Translations under genes and position numbers: made by a program
The notes under the pieces: generated by a model
What the model was told of the DNA's origin: nothing
Databases searched by the model: none
Seen by the model: the letters and a program-made list of their open reading frames with translations, nothing else
NCBI GenBank assembly: GCA_002748705.1
Contig: PDSZ01000034.1
Location: 1-64,000, forward strand
Reading direction: 5' to 3'
Length of the DNA: 64,000 bases
Source: Candidatus Fermentibacterota bacterium
GTDB taxonomy: Bacteria; Fermentibacterota; Fermentibacteria; Fermentibacterales; Fermentibacteraceae
Shown: positions 1 to 64,000 of the stretch, one piece after another
How the letters are laid out: every line of letters starts with the position of its first letter
Position numbering within the stretch: the stretch's first letter is position 1

Positions 1-1
1 A

Positions 2-481
2 GAGAGGGATCTAAGGCTCTACAGCAGCCACTGGGAACAGAGCAGCCTTGTGGATAGTCTGCAGGGTTTGCGGGGCATAGCTTTCCTGTCTGCAGTTGCC
101 ATAGCAGCAGAAGTCGGTGATCTGAGAAGATTCTCAAAAGCCGGTAGATTTATGTCTTATGTGGGTCTTGTCCCTTCTGAACACTCGTCTGGGTCACGAG
201 AAAAGCGGAGCTCAATTACCCGATGGGGGAATGTACTTGTCAGACGGCTGCTTGTAGAGGCAGCGTGGCACTACAGACATAAGCCATGCAAAACAAGGGT
301 TATTGCTCAGCGAAACAGGGATTTACCGGAGCGAGTTCAGAGGATTACCTGGAAGGCTCAGGAAAGACTGCATCGGAAGTACATGAGACTAATCATGGCC
401 GGTAAACCCAAAAACAAAGTCTGCATTGCAGTTGCGCGCGAGCTTGCCGGGTTTATCTGGGCGATAGGACAGAGTATATAA
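2..481 (+). CDS. IS110-family transposase, C-terminal part (cut by left window edge)
   Basis: The frame is open to the left edge, so the N-terminal DEDD catalytic domain lies outside the window. What remains is the Transposase_20 (IS116/IS110/IS902) C-terminal domain: LRGIAFLSAVAIAAEVGD, then FSKAGRFMSYVGLVPSEHSSG with the conserved serine/glycine segment, then the basic ITRWGNVLVRRLLVEAAW block. These segments are typical of IS110 transposases, which insert through a seeker RNA and serine chemistry. A GTG at position 50 is only an internal codon. Whether the element is intact cannot be judged from this window. Confidence 0.85.
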   Translation, partial: ERDLRLYSSHWEQSSLVDSLQGLRGIAFLSAVAIAAEVGDLRRFSKAGRFMSYVGLVPSEHSSGSREKRSSITRWGNVLVRRLLVEAAWHYRHKPCKTRVIAQRNRDLPERVQRITWKAQERLHRKYMRLIMAGKPKNKVCIAVARELAGFIWAIGQSI

Positions 482-982
482 TGAACGGGTCAGCGGCAGG
501 TGTTATCATCAGGTGTGGGAAACCCTCGAGGGCATTATGTGCGCAGAGCATTCTGTATGCACGGTACTAGACTGAGGAAACCCCAGACGAATAGATGAAA
601 TGCGGTAACCAACCGGCGGATATCAGTATGATCAGACCATCGATGGACTGACACCGGCCGCTGATCCCCTGAGAGAAGGGAAAGAAAATCGAACAAGGTA
701 AGCTCAACTTGACAGGTCCAACCATATCAGTGTCCTGTCATTCTTCGGATGTGGAGAGTATGCGCAGTTATTATCTGTTCAGGTGAGGCGCATAGCCGGA
801 GGCCATGTAACCGAGTCTGCAACGCTGCCTGGGCAGATAAGCAGAATCCGTCATCTGAGGTTTGACAGGACAGCCAGCCGAAAAAGAATTGAACCGGATT
901 TCCGGAAGCGTATTCATCACACTATTGACGATTGCTGGATTTGGCTTATAATTTGTTTGTATGATTCACGGAAGGAGGTATA
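482..982. other. Non-coding region downstream of the IS110 transposase
   Basis: About 500 bases without a convincing gene. It probably includes the 3' non-coding end of the IS110 element, which in this family can be long because it carries the guide RNA. A 67-codon open frame at 783-986 has no recognisable domain and I do not call it. The exact right end of the element could not be placed, because IS110 elements lack clear terminal inverted repeats. Confidence 0.4.
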
Positions 983-1011
983 TTGACGAAAGAGTTTATC
1001 GAGTATATTTA
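983..1011 (+). promoter_or_regulatory. Candidate promoter for the 1060 outer-membrane gene
   Basis: TTGACG at 983-988 and TATTTA at 1006-1011 are separated by 17 bases and lie about 50 bases before the start codon. The match to a housekeeping sigma-70 promoter is good, but it rests on pattern alone. Confidence 0.4.
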
Positions 1012-1059
1012 TGTTACAATAAAAAATTTTTAGGCCCTTAAAAGAAAGAAGGATTTCTG

Positions 1060-2196
1060 ATGTTAAGGTCAGCTTCGTTACTTTGCGCGGTGATGCTTTT
1101 CGGTATCCTCAGTTCAGCTTCAGCAATAGGCATCAGAGACTACAATCCACCTGTCAGCTCGCTGTTTGACATGGATCTCTCAGCGTTCTACAGCTACCTC
1201 GGTCAAGACAGCACAACTACCAACAACGGTTCAGTCAACTACATCTACAACAATTTCTATGAATCGCTTCCATTCGGATGGAGCGTCAACTCAAGCGGCG
1301 GTCTTACCTATGACGGCCTTGCTCCAGACTCATTGGATGAAACCCAGTACACAGTGCTTCTTGATGGAGAGATTCACAAGTACCTTTCCGGAGATATCTT
1401 CGGCTATACTTCTCTGCACCTCGCCAGCCAGACAGACTACGACCATCTGGATGCCAGCACCTTTTTAGGAGCAGGATACGGAAGATACATAAATGCCACC
1501 TCCATGGCTAAAGCCCTTCGTATTCAGGAGGAGCTACAGGAAGAGGGAACTATAAACGGAGCCCTTGAGGATGCGGTTTTGATAGCTCTGGCAAGCGAAA
1601 TTGACAACGCATCTTCATACGAGATTCAGAGAGACTACTACCTGGCTATTGAGGAAGTTCTCGAGGAATCCGAGCAGATTGATGTTCTGGAAGCAGTGGC
1701 TCTCTACAGAATAATGCAGGTACTAGACAACGAAGTTGTGAGAGACAGGTACTATGGCTACAGAGTTGGCGCAGGTGTAGGCTACGAGCTGTCAAATCCT
1801 TACAGTGAGGATACTGAAGATCCTGTAATGGAGATATTCGGAAACTTTGCCTACCCCTTCAGCTTGAGAAGCCAGTTCAACCAGTCAGCGCTTTTCACAA
1901 GCAACCTTAAGGAATTCGGCGATTCCTACAACTTCGCAGCAACTTCAAGCTTCAGTTTCGAGATATCTGACAAGTTCGATGACAGAGTGCAATATCAGTT
2001 TGTTGCAGACAAGACAACAATCGGTTCAGGTTCTGGAGCTGTCAGTAATACAGTTTCCACCCATACAATCACCAACTCGTTCATCTTCTACATTGAGAAC
2101 CGAATAAGTCTTAACTTCGACGCCTCCCTCATAAAGACAACTGACCTTACACTTCAGAAGTCTGTCGGTTTCTCCATAGGATACGACTTGTTCTGA
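1060..2196 (+). CDS. Predicted outer-membrane beta-barrel protein
   Basis: A 378-residue protein with an N-terminal signal peptide (about residues 1-22, ending near SSASA). Alternating hydrophobic/aromatic stretches fill the N-terminal and C-terminal thirds (for example VQYQFVADKT, NRISLNFDASLI, SVGFSIGYDLF), and the chain ends in Phe, as expected for a barrel inserted by the BAM machinery. A central acidic helical segment (about residues 150-225) may be a periplasmic or plug-like insert. The start is supported by GAAGGA upstream of ATG 1060 and by the candidate promoter. I do not recognise the family and infer no substrate. It stands alone between the IS110 remnant and a terminator. Confidence 0.7.
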   Translation: MLRSASLLCAVMLFGILSSASAIGIRDYNPPVSSLFDMDLSAFYSYLGQDSTTTNNGSVNYIYNNFYESLPFGWSVNSSGGLTYDGLAPDSLDETQYTVLLDGEIHKYLSGDIFGYTSLHLASQTDYDHLDASTFLGAGYGRYINATSMAKALRIQEELQEEGTINGALEDAVLIALASEIDNASSYEIQRDYYLAIEEVLEESEQIDVLEAVALYRIMQVLDNEVVRDRYYGYRVGAGVGYELSNPYSEDTEDPVMEIFGNFAYPFSLRSQFNQSALFTSNLKEFGDSYNFAATSSFSFEISDKFDDRVQYQFVADKTTIGSGSGAVSNTVSTHTITNSFIFYIENRISLNFDASLIKTTDLTLQKSVGFSIGYDLF

Positions 2197-2206
2197 TCCT
2201 TCGTTC

Positions 2207-2245
2207 AGGCCGGGAGGCTGTTACAGCTTCCCGGCCTGTCGGCTT
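2207..2245 (+). terminator. Rho-independent-like terminator after the barrel gene
   Basis: Arms AGGCCGGGAGGCTG (2207-2220) and CAGCTTCCCGGCCT (2224-2237) form a 14-bp hairpin with one G-U pair and a TTA loop, 10 bases after the stop codon. Only a weak T run follows (GGCTTT). Confidence 0.65.
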
Positions 2246-2249
2246 TGAA

Positions 2250-2560
2250 CCTTGAAAGCCGCTTTCATACCTCCGCCATGGTCATCCATCTCACCTGTCC
2301 CGGCTTTTTGATACTCTGTTTGTGATTATGCTCAAGATGTTCAGAGTACAAGCTGTCAGCTAATTCCAGACATGGAAAACAGTCCCTTGTTGAACAACCT
2401 GATACAAAACACATTCCTGTGATTCAACACAAAACGCTTCAGCTGATTCCAGTATTGGTTTGCAGCGGCCGGAGCCAGTCAGAATTCACATTTGCTTTTT
2501 GCTGAAGTCTTTCAAAACAGGCCCGTTGAAACTGCTCACATTTTTCTACAGTATAGGAAG
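2250..2560. other. Intergenic region, nothing recognised
   Basis: No supported reading frame, RNA or repeat was seen in these about 310 bases between the terminator and the feo promoter region. Confidence 0.4.
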
Positions 2561-2601
2561 TTGACAATTCCATCAGGAAAGTTATTTTAGCTCTATCTAA
2601 C
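2561..2601 (+). promoter_or_regulatory. feo promoter with DtxR-type operator candidate
   Basis: TTGACA (2561-2566) and TATTTT (2583-2588), 16 bases apart, form a sigma-70-like promoter. Overlapping its -10 box and presumed start point is TTTAG-CTCTAT-CTAAC (2586-2601). The same TTTAG-N6-CTAA architecture recurs at 6432-6447 in the leader of the DtxR-family gene. An operator in this position would block feo transcription when the iron-loaded repressor is bound. The motif is seen in the sequence; its function is inferred. Confidence 0.55.
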
Positions 2602-2623
2602 ATTCTTGGCGAGAGGACAATTC

Positions 2624-2917
2624 ATGTTCGGGTTCCGTTCTAAGAACAGACATCATGGCAGTCACGGCAGTATGCGCAGTCAGAATGTCATTTTCCTGAC
2701 TGATCTTTCTGAAGGGATGTCCGCAACTGTTTCCGCTTTCACAGGAGGAAGAAACAGCAGGGAGAAAATGTCTTCCATGGGTATTTTTCAAGGAACTGAT
2801 ATCACTGTTGTAAAAGCAGAAGGTGATGAAGGTATGATGCTTGTCTCGGTGGGTTCTGTACGAATAATGCTGGATATGGCCATGGCCTCAAAAATCCTTG
2901 TAGAGAAAGCTGGTTGA
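2624..2917 (+). CDS. feoA: FeoA-domain protein (first copy)
   Basis: A 97-residue cytoplasmic SH3-like FeoA protein that is thought to assist the FeoB iron transporter. The FeoA core runs from about residue 25 (LTDLSEGMSATVSAFTGG) through the GIFQGTDITVV strand to the hydrophobic C-terminal strand. Start ATG 2624 is preferred over TTG 2606 because GAGAGGA lies six bases before it. A histidine-rich, basic N-terminal extension (RSKNRHHGSHGS) is unusual and could bind metal. It is the first gene of the feo operon, one base from the second FeoA. Confidence 0.85.
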   Translation: MFGFRSKNRHHGSHGSMRSQNVIFLTDLSEGMSATVSAFTGGRNSREKMSSMGIFQGTDITVVKAEGDEGMMLVSVGSVRIMLDMAMASKILVEKAG

Positions 2918-2918
2918 T

Positions 2919-3146
2919 ATGAAGCTAAGCGAAATGTCCGCTGGCGATTCCGGTACCGTCACCGGTATTGCCAAATGTGAAAGAGAGTACCGTCAGAAGC
3001 TCTTACGAATGGGGCTTGTGAGAGGAGTAAACTTCACAATGGTAAGAAAGGCCCCTCTGGGAGATCCTGTTGAAATTGAAACAGATTCCCAGAAGATAAG
3101 CCTCAGAGCGAAGGAAGCTGAAGTGCTTCTTGTGGAGAAGAACTGA
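2919..3146 (+). CDS. feoA: FeoA-domain protein (second copy)
   Basis: A 75-residue canonical FeoA (SH3-like) protein: KLSEMSAGDSGTVTGI, KLLRMGLVRGVNFTMVRKAP and the DPVEIE strand that closes the barrel. It lies between the first FeoA and FeoB with gaps of one base on each side, so all three are surely co-translated. Tandem FeoA genes upstream of FeoB occur in several anaerobes; the copies may act as partners of the FeoB G domain. Confidence 0.9.
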   Translation: MKLSEMSAGDSGTVTGIAKCEREYRQKLLRMGLVRGVNFTMVRKAPLGDPVEIETDSQKISLRAKEAEVLLVEKN

Positions 3147-3147
3147 T

Positions 3148-5451
3148 ATGGAAAAACCTGCACTGAATATTGCTGTGGTAGGTAACCCCAATGTGGGAAA
3201 GACCACCCTTCTAAACGCTCTTACCGGTTCAAAACAAAGGGTCGGCAACTGGCCCGGAGTTACTGTCGAAAAGCTGGAAGGTTCATACAGATACAAAGAA
3301 AACCTGATTGAAGTTACTGATCTTCCAGGTATTTACTCTTTCACTGCTTTTTCTCTGGATGAAGCTATCGCCAGAAAGTACATCCTTGAAGAAAAACCGG
3401 ACCTGGTTGTTAACATTGTTGATGCCTGCAACCTGGAACGAAACCTTTTCCTCACCACTCAGCTGCTTGAGATGAAGGTACCTGTCATAGTTGCGCTGAA
3501 CATGATGGACCTGGCTGAAAAACGCAGACTGGGCATTGATATCAATCACCTTTCTGAACACCTTGGATGCCCTGTGGTACCTGTTACTGCTTCAAAGGAA
3601 AAAGGTGTTGAGAACCTGAAAGATGTTATTTTTAAAGCAGGCAAAGAGAGAAATATTTCTCCTGCTTCTGTAAGTTACGATGAGATACTTGAAAACGCAG
3701 TAAAAAGAATAGAAAATGAAATCAAAACTGTTGCTCAGGAGAAGAAGGTAGATGCAAGGTGGCTTGCTCTCAGGCTCCTGGAAGGTGATGAGTACGCAAA
3801 AGAACTGTGTGCAGGCAGTTTGCCTGAGAAAGCGCTTTCAGAAGAGATATCTACAGTTGAGAAACATACAGGAGATGAGATAGACATGGTGCTTGCCGAC
3901 GGCAGGTACGGTTTCATTCACGGTCTTACGAAAGATGTGGTGAACAGAAAGCATGAAGTGCGCAGAACTGTATCAGACAAGCTGGACAGCTTTGTTCTCA
4001 ACAGGTTCCTGGGCATTCCCCTCTTTCTGGGTATCATGTACCTTGTGTTCGTAGGAACCATTAATTTCTCCGGTCCCTTCATTGACTTCTTCGACATCTT
4101 CACCGGTACCATCTTTGTTGACGGCTTCGGAGTTCTTCTAGCCTCCATTGGCGCGCCTGATCTGGTAATAACCTTCCTGGCCGACGGTATCGGCGGAGGT
4201 ATTCAGACTGTTGCCACCTTCATTCCGCCTATTTTCATGATCTTTCTCTTCCTCTCTATACTTGAGGACTCAGGATACATGGCAAGGGCGGCTTTCGTAA
4301 TGGACAGATTCCTCAGAACCGTAGGACTTCCAGGGAAGGCCTTCATTCCCATGCTTGTAGGATTCGGATGCAATGTGCCGGCGATAATGGCAACAAGAAC
4401 CCTTGAGAACAACAGAGACAGAATGCTCACCATAATGATGAACCCCTTCATGTCCTGCGGAGCACGGCTTCCTGTATACGCCCTTTTCGTGGCGGTGTTC
4501 TTTCCGCAGAGCGGTGGAACAATTCTCTTCAGCCTCTATGCGGCAGGCATACTCCTTGCAGTTCTCACCGGCCTTCTCTTCAAGAAGACCATGCTGAAAG
4601 GTGAGGCATCCACATTCGTCATGGAGCTTCCCCCCTATCACATGCCCACATTCAAGGGAATAATGTACCACACCATGACCAGGCTCAAGAGTTTCATTTT
4701 CAGGGCAGGTCTGGTGATAGTTATGGTGGTTATCGTACTCAGTTTCCTGAATTCAATCGGCACCGACGGCTCATTCGGTAATCAGGACTCTGAGAACTCA
4801 GTTCTATCTGCGATAGGCAAGGCTGTGGTTCCTGTTTTCACGCCTATGGGCATAGAGGAAAACAACTGGCCTGCTGCCGTTGGGCTCTTTACTGGAATCT
4901 TCGCAAAGGAAGCTGTTGTGGGAACACTGGACAACCTCTACACCACAATGGTTGATATTCCTGAAGAAGAAGCTGAAGAAGAAGGCTTTGATTTCCTCGG
5001 AGGAATATCCGAATCATTCACAGCTGTCAAAGACGGTTTCGCTGATTTCGGAAGCTCCCTGAGTGACCCTGCGGGAACAGGTATTACGGCAGATCTGGAA
5101 GATGCGGAAACTGCAGCTGAAGCTGTGGAGGTAAACCTTACCACATTCGATGTGATGAGAAGCAGATTCAATGGTAATACCAGCGCTTACGCCTACCTTC
5201 TCTTTATTCTGATCTACGCTCCCTGTGTTGCTGCCATTGCTGCCATTTACAGGGAAACCAACCTGGGATGGACCATACTTGCCACCGTATACCTCACACT
5301 GCTGGCATGGATAATCAGTACCCTCTTCTACAACATTGCCAATTTCGGTGCAGGCACTTCGGTAATGTGGGTTGCAGTTTCGCTGATTATGCTTGTTCTG
5401 ATGTTCTGGTCAATGAAGATCATGGGCCACAAAAAGACACTTAAGGTCTGA
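3148..5451 (+). CDS. feoB: Ferrous iron transport protein B
   Basis: A 767-residue FeoB, the GTP-dependent inner-membrane Fe(II) importer. The N-terminal G domain shows GNPNVGKTT (G1, residues about 11-19), DLPGIYS (G3), NMMD (G4) and VTASKEKGV near G5. A GDI-like linker follows, then the membrane part with both Gate motifs, including GFGCNVPAIMATRTLENN and MNPFMSCGARLPVYALF, and a C-terminal helix pair. An acidic insert (about residues 610-680) sits before the last membrane segments. ATG 3148 with GGAGAAG upstream is preferred to the TTG at 3130, which would overlap feoA. Full length for the family. Confidence 0.96.
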   Translation: MEKPALNIAVVGNPNVGKTTLLNALTGSKQRVGNWPGVTVEKLEGSYRYKENLIEVTDLPGIYSFTAFSLDEAIARKYILEEKPDLVVNIVDACNLERNLFLTTQLLEMKVPVIVALNMMDLAEKRRLGIDINHLSEHLGCPVVPVTASKEKGVENLKDVIFKAGKERNISPASVSYDEILENAVKRIENEIKTVAQEKKVDARWLALRLLEGDEYAKELCAGSLPEKALSEEISTVEKHTGDEIDMVLADGRYGFIHGLTKDVVNRKHEVRRTVSDKLDSFVLNRFLGIPLFLGIMYLVFVGTINFSGPFIDFFDIFTGTIFVDGFGVLLASIGAPDLVITFLADGIGGGIQTVATFIPPIFMIFLFLSILEDSGYMARAAFVMDRFLRTVGLPGKAFIPMLVGFGCNVPAIMATRTLENNRDRMLTIMMNPFMSCGARLPVYALFVAVFFPQSGGTILFSLYAAGILLAVLTGLLFKKTMLKGEASTFVMELPPYHMPTFKGIMYHTMTRLKSFIFRAGLVIVMVVIVLSFLNSIGTDGSFGNQDSENSVLSAIGKAVVPVFTPMGIEENNWPAAVGLFTGIFAKEAVVGTLDNLYTTMVDIPEEEAEEEGFDFLGGISESFTAVKDGFADFGSSLSDPAGTGITADLEDAETAAEAVEVNLTTFDVMRSRFNGNTSAYAYLLFILIYAPCVAAIAAIYRETNLGWTILATVYLTLLAWIISTLFYNIANFGAGTSVMWVAVSLIMLVLMFWSMKIMGHKKTLKV

Positions 5452-5452
5452 T

Positions 5453-5692
5453 TTGCTGAGAAGAATTCAGGGACTTCTCAATGAAAGGGGCAGGCTCTCC
5501 CTCAGAGAGCTTGCCCTTATCCTTGATATGGAAGCATCAGCTCTTGAACCTATGCTTGAAATGCTTGTAAGAAAAGGCAGAATAGAAGTGCTTGACGCAG
5601 GCTGCAGCACCAGAAGCTGTACAGGATGCTCATGCAGCAGCAGAGATAATATGATTATCTACAAACTTCCTGACAGTGTTCAGAAAATGTAA
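5453..5692 (+). CDS. feoC: FeoC-like winged-helix protein
   Basis: A 79-residue protein starting at TTG one base after the feoB stop. The N-terminal half is a winged-helix HTH (LSLRELALILDMEASALEPMLEMLVRKGRIEVL). It is followed by a cysteine cluster, CSTRSCTGCSCSS, matching the FeoC pattern in which cysteines in the wing bind an Fe-S cluster and may sense oxygen or iron. Position at the end of the feo operon supports the call. FeoC sequences diverge strongly, so the name rests on fold, cysteines and context. Confidence 0.75.
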   Translation: MLRRIQGLLNERGRLSLRELALILDMEASALEPMLEMLVRKGRIEVLDAGCSTRSCTGCSCSSRDNMIIYKLPDSVQKM

Positions 5693-5942
5693 CAGATAGC
5701 AGCATCACCGGACAGAATGCAGAAGACTGTGCAAACCATAGTTTTTTTCAGCCCATACTATTACAATATCTTACAGAACAATACATGATGAATGAGACAA
5801 AGAAATAAACACCTGAATGTGTGCTTGCACTGAATTTGAAAGTTAAAATCCAGAAAAGGTATAAATCTGCATATGATTAATTTTCAATGGCATATAATTA
5901 TTTTAAAGATGGCCTTAGCCAGCCGTACAGAAAAGAAAAAAA

Positions 5943-6419
5943 CTAGAGAACTGAATCTTCCAGGCTGTCATCTTCTTCGGTTTTGTGCGTAATGCAGTTG
6001 CAGACAAAGCCTGTGCCCTCCTGCCATCTGCGACCTGAAAAACCGCACTTCTCGACAAATTTCAGATACGCAATGAACCTTGTCAGAACATCATCAGGAA
6101 TGACATGTTCAATTCCACAGGCACAGCTGTCAGCAGTCTCTTCATCAATCTCCAGAACCTTCTCGAAAAACTCCTTCAGTACTGAATGCTTCCTTGTAAC
6201 AGCTTTAGCCAGCTGCTCGCCCTCTTCTGTCAGCGTGACAAGATCGTAAGGAGCGTGGTTAACAAGCCCCAGCCTTGCCAGATGCTTCAGCGCCGAAGTA
6301 ACCGATGAAGCTGCCACATCTCTGCCTCTTGCAATATCTCTTGGCTTGGCAGCACCCTTCTCTTCCACTATTTCATATATAGTTTCAAGGTAGTCTTCAA
6401 GACTGGAACTGAGTTTCAT
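5943..6419 (-). CDS. DtxR/MntR-family metal-dependent repressor
   Basis: A 158-residue regulator convergent with the feo operon. The N-terminal winged helix (SLEDYLETIYEIVEEKGAAKPRDIARGRDVAASSVT is split here only as description) is followed by the DtxR dimerisation/metal-binding domain. Candidate ligands are ADSCACGIEHVI, with Cys, Glu and His in the usual arrangement. A C-terminal CNCITH segment may add a site. No SH3 domain is present, so it is MntR-length. ATG at 6419 has a perfect AGGAGGG just upstream; the longer frame to 6467 would place the operator candidate inside the coding region, which argues against it. Likely controls feo and itself. Confidence 0.88.
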   Translation of the reverse strand: MKLSSSLEDYLETIYEIVEEKGAAKPRDIARGRDVAASSVTSALKHLARLGLVNHAPYDLVTLTEEGEQLAKAVTRKHSVLKEFFEKVLEIDEETADSCACGIEHVIPDDVLTRFIAYLKFVEKCGFSGRRWQEGTGFVCNCITHKTEEDDSLEDSVL

Positions 6420-6431
6420 AAACCCTCCTGA

Positions 6432-6447
6432 TTTAGTCTTCCCTAAA
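6432..6447 (-). promoter_or_regulatory. Autoregulatory operator candidate of the DtxR-family gene
   Basis: Perfect dyad TTTAG-TCTTCC-CTAAA. It sits between a -10-like TAATAT (minus strand, 6454-6449) and the ribosome binding site. The same motif, with one mismatch, overlaps the feo promoter at 2586-2601. Confidence 0.55.
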
Positions 6448-6644
6448 CATATTAGCTTGTCTCCCAAATGGCAAACGGGGTTTCAGAACTACCTTCTGCC
6501 GGTTCTTGACCGAAATACCGTGAGAGGTATATCTTTCACTGGGCTGCTGCGATGGGTTCAGGCAGTTTAAGAAACAATGCTATTTATTCAGTTTTTTGTG
6601 CACTCAGATAATGCAGTGTACAATATTCGATAGGTGGATTCTTC

Positions 6645-8507
6645 ATGGTTAAGGTTCCTGACATTGAAAAACTCTCCTCTGACAAGGATGAGAAAAAACT
6701 AATAAAAGCTCTGGGATACAAGAACGATACGGAAATAAGAGCATCTGCTGCTGACGCTCTGGGATATATAGGAACCACTGATGCATTAAAGGCTCTTATT
6801 TCTACCTTTGAGAATGATAAAGAGGATATTGGCACAAGAAAAGCTGCTATCTTCGCTGTAGGCAAGATCTGCACCAGATTCATCAACAGCCATAACAAAA
6901 CAGATGTAGATTCACTTTCCCGAAGCGCTAAAAGGAAGCGTAACAAGGAAATTGATGAGATAGATAAGGCCAGAGTCGCACTGAAAAGGCAGATGGATAA
7001 TGGTTCCAGAGAACTGAGCATCGAAGCTGCCCGAGCATTCATGAGCCTTCCGATGACTGAAATATCAGTTTTTGCCGGTGAGGTGTCAGAATCCGCTTTC
7101 AGCTTTGACAGAATCTCTTCTGCCAAACCGCAGGAAAATCGGTCAGTAGGGCATGAGGATAATACCACTGAGGAAATAGAAACAGATAACGCGCCAAACA
7201 ACTCTGAAGAAAACACTGAAGAAAAACCTGAAACCAATGCTTTTCCGGAGATAGGTTTAAAAAATGGCTCTTCTGAAGAAAAGACGGAGAAAGAGAAAAC
7301 TGCAATGACTTCCTTCTCATCTGAAAAGAATCCGCATTCAGAAGAGGAAAGTGATACAAAGCAGGAAAACTGTTCTCAAATTGAGAAAGATGATGAATCG
7401 AAAACCTGTGAATCGGTGTTACTGAATCCTGATGAGCCTGTTGAAATAGCTCCTGGAACTTGGTGGCTGGGTAAACGGCAGGAAACGACTCTTGAGCGAA
7501 ACATTTATCTCAGAGTGTTCCGCAACGACGAAAGATGTCTTAATCTCCTTATTGATCCCGGTGTTCCTGATGACCTCTCCCCTCTCATGGATAAATTAAC
7601 ATCACTGATCGGAGGAGTTGATAACCTGCACATGGTTTTCCTCAGCAGCCATGAGCCTGATGCTGCATACAATACTGCATACTTTCAGAAGCTTAATCCC
7701 AGGTGCGCAGTAATTTCCTCTAAGCATACCTGGCGACATGCCAAGTTCTATGGCTTAAGCTCTTCAAGCTTTAAGTCTGTTGAAAGCTTCAAAGACCTTT
7801 CTGCTGACCTGAAAACAGGACATAAAATCAATTTTATCCTCACTCCTTATTGCTTTACAAGAGGAGCAACGATGCTGCATGACCCAGAGACAGGAGTTCT
7901 TTTCTCAGGCAGCCTGCTTGGTGAAAAATCAAACAGTGAACTTAATGCTACCAAAGACTCATGGAAGGGAATTGCAGAGTTTCACAGAGAATACATGCCC
8001 AGTAGAAATGCAGTCAGTTACGCCTCAGAAAGAATAAAACCGCTTCTTAAAAACCTGAAACTTATCGCTCCTCAGCATGGTGGTCTGATTTGTCCCGATC
8101 TTTTCGAAAACTTCCTGGACAATATTGAGAAACTGAATGTAGGCATGAACCTCTATCTTGATGAAGACTCCAAACAGAACTATGTTCAAGCTATGAATGA
8201 GATTCTCTCTAAATTAGGCACACTGGTTGACCCGAATACTGTCCGCAATGCAATTGATTCATTCCTCTCCCAAGACTCTCTGGAAGGCTGCGTCAGTCGA
8301 GATAACGGTGGAATTGGTTCCATAAGACGGAACAGGGAGTATGCGATGGATGCCTTTCTCCGTCATATGAGGGATAGAATGCCTGTGGACAAACTTGATC
8401 TCACAGATGAAGCCATAGTAAAAACCCTCAACTCCTGGGAAATTCCTCTGCCGGCTTCCTTCAAAGATGAAGGATTTGAAGAAAATGATATCTTCAAATT
8501 AGGCTGA
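6645..8507 (+). CDS. HEAT-repeat / degenerate ODP-like metallo-beta-lactamase fusion
   Basis: A 620-residue protein with three parts. Residues about 1-140 are HEAT-like helical repeats (ASAADALGYIGTTDALKALI). Residues about 150-260 are an acidic, Glu/Ser-rich low-complexity linker. Residues about 265-480 resemble the diiron MBL domain of FprA/ODP proteins, with a helical C-terminal region after that. The metal site is degraded: the usual H-x-E-x-D-H segment reads SSHEPDAA (first and last His lost), the HWP-type His region reads PYCFTRG, and the bridging Asp in LFSGD reads LFSGSLLG; only APQHG keeps its His. It therefore probably lacks redox activity and may be a sensor or scaffold. It precedes the DUF1007-NicO genes by 13 bases. 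Confidence 0.75.
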   Translation: MVKVPDIEKLSSDKDEKKLIKALGYKNDTEIRASAADALGYIGTTDALKALISTFENDKEDIGTRKAAIFAVGKICTRFINSHNKTDVDSLSRSAKRKRNKEIDEIDKARVALKRQMDNGSRELSIEAARAFMSLPMTEISVFAGEVSESAFSFDRISSAKPQENRSVGHEDNTTEEIETDNAPNNSEENTEEKPETNAFPEIGLKNGSSEEKTEKEKTAMTSFSSEKNPHSEEESDTKQENCSQIEKDDESKTCESVLLNPDEPVEIAPGTWWLGKRQETTLERNIYLRVFRNDERCLNLLIDPGVPDDLSPLMDKLTSLIGGVDNLHMVFLSSHEPDAAYNTAYFQKLNPRCAVISSKHTWRHAKFYGLSSSSFKSVESFKDLSADLKTGHKINFILTPYCFTRGATMLHDPETGVLFSGSLLGEKSNSELNATKDSWKGIAEFHREYMPSRNAVSYASERIKPLLKNLKLIAPQHGGLICPDLFENFLDNIEKLNVGMNLYLDEDSKQNYVQAMNEILSKLGTLVDPNTVRNAIDSFLSQDSLEGCVSRDNGGIGSIRRNREYAMDAFLRHMRDRMPVDKLDLTDEAIVKTLNSWEIPLPASFKDEGFEENDIFKLG

Positions 8508-8520
8508 ACAGGAGTCTGCC

Positions 8521-9125
8521 TTGCGAACATCCCTATTCATAATTATCTTTTTTACATTATTAATTTTCGGACATCCGCACATGTTCATAGACACTGAGAT
8601 GGCTGTATTACTTTCAGGTTCAACTCTTGCGGGGCTTGAGATAACTTGGTATTTTGATTCGATGTTCACTGCTGCCATCACAACAGACTTTGACTGTGAC
8701 AGAAACGGCGTATTCTCTCCTGCTGAAACTGAACAGGTGTTTCAGAATGCATTCTCCAACCTTGAGAGTTCTGACTATTTTTGTTGATGTAAATGGAACC
8801 ACTCTCTCCTTCAGGCATCAGGCACCGAAGAATTCCAGGTGTATATGGAAAACGGAACCATGGTGTACAGATTCTTCTACCCCTTCAATGTAGAGGTGCA
8901 TAACGGCACATTCAAAGTAGCCATCTACGACAGTACATTTTATTGTGATATCCTTTACAGGGAAGGTAACCCGATAAGTATTTCAGGTTCAGATACAGCC
9001 ACCTGCGAAATAGTTCAGAACAGCGATGTGGAAATCCCCTACTGAGGTGAGGTTTCAGTTGCCAGAGAAGGAGCGAGCTACTCCGGCACAGAATACCCCC
9101 AGCAGCTTGTGGTCTACCTGAATTG
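8521..9125 (+). pseudogene. DUF1007-family protein, frameshifted (Ni/Co transporter partner)
   Basis: TTG 8521 with AGGAG upstream starts a signal peptide followed by GHPHMFIDTEMAVLL, the hallmark N-terminus of DUF1007 periplasmic proteins that accompany NicO-type nickel/cobalt permeases. The frame stops at 8787. The expected sequence (FVDVNGTTLSFRHQA) continues in the next frame, as though one T were extra in the T5 run near 8779, and returns to the first frame by about 8830 (EEFQVYMENGTMVYRFFYPF). An in-frame TGA at 9043-9045 then precedes a further coherent stretch ending at 9125, just where NicO begins. Two compensating shifts and a stop make this a pseudogene or an assembly-error hotspot. 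Confidence 0.7.
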
Positions 9126-9925
9126 ATAAGAATCATACTGCTGCTATTCTCGGCACTCTGTTTTGCCCGGAACAATCCGTTTCTTACCGGGCAGGGTGAG
9201 GCGAAGCTATCCCCTGTTCAACCGGACAACTCATTGTGGTACAGTTTGTCATCAAGAAGTACTAACCTCCAGCGGGAAATGCAAAATGCAATAGCAGGAG
9301 CAATGAACGGCAGCAGTCTTCACATACTTCTGGGAGCATCATTTCTCTTTGGTCTGCTCCATGCGCTGGGGCCCGGGCACAGAAAGGGAATCCTCATTAC
9401 CTATTTTCTCGGCGAAGGGTACGCACCTGTTAAAGGAATGGCAGCAGTCCATGCCCTGAGTGCAGTACTCCTTGTGGGCGGTTTTTTCTTTCTTACCACA
9501 AGACCACTCTCCACTTCTGTGAACACCACACACAACATCCTTATGATGATAACATGGGCGTTAATACTGGCAATCGGCATATGGATGCTTCTCTCTGGAC
9601 TAAGACATTCCCAAAGTGGTAAGAGTAAGGGATTCAAAGCCCTTATAGCTTCAGGTGCAGTTCCATGCCCTGGCGCATCTGCAATAATGATTCTTGCTGT
9701 ATTCCAAAAAGCTTATGTTGCAGGAATGATCTCTGTGCTGGCAATGTCGCAGGAATGGGTGTTCTTCTGGCAGTAACAGGGCTTATTGCTGTTTTATTCA
9801 GAAGTACCATGAAGAAAATACTCAAAGACCCCCACAAAGGAGAAAAACTGGAGAAGTTTCTTCACATACTCTCTGGAGGAGCCATGATGATCTTTGCTGC
9901 CTTTATGCTGGCAGGGGTCATCTGA
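9123..9925 (+). pseudogene. NicO/RcnA-like nickel-cobalt permease, frameshifted
   Basis: Starts at TTG 9123, overlapping the end of the DUF1007 frame. It shows several membrane segments and the NicO signatures LLGASFLFGLLHALGPGHRKG (split here to its parts: HALGPGHRKG carries the metal-binding H-x7-H type motif) and GAVPCPGASAIMIL. At about 9748 the frame is lost: MSVLAMS-AGMGVLLAVTG would be continuous if one G were added in ATGTCGCAGGA. The second frame runs to TGA 9925 with the remaining membrane helices. A single-base deletion is the simplest explanation. Family members export or import Ni/Co; cobalt is needed for the cobalamin theme downstream. Confidence 0.75.
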
Positions 9926-9944
9926 ACACAGTCAAATTCTGCTA

Positions 9945-10092
9945 TATTCGGGTGTCTCTCAGATAAGGGAATCCGGTGAAAATCCGGAACTGTCCCGCAG
10001 CGGTAAACGGGAACGAAAACCTTACTACGACACTGAAGGGTAATCTTCGGGAAGTCAAGGTGATTAGGCAACAGCGCCCGTAAGTCCGAATA
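9945..10092 (+). promoter_or_regulatory. Cobalamin (B12) riboswitch aptamer
   Basis: The core GGTGAAAATCC, then CTGTCCCGCAGCGGTAA, and the 3' segment GCCCGTAAGTCCGAATACC are the conserved blocks of cobalamin riboswitches. P1 is closed by TATTCGG (9945-9951) pairing perfectly with CCGAATA (10086-10092). The B12-box side (AAGTCAAGGTGATTAGGCAA) is present at about 10052-10071. It lies in the leader of the secreted beta-helix gene at 10176, so intracellular cobalamin should switch off that gene and the propeller gene behind it. Confidence 0.93.
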
Positions 10093-10168
10093 CCTTCTGA
10101 GAGAACCGTAAAGGATATTCCTTTCGGATTCTTCATTAATCGGGCGGGTAACCCGAATACTGAAAGGG
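10093..10168 (+). promoter_or_regulatory. Riboswitch expression platform with competing pairing
   Basis: ACCCGAATA at 10151-10159 is perfectly complementary to TATTCGGGT at 9945-9953, the same strand that closes P1. The two pairings exclude each other. The downstream partner ends just before the ribosome binding site AAAGGGG (10162-10168). A small hairpin CGGG-TAA-CCCG (10145-10155) and a bulged hairpin at 10103-10131 are further elements. No U tract follows, so control of translation initiation is more likely than termination. Confidence 0.6.
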
Positions 10169-10175
10169 GTGCAAA

Positions 10176-11579
10176 ATGCGCCTTGTCATCCTGCTGCTCT
10201 CTGCAGCAGCACTGAACTATGCGGCGATAATTACAGTTCCGGAAGACTACTCACAAATACAGTCTGCAATTGATGCTGCAGCAGCTGGAGATACTGTACT
10301 GGTATCACCGGGAACCTACAACGAAAACATCAATTTCTCAGGAAAATCTGTAGTTGTTGCCAGTACAGACGGTCCGGAAACAACCATAATTGATGCACAA
10401 GGTTCAGGAAGTGTAGTCCGGTTCACATCCTCTGAAACAAGAGATGCTGTTCTTAACGGATTTACACTTCAGAACGGAACCGGAACATTAATCTCACCTT
10501 ACTACTACGGCGGAGGTATCAACTGTACCGGTTCATCTCCCACCATTACCAACAACATCATCAGGCAGAACACTGGATTCCACGGAGGCGGAATACTCTG
10601 CTACCTTGGCGGCAACCCTCTTATAGAATTCAACATCGTTGAAAACAACACAGCTGAACACTTCGGCGCCGGAATCTATATTTCCAGCTCATCTGCAGAG
10701 ATAAGAGCAAATGTTATCAGGAACAATTCCTGCAGCACAGGTGCAGGAATCACATCTGCATACAACTCCCCCTGCACAGCAGAAAACAACCTTTTGTACG
10801 GTAATGAAGCAGGCAAAGGCGGTGCTATCGCCGGCATTATCGGTGGTACCATAACTGCAGACAACTGCACAGTTGCTAACAACACCGGTACAACATCATC
10901 AGGAGGACTATACGGTTACAACTCCAATATCACAGTTACAAACTCCATCTTCTGGGGCAACACCGCACCGGCAGGGGCACAGTGTAACCTGTACAACGGC
11001 ACAGGCACTTTCACCTGGTCTGACTTTCAGGGCGGTGAAACTGCAGTGCTTTTGGAAGGCTCTGCAACACTTTCCTGGGGAGACGGAATGATTGATGAAG
11101 ATCCCCTCTTCGAAAATGGAGGCCTCAGCGCCTATCATCTGGGCACAGGTTCACCGTGCATAGATGGCGGCAACCCGTCAGCTTCCTGCAATGACACAGA
11201 GGCCCCGGCGAACCCTGGCAATCCCCTCTGGCCTGCTCTGGGAACACTAATCTGTGATATGGGTGTATACGGGGGCAACATATTTGGCGGATGGGTCGAA
11301 GTGGCAGACTTCACAGAAGAAGTTTCTGAACATGTTGTAGCCGTTGATGCAATTGAAAATCCTGTTGAGGGTTTTGCTTATCTGAACTGCAGTTTTCCGG
11401 AAAACTCCCAGGCATCGCTAAAACTGTACAATGCTTCCGGAAGACTGGTTGGATCTGAACCGGTTTACGCCCCTGGCACTGTCATACTCAGCACATCAGA
11501 ACTGCCGTCAGGAATTCACTTTGTAAAACTGGAAACTACTGCGGGATTTTCAACAGCCAGACTTATGGTTCTGAACTGA
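10176..11579 (+). CDS. Secreted right-handed parallel beta-helix protein with T9SS sorting domain
   Basis: A 467-residue protein. Residues 1-17 are a signal peptide. Residues about 20-330 are parallel beta-helix coils of the NosD/DUF1565 type: it opens with ITVPEDYSQIQSAIDAAAAG, then PGTYNENINFSG, followed by repeated Asn-rich turns (NNIIRQNTGFHGGGI, NIVENNTAEHFGAGI). The C-terminal about 80 residues form a T9SS type A sorting domain (LYNASGRLV, LPSGIHFVKLE), so the mature protein should be cell-surface attached or released. It is the first gene behind the cobalamin riboswitch, with AAAGGGG before ATG 10176. Control by B12 suggests a role in corrinoid acquisition, although most relatives of this fold bind or cleave polysaccharides. 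Confidence 0.88.
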   Translation: MRLVILLLSAAALNYAAIITVPEDYSQIQSAIDAAAAGDTVLVSPGTYNENINFSGKSVVVASTDGPETTIIDAQGSGSVVRFTSSETRDAVLNGFTLQNGTGTLISPYYYGGGINCTGSSPTITNNIIRQNTGFHGGGILCYLGGNPLIEFNIVENNTAEHFGAGIYISSSSAEIRANVIRNNSCSTGAGITSAYNSPCTAENNLLYGNEAGKGGAIAGIIGGTITADNCTVANNTGTTSSGGLYGYNSNITVTNSIFWGNTAPAGAQCNLYNGTGTFTWSDFQGGETAVLLEGSATLSWGDGMIDEDPLFENGGLSAYHLGTGSPCIDGGNPSASCNDTEAPANPGNPLWPALGTLICDMGVYGGNIFGGWVEVADFTEEVSEHVVAVDAIENPVEGFAYLNCSFPENSQASLKLYNASGRLVGSEPVYAPGTVILSTSELPSGIHFVKLETTAGFSTARLMVLN

Positions 11580-11589
11580 AAGGCTTGAA

Positions 11590-12786
11590 ATGATAAAAAC
11601 AGCACTGATTACAATGCTTATGCTGTATGCTCCTAAACTGCTGGTTCTCTCCACAACCAACAATGTTACCTGTATTGATACTGAAACAGGCACTGTAACA
11701 CCTGATGTGGTAACACCAGGGCAGTGGCCCAACGATATTCTATGGTTTCAGGAACACTTTTATGTGGTCAATTCAGGCAGTGATGACTGCACCCTTCAGA
11801 AGATAGACCCTGAAACCTGGCAGGTGGAAATACTTGGAATCGGTTCCGGCTATAACTGCTGGGCTGTGGAGCATGTCAAGGGGGATACGCTGGCAGTCTC
11901 ATCTGCAGTAAATAACTCCATTATTCTGGTAAACGCTTCCACTATGACAATCATTGGAGAAATAACAGGAGTCGGCCCCAACCCTGAATGGTTTGCAGTG
12001 GTTGGTGACAGTATATACGCAGCCTGCGGCGGATGGATGTCCAGTGACAAGGTGGTAGTGGCCGACCTGAACACGATGCTGCCGGTGGACACTATTACAA
12101 CCTTTACCAACACACAGGGCTGCACATGGGACGGTGTAGATCAGGTATATGCAATTTGCACAGGTTCCTACACTGCAAATGATGGAGAAATCCATGTTAT
12201 CGAAACTGCTACAGGAACAGTATCAAATGTGATACAAACCGGATTCGCTCCTGCCTTTGGCGTAATGCGGGGAGATCTGCTTTATGTAGGAGATGTCTAC
12301 GGGCAGGGAGTTATCAGCATCAACACAGTTACTGCAACCCTGGAAGAAGCTTCCCAGTATCCTGGAGGTTCAGGGCTCTCTGTTGATGAAAACAACATCC
12401 TCTGGGTGGCGAACTACCATGATGGAACAGTAAAAGGATACGACGAGAATCACGCTGAGGTTGCAGGCTATTCAGGAATATCCAGCTGCATGGCTCTTGA
12501 AGCATCCAGATCAGCAGGAAGCTCAGTTGAAGGTGACTGCTTCATTCCTGTAAATCCCCATGCAGGAATCTCAGCTTTCCCATCACCTGCTTCCTCTGTG
12601 GTTCAGGTTGCACTTCCTCCGGCCAACAGCAGCACTCCGGCTCTTTACAGCCTTTCAGGACGAAGAATATGTGCAGCTGCAGGCAGTTCAGGAGACTTAT
12701 GGACATTTGATGTCTCCACAATTCCACAAGGTATATACCTGATAAGAGCAGGTAAAGCTTCCTGCAGAATCTCAGTGGTTCGCTGA
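11590..12786 (+). CDS. YncE/BtuG-like secreted beta-propeller with T9SS sorting domain
   Basis: A 398-residue protein 10 bases behind the beta-helix gene and so in the riboswitch-controlled operon. After the signal peptide come about seven repeats of the YVTN/DUF5074 type (LVLSTTNNVTCIDTETG, YVVNSGSDDCTLQKIDPETW, VSSAVNNSIILVNASTM, DSIYAACGG, DNVLWVANYHDG-like). The C-terminal about 75 residues are a T9SS sorting domain (LYSLSGRRI, IPQGIYLIRAG). The architecture recalls BtuG of Bacteroides, a surface beta-propeller that captures cobalamin tightly and passes it to BtuB. Riboswitch control fits that role. The link to BtuG is an inference from fold and context, not a proven homology. Confidence 0.85.
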   Translation: MIKTALITMLMLYAPKLLVLSTTNNVTCIDTETGTVTPDVVTPGQWPNDILWFQEHFYVVNSGSDDCTLQKIDPETWQVEILGIGSGYNCWAVEHVKGDTLAVSSAVNNSIILVNASTMTIIGEITGVGPNPEWFAVVGDSIYAACGGWMSSDKVVVADLNTMLPVDTITTFTNTQGCTWDGVDQVYAICTGSYTANDGEIHVIETATGTVSNVIQTGFAPAFGVMRGDLLYVGDVYGQGVISINTVTATLEEASQYPGGSGLSVDENNILWVANYHDGTVKGYDENHAEVAGYSGISSCMALEASRSAGSSVEGDCFIPVNPHAGISAFPSPASSVVQVALPPANSSTPALYSLSGRRICAAAGSSGDLWTFDVSTIPQGIYLIRAGKASCRISVVR

Positions 12787-12796
12787 AACAGTAAAC

Positions 12797-12832
12797 TTCC
12801 AGAGGCGCACATTAACCTGTGCGCCTCTGGAA
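12797..12832 (+). terminator. Strong hairpin terminator after the riboswitch operon
   Basis: TTCCAGAGGCGCAC (12797-12810) pairs perfectly with GTGCGCCTCTGGAA (12819-12832) around an 8-base loop, 10 bases after the stop codon. There is no long T tract. Confidence 0.7.
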
Positions 12833-12951
12833 TACTTCAGTCCCGATAACTGTCTTATGAACCATGAATAATGAAATCAGCCTCCCCATGAAACTTTCAC
12901 CGTCCATGCATTCCCGAGTAACTTAAAGTTACCTGCAAGATTACAGAAAGC

Positions 12952-13038
12952 TTATCCCCAGAAGAAAGCTGCCAGAAGAAAAAGAATCATACCTGCTCCC
13001 AGTCTGGACAGAAGCAAAATGAAAAATATAAGCGACAT
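12952..13038 (-). CDS. Predicted 28-residue single-span membrane protein
   Basis: A short minus-strand frame beginning MSLIFFILLLSRLGAG and ending FLLAAFFWG. It is almost entirely hydrophobic with one Arg, as in small inner-membrane proteins. ATG at 13038 is preceded by AGGAGG at ideal spacing, which makes translation likely. It lies alone between the riboswitch operon terminator and the AT-rich island. No family was recognised and no partner is apparent. Confidence 0.45.
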   Translation of the reverse strand: MSLIFFILLLSRLGAGMILFLLAAFFWG

Positions 13039-13093
13039 TACAGCCTCCTCTCTTATGTGCATTCTCATTACTCAATACTGCCATTTAAGGTAA

Positions 13094-13381
13094 CCTGCTG
13101 TCAAGTATTCGGTTCACTTACCGGTAATGGCAATCAGGATTCAGGAACAGACCATTGCTTCTCAAGATCCTCAACATCATATTGATTACAAGAAAATTGA
13201 TAAGTGTGGAAATTGCGCTTTTTTACGAATCTGCCTTGGTGGCTGCAGGGGCGTTGCATATATGGAATCTGGGTCCTTAATGTCTAGACTAAACTCTTTT
13301 GCTTGTGCCCTCAGGAAAAGACGTATAAATACTATTATATATCGTCATACCTGTAAAGCATTGAAAAACAAATCCATATAG
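13094..13381 (+). pseudogene. SPASM-domain tail of a radical SAM peptide-modifying enzyme (truncated)
   Basis: The open frame starts after TAA 13091 without a proper gene start; an internal ATG at 13127 gives 84 residues. It contains KCGNCAFLRICLGGCR, a C-x2-C-x5-C-x3-C set followed by a distal Cys (NSFACALRKRR). This is the auxiliary Fe-S cluster SPASM domain that ends radical SAM enzymes maturing ribosomally made peptides. The N-terminal radical SAM barrel with CxxxCxxC is absent, so this is a remnant. The codon usage is AT-rich like the next two genes and unlike the flanking genes. Confidence 0.65.
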
Positions 13382-13389
13382 GAGTAATT

Positions 13390-13467
13390 ATGAATAAAGT
13401 TCTATATTTATGTATATATTTGTTATATATGTACATTATTAGGGTCGTTCGTTCTTATTATGATTGA
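13390..13467 (+). CDS. Possible 25-residue hydrophobic peptide gene
   Basis: ATG 13390 follows AGGAG at good spacing and encodes MNKVLYLCIYLLYMYIIRVV and six more residues. The stop overlaps the start of the beta-propeller gene at 13460, which suggests translational coupling. It could be a leader peptide or only spacer sequence. It does not look like a typical RiPP precursor. Confidence 0.25.
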   Translation: MNKVLYLCIYLLYMYIIRVVRSYYD

Positions 13468-14596
13468 TAAGAATATGCTGCATATTTTTAGTATATTGCT
13501 TTCGGCTTTATTGATATTTTTATTATTCTATTATAATATTTTAATGCCATCTGCTAATGTTTCGAACAACTGTGTGTGGCAGGATACTCTTCAAAAATGG
13601 GAACATTTTATGGAATCATCTTCTGATGGTTTATGGGAAGACTCATCTCAATACAATTTAAATATCACGAGACTTCATCATTTTGGCGGTGAAGATGATC
13701 CTAATCCGCAGTTTTATTATCCTGTATTCGTCAAGGTAGAAGGTGATACTATTTTTGTTACTGATGCTGCTCTTCAATCCCTTATTTGTATTGACTCTAC
13801 AGGTTCTGTTTTATGGACATTTGGTGAAGCAGGGGAAGGACCAGGTCATTTTGCTGGTATTGGACAGGTTGATGTGTGTGGAGATTATATTGCTGTCGTT
13901 AACAATGGATTATCAGCAATAGAGCTTTTACATAGAGATGGAACATATGTGCGCAGATTATCAATCGATAGGCCACAAGATGTATCTTTTGTTGACTCTA
14001 CACATATATTAGTATTTTCCAAGATTCATGATGGAGGTGATGTTCATTGTCTTGATATTAACACTGATAGCATACTATTTAGTTTTGGTTGCGAAGAGTG
14101 GGAGCAATGGCCTAATAGTGGCAGTGTTTACGAAATATATGGCCTTTACCTTGAACCTGCTACAGTAGTGTACCTATCTCATTTTGAGATGAAAATGTTT
14201 TTTGCAGATTTTGAAAATAGCCATTGTTTTTCAACTGAAATTCGTGAATTGCCTTTTAGCATTACTGAGCATGGACATTCATATGATGAAGATTCTAATA
14301 TGCGGTTTGATATTGCATATCCATTATATAGATCCATGTCGATTGGTCCTCATGGTGAAATAAATACTATATTTACTAATCTTATGAGTAATGGTGAAAT
14401 GTATGGACCTGGCAATAATAGTGATTATCCACCTGTAACAGTTATAGATAGATTTGATGTAAATGGCAATTATTTGGATTCATACTGTTTGCCAGATTCG
14501 TCAATTTGCATAATTGACTATAATGGCAATGGATATATGGTAGGAATACAAGCTCATACTGGTACTATATTTGGATACAGTATAGATACATTGTAG
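13460..14596 (+). CDS. Membrane-anchored six-bladed beta-propeller protein
   Basis: A 378-residue protein with an N-terminal hydrophobic anchor (about residues 8-28) and no lipobox. The rest forms NHL/BF3164-like blades: YPVFVKVEGDTIFVTDAAL, FGEAGEGPGHF, DVCGDYIAVVNNG. The GEGPG turn is shared with the lipoprotein at 34034. The gene is AT-rich and lies between a SPASM remnant and a truncated ABC exporter, an arrangement seen for peptide-modification clusters in Bacteroidetes-like genomes. Binding of a peptide or sugar is possible; the function is unknown. Confidence 0.7.
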   Translation: MIDKNMLHIFSILLSALLIFLLFYYNILMPSANVSNNCVWQDTLQKWEHFMESSSDGLWEDSSQYNLNITRLHHFGGEDDPNPQFYYPVFVKVEGDTIFVTDAALQSLICIDSTGSVLWTFGEAGEGPGHFAGIGQVDVCGDYIAVVNNGLSAIELLHRDGTYVRRLSIDRPQDVSFVDSTHILVFSKIHDGGDVHCLDINTDSILFSFGCEEWEQWPNSGSVYEIYGLYLEPATVVYLSHFEMKMFFADFENSHCFSTEIRELPFSITEHGHSYDEDSNMRFDIAYPLYRSMSIGPHGEINTIFTNLMSNGEMYGPGNNSDYPPVTVIDRFDVNGNYLDSYCLPDSSICIIDYNGNGYMVGIQAHTGTIFGYSIDTL

Positions 14597-14607
14597 GTTG
14601 CAATATT

Positions 14608-14904
14608 ATGCTTAATATTTATAAAATTCTCAATGTTTCACTCAATAAGAGTTCTAGGCGCGTTGTTCTATATTTATGTATAACTATAGTGCTTACGCTT
14701 GCATCTGTTTCAATTCCTATGATAACAAAGAATCTTGTTAACAATGGGATAGTTAATGGGTCAGAAGCTACAATTGTTTGGTCTGCTGTTTTCCTTGCAT
14801 CAATAGGTATTCTTAATCAATTTCTTATCTTATTCTCTAAATCTCTAGAAATATCAAGGTTTCACATTCTGTTTCTTTGTGTATTCAGAAATAATTTCGT
14901 CTGA
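14608..14904 (+). pseudogene. ABC exporter, N-terminal membrane fragment
   Basis: The frame encodes the first two to three membrane helices of an ABC-exporter transmembrane domain (LYLCITIVLTLASVSIPMITK, then LVNNGIVNG and SAVFLASIGILNQFLILFS). It stops at 14904, long before any nucleotide-binding domain, and the IS200-type element lies about 60 bases downstream. In context with the SPASM remnant it was probably the exporter of a modified peptide. Confidence 0.65.
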
Positions 14905-14994
14905 CAGTGAAATTTCAGCTGAATGTTCTGAAGTTAAAATCATTATATTTTGTGAAAATCAGTTAGTGTCTCTTCCGGGGATGGTGGAAACCCC

Positions 14995-15008
14995 TCGCCT
15001 TCAGGCGA
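14995..15008 (+). repeat. Left-end hairpin of the IS200-type element
   Basis: TCGCC and GGCGA form a 5-bp stem with loop TTCA, 22 bases before tnpA. In this family the transposase recognises such imperfect end hairpins. Confidence 0.6.
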
Positions 15009-15029
15009 AGCACATATTACATTTTCACA

Positions 15030-15470
15030 ATGAGAAACTATAGACTCGGTTCCCATACGAAGTTTGACCTCAAGGTCCACCTTGTCTGGATTCCGAAGTA
15101 TCGAAAGAAAGTTCTGGTTGGCGAGGTTGCACTTCGAGTGCGTGATCTCATCCGTCAGATAGCAATGGAACATGAGATACATGTCATATCAGGCGAGGTA
15201 GCCATTGACCATATCCACATACTGATTTCCTATCGACCGAATCATGATATCAGCAAGATAGTGCAGTGGCTTAAGGGGATAAGCTCCAGAGTCTTGCTAC
15301 AGGAGTTTCCTCATTTACGAAAGAAGTTCTGGGGCCGACACTTCTGGGCGCGTGGCTACCTTGCCGTAAGTACTGGCAACATCACCGACGAACTGATAAA
15401 GGCTTACATTGATGAACAGGAAGGTGAGCCCGTACAGGATGATAGTCGATTTCAAATCGACGGTTCATGA
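15030..15470 (+). CDS. tnpA: IS200/IS605 TnpA transposase (Y1 HUH)
   Basis: A 146-residue Y1 transposase. The HUH motif is DHIHILISYRP (residues about 60-70), and the catalytic tyrosine is in the helix near FWARGYLAVSTG (about residue 110) or slightly after. KFDLKVHLVWIPKYRKK is the typical N-terminal strand. Length is normal for the family and no tnpB is present. It appears intact, so the element may still be mobile. Confidence 0.95.
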   Translation: MRNYRLGSHTKFDLKVHLVWIPKYRKKVLVGEVALRVRDLIRQIAMEHEIHVISGEVAIDHIHILISYRPNHDISKIVQWLKGISSRVLLQEFPHLRKKFWGRHFWARGYLAVSTGNITDELIKAYIDEQEGEPVQDDSRFQIDGS

Positions 15471-15472
15471 AC

Positions 15473-15493
15473 CCCTCGACTTGTAGTCGAGGG
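15473..15493 (+). repeat. Right-end hairpin of the IS200-type element
   Basis: Perfect 9-bp stem with a TGT loop directly after the tnpA stop. It resembles the left-end hairpin in its flanking ACCCCTCG. Confidence 0.65.
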
Positions 15494-15754
15494 TCGTTCA
15501 GTTCTCAGTCAGATTTTTCTGCAGGCAGAGACACCGGCCTTCCAGCCTTGAATCATTTTTTTGCAAACTACCTGTTTTTCCTTAGTGCATCCTGTCAGCG
15601 AGAAATGTGTTAAGCACAGATAATGCAGAAACGCAGCTGCCATGGCAAACGGCGCATCTGTCTGTCAGATCAGGAATGGTGATTTTCAGTATTATTAAGG
15701 TTTCCTCCCTTTTACCGGTCTGACAGCGGCTCACAGTACAAATTGCTGTAGAGG

Positions 15755-16960
15755 TTATTCCTGTTTCAGATAGGTTTTCAGCCCCTCTCTCAGTATGTGA
15801 AGCGCTTTCTTCATCTTATGATCCGAGAGAACATATGCTATTCTTATCTGATCATCTCCAAGGCCGGAAGTGGCATAGAACCCTGCAGCAGGCGCCACCA
15901 TTGTTGTTTCGCCATTCATGCTGAAGTCGGTGAGCATCCATGCTGCGAATCTGTCAGAATCCTTTACAGGCATGCGAAGAGTTGCGTAAAATGCTCCCTC
16001 AGGTTTCAGAAAGAACACTCCGTTTACTCCGGAAAGCTCGTCTATCATCAGATCCCTTCGGCCCTGGTATGTTTCCCGTACATTTTCGTAGTAATCTTTA
16101 TGGAGGTTTTCGTAGATAAAAGCTGCTCCATACTGAGCTATTGTAGGAGGGCAGAGCCTGGCCTGTCCCAGCTTAAGAGCACTATCCATTATTGTTTTAT
16201 TCCTGCTGATAAGGTTTCCAAGACGGGCTCCGCAGGAGCTGAACCGTTTGCTTATGGAATCCATTACTATCACCCTGTCCTGTATCTCACTGAGTTCCAG
16301 GGTTGATGTATGGCTTCCGCCGTCAAAAACAAAGTCTCTGTAAACTTCATCAGAGAGGAGGAAAAGATTATGCTTTCTTACAAGGCCGGAAAGAACCGCC
16401 AGTTCATCAAGGGTTAGAACTGTTCCTGTAGGGTTGTTCGGTGTGCAGATAAGAATGGCCTTAGTACGATTTGTTATCTTTTCCTCTATCTCATGGGCAG
16501 GAGGAAGGTGGAATCCGTTTTCCGCCTTACTGGTAACAGGAACCAGCTTTACTCCTGCCATTGCCGCAAAACCGTTGTAGTTTGTGTAGAACGGCTCAAA
16601 GCATATTACCTCGTCGCCTGGATCACAGGTTACCATGAAAGCGAAAAACACAGCTTCAGAGCCGCCTGTGGTTACTATTATTTCCTCTTTGTCAATTGGA
16701 ATGTCTGCTTTGCAGTAGTAGGATGATATGGCTTCTCTGAGAAAAGGAAGCCCCTGGCTGGGACCGTAGGTGAGAACCTCAGGACAGTTTTCCTTTACTG
16801 ATTTCCAGTAACCTTCCGGAGTGGGAATATCCGGCTGTCCTATGTTGAGATGATATACTGATATTCCCTTTGCCTTTGCCTTGTCAGCAAGCGGAACCAG
16901 CTTTCTTATTGGGGAAGGCTGCATTGCGCTGACCCGTTTTGAAATAGCAGTCATTTTCAT
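15755..16960 (-). CDS. Pyridoxal-phosphate aminotransferase, class I/II (aspartate-type)
   Basis: A 401-residue fold-type I aminotransferase. PLP-site motifs are NNPTGTVL (phosphate/Asn), LLSDEVYRDF (Asp that pairs with the pyridine nitrogen) and DSISKRFSSCGARLG (Schiff-base Lys at about residue 236). GQPDIPTP and TYGPSQGLPFLREAI belong to the substrate side. It converts an amino acid to its 2-oxo acid using 2-oxoglutarate or another acceptor. It lies downstream of, and on the same strand as, the 2-oxoacid oxidoreductase operon, with a 128-base gap, so it could supply that pathway with keto acids. Substrate specificity cannot be read from the sequence. Confidence 0.88.
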   Translation of the reverse strand: MKMTAISKRVSAMQPSPIRKLVPLADKAKAKGISVYHLNIGQPDIPTPEGYWKSVKENCPEVLTYGPSQGLPFLREAISSYYCKADIPIDKEEIIVTTGGSEAVFFAFMVTCDPGDEVICFEPFYTNYNGFAAMAGVKLVPVTSKAENGFHLPPAHEIEEKITNRTKAILICTPNNPTGTVLTLDELAVLSGLVRKHNLFLLSDEVYRDFVFDGGSHTSTLELSEIQDRVIVMDSISKRFSSCGARLGNLISRNKTIMDSALKLGQARLCPPTIAQYGAAFIYENLHKDYYENVRETYQGRRDLMIDELSGVNGVFFLKPEGAFYATLRMPVKDSDRFAAWMLTDFSMNGETTMVAPAAGFYATSGLGDDQIRIAYVLSDHKMKKALHILREGLKTYLKQE

Positions 16961-17088
16961 GCCTTTCGAAATCGTTGATACCAGAGAATGATTGTACCCT
17001 GAGTGGTTTCAGATTCTACTTAAACCTGTTAACTGTGAACAGCCTGCACCATTCTGAATGCAGGCTGTTATTCTGTTCAAAAGATAAC

Positions 17089-18375
17089 TCAGTCTGTCAG
17101 TTGAGAGAGCGCGGTTTCTATTCTCTCTCTGGATATCTTACTGCCGAGCCTTGAAGCTGCAAGGGCATCGTAGAACGATTCAACAGGGATTATTCCGCTT
17201 TTCTGAATGAAGTCGGCAGCACTGAGAAGGCTTGCTGTCCTTGCGCCCATAGGTTTTCTGTAGTCCAGCTTTCTCACTTCAGCTGATGTTTCAGGGGCTT
17301 CCAGAGAAGAATCCAGGAAGAGGGTTCCCTCCTTCATGGAAGTTATCCTTGAAAGGGCTCTCTTCATTCCTTCTTCTGAGGTTACAAGAGCAGTGTCAAT
17401 GGTCTCTATTCCTGTAAAGTCAATTTCTTCAGTTGATATAATCAGTTCTGAGAGGGAGAAACCTACACCGACTGTTACAGGATAGCTTCCCTTTTTGGTC
17501 ACAGAAAGACCACATGACATTGCTGCCTTTGCAAGAAGTTCAGCTGCAGACTGCACGCCTTCACCGGCTGAGCCTGCAAGAAGCACAGTAGCTCTGCCTT
17601 CAAGGTTGTGGTTGTACTTTACGGTTATTTTCTTCACCGAGTCGAGCAGAGATTCGGTGTGATACCTGAGAGCCTGGGAATGGGGTTTCTTGTCCTTGTT
17701 CTCCATAAGAACAGGGAGGAGACCTGCAGGTTCAGTAAGGTCATTGAGCTTTTTGCCGGGATTGTGCTTTACGCCGTGGCTGGGGCAGAACTCCACCGCT
17801 TCAACCAGAGAGAAACCGTCTACTCTCAAGGCTTCCTCAAGTGCGTCTGAGAAGTCTCCAAGGGCATAGATGCGTCTGGCATATGCAGCGCCGGCGCTGT
17901 GAACGAGACTGCATATGTCTATTCCATTATCAATTCTGCCTTCAGGAACAGCAGGGGTCTTGAATCCAAGAGGAGTAAGTCCTGAAGACTGTCCGCCGGT
18001 CATTCCGTAGAGCATGTTGTTGTGCACAATAACTGTCATATTGATGTTAAGATGTGCCGCCTCGATTATGTGCTGCATACCTATGGTGGCTCCGCCGTCG
18101 CCAAGCATGACAAGTATCTTCTTGGAAGGATCATTCAGCCCCATTGAGATTCCTGTGGCAAGGGCAACTGCTCTTCCGTGAAGTCCGTGAACTGTGTGGC
18201 AGTTAAACTGCTTGTCTATTATGCCGATACATCCTATGTCGGTTACAACGATAAGATCAAGCAGATTAAGGTTCTCAATGTTGCTGAGAGCTTTCTCAAG
18301 GGCTCTGCTCACCATTGAATGACCGCAGCCTCTGCAGAACGGCTGGTTTTCAGTTGAAAGGTAAAGGCCGCTCAT
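17089..18375 (-). CDS. korB: 2-oxoacid:ferredoxin oxidoreductase, TPP-binding beta subunit fused to gamma domain
   Basis: A 428-residue protein. Residues about 1-235 are the TPP-binding beta subunit: FCRGCGH, TDIGCIG and EFCPSHG supply the cysteines of the catalytic [4Fe-4S] cluster, and GDGGATIG with NNMLYGMTGGQ binds TPP/Mg. Residues about 250-428 match the gamma domain (LLAGSAGEGVQSAAELLA, SYPVTVGVGFS). The complex decarboxylates a 2-oxo acid to acyl-CoA and reduces ferredoxin. The start ATG overlaps the korA stop by four bases. No separate delta (ferredoxin) subunit is seen. Neighbouring ptb-buk suggests branched-chain or butyryl-type substrates rather than pyruvate alone. Confidence 0.9.
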   Translation of the reverse strand: MSGLYLSTENQPFCRGCGHSMVSRALEKALSNIENLNLLDLIVVTDIGCIGIIDKQFNCHTVHGLHGRAVALATGISMGLNDPSKKILVMLGDGGATIGMQHIIEAAHLNINMTVIVHNNMLYGMTGGQSSGLTPLGFKTPAVPEGRIDNGIDICSLVHSAGAAYARRIYALGDFSDALEEALRVDGFSLVEAVEFCPSHGVKHNPGKKLNDLTEPAGLLPVLMENKDKKPHSQALRYHTESLLDSVKKITVKYNHNLEGRATVLLAGSAGEGVQSAAELLAKAAMSCGLSVTKKGSYPVTVGVGFSLSELIISTEEIDFTGIETIDTALVTSEEGMKRALSRITSMKEGTLFLDSSLEAPETSAEVRKLDYRKPMGARTASLLSAADFIQKSGIIPVESFYDALAASRLGSKISRERIETALSQLTD

Positions 18376-19493
18376 TTAGAGACCTCCTCAATAATCTCTT
18401 CAGGGGTGATGAGTCTGCCGATGCAGTTCACTCCGGAAACACCTTCTCTTCCGTTTCTGCCGAACAGGATTTCTCTGTATTGTCCAGAGAGGTTTTCTTC
18501 AGCCAGAACAACCTTGCGGTATCTTTTTGTTATCTCAAGGTACTCAGGAAGAACAGGGAAGAGGGTTTTGGCAGTAAGGATGGAAACACTACTGCCCATC
18601 TTTCTCATGGTACATACAGCTTCTCTGGCAGCGGCGGCTGTTATTCCGTAGGAGAATACCAGAGTGTCTGCTCCCTGCTGCTCGTCAAGGTCATAGAGGG
18701 CATATGCAGAGAGATTATGCTCCATCTTGTACTTAAGTCTTGCGCTGTTGGCAAGAGCCTCCGGTGTTGAGTGCTGAAGTACGGCATTCTCGTTGTGGGT
18801 TGAGGCGGTTATTCTTACCTGATGGTCAGGTGAGCCTGTGGGAAGAAACCTTGGAACTCCGTTTTCTTCAGGTTTGTAGGGAATGTATTTTTCCCCTTCG
18901 TACCAGTTCTTATTCACCTTTTCAACCTTCTTCAGAGTGGAAAGGTCGAAGCTCTTCAGGGTCATCACCATTTCCTTGGATGTGAGGAGGAAAACAGGAG
19001 TTCGAAGTTCAACAGCCAGTTGCACAGCCCTGGCTGAGAGGTCGAAGCAATCCTCAAAGGAAGAGGGGCAGAGGGTGGGAACCGGATAACCGCCGGAGTT
19101 GATGTTTCCCAGAAGACCGATATCTCCCTGGGCTCCGCATGTGGCTGTGCCTGTAGAAGGCCCCATTCGCTGTGCCAGTATTACCACCATTGGCAGTTCC
19201 ATCATGTAGGCCATACCAATGGATTCCACCATCAGAGCCAGACCGGGAAATGATGTGGCTGTAACTGGAAGTTTGCCTGCTGCGGAAAAACCGCTCATGT
19301 ACTGAAGGGTTGAGATTTCGTCAGGTGCAGGAAGCATCATGGGAAACCGTGCGCTTGAGTAAGCATAAAGGAGGTTGGCAGGTGTTATAGGATACCCTAC
19401 GAAAACCTCGCCTCCTGCCTGAACGGCTCCCTCAATAAGAAGCCTTGAGGCATCCATAAGAGAACGATTTTTTGTTTGTTCCATTCTAGGCAT
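18372..19493 (-). CDS. korA: 2-oxoacid:ferredoxin oxidoreductase, alpha subunit
   Basis: A 373-residue alpha subunit (POR N-terminal and domain II). YPITPANLLYAYSS matches the conserved G-Y/F-P-I-T-P segment that contacts TPP, and GFSAAGKLPVTATSFPGLALMVE is typical of KorA. It is shorter than POR alpha proteins because the gamma domain is carried on korB. The start overlaps the upstream symporter by eight bases and the end overlaps korB by four, so the three genes are translationally coupled. Confidence 0.9.
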   Translation of the reverse strand: MPRMEQTKNRSLMDASRLLIEGAVQAGGEVFVGYPITPANLLYAYSSARFPMMLPAPDEISTLQYMSGFSAAGKLPVTATSFPGLALMVESIGMAYMMELPMVVILAQRMGPSTGTATCGAQGDIGLLGNINSGGYPVPTLCPSSFEDCFDLSARAVQLAVELRTPVFLLTSKEMVMTLKSFDLSTLKKVEKVNKNWYEGEKYIPYKPEENGVPRFLPTGSPDHQVRITASTHNENAVLQHSTPEALANSARLKYKMEHNLSAYALYDLDEQQGADTLVFSYGITAAAAREAVCTMRKMGSSVSILTAKTLFPVLPEYLEITKRYRKVVLAEENLSGQYREILFGRNGREGVSGVNCIGRLITPEEIIEEVSK

Positions 19494-20910
19494 TCTTTCT
19501 GAAGAGTTTGTCCCCGAGAGAGGAAAGTGAGATTACTGCTATGGTTGTAATAACTGCTCCGTAGGTTTTGTCTATGCTGAACCAGCCCTGATTCTGTGCA
19601 TGCATTGCAAAGAATACAGAGAGGGTTCCCAGAACAAAGGAAAGCTTCACACCAAGAGGAGTAACAAACTTGCGAAGATAGAGGCCGGTCACAATAACTA
19701 TGGCGCCGATAGCTCTGATTGCATAGCTGATATAGGCGGTTTCCAGCACAGCTCCCTTCATGAATATTGCAAGAGGTACAGTGACTATGCTTACAAGCAG
19801 CACCAGCTTTCGTGCTGTGGAAATAATTTTTTCGTCATTGGCCTTCTTGTTGATTATGCCGTGGTAGATGTCTTTGGCTGCTATTGTAACCACTGCAAAG
19901 TTCACAGGCCCCACAGTGGAAAGTATTGCGGCAATTACACCTGCCAGAGCCAATCCCCCCAGTACCGGATGTATGAAGCCTGGAGTCTGAAGAAGTGTTG
20001 GAATGGCAGTTTTGCCCACTACTTCAGTCTCAGGGCTGAAGAAAAGACCTGTTTTGGCCATAAGGCCGAGGAAAGCGGTCATTACACCGAATGGAGCCAC
20101 CAGAAACCCTGCCACAACAGAGGCTTTTCTGGCTGTCTTTACATCCCTTGCAGCGAAGATAGGCTGAATGCTCGCCTGTGCGGCCATTCCTCCGAGAAGT
20201 CCTCCGAGAAGCAGAGCGAAAGCCTTGTTCATACCTGCACTGAACGGGTTGTAGAGGTTTTCAGGGGCGCCTTGAGCAATAAGTGTGGCGCTGAGACCTT
20301 CAAATCCGCCGACTTTGTCAAGACCTATTACGAAAGCCATTCCCAGCCCTGCGAACATGGTAATAAGGTAAAGCATTCCTGTCATTGCCAGGGCGTGCAT
20401 TCCTCCAAGATAAGTGTAAAGCATGATAAGCGCTGCTGAGATTATTACAGCCCAGTTCCAGCTCACTCCGAAGAGAGGTGCCATGACGCTTGAGCAGGTT
20501 TGAAGCTGTACATATGCCAGCACAAGATATGCCACAAGAAAAGCTATAGCTGAAACAGAACGGGCCTGACTGCCGAAAAGGGTCTCTATCATTTCACTGA
20601 CAGTGTGCACATTCTTGCTGCGATAGTGTTTTGCAACAGTGAATCCGATGATAACCATTCCTATGGAAGTTGAGATATTGTAAAGGATAGGCTGAAGGGT
20701 CATGGTGTTGAAAGCTTTTTCGCTCACACCTATTGTGCTCATGCCTCCAAGCCATTCCGCCGCCACCACGATGGCGCATACCATGGTTCCCAGGTTTCTT
20801 CCTGCAACCAGATAGTCACTGGCAGATTTGCTGGCAACCTTTCGCGAGAGAAGTCCCAGGACAACCACGATGGCAAAGTAGCCCAAGATGGTGATGCTGT
20901 AGATGTTCAT
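19486..20910 (-). CDS. Sodium:solute symporter (SSF family)
   Basis: A 474-residue polytopic protein with about 13 membrane helices. It opens with a typical SSF N-terminus followed by SASDYLVAGRNLGTMVCAI, and contains AAEWLGGMSTIGV, YTYLGGMHALAMTG and the central STVGPVNFAVVTIAAKDIY region. SSF proteins couple Na+ entry to uptake of carboxylates, amino acids or similar solutes. Its place between ptb and korA in a tight operon makes import of the keto or amino acid fermented by the neighbouring enzymes, or of a short-chain carboxylate, the most sensible role. Confidence 0.9.
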   Translation of the reverse strand: MNIYSITILGYFAIVVVLGLLSRKVASKSASDYLVAGRNLGTMVCAIVVAAEWLGGMSTIGVSEKAFNTMTLQPILYNISTSIGMVIIGFTVAKHYRSKNVHTVSEMIETLFGSQARSVSAIAFLVAYLVLAYVQLQTCSSVMAPLFGVSWNWAVIISAALIMLYTYLGGMHALAMTGMLYLITMFAGLGMAFVIGLDKVGGFEGLSATLIAQGAPENLYNPFSAGMNKAFALLLGGLLGGMAAQASIQPIFAARDVKTARKASVVAGFLVAPFGVMTAFLGLMAKTGLFFSPETEVVGKTAIPTLLQTPGFIHPVLGGLALAGVIAAILSTVGPVNFAVVTIAAKDIYHGIINKKANDEKIISTARKLVLLVSIVTVPLAIFMKGAVLETAYISYAIRAIGAIVIVTGLYLRKFVTPLGVKLSFVLGTLSVFFAMHAQNQGWFSIDKTYGAVITTIAVISLSSLGDKLFRKNA

Positions 20911-20937
20911 AAACTCATACCTCTGACTTTACTGGGT

Positions 20938-21873
20938 TTAACTGTTCTTGTCTGCAAGCGATTTGCTGTGGACGATAGCCCTTGCCATTGCCATGGAGTT
21001 AAGCCTGTTCTCCATGTTGTCCGAGCGGGAGTTAAGTACAGCAGGTACCGATGCTCCGAATACCAGACCTCCCCATTTGGCGCTACCGTGGAACTTGTAA
21101 CTTTTTCCAAGAGAATTTGCCGTTTCCAGGTTGGGAGCGATTATCATGTCTGCCTGGCCGCAAACCTGTGAATTGAGCAGTTTCTTTGTTTTTGCCGATT
21201 CAGCTGAAATTGCCGCATCATATCCCAGAGGCCCCTCAACTATGAAACCGGGGAGCTGCCCCCGTTCAGACATTATCTGAAGCGCCGCCGCATCAACTGT
21301 GGACTGGATTCTGCTGTTAACTGTCTCTACTGCTGAAAGGGCAGCCACTCTTATCGGAGCAATGCCCAATGCCTTCCAGAGGGGAAGGGAGTTCTTTATG
21401 ACAGCAGCTTTCTCCCTGAGGTCGGGAGAGATAAGGATTGCGTTGTCTGTCATGGCAATAAACTTTGGAAGGGAAGGCATTTCAAAGAGGCTCAGGTTTG
21501 AGAGAACAGGGGAAACCTTGATTCCTCTATCCTGATGAAGAATGGCTTTGAGATAACCGTCAGACTTAACCTTGCCTTTGACCAGTATTTTAGCGCCGTT
21601 TTCCCTTACAGCCTCTACTGCAAGCCTGTTCATCTCAGGTTCGTTGTTACAGGGAAGTATTCTGTAGAGAGAAAGGTCATCACCTGATTCGGTGATTATC
21701 TTCTTGAGTGTTTCCTCAGGGCCGGTTAGATAGCAGGTTCCCAGGAATCCGATTTCATGGCCCTGTTTAATGCTCTCAACCACGCTGGTATCAGCACCGC
21801 CTGCAACGGATAAATCAACTGGTGAAAGATTTGCAACAGCCTGGTGAAGCTCACTGAAATTACTGATGGTCAT
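20938..21873 (-). CDS. ptb: Phosphate butyryltransferase (phosphotransbutyrylase-like)
   Basis: A 311-residue member of the PTA_PTB family. Recognisable blocks are ILVKGKVKSDGYLKAIL, MTDNAILISPDL, FIVEGPLGYDAAIS and ADMIIAPNLETANSLGKS. It exchanges CoA for phosphate on a short acyl group (butyryl or branched acyl). The start codon overlaps the buk stop by one base, and the next gene downstream is the symporter. The pair buk-ptb supports a butyrate- or branched-acyl-type activity over acetate. Confidence 0.88.
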   Translation of the reverse strand: MTISNFSELHQAVANLSPVDLSVAGGADTSVVESIKQGHEIGFLGTCYLTGPEETLKKIITESGDDLSLYRILPCNNEPEMNRLAVEAVRENGAKILVKGKVKSDGYLKAILHQDRGIKVSPVLSNLSLFEMPSLPKFIAMTDNAILISPDLREKAAVIKNSLPLWKALGIAPIRVAALSAVETVNSRIQSTVDAAALQIMSERGQLPGFIVEGPLGYDAAISAESAKTKKLLNSQVCGQADMIIAPNLETANSLGKSYKFHGSAKWGGLVFGASVPAVLNSRSDNMENRLNSMAMARAIVHSKSLADKNS

Positions 21874-23069
21874 TACATGCTCCTGACGCCGAAGGGTACC
21901 GAATGGAACTCTCCGTTTTCATCCCTGAAACTGAGCAGGGGATCCATTTCGCCACCGGTTCTTATACAGTCCGGCCACTGAAGAGGTTCTTCTTTTCCAC
22001 TCACAACCCTGAGAAGTCCGGAGGCTATCGCCTCATTCTCATTTCCGCCAGGGAAAACATGAACCTCAGACAGGGCACTGCACTTCTTCTTAATTCGTTC
22101 TACAACGAAAGGAGAGTTGGCAACACCGCCGGTGACAATTATTCCGTGAATATTAAAGTCCAGCACCGATGCCATAGCTCCGATCTCCTTGCATATCTGG
22201 TAGATCATCGCATCAAGAATGAATGCTGCGAAGCCGTCACCTTCAGCTGCTCTTCTGCCAGCCTCCCGAACATCTTTAGTGCCAAGATAGCCATAGAGAC
22301 CTCCGCCGCCGTAAAGCTTTTTGTGGAGTTCATCTTTGGTGTATTTTCCAGAGAAGCAAGCCTCGAAAAGGGGAATAGGAGGAACGCCGCCTGCCCTTTC
22401 AGGGGTGAATGGGGCGCCTTCCATACGGTTGTCGCTGTCTATGATTTTTCCACCTGCAACCGGCGCAATGGAAAAACCGCCTCCAAGATGGCATGCCACG
22501 CATCTGATTTCCTCAAAACTCATTGAGAGCTGTTCCGCCAGTTTTCTCACAGTCGCCCGAATATTAAGTGCATGTACATAGGAGAATCTGGGAAGCTCAG
22601 GTACTCCGGATATTCTGGAAACAGGTGTTATCTCATCTACACCCACCGGATCTGCCACGAAAGCAGGAGCATTCATCAGGGCTGCGATTCTGAACGCTAT
22701 AGGTGCGCCAAGGTTGGATGCGTGGTGATAAACAGGGGTATTAAGGCTGAAATCAGCCAGCTCCTGATTTACTGAGATAAGTCCGCTGGGAACAGGCGGC
22801 AGCATTCCTCCCAGTGCGCCCACTGCAGCCACAACTGCACCAGCAGGCAGATTGTTCTGGAAGTACTCTCTGGTCAGTTCCTCACGGTAGTCTATCTGGC
22901 CGGATATGGTTGAATACCTGGCGTAGAGATCGTCAGGGTGTTCTATGGTTTTGCTGTTGTAATGGTCCAGTTCACCTGCTGAGGTGATTCGGTAAATGGA
23001 ACACTTGGTTGTGGTAGAACCAGTGTTCAGAACAAGTAGGAACCTTTTCTGCAATGTACTCACCTGCAT
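21873..23069 (-). CDS. buk: Butyrate kinase (acetokinase family)
   Basis: An ASKHA-fold kinase of about 398 residues that makes ATP from butyryl phosphate or a branched acyl phosphate. Motifs are LVLNTGSTTTKCSIY (phosphate 1), CVACHLGGGFSIAPV (phosphate 2), EGAPFTPERAGGVPP and IIVTGGVANSPF (adenosine). ATG 23069 is preferred: the longer frame to 23126 crosses a possible promoter (TTGACC at 23122-23117, TATTTA at 23101-23096, minus strand). A TTG at 23054 with AGGTGAG before it is also possible. It is the first gene of the buk-ptb-SSF-korA-korB operon. Confidence 0.92.
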   Translation of the reverse strand: MQVSTLQKRFLLVLNTGSTTTKCSIYRITSAGELDHYNSKTIEHPDDLYARYSTISGQIDYREELTREYFQNNLPAGAVVAAVGALGGMLPPVPSGLISVNQELADFSLNTPVYHHASNLGAPIAFRIAALMNAPAFVADPVGVDEITPVSRISGVPELPRFSYVHALNIRATVRKLAEQLSMSFEEIRCVACHLGGGFSIAPVAGGKIIDSDNRMEGAPFTPERAGGVPPIPLFEACFSGKYTKDELHKKLYGGGGLYGYLGTKDVREAGRRAAEGDGFAAFILDAMIYQICKEIGAMASVLDFNIHGIIVTGGVANSPFVVERIKKKCSALSEVHVFPGGNENEAIASGLLRVVSGKEEPLQWPDCIRTGGEMDPLLSFRDENGEFHSVPFGVRSM

Positions 23070-23239
23070 TCTTCTGAAACAGTATTCCAGCCGAATAAAT
23101 ACGGCTTTCAAATGTCGGTCAAACATATTGCAAAGCCTTTAAGGGGAAAAGGGTAAATCTTTCTTAAAAGAGCATGTTATCCACACACGGTTGTGACTTG
23201 TATATTTTACGCCTGAACCTGTTTTCAGGAGGATGGGAA

Positions 23240-24016
23240 TTGAAGATTACACTCAGACTTGCAGAACTTCCAATCACAGGAAGCTGGAGCCTGTGCATGG
23301 AGAATGCTGTTAAAGCGTCTGCGATAAAACCATTGCCAGATGTGCTTCTTCTGCCGGAGCTGTTCACCATCGGTTTTGTTCTTGACTCAATTGCATCTTC
23401 TGCGATCGAAAGGGAAGAACTCCCTTACCTTCCTCTTGCTGAAGCAGCAAGAAACAGCAAAATATGGATTGCAGGAGGCTCTTTTCCTGTAAGGGTATCA
23501 GGCGGAATTGCAAACCTCGTTCCTGTATACAACAGTTCAGGTGAACTTGTTCACACAACCTGCAAGGGACATCTCTTCAGGAATATGGGTGAACACACTG
23601 CTTTTATTCCGGGAAATCCTTCAGGGGTGTTCGATCTTAAAGGTATCAGAACAGGTGCAGCTGTCTGCTACGACCTGAGGTTTCCTGAGCTGTTCAGAAA
23701 ACTGACAATCAAAGGAGCTGAGCTGCTGCTGCTTCCTGCCCAGTGGCCTCAGGTCAGAAACGGGGTTTTCAGAAGTCTTCTTGTTGCCAGATCCTCAGAG
23801 GCTCAGGTATTCACTGCAGGGTGCAATCTCGGAGGAGAACACCTGGGAGTTTCCTATAACGGAGGCGGCGGTGTGGTTTCACCTTCAGGTCAGTTTCTGG
23901 ATTATGATGAAGCAGCTTCAGGAGTAAGGGATTTCTTAATTGATACTGATCTGGTGCAAAGAGAAAGGGAAAGAATAAACTGTCTTAATGACAGGAGACC
24001 GGAGGTATATGAATAG
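23240..24016 (+). CDS. Nitrilase-superfamily amidohydrolase (omega-amidase-like)
   Basis: A 258-residue carbon-nitrogen hydrolase. The catalytic triad is visible as Glu in LLPELFTIGF, Lys in TTCKGHLF and Cys in GAAVCYDLRFPELFR. The last motif is the form seen in YafV/NIT2-type omega-amidases, which hydrolyse 2-oxoglutaramate-like amides and would fit the aminotransferase across the divergent promoter region. TTG 23240 with AGGAGG seven bases before it is chosen over the ATG at 23174. It overlaps the next gene by one base. Confidence 0.87.
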   Translation: MKITLRLAELPITGSWSLCMENAVKASAIKPLPDVLLLPELFTIGFVLDSIASSAIEREELPYLPLAEAARNSKIWIAGGSFPVRVSGGIANLVPVYNSSGELVHTTCKGHLFRNMGEHTAFIPGNPSGVFDLKGIRTGAAVCYDLRFPELFRKLTIKGAELLLLPAQWPQVRNGVFRSLLVARSSEAQVFTAGCNLGGEHLGVSYNGGGGVVSPSGQFLDYDEAASGVRDFLIDTDLVQRERERINCLNDRRPEVYE

Positions 24017-25191
24017 TGGAACTGAAAAACTCAAGTCCCTTCAGAGTCTCCATTTCGGTAATTGCTGTCCTTCTTTTGGCGGTAATTCTGAGGCTGGGCG
24101 CTCCCATACTTGTAAAGATATCAATTGCACTCTTCTTTGCTTTGCTTATATCTCCTTCTGTCAGGTCCACCACCAGGAATGTAGACCGTCTTCTTCAAAA
24201 GCTGTTTAAACGCTATCGCAGGAGGGGAGACCGCAGCCAATCAAATCTTGCCAATGTGATAGGTACCTCTCTGGTGCTGGTTATGGCTCTTTTACTGATT
24301 TCCCTGTTTTTCTTCCTCATGTACGGAACTCTAAGCCTTCTGGTGAGCAGAAAAGACGATATGGTAAGCAATATCGTTCATCCTGTGGTGGAATTCGTTG
24401 AGAATGCTCAGAACCAATGGATTCCGGGAATGTATGACATGCTCGGTCTGGAGAATGTGGGAGAGGTAACTGCTGAAACCGATCGAATAATTGAAGGCAA
24501 AGAGGACTTTCAATCCCACAGACCGGTAGAAGAGGGATCCTTCCCGGTCGCATCAATAATTCCAACAGCAGCAGGACTGGTAGGTTCAGTAACAGGTTTC
24601 ATGATTAATACGGTTATCATAACAATGCTTACTGTTTTCATGGTGAACGGAAGAAGGCTCTTTGCCGAGAAGCTGCGAGATATGGATATGGAGGAGTATG
24701 CCAGATACCTGAAGGTAATCAGAGCTGTGGAGAATGTCCCCAGGAAGTACCTCATGGCAAAATTGACTACCAGTTCCCTTACAGGACTTCTTATAGGTGC
24801 AGGTCTTGTCATAATGGGTTTTCAGGTGGATGAAGCCTTCATCTGGTCCATAACTGCAATGGTTCTGAACTTCGTACCATTCTTCGGCTCAATTGTCGCC
24901 GGTGTAATGATCGCTCTCTATGTGATGAGTCTTGGCGGCTTTCAGCTTGGGCTTATTGCAGCGATTATGGTTACTGTTCTTAACAATGTTGTTTCCAATG
25001 TGATAGAACCAAATTATTTTGGAGATGTACTTCCCATAGGGAAGGTTACCATACTGCTCTGTGTGATAGTATGGGGCTATCTCTGGGGTGTGGTAGGGAT
25101 TTTCCTCGCCGTTCCTGTCACCATAATAATCAAGGTTCTTCTTGAGCAGACCACAGGCAGGAACGCCCTGGTCGCAGCAATGGAGGTATGA
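24016..25191 (+). CDS. AI-2E family transporter (PerM/YdiK-like permease)
   Basis: A 391-residue membrane protein with the family layout: two helix groups flanking a soluble segment (about residues 105-185), and the conserved C-terminal region MVLNFVPFFGSIVAG, NNVVSNVIEPNYFGD and WGYLWGVVGIFLAVPVT. GTG 24016 overlaps the nitrilase stop. Family members export AI-2 in E. coli or act as Na+/H+ antiporters in others, so the substrate is open. Confidence 0.9.
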   Translation: MELKNSSPFRVSISVIAVLLLAVILRLGAPILVKISIALFFALLISPSVRSTTRNVDRLLQKLFKRYRRRGDRSQSNLANVIGTSLVLVMALLLISLFFFLMYGTLSLLVSRKDDMVSNIVHPVVEFVENAQNQWIPGMYDMLGLENVGEVTAETDRIIEGKEDFQSHRPVEEGSFPVASIIPTAAGLVGSVTGFMINTVIITMLTVFMVNGRRLFAEKLRDMDMEEYARYLKVIRAVENVPRKYLMAKLTTSSLTGLLIGAGLVIMGFQVDEAFIWSITAMVLNFVPFFGSIVAGVMIALYVMSLGGFQLGLIAAIMVTVLNNVVSNVIEPNYFGDVLPIGKVTILLCVIVWGYLWGVVGIFLAVPVTIIIKVLLEQTTGRNALVAAMEV

Positions 25192-27497
25192 TGTTATTCC
25201 TGTTTCTTTTAGCAGCACTTACCGCTGGAACCGTTCAGCTTGACTGGACAGCGTCTTCAGAACCACAGGTTATCAGTGGTGTGCTTGGCGAGCGAATTGT
25301 TATGGAAGGGGCTGTTCCTTTCGGTAGCCCTGGTGACCCTGCTGTACCGGTTATACCGGTAACTGCAGCTATTCCTGCCGGAGCGGTAGTGGATGGTGTT
25401 GAAATCATCAGCTCTTCATGGGAAAGACTGGACATGAGTTTCAGGCCTATGGCTGTACAGAATGCTGCTCCCGTATCACGGCCTGAGGAGTTCACCATAA
25501 CTGTTCCCAACCCTGATGCCTTTTCCCGAAATATCAAAACTGAAGTACTCTTTTCAGGGCAGGGCACTCTCATGGGCTATCCTGTTGCTGATTTCCTTAT
25601 AAGACCTTTTGCCTGGGACCCGGTTACAGAGAACCTGACCTTTTCAAGATCAGTCAGCTTTGAGATTTCGTATCACCTTGAAGATCGGGCGGAGCAGATT
25701 CCCTCAAGGGGTATTGCAGGTTCTCAGGTAATTAGTCAAATCATGAACACAGCAGTACTCAATTCCGGCGACCTGCCGGTAGTGTCTGCTGCCACAGATC
25801 TTCCCTACGGCGAATACCTGATCATCGCCGACGACAATCTTGCTGCAGCCTTTGAACCATTGGCTCAAATGAAAACCTGGAAAGGTGTTCAGACTCAAAT
25901 AGTCACAATGTCATCAGTACTTTCAGGAGCTTCAGGAGTTGATAATGCCCAGAAGCTGAGAAACTTCCTCTTTGACATCTATCAGAATAATCCTCCTACA
26001 TACATTCTTCTTGCAGGCGACACTCCAGGTGTGCCTCACAGGAACTGCTACGCAACTGCGGAAGGATACACAGGGGATCCTTCAAGTGACCTGTACTATC
26101 AGGATATGAATGATACAGCCCCCGGCGTGGATGCCTGGAATCTGGATGGTGATAATCTCTGGGGAGAACTGAACGGTCAGGACAACATGGACTACCACCC
26201 TGATTATGTTCTGGGCAGGGCTTCTGTGGAAACAGCAGCTGAAGCTGAGACATTTGTAAACAAGGTACTGGTCTGGGAGGATGCACCGGATACCGATGAC
26301 TGGTACACCTCCATGGGGTTCACCACCGGTGTTCTCTGGAGCAGCCCGTACTGTCCCGGTTCTGCCGGCAAGGAGAAGGTGGACACTCTGTACACTCCTT
26401 CCACCTGGACTATTACCAAGCTTTATGATAGTGCAGGCACTCAGAGCTACACAGCGACAATGGCAATGCTCAACCAGGGCAGGCAGCTTGTGAACCACGC
26501 AGGACACGGCAGTGAAGACGGTGTTTCAATTGGAACCGGTTATCTGGACACAGACGATTTCATGGGGCTTACCAACATCTCGGTAAACGGCAGACCTACT
26601 ATCTGGAATACCATTGCCTGCCTTTCCGGTTCTTTCGATACAGGAACATGTTTTGCCGAGGCATGGATAAGGTCTCCAGGCGGCGGCGGTTTCTGCATAA
26701 TGAATACCCGCTACGGTTGGGGAGAGCCTGCGGAGCCTGGTGACCAGTGGAGTGAACTGGTGGACCAGGAGTTCTTCGCGAAGTTCTTCAATGAAGACAT
26801 GTACAATCTGGGAACGGCTTTCATGATGGCCAAGGACGAATTCATACCTCTGATTCCCTCAGACACCCATTACGACTGGATAGCCAAGAGCAATACCCTC
26901 TTCGGAGATCCTGAGCTTCCCATGTACACACAGGTTCCTGCAGAACTTCAGCTGACAGGTGTGGATGTTGTCCAGGGCATTCAGGAACTGACTGTTACAG
27001 TCACCTCTGAAGGATCACCTGTGGAAGGCGCACGAGTATGCCTTCTTCAGGGACAGTGGGATCAGCCTGTAACCTATGCAGTGGCCCTCACAGATCCTTC
27101 CGGAGCAGCAACTCTCACATGGACCGATCCTCTTCCTGCAAGCCCTGATCAGGTCAGAGTAACTGCATGGGCCAGGGATCATATAACCAGCACTGACCTT
27201 TACGATATAGGTTCAAACGGTGTTGAGGAGGAGCAGGGCTCACAGGTGCCGGCATTCACAGTGAACGCTTCCAATCCTGTAACTGGAACTGCATCCATAA
27301 GCTGGGAACTCCCGTCAGTACAGATAGCCTCCATTGACATAGTAGACCTTTCCGGAAGAACAGTTCACAGTTACCGGCTGCATGGCACTTCAGGCTCGTT
27401 CAGCTGGAATACTTCAGCTGACCCTGCAGGAGTCTACTTCATCAGAATGATAACTGATACAGGCAGCATTACCCGCCACATGGCAGTGGTGAGGTAG
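25188..27497 (+). CDS. Gingipain-like cysteine peptidase (C25) with T9SS sorting domain
   Basis: A 769-residue secreted protein. The signal peptide is residues 1-16, and a C25 propeptide-like region follows to about residue 190. The catalytic domain has the His in VNHAGHGSEDG (about 438) and the Cys in NTIACLSGSFD (about 478). YILLAGDTPGVPH and DYHPDYVLGRASVET are typical family segments. An Ig-like domain follows, then the T9SS type A tail (IDIVDLSGRTVHSY, DPAGVYFIRM). In this phylum such enzymes process surface proteins or digest extracellular protein. It supplies peptides consistent with the amino-acid fermentation genes nearby. The start overlaps the AI-2E gene. Confidence 0.92.
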   Translation: MMLFLFLLAALTAGTVQLDWTASSEPQVISGVLGERIVMEGAVPFGSPGDPAVPVIPVTAAIPAGAVVDGVEIISSSWERLDMSFRPMAVQNAAPVSRPEEFTITVPNPDAFSRNIKTEVLFSGQGTLMGYPVADFLIRPFAWDPVTENLTFSRSVSFEISYHLEDRAEQIPSRGIAGSQVISQIMNTAVLNSGDLPVVSAATDLPYGEYLIIADDNLAAAFEPLAQMKTWKGVQTQIVTMSSVLSGASGVDNAQKLRNFLFDIYQNNPPTYILLAGDTPGVPHRNCYATAEGYTGDPSSDLYYQDMNDTAPGVDAWNLDGDNLWGELNGQDNMDYHPDYVLGRASVETAAEAETFVNKVLVWEDAPDTDDWYTSMGFTTGVLWSSPYCPGSAGKEKVDTLYTPSTWTITKLYDSAGTQSYTATMAMLNQGRQLVNHAGHGSEDGVSIGTGYLDTDDFMGLTNISVNGRPTIWNTIACLSGSFDTGTCFAEAWIRSPGGGGFCIMNTRYGWGEPAEPGDQWSELVDQEFFAKFFNEDMYNLGTAFMMAKDEFIPLIPSDTHYDWIAKSNTLFGDPELPMYTQVPAELQLTGVDVVQGIQELTVTVTSEGSPVEGARVCLLQGQWDQPVTYAVALTDPSGAATLTWTDPLPASPDQVRVTAWARDHITSTDLYDIGSNGVEEEQGSQVPAFTVNASNPVTGTASISWELPSVQIASIDIVDLSGRTVHSYRLHGTSGSFSWNTSADPAGVYFIRMITDTGSITRHMAVVR

Positions 27498-27509
27498 AAA
27501 GGACGAATC

Positions 27510-27926
27510 CTGAAGGAACTCAAGAGAGAGAATGGCCTTGCTGTGCTCAGGTTTGACAAGGGGGAGGATTTCATCCCTTCCTTCACCGCCTGGCTTGAGA
27601 AGAACAGTATAGAATCTGCTACGGTCATCTGCGGTATCGGAATGCTGAAGGATATGGAGATAGGGCGCTATGACGGCAGGGAATACACCAGAATGACCGA
27701 ACCTGAATCCTGTGAAATACTTTCCCTTCAGGGCAGCGTTTCCATGAAGGAAGGGGCCAGGTTCGTCCATATGCATGTTTCCTACGCCAACCATGATTTT
27801 CAGGCGATAGGGGGGCACCTGTTCAGCGGAATCGTCTCAATGACCATTGAGCTGGTGGTTGCTCCAATGACTCCCGGACTGGTCAGAAAACCTGCCGGAG
27901 GAGTTTTCTGGCAGATGGACAGCTGA
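27510..27926 (+). CDS. PPC-domain (DUF296) DNA-binding-like protein
   Basis: About 138 residues forming a PPC/DUF296 domain: AVLRFDKGEDFIPSFTAWL, CGIGMLKDMEIGRYD, ILSLQGSVSM, HMHVSYANHDFQAIGGHLFSG. The His residues of HMHVS and GGHL are the zinc-type ligands of bacterial members. The start is unclear: the domain needs residues before GTG 27543, yet the only upstream initiator in frame is CTG 27510, with AAAGG before it. The frame directly follows the peptidase stop in the same phase. The role in bacteria is not established. Confidence 0.75.
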   Translation: MKELKRENGLAVLRFDKGEDFIPSFTAWLEKNSIESATVICGIGMLKDMEIGRYDGREYTRMTEPESCEILSLQGSVSMKEGARFVHMHVSYANHDFQAIGGHLFSGIVSMTIELVVAPMTPGLVRKPAGGVFWQMDS

Positions 27927-27973
27927 GACTTGACTTATGCGAGGCTGTTATTATCTTACGCAGGCTTCGCAAG

Positions 27974-28050
27974 GGGGCTGTAGCTCAGTTGGTATGAGCA
28001 CTTGACTGGCAGTCAAGGGGTCACGGGTTCGATCCCCGTCAGCTCCACCA
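27974..28050 (+). tRNA. tRNA-Ala (anticodon GGC)
   Basis: Cloverleaf with acceptor GGGGCTG/CAGCTCC, D-stem region TAGCTCAGTTGG, anticodon arm CTTGA-CTGGCAG-TCAAG and T arm GGGTTCGATCCCC. CCA is encoded. The anticodon GGC reads Ala GCC/GCU codons. Confidence 0.95.
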
Positions 28051-28054
28051 GAAT

Positions 28055-28082
28055 ACCGCCGTCCTTTCGGGCGGCGGTTGCT
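28055..28082 (+). terminator. Terminator hairpin after tRNA-Ala
   Basis: ACCGCCGTCC (28055-28064) and GGGCGGCGGT (28069-28078) form a 10-bp stem with a TTTC loop, directly after the CCA end, followed by TGCTATTT. Confidence 0.7.
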
Positions 28083-28225
28083 ATTTCCTCAAGCGAGGCA
28101 AGGGGTTGCACCCTGTGGCTTTATTGTCTATCTTACCTGCTCCAAGAGTAAACACAGCATTTTTCACCAAGTGCTAAATGCGTTTGTTGCAAGTAGTAAC
28201 ATCGTAAAAAAAACAGGAGGAAGAA

Positions 28226-28510
28226 ATGACCAAGGCAGATATCGTTGCCAACATTTCGGACGAGACAGGACTTACCAAGAAGGAAGTTGCCTCTGTCGTC
28301 AACCAGTTCTTCGCAGAGGTCAGAGACGCTCTCTACGGACACGAGCACATTGAAATCAGAGGATTCGGAACATTCAAGGTTGTTGAGCGCAACCCCAGAA
28401 TGGCACGGAATCCCCATACAAAAGAAGCTGTTGCGGTTCCACGCAGACATGTTCCTTTCTTCAAGTTCTCAAAGACAGTGAAGACAAAGGTTGCAAAGGC
28501 GGGAAAGTAG
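28226..28510 (+). CDS. HU/IHF-family DNA-binding protein
   Basis: A 94-residue histone-like protein: MTKADIVANISDETGLTKK at the start, IRGFGTFKVVERNPRMARNP in the beta-arm region and the VPRRHVPFFKFSKTVK C-terminus. The arm motif RNPRMARNP matches the HU R-x-G-R-N-P type. It has a strong AGGAGG ribosome site and is one base from the bS22-like gene. It compacts DNA and assists replication and recombination. Confidence 0.95.
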   Translation: MTKADIVANISDETGLTKKEVASVVNQFFAEVRDALYGHEHIEIRGFGTFKVVERNPRMARNPHTKEAVAVPRRHVPFFKFSKTVKTKVAKAGK

Positions 28511-28606
28511 ATGCCCAACGGAAAAAAGCGCAAGCGTAAAAAGATAGCTACTCACAAGCGCAAGAAGAGGCGTCGCGCCAACAGGCACAAGAAAAAGGTC
28601 CGCTAA
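28511..28606 (+). CDS. 31-residue basic protein of the bS22/AURKAIP1-COX24 type
   Basis: ATG 28511 follows the HU stop immediately. It encodes MPNGKKRKRKKIATHKRKK and a further RRRANRHKKKVR. This is the pattern of the short AURKAIP1/COX24 (DUF1713) proteins found in many FCB-group bacteria and related to small-subunit ribosomal protein bS22/mS38. It is too short for ordinary gene calling and would be missed. Over half the residues are Lys or Arg, as in rRNA-binding peptides. Confidence 0.85.
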   Translation: MPNGKKRKRKKIATHKRKKRRRANRHKKKVR

Positions 28607-28609
28607 GGC

Positions 28610-29095
28610 TTGATAGCAGCGGTCATTTCAGATACCCATATCCCGGTAAGGCTTAGAGCCTTACCGGGACAACTGTATGAAGCAGTTGCTGAAGCAGACA
28701 TAATCATTCATGCAGGCGATATTGAAGAGACTGATGTAATAAGGGATCTTGAGCGCTTTGCTCCGGTGAAGGCTGTTCACGGTAACATGGATGGCTGTGA
28801 CACAGCAAAAAGGTACCCTGACAGGTTTCTTATGGAACTTGAAGGTTTCACAATTGGCCTGACCCACGGATCAGGCGCAAGGTGGGGCATAAGGGGCCGT
28901 ATCAGAAAGATGTTCGAGCCGGTACAGCCGGACATCATCATTCACGGCCACACCCACCGGTTCTTCTGGGACAAGGAGAACGGAATATGGTTCCTCAACC
29001 CTGGAGCAATCGCCGGCCCAAAGGGAAAACGCTCCATGGCCATGCTCACACTGGAAAAGGGCACAAAGCCTGAAGTACAGCAACTGACCTTCTGA
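28610..29095 (+). CDS. YfcE/MJ0936-family metallophosphoesterase
   Basis: A 161-residue calcineurin-like phosphoesterase with all metal-binding motifs in order: ISDTHIP, HAGDIEE, VHGNMD, LTHGSG and IIHGHTHR. The NPGAIAGPKG motif before the end is typical of YfcE. It hydrolyses phosphodiesters with two divalent metals; the natural substrate is uncertain. Start TTG 28610 lies four bases after the bS22-like gene, so HU, bS22-like and this gene form one transcript. Confidence 0.92.
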   Translation: MIAAVISDTHIPVRLRALPGQLYEAVAEADIIIHAGDIEETDVIRDLERFAPVKAVHGNMDGCDTAKRYPDRFLMELEGFTIGLTHGSGARWGIRGRIRKMFEPVQPDIIIHGHTHRFFWDKENGIWFLNPGAIAGPKGKRSMAMLTLEKGTKPEVQQLTF

Positions 29096-29167
29096 TCCGA
29101 ACCTGGGAAAACGACTTGAAGAAAACTCCTTGATCAACTATCTTCAGGCCACACAAATTATCCCGGT

Positions 29168-29243
29168 GCCCCCGTAGCTCAGCTGGATAGAGCGTCGGCC
29201 TCCGGAGCCGGAAGCCTGGGTTCGAATCCCGGCGGGGGTACCA
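29168..29243 (+). tRNA. tRNA-Arg (anticodon CCG)
   Basis: Acceptor GCCCCCG/CGGGGGT, D-arm TAGCTCAGCTGGATAGAGC, anticodon loop CTCCGGA giving CCG, and T arm TGGGTTCGAATCCCG. CCA is encoded. It marks the left border of a region full of mobile and toxin-antitoxin genes, although no copy of its 3' end was found downstream as an attachment site. Confidence 0.94.
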
Positions 29244-29257
29244 CCTGAGATTCGTCA

Positions 29258-29560
29258 ATGTCAAACAGCTCTAAGATGTTGAACGCCTTTGGTTGGGATT
29301 GGAAGATAAAGTGTGTATGCTTGAGAGGGCATCTGGAAGTACTGCCAGCTTTCGTTCCCCTGGTGTTGAGATACCTGATAGAGCAAATCACTAGTCAACT
29401 TGCAGAACTTGCCGAACAGATCAGCACTACGCACACGGCCTTCAACAAGCATAGATACTACTACAGAAATCCCACATTCAAGGGGGCATCAATTTATGTC
29501 ATGATGGCTATGTTAAGTAACTATGGTGAGTTACTGAGCAAGAGTATTGATTCGCAATAG
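29258..29560 (+). CDS. Hypothetical protein next to tRNA-Arg
   Basis: A 100-residue frame with a helical, Leu/Ile-rich middle (LVLRYLIEQITSQLAELAEQI). No family was recognised. It begins 15 bases after the tRNA and overlaps the next frame, so it may be the remnant of an integrated element. The start has no clear ribosome binding site. Confidence 0.35.
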   Translation: MSNSSKMLNAFGWDWKIKCVCLRGHLEVLPAFVPLVLRYLIEQITSQLAELAEQISTTHTAFNKHRYYYRNPTFKGASIYVMMAMLSNYGELLSKSIDSQ

Positions 29561-29945
29561 TATAGAAGATGTTGATGTTATGCGTCTGAAAAAATCTGTT
29601 GTTATTGCAAGAAACAGAATTGAGAAGAGATCCATAACTGGCGTAGAAACGCCAAACCTTTATAATAGCATTCGGCCATATGTTAATGTAAGTGATAGTG
29701 ACTATGAGCAATGGGACAAGTTGTACATGTACGATACTGAAACTCATTTCATGATACGAATGCCAGGATTCACACATGATATTGTTTCTCTCTTTATATC
29801 GTGGACTAGTATCAATGATGTAGTTGAATCTATACAGGAGTATATAACCGGAAGGAAAGGGGATTTCTATACAGTTGTCAGAAGAATTGTGGACAACATC
29901 ATTGCATCGGATATGATGGAGCAGAGGCTTGACAAGAAAACTTAG
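29547..29945 (+). CDS. Hypothetical protein upstream of the M3-type peptidase
   Basis: A 132-residue acidic/basic mixed protein without recognised domain. It overlaps the preceding frame by 14 bases and the peptidase by 17, so the three are probably one transcript. Possibly it is the N-terminal region of the peptidase separated by a frameshift, but nothing in it resembles the M3 N-terminal domain clearly. Confidence 0.4.
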   Translation: MIRNSIEDVDVMRLKKSVVIARNRIEKRSITGVETPNLYNSIRPYVNVSDSDYEQWDKLYMYDTETHFMIRMPGFTHDIVSLFISWTSINDVVESIQEYITGRKGDFYTVVRRIVDNIIASDMMEQRLDKKT

Positions 29946-30834
29946 AGAATACGCAGAACTCGAGAATCAGTTGCTTGTGATCGATGAGCGTCTTGCAGAG
30001 TGCAGCTACAATGTAATGACGAACCTGCCATGCCAGAGTAAGCAATATGCCAGGAGTAAGCTGGCAATACTAATGGAAATGATGCTCTTACTTGATGAAG
30101 AGAGTGCAGGAATCAGCGACCGACAGAGACAACTAATTCAAGCACAGTATCAAGTTAGTGCTATAGAGCACCAAGACAATATCAGTGACTTAAAGGAGGA
30201 GATCAATGAATGTGTCTGCTCCTATTGGAGAAAATCCGGTCTTGGGTTCTCGGAAAGACACAGTATCCTGTGTGAGAGTACCTGCGAGGCAGAACGAAGA
30301 GATGCATGGGAGCATGTGTACCCATTGGCAAACGAAGTGAGTACTAAGTACAAAACTCTGGTGGAGCTTAGGAATGAGAATGCTAGAAAACACGGATATG
30401 TTAATTTCAGTGCTATGAAGATGCTAATTAGCGGTATGTGTCCTGATGGTGCTACTAAACTCTGCAGGGAGTACCTGGGAGATACAGAGGAGGAGTACAC
30501 AGTTGCATTGACTGAAAAGGCAAGATTGCTGGGGGTTACTAAAGAGTCGCCCTGGAATACTTCATACCTTTTATCTACTGGTTTTGAGAGGGAACATCGC
30601 ACACAGTTAGATATTGAGAATGCCATCGATTTGGTGTTCGGGAAACTTGGTTTCCAACTGCGCAGTATGCCGATTGAGATCGAATTGACTGATGTACCCT
30701 ATGGAGCTGTATGCATTTCATTCAGACCTGGAGGAAAAACAGTAGTATTGATTAACCAATGTGGATCTATTGAGGATTTTGGGTATACTCTTCACGAGGT
30801 AACTCACGCACTTCAAAATATTATCATTGTATAG
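29929..30834 (+). pseudogene. M3/M2-like metallopeptidase, cut by an IS3 element
   Basis: The N-terminal 300 residues of a gluzincin oligopeptidase. LRNENARKHGYVNFSAMKM is typical of M3/M2 peptidases, and the zinc site HEVTH is in GYTLHEVTHALQ near the end. The third zinc ligand (Glu about 25-30 residues later) is missing because the frame runs into the IS3 left end at 30835. The rest is not seen after the IS right end, so the downstream part has been lost. The product would be inactive. Confidence 0.7.
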
Positions 30835-30908
30835 TGGTCTGAGAAAACTGGAGAGCAGAATAAGGTGGATTTGCCTATGTTTGAGAATCAGCGTAGAAAG
30901 GCAGATCC

Positions 30909-31193
30909 ATGCGAAAGAATTACAGTGCCGAGTTCAAGGCAAGAGTCGCCCTTGAAGCCCTCAAAGGAGATAAAACCCTTGCAGAGCTTGCTTCACATTA
31001 CGAAGTCCATCCCAATCTCATCCGGTCATGGAAGAAGAAGCTGCTTGAAGAAATGTCAGGCATATTCTCCGACAAGCGTAAGCGGGAGAAGAAAACCAAC
31101 GAAGACGATAAGACTCGTCTCTTCGAGGAGATTGGTCGTCTCAAGGTTGAGAACGACTGGCTCAAAAAAAAATCTGGACTTAACCATAAGTGA
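30909..31193 (+). CDS. IS3-family transposase OrfA (HTH)
   Basis: A 94-residue OrfA: MRKNYSAEFKARVALEALKG and LAELASHYEVHPNLIRSWKKK form the HTH that binds the IS ends, followed by a leucine-zipper-like tail (LFEEIGRLKVENDWLKKK). It ends just after a run of nine A (31164-31172) where OrfB takes over in another frame. Confidence 0.93.
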   Translation: MRKNYSAEFKARVALEALKGDKTLAELASHYEVHPNLIRSWKKKLLEEMSGIFSDKRKREKKTNEDDKTRLFEEIGRLKVENDWLKKKSGLNHK

Positions 31194-32034
31194 GAAGCGC
31201 TCAGCAATCGAGCAGGGTCATCCGGAGATCAGCGTGAACAGGCAATGCGAGCTCCTCGGTCTTGCTCCATCTACCTATTACTATCAGCCCAGGGAGCCGA
31301 AGAAAGACGATGTACTGATCATGCAGGCCATAGACCGGATTTACACGAAGCATCCGTTTTATGGCTCCCGGCGGATCAGCGACAATCTCCCGGATGAAGG
31401 ATTCACTGCCTGCAGAGAAAAGGTTGCTCGTTTGATGAAACTGATGGGTATACAGGCCATCTACCCGAAGAGGAATCTCAGCAAGCGTAACCATGAGCAC
31501 AAGGTTTACCCCTACTTGCTCAGGGGATTGTCCATAGACCGTCCTGACCAGGTCTGGTGCTCTGATGTGACCTTCATCAGAATGAAACATGGGTGGGCTT
31601 ACCTGACCGTTGTGATGGACTGGTACAGCCGCTATGTGATCTCCTGGGAGCTGTCCATGACAATGGATGCCAGCTTCGTTCTCCGTTGCCTGGAGAGGGC
31701 GTTGGAGACCGGTACACCGGAGATATTCAACTCAGACCAGGGCAGCCAGTACACCAGCAACGGATTTACTGACCGTCTGAAGTCAGCCGGTGTGAGGATC
31801 AGCATGGACGGCAAAGGGAGAGCTTTCGACAACATCATGGTTGAGCGCCTGTGGCGGACGGTCAAGTATGAAGAGGTCTATCTGAACGAATACAGCGACT
31901 ACTTCGATGCGCTCACGAACATCGAGCGGTACATAAATTTCTACAATAACGAGAGGATACATTCCAGTCTGGACAAGCAGACACCGGCAGAGAGATACCA
32001 CGGTTACAGAAGAGATCAGAGAGAATCAGCATGA
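31162..32034 (+). CDS. IS3-family transposase OrfB (DDE integrase core), read by frame change
   Basis: About 285 residues: HTH_21 segment (EKRSAIEQGHPEISVNRQCE, LLGLAPSTYYY) and rve core with DDE residues in WCSDVTFIR, NSDQGSQYTS and MVERLWRTVKYEEVY. It has no ATG of its own near the start. Its frame is +1 relative to OrfA, so the A9 run must lose one A (transcript slippage) or the ribosome must shift +1 or -2; the usual -1 shift would not join them. With eight A the two frames would be one continuous ORFAB. Confidence 0.9.
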   Translation, partial: SKKNLDLTISEKRSAIEQGHPEISVNRQCELLGLAPSTYYYQPREPKKDDVLIMQAIDRIYTKHPFYGSRRISDNLPDEGFTACREKVARLMKLMGIQAIYPKRNLSKRNHEHKVYPYLLRGLSIDRPDQVWCSDVTFIRMKHGWAYLTVVMDWYSRYVISWELSMTMDASFVLRCLERALETGTPEIFNSDQGSQYTSNGFTDRLKSAGVRISMDGKGRAFDNIMVERLWRTVKYEEVYLNEYSDYFDALTNIERYINFYNNERIHSSLDKQTPAERYHGYRRDQRESA

Positions 32035-32245
32035 AAGAACGAACCGGCCGCCACTCCGCTCCGGGCTACGCCCTCCGCTCCGTTGCGGCCGAAGAAAGAG
32101 GCAGGAAATCCACCTTAAACAGAGAGGTTTTCTCTCTTGACAACCCAGGCCACCTCACAAACCAGCCCAACCGGCCTGACTTCCAACTCACCGGTGTCTC
32201 AGTCGGGTATGATTCGGAGTTAAACAACTGATCTCAACAGAGAGG

Positions 32246-32527
32246 ATGAACAGGCTTGGAGCAGCATATGTGATTCTCTTCTTTGCGCTGCTTACTTTCT
32301 TTCCTTATTGAAGAAGAAAGAGCACCTGCCTCTCATCATGATCACCGGAGTTCTCAATGTAATTCTTATGTTCAGCATGGTTCACCGGCTCAGTTCTGAT
32401 GAGCTGCAGGTTATGAAGATCCTGTTCCTTCCTCCCTTCTGGCTCAGTCTTGCAGCTTGTCGTAATTGCTTTTACAGTGATGATCTATCTGGGCAGGAAT
32501 GTGCAGGGAGAGGAATCAGCTTCTTGA
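32246..32527 (+). pseudogene. Small three-helix membrane protein, twice frameshifted
   Basis: ATG 32246 encodes MNRLGAAYVILFFALLTFFP, stops, and continues in the next frame as LPLIMITGVLNVILMFSMVH and then LQVMKILFLPPFWLSL. It returns to the first frame as LQLVVIAFTVMIYLGRNVQG, with a stop at 32527. Joined together this would be a coherent protein of about 93 residues with three membrane helices. No family was recognised. Two compensating shifts resemble the pattern in the DUF1007 gene. Confidence 0.4.
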
Positions 32528-32586
32528 CCAAAGCGACACATGTCTGTATCATTACGACAGATGACGAGCAAGGGAATGGAGGTGAA

Positions 32587-33018
32587 ATGTATCTGTCGAT
32601 GATTACGGACATGCTTGGCGGGGTCAGGGTTCTCGGGCAGGATGTGCAGACGCAGATGGACCTGGTCAATCTGAGCCGAACCGGTGTGCCGAAAGAGTCT
32701 CTTGTTGTGTTCGCAAAGTATCTCGCAATGTCTGTAGGGGAGATGGCGGAGATGCTTCCTGTTACCGAGAGAACGCTTCAGAGATATGAACCCCGCAAGC
32801 ATCTCAGCAGAAGCGTATCAGAGTCTGTTCTGCACATTGCTGAAGTGGTTGCCAGGGGAATAGAAGTATTTGAGGACAAGGATAAGTTTCTCAGCTGGAT
32901 GCTGCTGCCCAGCATTCCTCTTGGCGGCAACTCTCCCAGAAGCCTGCTGGGTACCAGATTCGGTATTGAGATGGTTCTTGATGAACTGACCAGGATCGAG
33001 CACGGGGTTATTGCCTGA
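32587..33018 (+). CDS. Xre/MbcA/ParS-type antitoxin (RES partner)
   Basis: A 143-residue antitoxin. The N-terminal part has an Xre-like HTH (LAMSVGEMAEMLPVTERTLQRY) and the C-terminal part is the MbcA/ParS/Xre toxin-binding domain (HIAEVVARGIEVFEDKDKFLSWML, LGGNSPRSLLGTRFGIEMV). ATG 32587 with GGAGG upstream is used; the longer frame to 32308 runs through unrelated membrane-protein sequence. Its stop overlaps the toxin start (TGATG), the usual layout. It neutralises the RES toxin and should repress the operon. Confidence 0.92.
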   Translation: MYLSMITDMLGGVRVLGQDVQTQMDLVNLSRTGVPKESLVVFAKYLAMSVGEMAEMLPVTERTLQRYEPRKHLSRSVSESVLHIAEVVARGIEVFEDKDKFLSWMLLPSIPLGGNSPRSLLGTRFGIEMVLDELTRIEHGVIA

Positions 33019-33503
33019 TGCAGGTCTTTCGACTGGCGAAAGAGAAGTATGCTGAAGACCTTTCCGGTCATGGAGCCAGACTTGCAGGCGGAAGGTGGAA
33101 CAGGTCCGGGGTGCCTGCGCTTTACACGGCAGAATCAATTGCGCTTACTGTCCTGGAGTATCTGGTGCATGTTCCTCTGGGGCTGAAACCGGACAAATTG
33201 AAGATAGTTACCATCAGTATCCCTGATAACGCCCCCGGAACTGAGATTCCAGAAGCTGATCTACCAGCTGACTGGAACATTTACCCGTTTCCACCTGAAA
33301 CCGCAGCAATGGGTTCTGAATGGCTTGAGAGCGAAAAAGGGCTGTATCTCAAGGTTCCTTCTGCTGTTGTTCCCCTTTGCAGCAACATTATTCTGAATCC
33401 TGGTCATCCCCTGATGGGTGAGGTGAAGATTGAGAGAACCGGGTGCTTCAAGCTTGATCCGAGGTTACTGAGGCAGGTTACTCCGATTGGGAAAACGAGA
33501 TGA
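33018..33503 (+). CDS. RES-domain toxin (NAD-degrading type)
   Basis: A 161-residue RES protein. Conserved positions: GGRWNRSGVPALYTAES (Arg and Tyr of the active pocket) and LTVLEYLVHV (Glu). The C-terminal segment includes SNIILNPGHPLMG. Characterised RES toxins (MbcT, Res) destroy NAD+ or ADP-ribosylate targets and halt growth when the antitoxin is lost. It appears complete. Confidence 0.93.
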   Translation: MQVFRLAKEKYAEDLSGHGARLAGGRWNRSGVPALYTAESIALTVLEYLVHVPLGLKPDKLKIVTISIPDNAPGTEIPEADLPADWNIYPFPPETAAMGSEWLESEKGLYLKVPSAVVPLCSNIILNPGHPLMGEVKIERTGCFKLDPRLLRQVTPIGKTR

Positions 33504-33548
33504 TTTCTGAGATGTGAGTTTCCAGGAAAGGAAAACACTGAAAGGATT

Positions 33549-33728
33549 TCATAGTGCTTTATGATTCTTAAGAATCTTTATTGCAAGAGGTTCTTTGATT
33601 TCTAGGTGTCCTGGCGCTGCTTCTGTGGTACCAGTTTCTGGATTAATCCAGATGTAGTGCGACTTTCCTTCTCGTTTCAGATAGCAACCTCCCATTCTAA
33701 GCTTACGCTCAAGATCCATGCGTTTCAT
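33549..33728 (-). CDS. hicA: HicA-like toxin without a visible HicB
   Basis: A 59-residue minus-strand frame just under usual length cut-offs: MKRMDLERKLRMGGCYLKRE, then GKSHYIWINPETGT, then GHLEIKEPLAIKILKNH. This matches the HicA dsRBD-like fold with the catalytic His in G-x-S-H and the closing H-x-E-I-K segment. HicA cleaves mRNA and is normally paired with HicB. Here the upstream side is occupied by a solo IS3 end (33759-33867) and the downstream side by the RES toxin, so the antitoxin has probably been deleted. The usual HicA N-terminus is a little longer, so slight truncation is possible. Confidence 0.7.
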   Translation of the reverse strand: MKRMDLERKLRMGGCYLKREGKSHYIWINPETGTTEAAPGHLEIKEPLAIKILKNHKAL

Positions 33729-33758
33729 CCAACCATGATCTTGTCGCGGATAGTATAG

Positions 33759-33867
33759 TGGCCTGAGAAAACTGGAGAGCTGAATAAGGTGGATTTGCCT
33801 ATGTTTGAGAATCAGAGAAGAAAGGCAGATCCATGCGAAAGAATTACAGTGCCGAGTTCAAGGCAAG
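33759..33867 (+). mobile_element. Solo left end of the IS3-family element
   Basis: These 109 bases are nearly identical to 30835-30943, including the terminal TGG(T/C)CTGAG and the first dozen codons of orfA. After AAGGCAAG the two sequences diverge. It is a truncated second copy of the same IS, and both copies are preceded by GTATAG. Confidence 0.88.
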
Positions 33868-33990
33868 GAGGGCATGGATTACTATGAGAATCAATACAAG
33901 GACAGGGTACTGAAAAACTTGAAGAAACGGGCATCCCTCAGATGGAATTTGAGCTGACTCCAATGGAAAACTCCAGTGCTCTATTCGCCT
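33868..33990 (+). pseudogene. Short transposase-tail-like fragment
   Basis: Directly after the solo IS end is a frame reading EGMDYYENQYKDRVLKNLKK then RAS, which after a one-base shift goes on as MEFELTPMENSSALFASGFM. Such Y-E-x-Q-Y-x-x-R-V-L-x-N-L-x-x-R-A tails occur at the C-terminus of some transposases. The family could not be assigned. Confidence 0.35.
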
Positions 33991-34033
33991 CTGGATTTAT
34001 GTGATATGGTTGAGTTACCTGGAAGGAGATGAA

Positions 34034-35164
34034 ATGAGATTTCCCCATTGTGCGATTCTGGCCCTTAGTCTCATCCTCTTACTCTGCGGATGCAGTGAAT
34101 CCGGTCAGCCCTCTCACTTAACCATTGATCAAGCAGTAGTCCATGAGGTTACACCGAAGATCGTTCTGGGAGTGAACGATCATTATGAAAACTATTGCTT
34201 TGGTGCGATATCGGATGTTGAGTTCCTAAGCGACGGAAAAATAGCAGTTCTTGATCGGTTTTACGGTGGGGCAAGAGTATACTCACCTTCAGGTGAGTTT
34301 CTGTACAACATTGGTGTAGCAGGAGAAGGTCCTGGTGAGTTCGGAAGTCCAAGTAGCATCGCCTGTCGTGGTGACAGGGTGGTAATCATTGACCAGATAG
34401 CATACAAGGCGACTCTTTTTGATGCATCAGGACGCTATTTGAGTGAACTCCGGACATCATTTGCTCAAACTCCCCCGAGCTTTGTTAGTTTTGTATGTGA
34501 GAGCCTTATAGTGGGGGGGGTAACCACTATGGATACCTCAAACGGAGTATATGAGATGAACTACATGGTTGTTGTTCTTGATATGGAGTTCAATCCGGTT
34601 GATACACTTTTCTCGAATCCTTTCACCTATGAAGTTGGTAATGTTACTCAAATGCTTCAGAACAGCCTTTTCGCTTGTTCCTACACCACTGATGGTATGG
34701 GGAGGATTTTCGTTGCGGAGGCATCGACAGAAGAATACAGGATTGAAGGGATAGACTTAACAGAGTATGGAACCTACTCTATCACTAGAGAGATCCAACC
34801 TGTCGCGAAGACACAGGATGAGATAAGCAGAGAGAGCGAGCGATTCACTCGGTTGATTCAGGCTCGCAATCCTGGTGTCCACCATGAGTATGTACCGTTG
34901 GCGATGAAGTACCTCATACCACCTAGTGGTATACATGCGGATGGTCTTGGAAGACTTTGGGTTTTGCGAGGTTACTCTGATCAGCTGACTTTTGATACAT
35001 ATGACTACTCGGGAGAACTGCTGTTCTCCACTGTCGTACATGGCATTCCTGTAGAGGAACCACAGGAAGTACTATGGTGGTCAGTGTCCAGGCATGGCAT
35101 TTCAGTCTTCTCAAGAGATCCCTACGAGAAACCTCTTGTCTGGATATTCGATCTTCCAGCTTAG
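34034..35164 (+). CDS. Six-bladed beta-propeller lipoprotein
   Basis: A 376-residue lipoprotein: ATG 34034 has AAGGAG upstream, and the signal peptide ends in a lipobox LLCGC. Blades of the BF3164/NHL type follow: ISDVEFLSDGKIAVLDRF, IGVAGEGPGEFGSPSSI, GDRVVIIDQIAYKATLFD, GIHADGLGRLWVLRG. The GEGPG turn is shared with the AT-rich propeller at 13460, so the two are paralogues. It stands alone in the accessory island. Its ligand is unknown. Confidence 0.8.
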   Translation: MRFPHCAILALSLILLLCGCSESGQPSHLTIDQAVVHEVTPKIVLGVNDHYENYCFGAISDVEFLSDGKIAVLDRFYGGARVYSPSGEFLYNIGVAGEGPGEFGSPSSIACRGDRVVIIDQIAYKATLFDASGRYLSELRTSFAQTPPSFVSFVCESLIVGGVTTMDTSNGVYEMNYMVVVLDMEFNPVDTLFSNPFTYEVGNVTQMLQNSLFACSYTTDGMGRIFVAEASTEEYRIEGIDLTEYGTYSITREIQPVAKTQDEISRESERFTRLIQARNPGVHHEYVPLAMKYLIPPSGIHADGLGRLWVLRGYSDQLTFDTYDYSGELLFSTVVHGIPVEEPQEVLWWSVSRHGISVFSRDPYEKPLVWIFDLPA

Positions 35165-35606
35165 TGTAAACAGGATTATTGGAATCTATATAATTGAGTA
35201 ATGTTGCTCAATAAGTTCCGGGATTGTTTGCACACTGGGAACTGCTCTATCGAAAAGCTTAATAATAAGAGCAGTACGAAGGGAGATTATTGTGTGTACG
35301 GTTCTGAGAGAGTCCTATGGATAGCTTTCCTCTGGCTACTCAACTCTGGATGATAAAAGAGTGAATGACTTGATACACAAAGGGATATATGCAGAAATCA
35401 AAGAAGCGAATATGCAATATATTAGTACTATTGTACTAAATGTGTCACTATAGACTGACTGCAACTTAGAGTGATTGCCATAGATAAAATTCAGAGGGGG
35501 CTTTAGTGACGGACTTGTTCCTGGGTGCCGTATGCAAAATGAGTTTGCACATAATGCTCAATTCTTGCCGATCCTGTATAATTCTTTGATAAACAGGAGG
35601 CTTTGA
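35165..35606. other. Intergenic region upstream of the Wadjet operon
   Basis: About 440 bases without a supported gene. It contains the perfect dyad at 35422-35439 and the AGGAGG ribosome site of jetA at 35595-35600. A minus-strand frame at 35466-35900 overlaps jetA and has no coding character. Confidence 0.5.
35422..35439 (+). promoter_or_regulatory. Dyad upstream of the Wadjet operon, possible operator
   Basis: TTAGTAC-TATT-GTACTAA, perfect 7-bp arms around four bases, about 170 bases before jetA. No regulator gene for it is evident nearby. Confidence 0.35.
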
Positions 35607-36821
35607 TTGAGGAAGGAACCGGCAGCTTTTTTCAGGTTCGCAGGGAAATGGTTCCCATTGCTGGAGAGGCTGTTCTACACCCAGAGTGGCTTTTCCGACG
35701 GAGAGCTGTACAGCCTTGTGTGTCAGCATCTCAGGGATGAAGATCCTTCTCCCGATTATCTTGTAACGCAGCTCTGTGACCTGATGATAATTGATGAGGT
35801 TCCCGGGGAAACAGCCAGGTGGGAGCTTACACATCCGGTTCGCGCACTTCTGCGTTTTCTTCTTCAAGAACAGAGACTCACCTCGGTTGAGGTGCTTCAT
35901 GGTTATCTCCGGGCCCTGGAGTCTTTCAGGGAAGAACTGCTTTCCTTCGTCAAGGATGGAGACAGAAACGGTGTGGTTCAGACCCTCTCCGATGTATCCG
36001 AAACGGTTGAAAGTCTTCGTCAGGATTCATCGGATAACTACTCCGCCATACTTGCAGAGTGCATGAGAATGAAATCAGGCGGTGAAAGAAGAAACCCGCT
36101 GGAAAAGTTTGAAACGGTCAACAGGCTCTGGAACAGGTATCTGATGCCGATGAAGGACCTCATAAGTGTGGACAAGAGCATTGAGGGACAGCTTGACGGC
36201 CTGGAAGAGGCCATTGCCGCAGGTATCGTCCGTTTTGCACGGCACAGTGAAATGGAGGAAGTCCTCAGAGGAGCCGGGGCCAGGATTCTCAGGATGCGCA
36301 GAGAGACAGTAGCCGACTTCCACAATGCTCTCACGGACATACTTCCGCTGTACAGGTCCATGAAGGCTGACAGCGAATTCGCAAGGGGGGCTTCTACGGC
36401 ACTTGAGAGGATAGAGAGAAAAGGGGTTGCCTCCCTGATGCTGGATGAACGGATGCCGGTGTTCGCATGGAGAACTTCAGGGCTTCTTTCGGACACCGAT
36501 CTCAGATCACTCATCTGTGAGCTTATGGGGTATACCCCAGGGCAGAGAGTAAGTGTAAGCGCTCCGGGGAATCTCACCCCGCCTGTGTTCCGGTCGGTTG
36601 ACGATGTGAGAAGGGAGCTTCAGGGTTCGCTTCCCGTGGAGGATTTGCTCAGCTGGCTTGAAGAAAACTGCCCCGGGGAGGACCCCTCGAATGTGCTGAG
36701 GCTCTACAGTGGAGTATTCAGGGACCCACCGGGGAAAGTTTTCAGAGGCCGGGAAAAGAGGGAGTACATGATTCGTGGAGTTAGAATGAAGGCGGTTCCT
36801 CTGGGGGTGGCGAAGGAATGA
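35607..36821 (+). CDS. jetA: Wadjet defence protein JetA (kleisin-like subunit)
   Basis: A 404-residue protein, first gene of a four-gene Wadjet operon that cleaves incoming circular plasmids. The N-terminal winged-helix-like part (LLERLFYTQSGFSDGELYSL to THPVRALLRFLL) and the helical middle (DVSETVESLRQDSSDNYSAI) resemble MukF/JetA kleisins. The C-terminal part probably binds the JetC heads. TTG 35607 is used because AGGAGG stands six bases before it. The identity rests mainly on gene order and on the clear JetC and JetD. The stop overlaps jetB by four bases. Confidence 0.85.
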   Translation: MRKEPAAFFRFAGKWFPLLERLFYTQSGFSDGELYSLVCQHLRDEDPSPDYLVTQLCDLMIIDEVPGETARWELTHPVRALLRFLLQEQRLTSVEVLHGYLRALESFREELLSFVKDGDRNGVVQTLSDVSETVESLRQDSSDNYSAILAECMRMKSGGERRNPLEKFETVNRLWNRYLMPMKDLISVDKSIEGQLDGLEEAIAAGIVRFARHSEMEEVLRGAGARILRMRRETVADFHNALTDILPLYRSMKADSEFARGASTALERIERKGVASLMLDERMPVFAWRTSGLLSDTDLRSLICELMGYTPGQRVSVSAPGNLTPPVFRSVDDVRRELQGSLPVEDLLSWLEENCPGEDPSNVLRLYSGVFRDPPGKVFRGREKREYMIRGVRMKAVPLGVAKE

Positions 36822-37345
36822 GCTGGGAAGAACTTCCACTGAAAAAGGAAACATTTGAAAGACTGCGCACTGGCAGGCATGTGTCCCACACAGACGGAGA
36901 GTGCTACCGTGCCCTCTGCGGGAATGAGGAGGAGTACAGGGAGTTTTTTGCCTCCCTGGGATTTACCCTCACCCGCCACAACAGGGATTTTTTCTACCTC
37001 CAGGGCATCAGCGGAGGCAGCTTCAGCGCAAGGGCAGCGGTTTTCTTCTTCATCCTGGTTGAATCGATATCTGACAACGGTGAAAGCGTTACCGAGGTTC
37101 TGTTCGATTCCCCGATACCTCTGAACAAGCTTCCCCACTTTGAGAGAGAGCGTTACAGGAAGTACATGGCTGAAACCGGTGTGGAAACAGAGGAGGCCTT
37201 CGAGAACCTTCTGAAAAGGATGCAGCGGCTGGGGTTCATTGAGTTTCAAGGGGATGAGGGCATCATCTTCAGGGATCCCTCGTACAGGTTTCTTGACCTG
37301 TGTGCAGAGATTGCAGCTGAAGAAAAGGACAAAGCCGATGAATGA
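36818..37345 (+). CDS. jetB: Wadjet defence protein JetB (MukE/KITE-like subunit)
   Basis: A 175-residue protein of the DUF4194/MukE type with tandem winged-helix character (FFILVESISDNGESVTEVLF, NLLKRMQRLGFIEFQG). JetB dimers bind the JetA kleisin in the SMC-like complex. ATG 36818 overlaps the jetA stop, and its own end overlaps jetC by eight bases (ATGAATGA). Confidence 0.87.
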   Translation: MSWEELPLKKETFERLRTGRHVSHTDGECYRALCGNEEEYREFFASLGFTLTRHNRDFFYLQGISGGSFSARAAVFFFILVESISDNGESVTEVLFDSPIPLNKLPHFERERYRKYMAETGVETEEAFENLLKRMQRLGFIEFQGDEGIIFRDPSYRFLDLCAEIAAEEKDKADE

Positions 37346-40055
37346 GCATTCCGCAAGGCCGGTGAGGCTTGTAATGATAAACGCCGGCAAGTTTGACTAT
37401 GGCGAGATAGACCTGAGTCTGCCGGTTCATCTGGTGGGGCAGAACAATGTGGGGAAAACCACTCTTATCTCCACGCTGCAGTTCCTGTACATAGACAATC
37501 AGAAGCAGATGCATTTCTCCCGGCCCATGGACGAAACCCGGAGATACTACTTCCCCGGAGCTGAAAGCTACATCCTTTTCGAGTGCCTTACCCCGGCTGG
37601 TTACATGGTAACAGGTGCAAGGGGTCTTGGTCCACTGAAGAGGTATGAGTTCGAGCGTTTCTTATACAGGGGCAGCTATGACAGGAATGACTACATCGAC
37701 TCTGATACCAATGAAGTGCTTGATTTCCAGAACAGAATAGCTCCGGCCCTCTCTTCACGGGACTATGCTTCCCTTACCCCCTCTGAACTGATGGAAGCTC
37801 TTACTAGTGTGGGGAGGGGCAAAACACCGTTTCTGGGCCTTGTTCCTGTGAAGAACCGAACCGATTACGGCAAATTCAGGAAGATATTCAGGAACCTGCT
37901 TCACCTGGCCCATCTCAGTCAGGAGGAACTGAAGAAGTTCCTCATAGATGTTAACTCCTCGGAGCTGAAGAGAACCGAGATAGATCTCACAACGGACTTT
38001 TCAGAGAAACACAGGCTGGTAAAAAAGAGCGCCTGTACACTGGCCGACCTGAAGGCCAGCGCTGAGAACGCTAATCAGATACTCCAGCTGGATGACAACC
38101 GCAGAGGGGTGCAGAAAGAACTGCCCTGCCTGTACAGCGCTGCATTACATGCGCTTAAGAGGGAAAGAGAAGCGGCCATAAGCGAGATAGAGAGCCATGG
38201 AAAAGCCCTGGCAGAGCTGAAACAGAAGGAAACCGCCCTGAGGGATAACCTGAACAGAAACACCAGAAGGGAAGGGGAGCTTCATGAAAAAGCCGGCGCC
38301 CTGAAAAGCAGTCTGAAAGAGTTCAGGGAACTGAAGAAAATCACAGATGGCTACATGGAAGACCTTGAAGCCGGCGCAATAAACAGCCTCGACCACAGGC
38401 TTACACAGGTACAGGTGGCCTTGAGAGATGCTTCAAGGGCAAACGAGGGAAGAACCCGAGAGAGGCAGCTCAGGGCTGAAGAACGGCTGGAACAGCTTGA
38501 GAACCGGATGAAACACATTGGCAGCCTGGCGGTTTTGGCGCTGAAGAACGCTTCACCCCGGACGCTCTCCGTCCTCAGGCTTTTTAACGAAAAAATACTG
38601 GAGCTTCCCGAAGGCCCCGGAGGAATAGAGACAGCTGGCAGAGAAGAACTGATCAATAACCTTGAACAGCTGGGAAGCTGTATCGATGACGAAAAAGAGC
38701 TGTTCAGGAAATCCTTCATTGCAATTGATCTGAAACGGGTTCCAAAGCCCGACCTGAAAAAACTCACCGACCTTGACGCTCTCAGGGAGGAGATAGCAGC
38801 CCAGAAGGAACAGATCCAGACTGATGGTGAAGTGATTGAGGCCATTCAGAAGAAGAAAAGCCTCGAAAATGAAAGAAAAGCCCTGAAGGAACAGTTAGAG
38901 GATAAGAGAAGGCGAAGGGACAACTGGCTCAGATACTGCGAAACAGAAGTAAAGGCCTGCCAGTGGCAGAATGATCTCGACAAGGTAGAAAGAGATCTTG
39001 AGGAAACAGCTGCGGAAAAGGAGAAGAACAGCAGAGAGCTTGAAGACCTGGAGGAAAAGGGGAGACAGCATCAAAGAATGCGTGACGCAGCTGAAACAAC
39101 CCTGAATATGCTTACAAGGGTAACGGGGGAACTGCCCGGACCTGAGCCAGGTTGGAAACAGGATCCTTTAGTAAGTGAGGGAGACGATGCCCTCATCCTA
39201 GTGAATAACTTCAGGAAAAAGTACGAAGAGAGGAACAGGCTCTCACAGAGAATAGCCGACAGGCTGGCAATACTTGAACGGGCCACCTATGCTGAATACA
39301 AAGCAGCAGACGAGACAGCAGCTCTTGTAAGGCTGAGGCAGGACATGGACGCCATAGGGGAGAAGGAGGAAGCCCTGAGAAAACTCTGGTCGGGCCTTGC
39401 CAGCGATGTGTCCCAGTCCATGAAGTCTCTCCTCAAAAGCCTGGACACCCTGAGAAGAAGGGTTAACTCCCTGAATAACCGGCTGTCGAAGGTATCCGTC
39501 TCAGATCTGAAGCAGCTGAAGCTTGTTCTCAACGAGAACAGCCGCATAACAGGTCTTGTAAAACAGGGGATGGAAGCCGACACCATGCCCCTCTTCGCAG
39601 ACAGGGAACAGGTGGAAAGGTCGCTGGAATCGCTGGGGAAACTGCTTGAAACCGCCGGTGGCAGAATTGAGCTGAAGGACATGTTCAGCCTCAGCTTTGA
39701 GATCCTGGACTCCACTGGAAGAACCAGAAAGTTCACCCGCCTTGAGAACATCGAATCCAACGGTACCACCATAACCATAAAGGTGCTGGTGAACCTCATG
39801 CTACTGAAAGACCTTCTGCCCGAGAACAGGGCAAGGATCCCTTTTTACCTCGACGAAGCCTCCAGCCTTGACAGAGACAACCTGGCCTCGGTGGTGGACA
39901 TGGCATTTGAAATGGGGTTCCCCGCCATCCTTGCAAGCCCTGACCCCATGGATGTTGCCTCCAGGATCTACTTCATGAAAGACACCGGGGGCAGGGTTTA
40001 CCTCGACCCCGATCTCTCATGCATTGAAGTTGAAAGGCATCGGCAGAATGTCTGA
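37338..40055 (+). CDS. jetC: Wadjet defence protein JetC (SMC-like ATPase)
   Basis: A 905-residue SMC/MukB-like ATPase. Walker A is GQNNVGKTTL (about residues 33-42). Long coiled coils run from about residue 240 to 760, broken by a hinge-like region (about 395-470). Walker B is PFYLDEASSLDRDN (about 835). ATG 37338 is preferred to the frame start at 37239, which lies inside jetB. JetC loads on plasmid DNA and extrudes loops, allowing JetD to sense small circles and cut them. Confidence 0.93.
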   Translation: MNEHSARPVRLVMINAGKFDYGEIDLSLPVHLVGQNNVGKTTLISTLQFLYIDNQKQMHFSRPMDETRRYYFPGAESYILFECLTPAGYMVTGARGLGPLKRYEFERFLYRGSYDRNDYIDSDTNEVLDFQNRIAPALSSRDYASLTPSELMEALTSVGRGKTPFLGLVPVKNRTDYGKFRKIFRNLLHLAHLSQEELKKFLIDVNSSELKRTEIDLTTDFSEKHRLVKKSACTLADLKASAENANQILQLDDNRRGVQKELPCLYSAALHALKREREAAISEIESHGKALAELKQKETALRDNLNRNTRREGELHEKAGALKSSLKEFRELKKITDGYMEDLEAGAINSLDHRLTQVQVALRDASRANEGRTRERQLRAEERLEQLENRMKHIGSLAVLALKNASPRTLSVLRLFNEKILELPEGPGGIETAGREELINNLEQLGSCIDDEKELFRKSFIAIDLKRVPKPDLKKLTDLDALREEIAAQKEQIQTDGEVIEAIQKKKSLENERKALKEQLEDKRRRRDNWLRYCETEVKACQWQNDLDKVERDLEETAAEKEKNSRELEDLEEKGRQHQRMRDAAETTLNMLTRVTGELPGPEPGWKQDPLVSEGDDALILVNNFRKKYEERNRLSQRIADRLAILERATYAEYKAADETAALVRLRQDMDAIGEKEEALRKLWSGLASDVSQSMKSLLKSLDTLRRRVNSLNNRLSKVSVSDLKQLKLVLNENSRITGLVKQGMEADTMPLFADREQVERSLESLGKLLETAGGRIELKDMFSLSFEILDSTGRTRKFTRLENIESNGTTITIKVLVNLMLLKDLLPENRARIPFYLDEASSLDRDNLASVVDMAFEMGFPAILASPDPMDVASRIYFMKDTGGRVYLDPDLSCIEVERHRQNV

Positions 40056-40920
40056 AGCAGGTAAGGATCCATTCGCCGCATTGCTGGGAAAACTCCGAGA
40101 CAACAAAACCATACCGGCAAGCGCAGTTTCCAGAGCGTCAGAGGAAAAGCTCAAACCCCTCTTCCAGTCAGAAGTGCTCACGAAGATACCCCGGGGAAGG
40201 GGAACAGCCATTATTGTGAGCAAGCCGGAATACCTGCAGCAGTTCATTAATAAACACTTCCCGGAAGGCATTGAGAGCACAGCCAGAAGTGATATGACCA
40301 GAAGTGAGAGCACCTGCACCTTCAGGAACTCCAAAAAACGCTCAAGAAGAACCGCTATGCCGGTCTTCATCAGGGGCTTCGGGGAATCAACCCTGCTGTA
40401 CCGGAACACAGGCCACACCCTCAACACTGCAAGGCAGACCGAACTCTTCAGTGTCACATCCATCATGCTCAAAGAGGATGAACCATTACCGGAATACGCT
40501 GGAAGAATCGCAACGGTTGAGAACCTGGAGGTCTTCACCGCTTTCCATCATCTGAAGCCGCAAAACACAATCGCCGTCTACACCGGTGGCAGGATCCACA
40601 GGCTGCTCCTCCACTGGCTCTCGTCACCGGAGACATCAAAGGCAGGAATTGTCCATTACGGCGATTACGACCCGGCAGGTCTTGGAGAATACCTCAGGAT
40701 CAAAAGAGCAAGGGAAGGTAATACAGAGCTTTTTATACCCCCTGACCTGAACGCCCTTGTGAGGAAGTACGGCAGTGAGATTCTCCTGGAAAAAAGCGCC
40801 CATTTGATTCCCAGGCTTAGCGCAACAGGCGACAAAGCGGTGAAGAGCGTTCTTGAAATACTCCTCAGGAACAACCGTGCCCTTGAGCAGGAAGTGCTTG
40901 TAAGCTTGAAGGAATCATGA
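40048..40920 (+). CDS. jetD: Wadjet defence nuclease JetD (Toprim domain)
   Basis: A 290-residue protein with a DUF3322-like N-terminal arm and a Toprim (DUF2220) nuclease domain. The metal-binding Glu is in ATVENLEVF and the Asp pair in VHYGDYDPAGLGEY. ATG 40048 overlaps jetC by eight bases, mirroring the jetB-jetC junction; TTG 40024 is an alternative. JetD is a topoisomerase-VI-like endonuclease that cleaves plasmids bound by JetABC. The protein is on the short side compared with longer JetD forms, so the subtype is left open. Confidence 0.92.
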   Translation: MSEAGKDPFAALLGKLRDNKTIPASAVSRASEEKLKPLFQSEVLTKIPRGRGTAIIVSKPEYLQQFINKHFPEGIESTARSDMTRSESTCTFRNSKKRSRRTAMPVFIRGFGESTLLYRNTGHTLNTARQTELFSVTSIMLKEDEPLPEYAGRIATVENLEVFTAFHHLKPQNTIAVYTGGRIHRLLLHWLSSPETSKAGIVHYGDYDPAGLGEYLRIKRAREGNTELFIPPDLNALVRKYGSEILLEKSAHLIPRLSATGDKAVKSVLEILLRNNRALEQEVLVSLKES

Positions 40921-40951
40921 CTTGCATATTGATTGAGACACAGAAAGAATA

Positions 40952-41316
40952 ATGGAAGCTGTAGATGTACTGAAGAGTCAGATGTATGAGTCTTCTGTTA
41001 ATCCAACACAGGCCGCCGATGAGGCCTGCAGCAGAATAGACGAGTTCAAGCCCTGTCTACTTGAGGCTGTGGAGTCAGCCCGGATTTCTCACCAGAATAG
41101 TTGAAAAGGTCGAAAGAGGTGCTCAAAAGTGAATCTCAGCTGTACCTGAATGTACCGTTCATTCCAGCCAACCCAGACCATAGACTAAATGTGAAGCATC
41201 AGACGCTGATGTCTTCCCATACATTACGAGTACTTTCTCTACAAGATCGCTCAGCTCAGAAGCTTTTGGTACAGTGTCTGAAAAAATGAACAGGCAGAAC
41301 TTCATGTAAGGTTTTC
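40952..41316 (+). pseudogene. Decayed DUF1186-like gene (copy 1)
   Basis: ATG 40952 gives 50 residues (MEAVDVLKSQMYESS, then TQAADEACSRIDEFK, LLEAVESA) before a stop. Related sequence continues in other frames: LYLNVPFIPANP and ADVFPYITSTFS. The pattern matches the start of DUF1186/HEAT-like proteins (I-L-K-x-L, A-x-E-A-x-x-R-x-E-E, then L-H-L-N-A-L-F-L-L-A). A second, better preserved copy is at 42349. Both are broken. Confidence 0.45.
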
Positions 41317-41681
41317 ACTGAGATTGAAAGACATATCTTTAATAGGTGAAACCTTTTATCGCTCTTCCAATTGCGATCCTCAAAACCTGTTCCGGTGTTA
41401 TGATGCTGCCACCACCGGTACCTGAACAGAAAGGAAGAGCATTGACAATCCCTTCTGCAGGATCCGAACTGTCAGAGAGTGTTCTGCCGGGGTTTCGGAA
41501 AAGTTTCACCAGGTTTTGAAACCCGGAAGGTCATCGGCAACTTGATCAAGGCTTATCTTATTACTGTCTCTTTGATGAGGGAATAGCAAAAGCGACTAGT
41601 TATCAGAGGGTGGAGAAATAAAATATCTGGTTTAGCGCATTGAGTAAACTGATTCATCACCCTGCAAATGCCTCTTTCTGA
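41317..41681. other. Region between decayed gene and MazF module
   Basis: No intact gene. On the minus strand, about 41343-41500, there is a coding-like stretch (EGIVNALPFCSGTGGGSI and ITPEQVLRIAIGRAIKG) without start or recognised family, probably another remnant. Confidence 0.3.
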
Positions 41682-42023
41682 TCATATACCCCCTATGATT
41701 TCATTCAGACCAGCTACAGTCTGTTCCAGGTTTTCCGGAGATATCCTCGTAATTCGCTCACCTATGCGCTTAACCGAAAGGGTTCTGATCTGGCTTATCT
41801 TCACCCACGACCTCTTGGGCAGATTCTCATTCTCAAGGCTCATAGTTAATGGGAAACCTGCTCTGGGTTCCCGGCTGGTTATCGCTACAGCTATAACAGT
41901 GCCGGACCTGTCGTTAAAAACATCTCTGCTGAGTACCAGAACAGGCCTTCGTCCGGATTGCTCATGCCCGACCACAGGGTTCAGGTCTGCCCATACCACA
42001 TCTCCTCTCAGTATTCCGGCCAT
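41682..42023 (-). CDS. mazF: MazF/PemK-family endoribonuclease toxin
   Basis: A 113-residue MazF-fold toxin: ILRGDVVWADLNPVVGHEQSGRRPVLVLS is the N-terminal hallmark (described in parts, RGDVVWADL and GHEQSGRRPVLVL), with the catalytic Arg in RRPV and the Thr/Ser of the core in VAITSREPRAGFP. WVKISQIRTLSVKRI is the second conserved block. It cleaves mRNA at specific short sequences. It overlaps its antitoxin gene by 16 bases. Confidence 0.93.
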   Translation of the reverse strand: MAGILRGDVVWADLNPVVGHEQSGRRPVLVLSRDVFNDRSGTVIAVAITSREPRAGFPLTMSLENENLPKRSWVKISQIRTLSVKRIGERITRISPENLEQTVAGLNEIIGGI

Positions 42024-42250
42024 GATCCAAGCTCACTGCTCATTCCCTCTTCAGCAAAAGCAGCTTCCTCTTCAGGAATCATTCTTGCACACTCCCTGGC
42101 CAAACGGGTGGAATCTGCCCGGTCAAGCAGGTCCTGCACTGCTTTTTGAATGGCTCCACTCCTGCTTGGATATCGGGCTTCAGTCACAAGCTCGTCAAGC
42201 CTTCTCAGCATGGTCTCACTGATACTGATAGCTATCTTTGCAGTGCCCAT
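42008..42250 (-). CDS. Ribbon-helix-helix antitoxin of the MazF module
   Basis: An 80-residue protein: KIAISISETMLRRLDELV and YPSRSGAIQKAVQDLLDR form a CopG/ParD-type RHH DNA-binding domain, and the acidic C-terminal tail (ARMIPEEEAAFAEEGM) would block the MazF active site. It is upstream of, and overlaps, mazF. A typical GAGGTGAAAC ribosome site precedes ATG 42250. Probably represses its own operon. Confidence 0.9.
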   Translation of the reverse strand: MGTAKIAISISETMLRRLDELVTEARYPSRSGAIQKAVQDLLDRADSTRLARECARMIPEEEAAFAEEGMSSELGSWPEY

Positions 42251-42348
42251 GTTTCACCTCCGATATTACCATTGGTCATACTGCTTTTCTTGTCAAGGTA
42301 CAGCGAATATTGAACAGTGTAATCTTTCCAATACCACTGGAGGCAATA

Positions 42349-42660
42349 GTGGATACCCTTGACATACTTAAAGCTCTGACAAACCAGACCGGTACGAACC
42401 ACATTCTCGCTGCAGAGGAAGCGTTCGGCAGAATAGAGGAGTTCAGGGGTATTATGCTTGAAGCGGTTGAATATGCCGCTTCGAACTCTGCGAAGGTATT
42501 GAAGACCGATTCAATCTGCACCTGAACGCTCTGTTCATACTGGCAATGGCCAGGGTGCCCAGTCCGGTGAACCATCAAGAAACTCACCTGCCACAACCCC
42601 ACCATGGCAGCAAGGTTCAAAGAGCTGAATGAGCAGGGGGAGGGTGAAAAAGGGTAATCC
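42349..42660 (+). pseudogene. Decayed DUF1186-like gene (copy 2)
   Basis: GTG 42349 with GGAGG before it starts VDTLDILKALTNQTGTNHI, LAAEEAFGRIEEFRGIMLEA and VEYAASNSAKVL, then stops at 42525. In the next frame TLCSYWQWPG is a shifted remnant of the L-x-A-L-F-I-L-A block, and KFKELNEQGEGEK-like sequence follows. It aligns with copy 1 at 40952 over the first 50 residues. The two copies flank the MazF module. Confidence 0.45.
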
Positions 42661-43003
42661 CAGTCAGAGACAGATTATCTCTGCCTCCTTCAGTTCGCTG
42701 CGGAAGAAAAAGTGTATCGATTTACAGGATATGCCCTTAACTGGGAATGGGTATGACCGGTCTGCTTTCGCAGTAGGATTCACCTGTAACCGGTAAGAAC
42801 GCAGAAACCTGCAATCACCCTGGCAAATCAGCGAAATGTGAGTGAATGTCATAAGGCATTCTGAAAATTCATCTTTATACAGATCCAACAGGATGCCCCA
42901 ATGGAAGGAAGTCCGCACTGCTGCCAGACAGCATTCTGCATTACCAGATATGAACGGTGTTCTTTCCCATGCTGAACCCATTCCGTTCCCGGGAGTTCAG
43001 CTG
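42661..43003. other. Intergenic region upstream of VapBC
   Basis: About 340 bases with no supported gene. Open frames on both strands here lack ribosome sites and recognisable composition. Confidence 0.4.
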
Positions 43004-43037
43004 GTTTGTTTCCAGAAACAAACATGTTATATAACAT
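43004..43037 (+). promoter_or_regulatory. Two adjacent perfect palindromes, VapBC operator candidate
   Basis: GTTTGTTTC-CA-GAAACAAAC (43004-43023) is followed without gap by ATGTTATATAACAT (43024-43037), about 20 bases before vapB. RHH antitoxins bind such paired palindromes, so this is a strong candidate for the autoregulatory operator. The second one contains TATAAC, which could be the -10 box. Confidence 0.65.
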
Positions 43038-43055
43038 ATGTGAAAGGAGGGGAAG

Positions 43056-43286
43056 ATGCCCCAGCTGTCAATTTATCTCGATGAAGAGACCGCAGCGCTT
43101 CTTGAAAAGGCGGTTTCACTCAGTGGAACAAGCGTTTCAAAGTGGGTGAGGAAACAGATTCAGAGATCGCTGAGGGAAGACTGGCCGGAGGGATACTTTC
43201 AGCTTTTCGGTTCGGTAGACGATGCTTCCTTTTCAGAACCGGAAGAGCCATATCAGGTAAACGCAGCACCGCGGGCTGAGTTCTGA
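43056..43286 (+). CDS. vapB: VapB-type RHH antitoxin
   Basis: A 76-residue protein beginning with MPQLSIYLDEETAALLEKAV and SGTSVSKWVRKQIQRSL, a ribbon-helix-helix domain, and ending in an acidic tail that should wrap the toxin. AAAGGAGGGG precedes ATG 43056. The last base overlaps the first base of vapC. Confidence 0.88.
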   Translation: MPQLSIYLDEETAALLEKAVSLSGTSVSKWVRKQIQRSLREDWPEGYFQLFGSVDDASFSEPEEPYQVNAAPRAEF

Positions 43287-43687
43287 TGTGGTTCCTCGAC
43301 ACGAGCATTTGTATCTATTTCCTTAAGGGCGAATACCCGGGCATAGCGGAACACATTTCCAGCAGGAATCCATCAGACATTAAGATTCCGGCCATCGTTG
43401 AAGCTGAGCTGAGATTCTGTGTTGAGAACAGCAAGCGGAAAGAGAAGAATCAAATCAAGTTAAGCCAGTTCCTTTCCCCTTATCAAATCATACCCTTCGA
43501 CTCCAGAGCATCCTTATTCTATGCATCTCTACGGCTTCAGCTCCAGACAGAAGGCGCTTCCATCGGCGCGAACGACATGCTTATTGCAGCAACTGTTCTG
43601 GCAATGGATGGCACACTTGTTACCGCTAATGTTAAGGAATTCAGCAGAGTAAAGGGGCTTAAGCTTGAGAAATGGGCAACAGGCTGA
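43286..43687 (+). CDS. vapC: VapC PIN-domain ribonuclease toxin
   Basis: A 133-residue PIN protein. Acidic residues of the metal site: FLDTSICIYFLKG (first Asp), AIVEAELRF (Glu), IGANDMLIAATVLA (Asp) and the closing TANVKEFSRVKGL segment with N-x-x-E-F. The order matches VapC toxins, which cut tRNA or rRNA. It appears intact. Confidence 0.93.
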   Translation: MWFLDTSICIYFLKGEYPGIAEHISSRNPSDIKIPAIVEAELRFCVENSKRKEKNQIKLSQFLSPYQIIPFDSRASLFYASLRLQLQTEGASIGANDMLIAATVLAMDGTLVTANVKEFSRVKGLKLEKWATG

Positions 43688-44144
43688 CCTGGAGTGAGTC
43701 AACGGCCCTTAGACCAACCCGCCACTATATGCACAGGAACTCCATTATTCGAAAGAGGCTTTCAGCGTAAGCGCTCTGATACGCTGGTCGAGTGAAGACA
43801 CAGCTGGAAAACAAAGGGCCGGAAATGCCAACCCTTAAACTACCAGAACTCTTCAGATGTTTACCGGAATGTCCGTATCTGATGGAACATTTGCGATTGC
43901 ACCGGAAAGTTTGATGCCAACTTCTGCGTCAGCAGATTTCCGAGTCCAGGTTATACCACTGACTCCAACTCTGACAGAGAGCTTCTTACAGTTGATACCA
44001 ACGCTGCAGAGGCTGGAAGCAATGACCTTTGGTACTCTGAAAGCTCTGTTCAGATAGACAGCAGGTCTATTTGTATTTTCAGTAGAGATCCCGAACAAAG
44101 AGTGGGCTGAGACAGGGTGAGTAGATTCCCTGATCAGTTCCTCG
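43688..44144. other. Region between VapBC and the PEP-synthase-like lipoprotein
   Basis: No intact gene. On the plus strand, roughly 43890-44110, one frame reads LLTVDTNAAEAGSNDLWYSE then SICIFSRDPEQRVG, which resembles the last blade of the GEGPG-type propellers (GISVFSRDPYEK at the end of the 34034 protein). It is probably a fragment of a third propeller gene. Confidence 0.3.
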
Positions 44145-46058
44145 TCACCGGTTCACCCAGGGTCTGGCCTGCTTGATAACCAGCTCACCATCAGCGGTGA
44201 TCTTGAACTCCACCTCCATGGCAAACGAATGGAGGTCGTAAGGCTGAAGAAAACTGAAGTGCTCATGGATACGCTGAAGGTACTCACTGAGAAGATGTGT
44301 CTGCTCCTCTGAGAGTACATGCTCTCCCGGTTCAGTCCTGTTTGAGAATCCGATGTAAACGGTTTCAAGTATCTCCTCTCCCAGCGGAGATGTGTTCATT
44401 ACGGTAAAAACATCCGGGACTGAGAGTTCTTCAGGATTGGTAACCAGATCTTCACCTGTCTGGGCGTTCACATAGCAGCCCGGTACTGCAGGGTCAAGAA
44501 TATTCCGGGAAACAGCCACCCCGTTAGCCAGTTCGCCCCGGTAGCTTGGATGAACAAGAACTCCCATTGCCGTTCTGAAGTGATCTATCCTGTAGAACTC
44601 ACGCTCCTGAAATGCTCTGTAGGTCCACAGTCCCGCCCACACCTGTCTGATTGTGTTGGCAATATGCCCCTCACAGGGGTGATGGGTGTATGAACGGTAG
44701 AGCCCTGCTCCGCTGAAACCGGGGAGGTCTTCGGTATTTGTGCTTGAGCGGCATCTGAGAGAAGTTCCTTCAGGGAATCTGTCCTGAATGGTTCCCAGGG
44801 AGTCAAGCATCCACTGTGGAACCGGTGCAGCTTCCACCAGTTCCCGGTACTCTTCCAGTGCATGTCTTCGGAAATCTGCATCAGTGCTGAACTCAGGGCA
44901 GGCCATCAGTTCTTCCATTGTATCGTAAAGTCCGTTGGCCCTGAAAAAACTGTCGTAGTAGAAGAAGGGGACAGCAACCCCATGGGGAACTAAATTTTCC
45001 GGCAGTATCCTTCCCAGCTCCGCCAGATTCGCAGCCTTTGCTCCGATGCTGGTCCAGTTTCTGAAGTCCATTTCATGCAGGGGTCTGATATCAGTGACGG
45101 TAAGGTTCCTTTCCGGAAACACAGCTGTATCAGGCCTGAGTGAATCCCAGTGGGCGTTGAATTCTTCAGCGATTGCTCTCTCGATCTGATATCCGTCAGA
45201 CCGCACCTGAAGCTTCACCATGGATCCGAAGAGTGTTGTTACTGAATCGCATTCAAGCAGTCCCGGAACTGAGGCGTTGGGTATGCCGTTCTGCCTGGCC
45301 AGCAGGTTCACATGGGAGAGAGGGGCCTGTAAAGATGTTGTAAGTACACCTGCCACATGGCTGAGGGTGTTGGGAGGGGTACGGAATACCGCAATGTCCG
45401 AAGGTGAGAATGTTCCTGTGAAGTCCGGTCCTCTCAGTACCCCCACAGCTGTCCCGCAGTTCAGCGGGATGTATTCCTGATCACCGTAAAGGGAGTCGGT
45501 TGTGATCACAGGTATTCCAGCATTCAGGAATGAATCCTGTTCAATAAGGTATGCGTTAACCTGACTCTGTCCCCCTGGATGGTAGATGATCTTTTCCCTC
45601 TGGCAGAACATGGCTTCCGAGAGAAGTCCGTGGGTAAGAGCAAGTTCATCAAATGTCAATCTGTCCGCCGGCCAGAACTCGAAGGTATAGAAATCCTCAC
45701 CATTCTCAACCGGGTGTGCCACAACGCTTCCTGCGATGATCTGCCTGTCAAAGGGATAGTAGGTGTGCAGATTGAACTCATACAGTGTCAGGGGGATTCC
45801 CCGTACATCCCTGTAGAATGTGTAGTGGTCCGGATAGTTTGCCGCATTGAGAAAATACAGGTCAGGGGAAGGGGAATGGATCTCAGCGATCAGGAACTTG
45901 ACCTCCCTGCCAGCAGTTCCTCCGGGGATGGTGTATGCGTCAGAGAGATGGTCAAACTCCTCCCGGCTTCCTATTGCAGTTGCCCCGTGGACCGGGGAGA
46001 GAACCGGCGCGCACCCGGTGACCGCAAGGATTGCTGAGAGAAGAATGCAGGATCTCAT
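44145..46058 (-). CDS. Lipoprotein with PEP-utilising and PEP/pyruvate-binding (ATP-grasp) domains
   Basis: A 637-residue protein with a lipoprotein signal (LAVTGC at about residues 11-16). Residues about 225-270 contain APLSHVNLLARQNGIPNA, the mobile phosphohistidine-type motif of PEP synthase and PPDK. Residues about 335-637 match the PEP/pyruvate-binding ATP-grasp domain (GAKAANLAELGRI, RCRSSTNTEDLPGFSGAGLY, and near the C-terminus MEVEFKITADGELVIKQARP). The domain order is opposite to PEP synthase. Such enzymes need ATP, yet the signal directs this one outside the cytoplasm, where no ATP is expected. It may bind another ligand or have lost activity. Confidence 0.8.
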   Translation of the reverse strand: MRSCILLSAILAVTGCAPVLSPVHGATAIGSREEFDHLSDAYTIPGGTAGREVKFLIAEIHSPSPDLYFLNAANYPDHYTFYRDVRGIPLTLYEFNLHTYYPFDRQIIAGSVVAHPVENGEDFYTFEFWPADRLTFDELALTHGLLSEAMFCQREKIIYHPGGQSQVNAYLIEQDSFLNAGIPVITTDSLYGDQEYIPLNCGTAVGVLRGPDFTGTFSPSDIAVFRTPPNTLSHVAGVLTTSLQAPLSHVNLLARQNGIPNASVPGLLECDSVTTLFGSMVKLQVRSDGYQIERAIAEEFNAHWDSLRPDTAVFPERNLTVTDIRPLHEMDFRNWTSIGAKAANLAELGRILPENLVPHGVAVPFFYYDSFFRANGLYDTMEELMACPEFSTDADFRRHALEEYRELVEAAPVPQWMLDSLGTIQDRFPEGTSLRCRSSTNTEDLPGFSGAGLYRSYTHHPCEGHIANTIRQVWAGLWTYRAFQEREFYRIDHFRTAMGVLVHPSYRGELANGVAVSRNILDPAVPGCYVNAQTGEDLVTNPEELSVPDVFTVMNTSPLGEEILETVYIGFSNRTEPGEHVLSEEQTHLLSEYLQRIHEHFSFLQPYDLHSFAMEVEFKITADGELVIKQARPWVNR

Positions 46059-46183
46059 CTGTGCTTTTTCCCGTCTCTGGTGTTTGTTCTGTAATACTGC
46101 AGAGAGCTGTATCGGCAGTCAAGGTGGTCTCCATTGTTCTCATGGAGGAATAGAATTACATTCAAGCAGTAAGGAGTAAGATC

Positions 46184-46513
46184 ATGCAGTCATTCATTCT
46201 CTATATGCTGCTTCTCACATCAAGCAGCGGGATCATTCACGGCAGGGTTACTGACTCATCCACAGGTGAGCCCCTCTGCGGTGCCGTTGTGATGATAGTA
46301 GGTACGGACATGGGGGCCATGACAGACCGTTCCGGTATGTACACCATAAAAGATTTAACTGAAGGAACATATGTACTTAAGGTAAGAATGGTGGGGATGG
46401 GAGAAGTGACCGTTGAGGGAGTAGAGGTCGTTCCCGATGTGGCTGTCGAACAGGACTTTCAGTTACATCTTTATTCAGGTTGCGAGTATCCAGGGATTCT
46501 AATCAGGATCTGA
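46184..46513 (+). CDS. Small secreted carboxypeptidase-regulatory-like (CarbopepD_reg) domain protein
   Basis: A 109-residue protein: signal peptide (about 1-18), then IHGRVTDSSTGEPLCGAVVM, GAMTDRSGMYTIKDLTEGTYVLKVRMVG, the standard beta-sandwich that is usually the plug-side domain of TonB receptors. Here it stands alone. AAGGAG is seven bases before ATG 46184. Cys at 31 and a Cys near the C-terminus may form a disulfide. Probably a periplasmic adaptor; its partner is not evident. Confidence 0.75.
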   Translation: MQSFILYMLLLTSSSGIIHGRVTDSSTGEPLCGAVVMIVGTDMGAMTDRSGMYTIKDLTEGTYVLKVRMVGMGEVTVEGVEVVPDVAVEQDFQLHLYSGCEYPGILIRI

Positions 46514-46524
46514 GCTTTCGGTGC

Positions 46525-48000
46525 TCAGAACAGAACTATTTCACCCAGTTCCTTAAGGTCACTGTTTGCCGGATTCACCTCACATAGCATTCCCGAAAGC
46601 TCCAGCTTTTGACTGCTCCGCTCCAGAAGTCCCGGTATCAGACTGTTGAAGGAACCGTACCGGGTCACCAGGCTCGGAAGATAGAGAAGCAGGAAGAGGT
46701 CTGATCTTTCCGGGTGGGTGAAAACGGCTGTATTGTCTCTGCTGAATTGTCTGCCGAATACGGAGGGATTCAGGTATACCTCAGGGCAGGAGACTCCATT
46801 GATCTCGAGATGTGACCTTCCGCAGTTTGTGAAGCTGAGATTGCCAGTAACATTGAAAACCTCAGGATTCACAGGAGAGACGGTCCATTGCAGATCGGAG
46901 AGTTCCATGGTGCAGTTACAGATGAACTCCGGTTCAGTTTCTCTTGTGAGCTGGATCAGAATGCTTCCAGGGACAGGGCCTGCCTGAGCTGCATCTATCA
47001 TGGAGATGAGCGTTGATCTGAGGGATGGGAACACAGAGTCATCCGGGCGAATGATTAGCCTGGGTGTTTCTCCTTCTGAAAGACAGGATCTGTATGGAGC
47101 AAAATACAGATCTGTCCGTGGTTGATTCCTCATATAGCTGGTGGTGCTGCGGATGATGTATTGAGTATCGGTGAGATAGAAGTTTTCTCCATTGGAAAAA
47201 AGCCAGGGTTCAGCGGGAAGCCCCAGTTCAGTCCAGTCTTCAATATCCGGATGCAGGCGAAAAGAATAGATTGGTACAGTTCCGTGTTCTCTGTAAAGTT
47301 CGTATGACTCCACACTGGAGAATGCCGGCCGGTCCGGCCACATGTCCAGGTGGAAAACACCGTTACTGTAACGGGTTACATCCCCGGAAAGATAAAAGAG
47401 GTCGTATATGTCATCTGCAACCGGTCTCAACATTCTCAGTTCAGTGTTGTTCTCCGCTCCTGCGCACATGAATCCATTGATCTTCCTTCCGTTCCAGAGA
47501 GGGTATTCTGATTCCGTGAGCCTGTTCTCTCCGGAAGGAACAACTGTCAGGAGGATCTAGCGGTCTGACAGGGGAAAATGCACAGTGATATGTGATTCAT
47601 GCTGATTGAAGCGGGGCACTTCCCCTCTGGAGAGCAGACTCAGATCATCCGTTGTGAGAATGTTCGGAGAGGAGAAGGGCTTCATCACATAGAAGCCGTC
47701 CCTGACCTCACCGTATCCTCTCAGGTTCAGGGAACTGTCAACCATGAAGATACCCTGAATGTCACCGATCTGGGACATGGTTCTTGAGCAGTTTACAGTA
47801 AGATGATCTCCCGTAACGGCATCACCGTACCAGTTCCTGCTCACAAGGACAGTAAGGGAATCTTCCCCGCGGATTTCAGGAACTCCCTCCACCACATGCA
47901 TCATTTGCTGGTAAGAATTATGGGAGAAGTTGAATGATGAGTCAGTGGTAACGATGATTGTGGCGCTGAGAAGAGCCCAGTGCAATAATATTAAATACAT
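46525..48000 (-). pseudogene. Secreted protein of unknown family split by an in-frame TAG
   Basis: ATG 48000 starts a signal peptide and a 147-residue frame that ends HESHITVHFPLSDR-TAG at 47557. The same frame then continues without interruption (ILLTVVPSGENRLTESEYPL, WNGRKINGFMCAGAENN) to the stop at 46525, giving about 491 residues in all. No good start codon lies between TAG and ATG 47469, so the second part was not an independent gene originally. No family was recognised; the beta-rich, aromatic composition suggests a periplasmic or surface sandwich protein. The amber codon is either a nonsense mutation or a sequencing error. Confidence 0.6.
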
Positions 48001-48067
48001 AGTAAGAGTACTATTGTTCCGGAAAACTGAAGAGTCAATGCTCTGTATTTGGTTCTTCTGAGAATGA

Positions 48068-48089
48068 GGAGCCGCCTTTTGACGGCTCC
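48068..48089. terminator. Hairpin between convergent remnants
   Basis: GGAGCCG (48068-48074) and CGGCTCC (48083-48089) form a perfect 7-bp stem with an 8-base loop containing TTTT. It lies just past the stop of the sorting-domain remnant on the minus strand and may stop transcription from that side. Confidence 0.45.
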
Positions 48090-48102
48090 CGTAAAGTCGG
48101 TT

Positions 48103-48295
48103 TTACCTGAGAACGGTGAATTCAGCTGTCAGCGTTGAGTCGTTACATATGTAGACAGCCAAGTAGGTTCCAGGATGAAGACCGTTAACTTCGTGCAGGT
48201 GAGTCCCCGCTTCTGCGTTTCCTGAGAACGGGGTTGCCGTCATTCTGCCTGTCAGATCATAGACGCCAGTTCCACTGAAGACGCGGAAGGGTTTG
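48103..48295 (-). pseudogene. Remnant of a T9SS type A sorting domain
   Basis: In one minus-strand frame: FRVFSGTGVYDLTGRMT, then THLHEVNGLHPGTYLAVYI and LTAEFTVLR followed by TAA. This is the normal T9SS tail pattern (V-Y-D-L-x-G-R, L-x-P-G-x-Y-L, F-x-V-L-R). There is no start codon or upstream secreted domain, so the body of the gene has been lost. Confidence 0.65.
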
Positions 48296-48300
48296 ATGTT

Positions 48301-48606
48301 ATGAGTCCAGCAGGGACTTATACAGGATTCTCCTCTGGTCGTAACTCAACTGATATAGCATTGCATAGACTAAGAAGACAATCCGCAGGGTAATGCGAGA
48401 TGTTTTTCGAGGGAATCCTAAGCTTTGAACGAATACTTGAAACGCTGCAAACACTTGAAGAAGAGGTCAACAGCAGGAAGCTATAACCTGCCTGGACAAG
48501 AAGCAGGGAAAATCAATTGTCGCTGACTATCACCCTGTTTGTGAGTCAGATAGAGGTTGACGGTGCTGGCTGCTCAGAGCGATTACAGGTTCGTATTGGC
48601 TGACTT
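48301..48606. other. Intergenic region, nothing recognised
   Basis: About 300 bases between the sorting-domain remnant and the SNF2 gene without a supported feature. Confidence 0.4.
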
Positions 48607-51519
48607 TCAGAGAGCTTCCTTTACCAGTTCAGATCTGCCCAGCTCTATAACAGACTCAACGATTTCAATGAACCTCCGGCAGGTGGTTGCGGATGGAGGC
48701 GGTTCCGTGTCATCCGGTGAATCTGCGTCCTGAGTCATTTCCTTCACGAAGGAGATATCAGCGGCAGCAGAGGTGGAGATGACTCCAGGCTCAACAAGGG
48801 CAGCGTTCACAGTTTTCATTGAAGGCATCTCGGAACCGGGTTCCTGCTTCCCGTGCAGTGATGCCAGGGAGGTAACCGCCCAGGCCAGTGCTTCATGAAC
48901 AGGTGCCAGAATCTCTTCAGGGAACCCACCCTTCAGAAGCACCTCTGCCAGTTCCAGCTTTCGGGCTGCTCTGTCCAGACCCTTTCCGGTCTTCTTTCTC
49001 TTCCTGCTGAGTTTTTCGCTTTCGGAAGGGGAATCAATGTCCGGGTCTCCGCAGAAGGTGTTTTCAGTATACAGAGTGTCTATGTCTCCGCCCAGCATGT
49101 TCACCAGTGTCTTGTAGCCGTTCCTGTCCAGCACATGTAGTGGCGGCTGTTCGCTCTGGTCTGAAAACGCCTTTCGCAAAACCTTTTCCGCTGCAGGTCT
49201 GATCTCTTCAGCATCCCGGTCAACAACAACAAGCAGGTGCTCTGTACTGCCATCCTGCATGGCAGGCTTGTATCCCAGTATCTGAAGCACCCGGGAAGAG
49301 TGGGCATCCACCATGCCTCCTACGAAATCAGAAAACCTGTTTGCGAAGAATCTGGGTTCAGCTTTCTCCCGGGCAGCAGGAGCAGGTGTTTCTTCCCCTC
49401 CATACTCTGCCTCAGGCTCCGCAGCCAGGGAAGGAGCCCTGCCATGAGCAGCCTGTACTGCCTCACCGCTGTCATCCAGCATTTCCTGCAGCTGCCTGAT
49501 GACCTTCTGGCCTGTGTCCCTGAAGTCAATACTGTCAACGCTCTCATCAGTGCCGAACACTCCCTGGAACACATCTCTCTTGGAACTCAGGGTATCCAGC
49601 ATTCTTTCCTCGATGGTGCCCCTGGCTATAAGGTTGATAACCTGAACTGCGTTCTTCTGACCGTTCCTGTGAGCCCGTGCTATTCTCTGCTCCAGCACTG
49701 CGGGATTCCAGGGCAGGTCAAGATTGATCACAAGGTTTGCTGCCTGCAGATTAAGTCCTGTGCCGCCTGCATCACTTGAGAAGAAAACACCGCACTTCTC
49801 GTCCTTGAAGAACCGTTCAATCAGCGCTCCTCTTTTAGCGGATGGAATGCTTCCTGAAAGTGTGACATTTCCAATACCCATGGAGTCGGCCACATTACCG
49901 GCGAGTCCCAGCATTGTTGTCCACTGGCTGAACACGATGGCTTTCTTCCCGCCGTTCACAACTTCATCCTGAAGAATGCTGCGCAGTTCCCGCAGTTTCG
50001 GTGAGGTGTTTTCAGCTTCCCTTCCTTTGATGCTCTTGTCATGCAGAGCCAATGCGTCGCAGAGCATCCTCATCTTAAGAAGGCAGCGCAGAACGATGTC
50101 CTGTTCTTTCGGAGTAAGAGGTCTCTTCTTCAGACGGGCCAGTATCTTCGCAATGCTTTCCCGGTACTCTTCGTATGGCTTCATCTGTTCTGAGGTCATT
50201 ATTGTGAAGAAGTTGTTGTCAGTCCTCGGCGGCAGGTCCTGCAGCACCTCATCCCTTGTGCGTCTGAGCACATAGGGGGCAATTCTGTTCCGGAGTTCCT
50301 TCATGTTCCGGTAACCCAGCACTTTGTAACTGCTCGACTTCCTCTGCTCAAGCTGGAAGTATCTCTGGTTGAATCTCCACAGAGGTCCCAGCACCGACGG
50401 GTCGATGAACTGGAAAACACTGTAAAGTTCATCAAGCCTGTTCTCAAGGGGAGTGCCTGTCAGCACGAAGGCGTACCTGCTCTTCAGTCTCTTCACAGCG
50501 TCCGCAGTTTTTGTGCGCCAGTTCTTTATCCTCTGAGCCTCGTCAAGAATGATCACATCCGGTTCCATGATCTGCATGGAGTCTGCGTCCCTGCGCACAA
50601 GTTCATAGTTGATGATGTTTATGAATGCGGGGTTCCTGTACTGTTCATCCCGCAGGCCCGGAGGCCCTGCGATGACCCGTGACGAGAACCCTGTAAACCT
50701 GCTGATCTCTCTTTCCCACTGATGTTTCAGCGATGCTGGGCAGATCACCAGCACACGCCTTATATCTCTCAACTCCTTCAGAAGGGCTATGGCACCTATG
50801 GCCTGCACTGTTTTACCCAGTCCCATGTCATCAGCAAGCAGCGCCCTGCGGGTAAAGGAAAGGTGTAGCACACCCTTTTCCTGGAACGGGTAGAACTTGC
50901 TCTTAAGCACCGAGAGAGAACGCCTTCCCGCATCAAGTTCCGAGAGGAACCACTTCTTCTGATGCTCAACTGTTTCAGCGTGGGAAAGACTCTCAGCAAA
51001 CTGCGTAACATCGGGATGAATGAACAACTGTTCCTGGACAGAATCAGGCAAAGCCTCCAGTTTCTCCACAAGCGACGGAAAAACCGAAGACACCCTTCCG
51101 GTAAGCACTCCCTCATTGTCAAAGAACCGGCAAAGAACATCCTTCAAAGAATCTGAAGCAGTTGAAACACCGGTAACACGAACAGAAGGAAACTCACCTC
51201 TGTGCAGAAAGATCTCAACAAATGAAGGGGGAGAGCTGACAAGCCTATCAAAGTCACTTACATTCTTTCGAAGATCAGTAAGCACCGCCTCAATGTGCTT
51301 GCAGGTGCCGATGGTGTTGGTTTTGTAGTCAGGGCACGAACAGCTGTTGAGCAGTTCAGTAACAGACCGTATCCGCACATGGTAAATCCGCCCGGTGGTC
51401 GATTCAACATTGAAGAAACTGAAAACAGGATGCTCCCCGACTCTCAGGATGGACTTCACATCCTTCAAAGCCTTCTTTCTTCTCCTGGCAATCTGATCTT
51501 CAGCTGTAACTATTTTCAT
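48607..51519 (-). CDS. SWIM zinc finger / SNF2-family helicase
   Basis: A 970-residue protein. Residues about 55-85 are a SWIM finger (CSCPDYKTNTIGTCKHIEA: C-x-C...C-x-H). The SNF2 motor covers about 205-660: LADDMGLGKTVQAIG (motif I), ILDEAQRIKNW (motif II), LTGTPLENRLDELYS (III), SSDAGGTGLNLQAAN (V) and QRIARAHRNGQKNAVQV (VI). The C-terminal 300 residues are less conserved. Such proteins translocate on duplex DNA and are sometimes found in defence loci, but no methylase or other defence partner is adjacent here. The gene looks complete. Confidence 0.92.
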   Translation of the reverse strand: MKIVTAEDQIARRRKKALKDVKSILRVGEHPVFSFFNVESTTGRIYHVRIRSVTELLNSCSCPDYKTNTIGTCKHIEAVLTDLRKNVSDFDRLVSSPPSFVEIFLHRGEFPSVRVTGVSTASDSLKDVLCRFFDNEGVLTGRVSSVFPSLVEKLEALPDSVQEQLFIHPDVTQFAESLSHAETVEHQKKWFLSELDAGRRSLSVLKSKFYPFQEKGVLHLSFTRRALLADDMGLGKTVQAIGAIALLKELRDIRRVLVICPASLKHQWEREISRFTGFSSRVIAGPPGLRDEQYRNPAFINIINYELVRRDADSMQIMEPDVIILDEAQRIKNWRTKTADAVKRLKSRYAFVLTGTPLENRLDELYSVFQFIDPSVLGPLWRFNQRYFQLEQRKSSSYKVLGYRNMKELRNRIAPYVLRRTRDEVLQDLPPRTDNNFFTIMTSEQMKPYEEYRESIAKILARLKKRPLTPKEQDIVLRCLLKMRMLCDALALHDKSIKGREAENTSPKLRELRSILQDEVVNGGKKAIVFSQWTTMLGLAGNVADSMGIGNVTLSGSIPSAKRGALIERFFKDEKCGVFFSSDAGGTGLNLQAANLVINLDLPWNPAVLEQRIARAHRNGQKNAVQVINLIARGTIEERMLDTLSSKRDVFQGVFGTDESVDSIDFRDTGQKVIRQLQEMLDDSGEAVQAAHGRAPSLAAEPEAEYGGEETPAPAAREKAEPRFFANRFSDFVGGMVDAHSSRVLQILGYKPAMQDGSTEHLLVVVDRDAEEIRPAAEKVLRKAFSDQSEQPPLHVLDRNGYKTLVNMLGGDIDTLYTENTFCGDPDIDSPSESEKLSRKRKKTGKGLDRAARKLELAEVLLKGGFPEEILAPVHEALAWAVTSLASLHGKQEPGSEMPSMKTVNAALVEPGVISTSAAADISFVKEMTQDADSPDDTEPPPSATTCRRFIEIVESVIELGRSELVKEAL

Positions 51520-51678
51520 GAATATCCTCTTCCTGGTGAAGGCTTAACATACCCACAATGAAGAGCAAAATCATCAGAGGTAATCAAGGTAGAGGGAGAG
51601 CAGTGTAACATACTCTCAACAGGCAACGGAACTGTTATTCTGCCCTAGCCAAAACCAACACTGAAGGCTGTTCCTAAT

Positions 51679-52347
51679 ATGCTTATGTCACAGCAGGATA
51701 GAAAACCAATGTATGATGAGAGAAAGCGAACGATACCCCACCTCATAGTAAGCATATCACAGCCGCATGTACGTCCCATCAAGCGAAACAAAGCCGGAGC
51801 AGTCTGGGAGTTTGGCGCAAAGGTATCAATAGGGCTTTCCTCCGGTCTTGCGATGATTCATCGGATAGAGTGGGACAACGAGAGTCTTGATCTGATCGGT
51901 CAGATCAAGGAATACCACCGGCTGTTCGGTTGCTGGCCTGAGTCAGTTCATGCTGACCGGATCTATCGGACACGAGAGAACATGCGTTTCTGTAAGGAGC
52001 ACGGGATACGGATTTCCGGCCGCAAGTTTGGCCGTCCTTTTGAAGACCCTGCGGTAATGAAGGCACTTCGTCAACAGCGCTATGAAGATGAGCGCATCAG
52101 GAACGCAATAGAGGGTAAGATAGGAGAAGGTAAGCGGAGGTATTCAACCGACCGGGTAATGACCAAGCTCCGGGAAACGAGCGAGACTGTGATCAGCATG
52201 GTCTACCTGGTAATGAATCTTGAGAGGCTGTTGAGGGAGGGTGCTTCCTCATACCTTATGAGGATTTATCACAGTCTGAAAGCCTGCTTGTTACTGGAAG
52301 TCCTTTGGGTCAAACTGGACTGGTCAGGTATGCATGGCCGGGGCTGA
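51679..52347 (+). pseudogene. IS5-type transposase fragment lacking its N-terminal half
   Basis: The frame begins abruptly within a transposase: SISQPHVRPIKRNKAGAVWE, FGAKVSIGLSSG, then ESVHADRIYRTRENMRFCKE (Asp of the DDE triad), RISGRKFGRPFEDP and the final Glu region ERIRNAIEGKIGEGKRRYS. The pattern matches IS5-family transposases that carry an H-V-R-P-I block. The N-terminal HTH and first catalytic Asp region are absent. The element's end disrupts the DUF5916 gene at 52375. Confidence 0.8.
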
Positions 52348-52374
52348 GTGGGATGATGGGTTGAACAGCAAGCC

Positions 52375-53394
52375 CTAACTAAAACTGCCGTTTGTTCCTG
52401 TAATCTTTGCTCCGCCAAGTATCTGAATCAGCTCACCGTTGGAGGCAATAGAACCTATATTCCTTGAATAGAACATGTTAAAGGGCATATCAAAAACCTC
52501 TGTGCCCTCCATGAAAAATGGCCTTTTCTCATTCAGCCACGACGCCCAATGGGAGATGTTTCCCTGATCAGCATCAGATTCCACCTGGCCGAAGTCAGGC
52601 AAAACACTCACATCCAATACTGTCTGTATTCCCAGTGGTATCTTGATATCCGCACCGAATGTACTCCAGCGATCATCAAACAGGTCATCACCGTTGGTAA
52701 ACTGCAGCCTGCCTGCCACAAATGGCCGGAATTCAATACTGTGTGAGGATGGCAGATCACTAAGCCCCTCCAGATCACCGAAAAGGGATACATCTATTCC
52801 GCCTTGCTCCTTCATTCTGAACATGTATCCCCCCTCATTGGAGTAGGAGATGCCCCTGTAGAAGTTGATTCCCCACAACTGCTCTTCACCGGAAGGGTAT
52901 CTGAGAGCAGACAAGGGAATGGCGAACTCGGCAGACCAGCCGGAATCACACTCCATCACAGCAGAACTCCATACGGCATCCCAGTTATCATCAAAGCCGC
53001 CTGCTGCAGTTCTCCTTGAATCCATCTGCGTGTTGTCCACTGTTACAGTGAACACATAGCAGTTGGAATCATCATTGAAGGTGTCCAGGTAGATACTGAT
53101 TCTGTCAACAGGAGCCCATTCATCCCTTGCTCCTGCCTGATGGTTGATTCTGGAAGGATCAGGATCGTGCATGAAACATCCTGCATACAGATACTGCGAG
53201 TCATACATTATTCTGACTGCAGTAGGCTGAGACAGCGGCACATCACATACAGGAGCGAATGCCGTAAAACTTGAAGTCTCAACGGCAGCCTGACTCCAGC
53301 AGAGGTCATCAAGCAGGCCGTCTATAACAGGAGGGCTCTCCGCTGTACCGGCCAGAATCCCAATCAGGAACTCTGTGAGTAGTGTGTAAAGCAT
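52375..53394 (-). pseudogene. DUF5916 / CBM9-like outer-membrane-associated protein, C-terminally truncated
   Basis: The first 339 residues of a DUF5916 protein. A signal peptide (1-17) precedes a CBM9-like sandwich (PPVIDGLLDDLCWSQA, YLYAGCFMHDPDPSRI, DRISIYLDTFNDD). The start of the DUF5916 domain follows (VLPDFGQVESDADQGN, NEKRPFFMEGTEVF, FYSRNIGSI, ILGGAKITG). Full-length proteins run on for several hundred residues as a beta-barrel-like region; here the frame ends where IS5-type sequence begins. The truncated product is unlikely to work. Confidence 0.82.
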
Positions 53395-53419
53395 TCCTGA
53401 TTATAGGCAATAATCTCAG

Positions 53420-53533
53420 TCAGGAAAACTTGACAGCAGAGACTTTTCCTGCAAATACAGCCCAACCTGCGAAAAAACCGAAAATCCAGGCAATCCACTG
53501 AAAAGTCCCACTTACACAGTAACTCAGTGCCAT
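53420..53533 (-). CDS. Possible 37-residue hydrophobic peptide
   Basis: ATG 53533 gives MALSYCVSGTFQWIAWIFGF and then FAGWAVFAGKVSAVKFS, one membrane span rich in Trp and Phe. There is no convincing ribosome site, so it may be the last helix of a lost membrane protein. Nothing else is seen in the region 53395-53709. Confidence 0.25.
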   Translation of the reverse strand: MALSYCVSGTFQWIAWIFGFFAGWAVFAGKVSAVKFS

Positions 53534-53709
53534 CTCATCTGCGACAGCTGGGAAAGAACTGTTGATGTGAATCTATTCAGAACGAAAAGAAGGCAAATAG
53601 CCATATACGAAATCATACAGAGTACACTGTATTATCAGCATGATCAAACCGATAAGCCTGAGAATCAGCTCTTCATCATTCTTCGCTGTGTCACTTTAGC
53701 TGTGAATAA

Positions 53710-54309
53710 TTAAAAAACGGTTTTCAACCGCCCCCAGCTGTTAACCTCAAGTGAGTTATTTAGCCCCATAAGAAGATAGATGAAGTAGTTACAATATCCA
53801 CTCCCGTTGATAAGAGGGCCGGATGCAGTAAAACTGTGAGGAAATTCATTCTGTGCATTGTCCGTTATCATTGAAGGCCATCCGCCTGAGCTGAATTCAG
53901 GACACAGCAGACACCAGAAATTACCAGGAACTTCAATCTGCGGATCATAAGTTACAAAACATGGTGTCATATGTGAAGCGGTCATCACTCTGCTGTCCAG
54001 AAGCAATTCAGGCCCTGAAACATCTCCACTCCAGAGTTCAACAGTAATATCTGAGGTGTCCCACGGGTACGAAGAATAGTGATAAAACCAGAGTGAAGCC
54101 TGCTGAACACTGCCCTCTGTGGAACCTGAATAAAAATCCTCCAGATTAAACCAGGTGCCGCGCCATGTTCCTTCCCAGATCACCCACTCAGGTGTGCCGT
54201 TGCAGTATGAGAGCCACTCAAGACTGTCCTCTGACTCACCATAAGCCGGTTTCTCAAATGAGCCATCGGCAAACAGGTATGCTGCTGCAAGTACAATCAT
54301 TACTAACAT
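53710..54309 (-). CDS. Secreted hypothetical protein ending in an SWGRLK tail
   Basis: A 199-residue protein with a signal peptide (about 1-14) and an aromatic, Cys-containing beta-rich body (WVIWEGTWRGTWFNLEDFYS, VELWSGDVSGPELLLDSRV). The chain ends NSLEVNSWGRLKTVF. The W-x-x-[IL]-K tail recurs near the end of the secreted protein at 60859 (RTWAGIKLNL). AAGGAGATG precedes ATG 54309. No family was recognised. Confidence 0.6.
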   Translation of the reverse strand: MLVMIVLAAAYLFADGSFEKPAYGESEDSLEWLSYCNGTPEWVIWEGTWRGTWFNLEDFYSGSTEGSVQQASLWFYHYSSYPWDTSDITVELWSGDVSGPELLLDSRVMTASHMTPCFVTYDPQIEVPGNFWCLLCPEFSSGGWPSMITDNAQNEFPHSFTASGPLINGSGYCNYFIYLLMGLNNSLEVNSWGRLKTVF

Positions 54310-54424
54310 TTCATCTCCTTTCTAATCAGCAATTCAAAAAGGATAAAAGCATAACCTTTACCATTGCCTTTCCTTGTTGCAGTGCATCTCTTTGCCTGTT
54401 CATTACAAATAACTCTATCAATAG

Positions 54425-54481
54425 CCACATAGGAAAATTTCCTTAAGCTAAGGAAATTTTCCCAATTGCTGCACTATGTGG
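54425..54481. repeat. Long nested inverted repeat between divergent genes
   Basis: GGAAAATTTCCTTA (54432-54445) and TAAGGAAATTTTCC (54449-54462) are perfect 14-bp arms around AGC. Outside them, CCACATA (54425-54431) pairs with TATGTGG (54475-54481), leaving an unpaired CAATTGCTGCAC on one side. It sits between the divergent 53710 and 54536 genes. It could be a large operator, a cruciform, or a miniature mobile element. Confidence 0.6.
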
Positions 54482-54535
54482 TTCCAGCTGTTTTTATCTT
54501 GCTGAATTATGATATTACTAAAGGAGGCAGAATCA

Positions 54536-57500
54536 ATGAGACGAGTAAAGATAGGGAATATTTCTCAACGAATACACAGTTCTGAAAATCTGACCCATGT
54601 ATTTTTTTTAGACAGCAGCGGAAAAACCAGATTCGGCAGAAAGATTCCCTCGGATGCTCCACTGAAACAACTTGCAATTCTCTATCAGGCAGCTGAAGGC
54701 CTGGAGCATATCATTGTTCCGGATGGGATATCTCCGCTCCCTGAGGGCGGTTTTTGCCTCTCAATAGACTGGAATGGATCATCCTCTCCCGCTCAGGGAA
54801 TTCACATGCGGGAAATCATTCAGCCCCTGGCCTCTCTCCAAACAGCAGGGCTTTCACACCTGTCAATTGACAGACATTCATTTATTAAGGACTGTGAGGG
54901 GCTGATTAAGCTTGTATTCTGGGGTGACGGACTCCTGGGCTTAGGCAGAAATCAGGCACCTGAGCTGGTGTCAGGAGGTATTCCCGGAATAATATCAGAC
55001 CTGTTTGCAGCAGCAAAATGTTCTCTTGAGAGCAGCTGGCTTAAGGACATTCGAGAGCAAAAGGCAGCTTCAGAGCTGTGTTCAAAAAACTATGAAGTAC
55101 GATGCTCCGCAGCGGAAAAGGCAGGGGTTCTCTGCGGCAAGCCTGCTTTTCGGCCACAAACCCTCCTTTCCGATGATCTTACCTTTATTACTTCAGGCAG
55201 CTGGCAGGCTAGAGACAGGGAGATTAACAGTGCCGTATGCCTGGCAGCCGAAAGAGGATGGGCATGCCGTGTACTGAGACATTCTGTAACAGATCAGGGC
55301 AGACCACTGCCCGGTGTAGCTGAAGGAACAGTTACCACATCACCGGAACAGCTTATAAGGAACACTTTCGGTTCAAAAGGCGGTATAGAGAAACTGCTTG
55401 TTATCTCTGAAGTTTCCAGTGACCAGCCGGATCTCACAGCAATTATACGAAAGCTGCATATTCTCTCACCTCCGGGACTACACATAATAGTTACAGGCCA
55501 GTCTGTTCCCGATACTGTTCCCGGCAAAGTACTGAAACTTGCAGGAAAAGGTGAAACAGCTCTGGATGTGCCGCTGCAAATGGCAGATATGACTCTAAAC
55601 CACAAGATAGTTACTTCTGAGAATGGGCCCGTTGCAAGAATTCCGGAAACTTCCATTCCAGATAATGTGGAAAGGTCTCTGTCTGGAGAAACGCTTTTTC
55701 TTGAAGGCGGATGGCGCTGGATAGCGGCAAATCCTGATCTTTTCACCGGAGAGCAGGTTGCTGAATCTCTTTTCAGACTGGGGCGATACAGAGAAGCTCT
55801 GGATTCCGTGCCTTCAGACTGTACTACCCTGAAAGCTGAGATACTGGCAGGAATGGGAAGATTCTCCGACTCTCTTGAACTCCTTAACAGTTCCAGTGAT
55901 CCGCTTCTGGTATCCAGGGTTTACACAGGTCTGGGAGAGATTGGTGAGGCGCTTAAAACTCTTGAAATGGCAAATAGCAGCGCCTTTCTGACAGAACTCG
56001 CAAATCTTTACGATCTTTCCGGTAAAGCCGCTGCAGGGATCAGTCTGCTTGAGAACGGTCTTAAGAACGCATCAGGAACCGAAAAGGTCGGTCTGCTCTG
56101 TTCTCTGCGCAACCTGGAGATGAGACTGGGACTGATTCACAAGGCTCTTGAGCACGCTGAAGAGGCAGTTCTAATCTCGCGACAGACTTCTGATGTGGAA
56201 TCTCTTATTAAAAGTCTTCAGGCCAGAGGACGAACCCTTCAAGTCACTGGAAAATGGAAAGAAGCTCAGAGCGATTTTCAGACTGCTGTGCTTCTCAGCG
56301 ATGAGAATGTTGTTTCAATGGAACGGCCTGCAGAAATAGATCTTCTGGATATTGAAATCCGTATGGGCAGAATTGCAGAGGCAGCAATAATCTTTGAAAA
56401 CCTCGCAAGAAAACTCCTTAATGGAGGAGAACTTGGAAAGCAGATGCTTCTCATGCTGAAAGCAAACCTTGGCTGCTACCTGGGGTGCGGAAAAAAAGCT
56501 CTCCCTCACGCACTGAAGGCAGAGGAAATGGCCTCAGAAATGGGGCTTGAACTATACAGCGGTCTGAGCACGCTTTACGCAGGAAAGCTCAACATACAGG
56601 CAGGCAACTCAAGACGGGGCATAGAACTTCTCAACAAGGCAATGTCAACAGGGCACATACTGGGCGACAAACACCTTGTATGGCTGGCGGAGATTGAACT
56701 TCTTCTGAACAGTGAATCAGTTGAGAAAACAGCAGAAGGCAGATTGCCTGATTACGATCAGTTCCCGGAAGAAAATCTTATAGTAAGGGTAATTCTGAAC
56801 GATCAAAGACAGGATTCACTCTCTGCCCTTCTTGATCTTCCATCGCCTTTCGTAGCCTGCAGACTTGCTGACAGGTATGGGATGCCTGAGGACAGGCTTT
56901 TGCGTAACAGGCTTCAGAAAGCCCGTGATGGAATCCTCAGCCAGATGTCCGAAGAGATAAAATCAGACTATCTCTCAACTTTTATCACACCCTGGAACGA
57001 CTCTGAGGATCCAGCCTCTGCTCTTAGGAATTCACTGGATCTGATCAGAAAACAAGCTCTCTGGATAGCTGACTACTGCGAAGGTACAGTAGGGCTTGAA
57101 ACACTGGAAAATATTCTGGAACTTGACAGAATCTCAACAGAAGAGTTTTCCGGATCTGAAGAGGTCTCACATACATGGCCTTTATACATATCCGGCAATG
57201 AATCCAATCTGACGGCAGAGTTTCTGCTTCCCGCTGCTGCAGTGATAGCCTCTTTGCCCTCTCCGGAACTACAGCCGAACTCTTCGAAAAAAAGCCTGAG
57301 CCGTTTAGTGGGTGATTCAGAAGAGATGAATCGAATAAGAAATGCTATAGAGAGATTTGCACCTGAAGATATTCCTGTTCTCATAACAGGAGAAACCGGT
57401 ACCGGTAAAGAGGTTTGCGCTCTTGAAATTCATGACAGGAGCAAAAGAAAAAACGGAAGATTTGTACCTGTGGACTGCGGAGCAATTCCGGAGAACCTCA

Positions 57501-58165
57501 TGGAATCCGAGCTGTTCGGTGCAGCAGCAGGGGCATACACAGGCATATCAGCTTCCCGCACAGGACTGCTTGAGGAAGCTGCAGGAGGAACACTGTTTCT
57601 GGATGAAATAGGCAACCTTCCTCTTCTGATGCAGGTGAAGCTGCTCAGAGCGCTGGATTCAGGCACATTCCGCAGATTAGGAGAAACCAGGGAAAGAAAA
57701 ACTGATGTGAGAATCATAGCAGCTACCAATTCAACTCTTGAGAAACTTATGAATCAGGGCATTTTTCGCTCAGACCTCTACTACCGAATCTCAGCAGTAA
57801 GGCTCCACCTGCCTCCCTTAAGGGACAGATTCAGTGATTTGAAGGCACTGGCAGCTCACTTTGCAGAAAAACCCCTGAGCCCTGGAGCATTAAAGCTACT
57901 CATGGGATACAGCTGGCCAGGCAATGTAAGGGAACTGCGCAATGTGATTAAGCTGGCAGCCATTACAGCAGAAGAAGCTGTGATAAGAAAGTGCGATATC
58001 ACCCTTGCCATTGAAGGGGATAAAGCCGACGGAGCAGTTACTCTCAGAGATGCCATCAGAGTACATGTGACAGAAACAGTGAACAGATGCAACGGCAACA
58101 GGGCAATGGCAGCAAGAGTACTTCAGTGCGATCCCAAAACTCTGAGAAAATACCTTAACAGTTAA
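54536..58165 (+). CDS. Pseudokinase / STAND-like / TPR / sigma-54 activator fusion
   Basis: A 1209-residue protein; ATG 54536 has AAAGGAGG nine bases upstream. Residues about 80-175 look like the C-lobe of a Ser/Thr kinase with degraded motifs (SIDRHSFIKD for the catalytic loop, VFWGDG for DFG, APELVSGG kept). Residues about 205-370 resemble a STAND ATPase without an intact P-loop (TFITSGSWQARDRE, KLLVISEVSSDQPD). TPR-like helices fill about 400-740. A sigma-54 AAA+ domain covers about 920-1130: GETGTGKE, GAYTGI in place of GAFTGA, TLFLDEIGNLP, NVRELRN. A Fis-type HTH ends the protein. It should activate sigma-54 promoters in response to a signal sensed by the N-terminal half. Confidence 0.85.
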   Translation: MRRVKIGNISQRIHSSENLTHVFFLDSSGKTRFGRKIPSDAPLKQLAILYQAAEGLEHIIVPDGISPLPEGGFCLSIDWNGSSSPAQGIHMREIIQPLASLQTAGLSHLSIDRHSFIKDCEGLIKLVFWGDGLLGLGRNQAPELVSGGIPGIISDLFAAAKCSLESSWLKDIREQKAASELCSKNYEVRCSAAEKAGVLCGKPAFRPQTLLSDDLTFITSGSWQARDREINSAVCLAAERGWACRVLRHSVTDQGRPLPGVAEGTVTTSPEQLIRNTFGSKGGIEKLLVISEVSSDQPDLTAIIRKLHILSPPGLHIIVTGQSVPDTVPGKVLKLAGKGETALDVPLQMADMTLNHKIVTSENGPVARIPETSIPDNVERSLSGETLFLEGGWRWIAANPDLFTGEQVAESLFRLGRYREALDSVPSDCTTLKAEILAGMGRFSDSLELLNSSSDPLLVSRVYTGLGEIGEALKTLEMANSSAFLTELANLYDLSGKAAAGISLLENGLKNASGTEKVGLLCSLRNLEMRLGLIHKALEHAEEAVLISRQTSDVESLIKSLQARGRTLQVTGKWKEAQSDFQTAVLLSDENVVSMERPAEIDLLDIEIRMGRIAEAAIIFENLARKLLNGGELGKQMLLMLKANLGCYLGCGKKALPHALKAEEMASEMGLELYSGLSTLYAGKLNIQAGNSRRGIELLNKAMSTGHILGDKHLVWLAEIELLLNSESVEKTAEGRLPDYDQFPEENLIVRVILNDQRQDSLSALLDLPSPFVACRLADRYGMPEDRLLRNRLQKARDGILSQMSEEIKSDYLSTFITPWNDSEDPASALRNSLDLIRKQALWIADYCEGTVGLETLENILELDRISTEEFSGSEEVSHTWPLYISGNESNLTAEFLLPAAAVIASLPSPELQPNSSKKSLSRLVGDSEEMNRIRNAIERFAPEDIPVLITGETGTGKEVCALEIHDRSKRKNGRFVPVDCGAIPENLMESELFGAAAGAYTGISASRTGLLEEAAGGTLFLDEIGNLPLLMQVKLLRALDSGTFRRLGETRERKTDVRIIAATNSTLEKLMNQGIFRSDLYYRISAVRLHLPPLRDRFSDLKALAAHFAEKPLSPGALKLLMGYSWPGNVRELRNVIKLAAITAEEAVIRKCDITLAIEGDKADGAVTLRDAIRVHVTETVNRCNGNRAMAARVLQCDPKTLRKYLNS

Positions 58166-58268
58166 GACATTAGCGGCAATTCAACCAGCAAAGCTCAGAG
58201 CCAGATTCAAATACCTGTCAGTATGGATATAATTCTGGAAAACTTAAAATTCCGCCCTTCAGTATACC

Positions 58269-58640
58269 TCAAAAACTGCGCATAGCTATTTTGAAAGCAT
58301 AGGTTTTTTCAGGCTGAATTTCGCTCTCAATGCACTTTACCTGCTGCTCTTTCACTGTTACCATCTCTTCGCCAAGAGGGCTGGTTTTCTCAACTGAAGG
58401 GCGGAGGTCAGCCTCAGGGTTCTGAAGGGTCACCTGGTAGAGAAAGCCGGTCTGCCTGCCGTTTTGCTCCACTTCCACAAGTATTTCGTCTTTGTCTGTA
58501 TCCTCTGTGAAGGCGAAACTTAGTTCAGCAGGCTTGTGGGAATACGCTTTTGCAAGCTCCGCAAAGGGAGTTACATAAGAGCCTGGCTTCAGTGTGGTAA
58601 GCTTTTCCGGACTTCCGTGATACCATACATAAGGTTTCAT
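58269..58640 (-). CDS. Small ART-like protein with YHGS motif
   Basis: A 123-residue protein beginning MKPYVWYHGSPEKLTTLKPG and SYVTPFAELAKAYSHKPAEL. The Y-H-G-S start, the S/T-x-x-x-x-x-A-x-x-[YF] block and a late Glu (KEQQVKCIESEI) recall the H-Y-E fold of small ADP-ribosyltransferase-like proteins. A ribosome site AGAGGTATAAC precedes ATG 58640. The catalytic assignment is a guess from pattern; no substrate or antitoxin partner is evident. Confidence 0.5.
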   Translation of the reverse strand: MKPYVWYHGSPEKLTTLKPGSYVTPFAELAKAYSHKPAELSFAFTEDTDKDEILVEVEQNGRQTGFLYQVTLQNPEADLRPSVEKTSPLGEEMVTVKEQQVKCIESEIQPEKTYAFKIAMRSF

Positions 58641-58811
58641 GTTATACCTCTGATGGAGGTAGATTTCGTTGAAACCTGTTGCCGGGCAGGGCGAAGCTGC
58701 ATGAGAATGGAAAGGCGGGTTTCCAGCTGCTTCTTAAAGCTGTTGATTGCAGGAAGCTTCATTGACAGCTGAAGAAACCTGAAAGATGAATGGTTCTGAA
58801 GAGGCTTTTCA

Positions 58812-60002
58812 TCAGTAAGTGACGATATCATAACCGTCTGTGGTGAATACGAAGGTGCCGTCCCGGTCTGTTCTGAATGTAGGTATTCTCCGGCTGTCAA
58901 GCCTGTTTATCACCTCGGAGTGCGGATGACCGTAGGGATTGCCTGATCCTACTTCGATGGCTGCATATGACGGGTCTACAGCATCGAGCCAGGAATTCGA
59001 TGTTGAGGTGTAGGATCCATGATGCCCCACCTTGAGAACAGTTGCCTGTATTTCATCAGGGCTGTAGAGGTTCAGAATTACATCCTCGCCGCCATCTGTT
59101 TCAAGGTCGCCGGTAAATAGAAACGAGACAGACTTGAATGTTACCCTGATGACTATTGAAGCATTGTTCTGATTACCTGATGAGGGCTCTTTTTCAGGGT
59201 TGAGCACCTTTACTGTGAGTTCAGGATCCCAGTCAAGAATCATGTCTCTGTATGTGGGAATGTATTCTGCGTCAGAGTGCTCAACACTGTTGAGAAAATA
59301 CTCGTAAGCGCCTGATGCTTCTCCCTTCCAGGCGCAGTCCCACACCCTGTCCACAGGCATGGCATCCAGAACATCACTCAGCCCGCCTACATGGTCTGAA
59401 TGGGGATGGGTTGCGACCATTCCCTCAAGACGATCTATTCCCAGACTGTCCAGAAGCGGCAGTATTCTGTCTTCGCCGCAGCTCCAGGCCGGTGTCCATG
59501 AGCCGCCGTCTATGAGATAGTTGTTTCCTGAAGGCGTTCTCACCAGAATGGCGTCTCCTGACAAGTCTCCGTGGGATGGATCAATGAATACAACTGTAAG
59601 ATTGCCTGGTTCGTTCACAGGAACAGTAAGGTCTGCCTCATTGCTCCATGATGAAAGCAGAGCTTCGTTCCTGGTTTCCAGAGCATACCAGTAATGTATG
59701 CCTGGCTCGGCAGTCTCATCTATCCATGTATTCTGCAGCGGATCGTTTGAAACTATTCTTACAGCCCTGGCCTGTGAAGGGTCTTCATGAATCCCCGGAG
59801 ACTGGCTGCGCCAGAGAACATAGGCATTGAAGTCATGGTTCGGGCACTGGGTCCAGCTGGTGTAAACAGCAGTATCAGCATGAAGCTGTACAGTTAAAAC
59901 ACTTGGAGCGGGATTGCCGGAATAATCAGAAGGTGAATCTCCGCACGAGACGGCAAGAATCAGAAAAACAGTAACGAGAACCATCACCCTGGCGGTATTC
60001 AC
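58812..60002 (-). CDS. Lipoprotein with fibronectin-like and ComEC-type MBL hydrolase domains
   Basis: A 396-residue protein with a lipobox LAVSC (about residues 16-20). Residues about 30-130 form an FN3-like sandwich (TSWTQCPNHDFNAYVLWRSQ). Residues about 135-396 are the MBL domain seen at the C-terminus of ComEC/Rec2: ATHPHSDHVGGL, FLFTGDLET, VLKVGHHGSYTSTS and NPYGHPH. All metal ligands are present, so it is probably an active extracytoplasmic phosphodiesterase or nuclease. Free-standing, surface-anchored forms may degrade DNA for nutrients. Confidence 0.88.
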   Translation of the reverse strand: MNTARVMVLVTVFLILAVSCGDSPSDYSGNPAPSVLTVQLHADTAVYTSWTQCPNHDFNAYVLWRSQSPGIHEDPSQARAVRIVSNDPLQNTWIDETAEPGIHYWYALETRNEALLSSWSNEADLTVPVNEPGNLTVVFIDPSHGDLSGDAILVRTPSGNNYLIDGGSWTPAWSCGEDRILPLLDSLGIDRLEGMVATHPHSDHVGGLSDVLDAMPVDRVWDCAWKGEASGAYEYFLNSVEHSDAEYIPTYRDMILDWDPELTVKVLNPEKEPSSGNQNNASIVIRVTFKSVSFLFTGDLETDGGEDVILNLYSPDEIQATVLKVGHHGSYTSTSNSWLDAVDPSYAAIEVGSGNPYGHPHSEVINRLDSRRIPTFRTDRDGTFVFTTDGYDIVTY

Positions 60003-60018
60003 AGCAAGTCCCTTCTAA

Positions 60019-60780
60019 TCAGTTTAACAGAGTATCTTCCGCTCCGGTAACAGGAAGCACAGGCGCATCTCCGTCATGGATAACGAATATATCATAGAAC
60101 TGCTGAAAAAGCCTTCTGCTGTTATCTGAGAACATGAGTTTGAATTCCGGTGATTCTGAAAGAGCCGTTATCTCTTCAGCCAGAATTATCTCCCTTAACT
60201 TCCACTGAGGGCAGGAATACACAGCTGTGTATGATAATGTGCCGTCTTCATGCCTGGCACTTTCGTAGTGAGAAGCCTCCTCCTCAAGAAAGGGGAAATC
60301 AGTATTTCCGGCAATGATGCTTAACACCTTTCTTCCTGTAATTACCGGCAGTGCTGTTGCCTGAGCAGAACAGGGTTCTATGTGGGCCATATGGGGCTGC
60401 AGCGTGCATTGGAATATCAGTTCAAATGACTTTTCAGTTTCTTCGTGTGAAATATTTCTGCATGTGACCACAGGCTTTATCTCCAGAAAAACTCCCTCTG
60501 TTTCTGCGGAGCAGCCTCTCAGCTCGTATCTGGTCCAGCTGCCGCAGCTTTGTATCTCCACCACACCTCCTCCAACCAGCAGTCTTCTGGAGCGAACAGT
60601 GTCAGGCTGAACATGAGGGCTTGGAGAAACAGGAACTCTATAAGGATGCTCAGGAACCAGATAAACTGTATCCGGGTTCACTTTTCCTGCTGAAGGTGAG
60701 TGATGAGTTGACTGGTCATAATAGTTCACTGTACAGGCCATGAGAAGAGTCAGAAATAAAACCGGAATTCTTTTTTTCAT
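60019..60780 (-). CDS. Hypothetical lipoprotein
   Basis: A 253-residue protein; ATG 60780 has AAAGGAG upstream and lies 17 codons inside the longest frame. The signal ends in lipobox LLMAC. The body is beta-rich (GGGVVEIQSCGSWTRYEL, FELIFQCTLQPHMAHIEP) with no recognised domain. It is 16 bases upstream of the MBL lipoprotein on the same strand, so they probably share a transcript. Confidence 0.65.
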   Translation of the reverse strand: MKKRIPVLFLTLLMACTVNYYDQSTHHSPSAGKVNPDTVYLVPEHPYRVPVSPSPHVQPDTVRSRRLLVGGGVVEIQSCGSWTRYELRGCSAETEGVFLEIKPVVTCRNISHEETEKSFELIFQCTLQPHMAHIEPCSAQATALPVITGRKVLSIIAGNTDFPFLEEEASHYESARHEDGTLSYTAVYSCPQWKLREIILAEEITALSESPEFKLMFSDNSRRLFQQFYDIFVIHDGDAPVLPVTGAEDTLLN

Positions 60781-60858
60781 TGAAACTCCTTTCCAGCCTA
60801 TCATACACAGGTACTGCAGGAAGTGTTCCATGTTATGTTTCCTGTGAGGGAGGTTTTC

Positions 60859-61569
60859 ATGTTATCAGCATTGATTATGGCAGTTTTGTGTTCCGGAGTG
60901 ATCTTTCAGGATGATTTCAATGACGGAAATGCAGAGGGATGGCATGAAGTAGGGCCATCCAACTTTCAGGTCAGCGATGGCTGGTATCACTTCTGGGGCG
61001 GCGGCGCTGTAAATGACGCAACTTCTTTCAGGGCTGACCAGGGAGAAACCATGAGTACTGAAAACTATGTGATAACACATGATGTGAAGATAGATGTGGG
61101 CACTTTCGGCGGATGCATGGTCAGGTACAGGGAAGAAGGTGAATACAACATAATGCTGGTTCTCGGACTTCCCCAGCAGAAACTCCTTCTCTACCGCTGG
61201 TACTGGAACAGCATAGAGCTTGTGGATTCACAGCCATTTCAGGTTGAGGAAAATGTTTCCTATACAGTTTGTTTTCAGTGTTCAGGCGAGACCTTTTCAG
61301 GCAAGGCCTGGGAAACCGGATCACCTGAACCTGGTCAGTGGATGGTAACTGCCCAGGATACCCTTTCAGCTTCAGGAGCTGCTGCTCTGTTCACTGCAGG
61401 TGTGTTCAGTAAAGACACCGATGTATCCATGAGCTGCTACTTTGACAATGTGACCGTTGAAGATGCTGAACCATCCGAATTCTCACAGCGTACCTGGGCA
61501 GGAATCAAGCTGAATCTTCAGCTTTCTACGCCTTTGCAAAAGGGTCGTCAGCAACGGTTACCCGACTGA
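60859..61569 (+). CDS. Secreted concanavalin-like (LamG/DUF1080-type) protein
   Basis: About 236 residues from ATG 60859 (GGGAGG upstream). The signal peptide is about 1-17. The mature part matches a jelly-roll sandwich of the 3-keto-disaccharide-hydrolase/LamG type: FQDDFNDGNAEGWHEVG at the start, FGGCMVRYREEGEYNIML in the middle, and SMSCYFDNVTVEDAEPSE at the end. The tail RTWAGIKLNLQLSTP resembles the SWGRLK end of the 53710 protein and may be extended by a small frameshift, since the usual position of the stop would be near 61515. Carbohydrate binding is likely. Confidence 0.65.
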   Translation: MLSALIMAVLCSGVIFQDDFNDGNAEGWHEVGPSNFQVSDGWYHFWGGGAVNDATSFRADQGETMSTENYVITHDVKIDVGTFGGCMVRYREEGEYNIMLVLGLPQQKLLLYRWYWNSIELVDSQPFQVEENVSYTVCFQCSGETFSGKAWETGSPEPGQWMVTAQDTLSASGAAALFTAGVFSKDTDVSMSCYFDNVTVEDAEPSEFSQRTWAGIKLNLQLSTPLQKGRQQRLPD

Positions 61570-61590
61570 AACTCAGTTCCAGTTTCCCTC

Positions 61591-63681
61591 TCAGCCTTCT
61601 CCGTTGTTGCCCCACTGGAGAAGGTATAGATTGTAGTAGATGCCTCTCTTTGCAAGAAGCTCCTGATGGGAGCCCTGTTCCATTATACGGCCTCCGTCTA
61701 TCACCAGGATTTCGTCACACTTCTGAACAGTGGAAAGTCTGTGGGCTACGATAATACTGGTTCGCCCCTTCATGAGGGTATCTATGGCGTTCTGAATCAG
61801 CTGTTCAGTTGCAGGGTCCACATTACTGGTTGCCTCATCAAGAACAAGTATTCCAGGATCATGGGCAAGGGCTCTGGCAAAACAGATAAGCTGCTTCTGA
61901 CCGGTTGAGAGGGTTGCTCCCCTTTCAGCCATCACCGTGTCGAAGCCGTCAGGAAGAGCATCAATGAACCCGGTAGCCTGCACCATATCGGCAGCTTCCC
62001 TGATCTGATCTTCAGTAAGGTTTGAGCTGAGTCTTATGTTGTCTGCGACTGACCTGCTGAAAATGAAGGCATCCTGCAGAACAATGGATATGTTTTTTCT
62101 GAGAGTCTCTATGGAATGGGTATTGATGTTCTGCCCGTCCAGAAGAATTCTGCCGCTGTCAACATCCCAGAACCTGGTTAGAAGGCTTATTATGGATGTT
62201 TTTCCTGCGCCGGTGGGGCCGACAAGCGCAATGCTGCGGCCAGGTTCAAGGGAGAATGAGACATCCCTGAGAACCGGAACATCAGGTTCGTAGGCAAAGC
62301 TGACATTCTGAAACTCCACACTCCCTCTGAGCACACATGGAGGAAGGGCTTCAGGACTCTCAACAATCTCCGGCGCAGTATCAATGATTCTGAAAATTCT
62401 TTCGCTGGAAGCCATTGCACTCTGCATGATGTTGTACTTTTCACTCATATCGGAGACAGGTCTGAACATCTGTCTCACATAGCTGATGAAAGCCACCAGA
62501 GCGCCTATGGTAAGGGCTCCTGAAAGGGTTCCCAGACCTCCGTAGATAACCACTAAAGCAGTTCCCAACTGAGAGATTACATTTATGGCAGGTCTGAATA
62601 CTCCGAAGATGTAAAGCTGCTTCATACTGGCTCTGTAGTAGCCGTTGTTAATCTCAAGGTACTTCTTCCGTCTGTTTTTCTCCTGACGGAATATCTGAAC
62701 GACCTTAACGCCGGAAATATCCTCGGCTATGGATGAGTTAAGCTCGGCAAGGCGTTTTCTCACAGTGCGGTAAGCTTTGCGGGCCTTGATGCGGAAAAAG
62801 ACAGAAACAACAACAAAAACAGGGAGAACCGCAAGGGCTATGAGAGCAAGCTTCCAGTCCATGAGAACAAGAATCAAGATTGTCCCCAGAACAAGAAGCA
62901 GATCTTTAACAAGGTTTACCAGCACCGCGCTGAACATTTCGTTGAGAGCCTCAACATCATTGGAGACCCTTGTTACAAGCCTGCCCACCGGATTACTGCT
63001 GAAAAAGTTAAGGCTGAGGGTCTGTATGTGACGGAACAGCTCAGTTCTCACATCATACATTGAGCGCTGCCCTGCCACCACAAGGGTCATTACATGGCCG
63101 TAACCGGCAAAGAGACTCACAACAAGAAGACCGGTAAAGAGAAGAGCAAGACGGGTTATTCCTTTCACATCACTCGAACGGATTTGAAAAAGCGCCTCTG
63201 GAGGAATACTGCTTATTTGAGATTCCGGAACCAGCCAGTGCTCACCGGAGATGAAACCTGTTTGTTCCCTGTACTCATCTGCTGAAAAAACATAGAAGGT
63301 AGCCCTTTGAAGACCGCCGGTTTCAAGTGCAGCTGCAAAAGCAGGATCCATGCCGTCCAGTGAAGCCTTGCGAACCAGAATGGAATCATCTGCAGTTCTG
63401 ATGAAATCACCTGGGGCAGGCTCCATAGCCATCAGTTCATCACACTCTGCGGTTTCAGCTGCGTAAACCTGGTAAAGTCTTGCCAGATACCTGTCTATTC
63501 CCTGTTTGGTCAGCCACGGCAGAAGCAGTTCAACACCGGAGGTTACCAGCATGAAGACCATTGCCAGGAAAACCAGCTTTCTGTGGGGAGCCACATACTT
63601 GAGAAGCCTTCTTATGAGCCCTGTATCAAGGCCTTTTCCTTCAATACTGTCACTTTGGAAAGGACTATTCTGCGGAGGCAA
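61591..63681 (-). CDS. ABC exporter subunit with extracytoplasmic insert (heterodimer partner, consensus Walker B)
   Basis: About 696 residues: type IV ABC exporter with six helices and a C-terminal NBD. Motifs are [14 protein letters not shown] (Walker A), LSTGQKQ (signature, non-standard), [13 protein letters not shown] (Walker B with Glu) and VAHRLST (H-loop). Between TM1 and TM2 there is an insert of about 110 residues (from about [15 protein letters not shown] to [10 protein letters not shown]), which would lie outside the membrane as in BmrD-type exporters. TTG 63681 with AAGGAGG before it is the best start; longer frames run into the upstream gene. It overlaps the end of that gene by 17 bases. 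Confidence 0.88.
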
Positions 63682-64000
63682 ATTCACCTCCTTCACAGGA
63701 GCGTCCAGCTTCCTCTTCAAGCTGCTGCATTCTGTAAAGCTCGGCATAGTAACCATCTGCCTCAAGGAGTTCTCTGTGGGTGCCCTTTTCCACAAGTTTG
63801 CCTTTGTCCAGTACGATTATCAGGTCGGCATTCTGAACGGTGCTTATTCTGTGAGCTATGATAATTGAAGTAAGGCCTTTAATACGGCCACGAAGTTTAT
63901 TAAGTAATGAAGCTTCAGTTTCTGTATCCACTGCGCTGAGAGAATCATCCAGAACAAGAATTCGCGGTGAAACAGCAAGCGCTCTGGCAATGGCGATACG
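63665..64000 (-). CDS. ABC exporter subunit, C-terminal part (cut by right window edge; degenerate Walker B)
   Basis: Only the last about 111 residues are in the window: [46 protein letters not shown] and [15 protein letters not shown]. The Walker B reads LDDSLSAVD, with Asp instead of the catalytic Glu. That matches the degenerate-site subunit of heterodimeric exporters such as TM287/288. Together with the downstream gene, whose signature is LSTGQ, it forms the expected asymmetric pair. The rest lies beyond 64000. Confidence 0.88.

Follow-up and report, generated by a model that had tools for sequence, protein, structure and literature searches.

The 64,000 nt of DNA analyzed in this study (hereafter the window) carry a cobalamin riboswitch followed by a two-gene operon which, in our reading (probability of roughly 0.78), encodes a surface catcher of corrinoids (of the vitamin B12 type) that is made when the cell is short of them. 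The second product of the operon, a secreted beta-propeller, is, as judged from its sequence and predicted model, very probably a corrinoid catcher delivered to the surface by the type IX secretion system (T9SS) and working like BtuG, since its gene is associated with cobalamin riboswitches, its predicted fold matches BtuG, its partner in relatives has a BtuH-like predicted fold, and BtuB-BtuG-like loci occur in the same phylum.

The riboswitch aptamer (RF00174) lies at 9943-10115 of the plus strand and matches the model over its full length (positions 1-189 of 189) with 96.3 bits (E 9.4e-23), above the gathering score of 31.5 bits; at the gathering threshold, it is the single cobalamin riboswitch in the 64 kb. 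The first gene (10176-11579, plus strand) starts sixty nt past the aptamer and, with 467 codons, encodes a secreted right-handed beta-helix protein of 467 aa (DUF1565, Por_Secre_tail and a weak NosD match). Its stop is separated by 10 nt from the start of the propeller gene on the same strand (11590-12786), the product of which has 398 aa, with predicted propeller residues at about 15-310 and a C-terminal T9SS-type tail at 330-387. The initial annotation, which described a well-formed B12 riboswitch before a two-gene operon of secreted proteins, is thus borne out, with the start of the switch corrected to 9943. Directly after the last stop codon there is a 15-pair palindromic hairpin (12797-12832), the probable end of the operon; we infer termination on the plus strand, because the scan places this hairpin on the minus strand, with the T-rich stretch following there.

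Direct reading of the leader between the aptamer and the first gene (10140-10169, plus strand) revealed a short hairpin (10140-10144 with 10152-10156) and then GAAAGGGG at 10162-10169, a Shine-Dalgarno-like stretch that is a candidate for ribosome binding; together, the hairpin and this stretch may have a regulatory role. In an alignment with 22 riboswitches of relatives, the window riboswitch most resembled, in type, the one before the propeller of G001 (the closest relative, with 57% identity), and it is in G001 only that a window-like leader, with a similar hairpin and GAAAGGGGTG, recurs. Directly upstream of the switch (8521-9925) lie DUF1007 and NicO (nickel/cobalt transporter) genes, the frames of which are broken in several places, through either real decay or sequencing error.

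The propeller belongs to a small family. Out of 5.8 billion proteins, 7995 candidates were scored and 6 matched, including itself and one distant protein. A scan of genome contigs found 9 loci, labelled as Candidatus Fermentibacteria, Fermentibacteraceae or Sabulitectum; judged by these relatives, the window probably comes from the same phylum. An RF00174 riboswitch is located upstream on the same strand at all 9, at 8 of them directly and at L001 (from G001) across a 757-nt gap. A search of 42 genomes of the Candidatus Fermentibacteria phylum gave 21 strong propeller matches (E below 1e-50) in 20 genomes; the next score, 1.2e-33, belongs to the second piece of the G001 propeller, which is split over two overlapping frames, and was followed by 5.2e-9. 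The G007 propeller, missed by the automatic ORF tables, is among these matches. A same-strand riboswitch precedes 20 of the 21 propellers, the remaining one (G031) beginning at a contig end, and in 19 of these 20 the distance from switch to propeller ORF is at most 95 nt, which makes the propeller the first gene. We judge this association to be far beyond chance, given genome sizes of about 2-4 Mb. The recurrence behind B12 riboswitches in relatives, which had been proposed for the pair of genes, was therefore found for the propeller, but not for the beta-helix gene, which lies between switch and propeller in none of the 20 riboswitch-propeller loci of relatives. In viral contigs there were 19 pattern matches, none of which was a relative.

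The predicted model of the propeller (mean pLDDT of 82.5) gave 1518 Foldseek matches at E 0.001, of which the first was the archaeal surface-layer propeller 1l0q, while ranks 2-17 were chains of three BtuG proteins (entries 8BMX, 8BMY, 8OKV, 8BLW, 8P97 and 3DSM are identified as BtuG proteins in passages of PMC10404256). A profile built from 13 sequences (A4; 12 of Fermentibacteria type and P0006) matched chains of BtuG1, BtuG2 and BtuG3 over most of the propeller, with E-values from 2.8e-15 to 8.6e-13. The BtuG-like fold named in the initial annotation was thus recovered, with other propellers scoring nearly alike: 1l0q matched the profile better than BtuG (3.6e-23), designed Pizza propellers reached the level of BtuG2 (8.5e-13) and E. 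coli YncE gave 7.9e-6. VIA values obtained with the model were 33.7 for 1l0q, 31.5 for BtuG1 and 30.7 for BtuG2, and since some unrelated or designed propellers (29-30.7) score nearly like BtuG, the fold alone is non-discriminating. A homology search with the single window sequence, without the profile, found nothing.

Four aromatic corrinoid-contacting positions of BtuG, taken from a BtuG3-BtuG2 alignment with the numbering checked, were compared. Trp194 of BtuG2 (the Trp of NCWSYQNR) aligns with W149 of the window propeller and is kept in 12 of 12 Fermentibacteria-type sequences, with Ala in P0006; Tyr239 possibly corresponds to Y194 (13/13), which lies within an alignment insert, so that its alignment is uncertain; neither Trp272 (Ala in BtuG3) nor Tyr316 is conserved.

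Besides the propeller fold and this one pocket Trp position, the window protein shares with the BtuG proteins of Bacteroides thetaiotaomicron (BtuG1/2/3; 8BMX, 8OKV, 8BLW and 3DSM) the control by a cobalamin riboswitch and a predicted delivery to the surface. It differs from them in occurring outside Bacteroidota and in having no lipobox (its first Cys is residue 28, in NVTC), a C-terminal T9SS-type tail being present instead. Moreover, BtuG is encoded next to btuB, whereas no TonB receptor was found in the 64-kb window (tblastn with three TonB-receptor queries, E 1e-3) or among the listed neighbours of loci L002-L009. Since both a lipobox and an adjacent btuB were looked for and are absent, we do not class the propeller as BtuG. 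As to the T9SS tail previously assigned to both proteins, that of the beta-helix protein (type A, C-terminal residues 395-465) scored 33.3 bits with TIGR04183 (above the cut-off of 23) but 25.3 with PF18962 (below the cut-off of 27); taken alone, the propeller tail is borderline, just under both cut-offs with 22.9 and 20.7 bits, respectively. The tails of both propeller orthologues scanned exceeded the Pfam cut-off of 27, with 31.4 and 37.0 bits. SprA scored over its cut-off in 40 of the 42 phylum genomes (the window's own genome is not among them) and in none of 14 controls, and the window also encodes, at 25188-27494, a T9SS-tailed protein of peptidase family C25.

In relatives, the propeller has as its conserved partner a jelly-roll protein whose predicted fold comes nearest to that of the B12-binding domain in BtuH/BtuG1 (the C-terminal domain of BtuH2, 7BIZ, and the BtuH domain of BtuG1). 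It follows the propeller at 19 of the 20 propeller switches (for some only the gene beginning is seen, as the flank ends there), and at two further switches (G001 and G010) it stands directly behind the switch, with no propeller between; tblastn with the protein of relatives (E 1e-3) found none in the 64-kb window. The BtuH-like fold is fused within BtuG1, while in relatives of the window it constitutes a separate protein. The partner differs from BtuH in its length of about 265-275 aa, which leaves no space for the Ig-like domains of BtuH, and in the T9SS-type tail found in part of the partner proteins scanned; by sequence, the partner profile matched only PDB chains with T9SS-type tails. BtuH and the DUF4465 family (BtuJ) are described in passages of PMC8941943 and PMC13398666, and the latter reports DUF4465 proteins as B12-binding jelly-rolls located near TonB receptors and PF16819 (DUF5074) propellers. 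This is a comparable setting, but no Pfam DUF4465 match was obtained, at E up to 1, in 3 partner proteins scanned.

Several candidates for further links of the partner were rejected. Leptospira LIC_13355, considered as a bridge from the partner to B12, was matched only weakly in NCBIfam, with 17-21.5 bits where the cut-off is 120; Leptospira cobalamin switches precede genes other than LIC_13355 according to passages of PMC3953431, and a term search of PMC11891782 returned no mention of cobalamin, B12 or riboswitch in the text covered. Among the 120 of 486 partner homologues that were listed, P0206 resembled the last blades of the propeller weakly in its N-terminal part (18.4 bits), while the other 15 that matched the propeller profile did so in the tail region. 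Judged by sequence, P0206 is a possible propeller-jelly-roll fusion, but it was not retained as such outside the phylum (hhalign probability of 2.4%, no PDB propeller found); P0199, P0202 and P0205, fusion-like by eye, had no match to propeller blades.

A census of RF00174 in the 42 genomes (E 0.001) gave 61 matches in 39 genomes, 51 of them, in 36 genomes, above the gathering score. Twenty-two switches precede the T9SS propeller and/or the partner (20 with the propeller, 2 with the partner directly), 33 belong to the receptor kind (32 followed by a TonB receptor and 1, on a short contig, by a lipoprotein-type propeller), 2 precede cobC/cobU-type genes (G002 and G027; families of L020 and L038), and 3 run off contig ends. 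The last one (L026, G002:C121, 83 bits) stands before a trpD-like gene (TIGR01245, 224 bits versus 199), for which a corrinoid link is not evident. All 10 matches below the gathering score precede TonB receptors; these leaders (L022, L023, L024, L028 and L104-L109; 23.8-28.1 bits versus 31.5) are possibly a divergent subtype of the cobalamin switch.

According to the profile, a lipoprotein-type propeller comes next after the TonB receptor in 27 of the 28 loci that are long enough (of 32), the sole miss being G002:C138; it was seen only in part in G007 and G039, and in G012 and G014 it lay, at the expected distance, within an ORF call that extends too far. Receptors were identified by blastp to three of these proteins, and all 8 receptor ORFs given to Pfam matched Plug or barrel at E 0.001, although 2 did not reach the curated cut-off. 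Each of the 11 lipoprotein-type propellers aligned has the lipobox cysteine, and a loose lipobox pattern was absent from 4 of 27 automatic ORF calls. The profile of these propellers reaches BtuG1 chains (E 4.2e-11), after 1l0q. Read from sequence, the order of riboswitch, receptor and propeller is a BtuB-BtuG-like arrangement outside Bacteroidota; it was seen at L092, L093, L094, L097, L099, L101, L102 and L105-L123, with the exception of L122. The receptor-linked loci share phylum and switch family with the T9SS propeller, and their propeller is homologous to it (hhalign 99.4%, E 4.9e-22), but has the lipobox cysteine and an adjoining TonB receptor. The absence of a TonB receptor from the system, as initially annotated, therefore holds locally, but 15 of the 20 genomes with a T9SS propeller have one behind another cobalamin riboswitch. 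Its absence from the other five (G003, G005, G008, G025 and G026) means little, because the completeness of these genomes is unstated.

Given this distribution, it is unlikely that the operon encodes generic T9SS surface proteins (for adhesion or the envelope), tuned to cobalamin by chance and binding no corrinoid. Such a reading would suit the beta-helix protein, which is of a very common kind, since it has 2171 homologues at E 1e-3 (with matches in 42 of 42 phylum genomes, some to the tail alone), and it would suit the similar scores of propeller folds; however, the propeller family is small (6 of 7995 scored) and stands behind a cobalamin riboswitch in 20 of 20 testable cases, its partner is predicted to fold like a B12-binding domain, and uptake-type or salvage genes stand behind 35 of the other 36 testable switches. 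We regard it as quite improbable that the propeller, instead of being a catcher, acts on corrinoids or cobalt as an enzyme or chaperone (for example in precursor remodelling or metal hand-over): lactonase, metallochaperone and nitrous-oxide-reductase propellers are among its structural matches and the broken DUF1007 and NicO genes are close by, but the latter lie upstream of the switch, outside its control, other upstream genes are present in the 8 relatives read, and no catalytic family exceeded its cut-off in Pfam and NCBIfam scans.

The beta-helix protein was ruled out as the conserved or general partner, given the first-gene position of the propeller in 19 of the 20 loci and the content of the 757-nt gap in the 20th (G001), where tblastn found no beta-helix remnant (E below 0.2 nowhere in L001). 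This gap holds, before the propeller, a 106 aa Cys_rich_CWC ORF (L001 9451-9768; PF14375, 50.7 bits). Three homologues with 65% identity (P0008-P0010) lie on contigs of 2.0-2.5 kb, and the beta-helix looks lineage-specific. That it is the main corrinoid-related product, with the propeller as a passenger, is suggested by its first place behind the window switch but is very hard to sustain, as 20 of 20 relatives keep the propeller behind the switch with no beta-helix before it, and the ten best beta-helix matches among those listed for the phylum are on contigs without a riboswitch match. The first-gene slot may be old in the sublineage, with changing content, because the window leader recurs in G001 before the Cys_rich_CWC ORF.

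If the operon encodes a surface corrinoid catcher, low intracellular cobalamin would leave the riboswitch unbound and the operon expressed, in line with the usual action of cobalamin riboswitches. N-terminal signals would carry both proteins over the inner membrane and the type IX system, the machinery of which is present in the phylum, over the outer membrane, where the T9SS tails would be swapped for a surface anchor. The BtuG-like propeller may then hold a corrinoid on one face and pass it to a TonB-dependent receptor that has a lipoprotein-type propeller of its own and is encoded elsewhere, behind another cobalamin riboswitch, while the beta-helix would be an additional surface protein specific to the lineage, perhaps serving as a scaffold. 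More tentatively, and less likely than not, these parts could form a modular, receptor-free corrinoid-capture layer of T9SS-displayed or -released BtuG-like propellers and BtuH-like jelly-rolls (here plus a beta-helix). The corrinoids gathered by this layer would later go to the TonB receptor and lipoprotein-type propeller encoded separately, in a manner that recalls to some extent the secreted stage of siderophore uptake, but for B12.

In the prior picture, BtuG-type catchers are exclusive to Bacteroidetes and are lipoproteins bound to BtuB; BtuG homologues were reported in Bacteroidetes only, among 313 gut genomes and with that paper's BlastP settings, in passages of PMC6143338. Within the openly licensed PMC literature, we found no paper describing a system of this kind, either for this phylum or for T9SS. 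A surface corrinoid catcher of the kind proposed would extend surface B12 capture past Bacteroidota, with another anchor and no fixed receptor, suggesting a broader and more diverse range of cell-surface B12 scavenging than the descriptions so far, and it would give a concrete assignment to hypothetical proteins from a phylum that is known chiefly through metagenomes.

Two minor observations concern the surroundings of these loci. Downstream of the operon (13127-15470), the window contains what may be the remnants of a peptide-natural-product locus: a SPASM-domain fragment, an ORF of 378 aa that matches an NHL-type family weakly, an IS200-type transposase and a fragment with weak resemblance to an NHLM bacteriocin-export ABC transporter. 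Near the loci of relatives, c-di-GMP-I riboswitches were found in L006 (3689-3870, two in tandem) and L009 (4169-4253).
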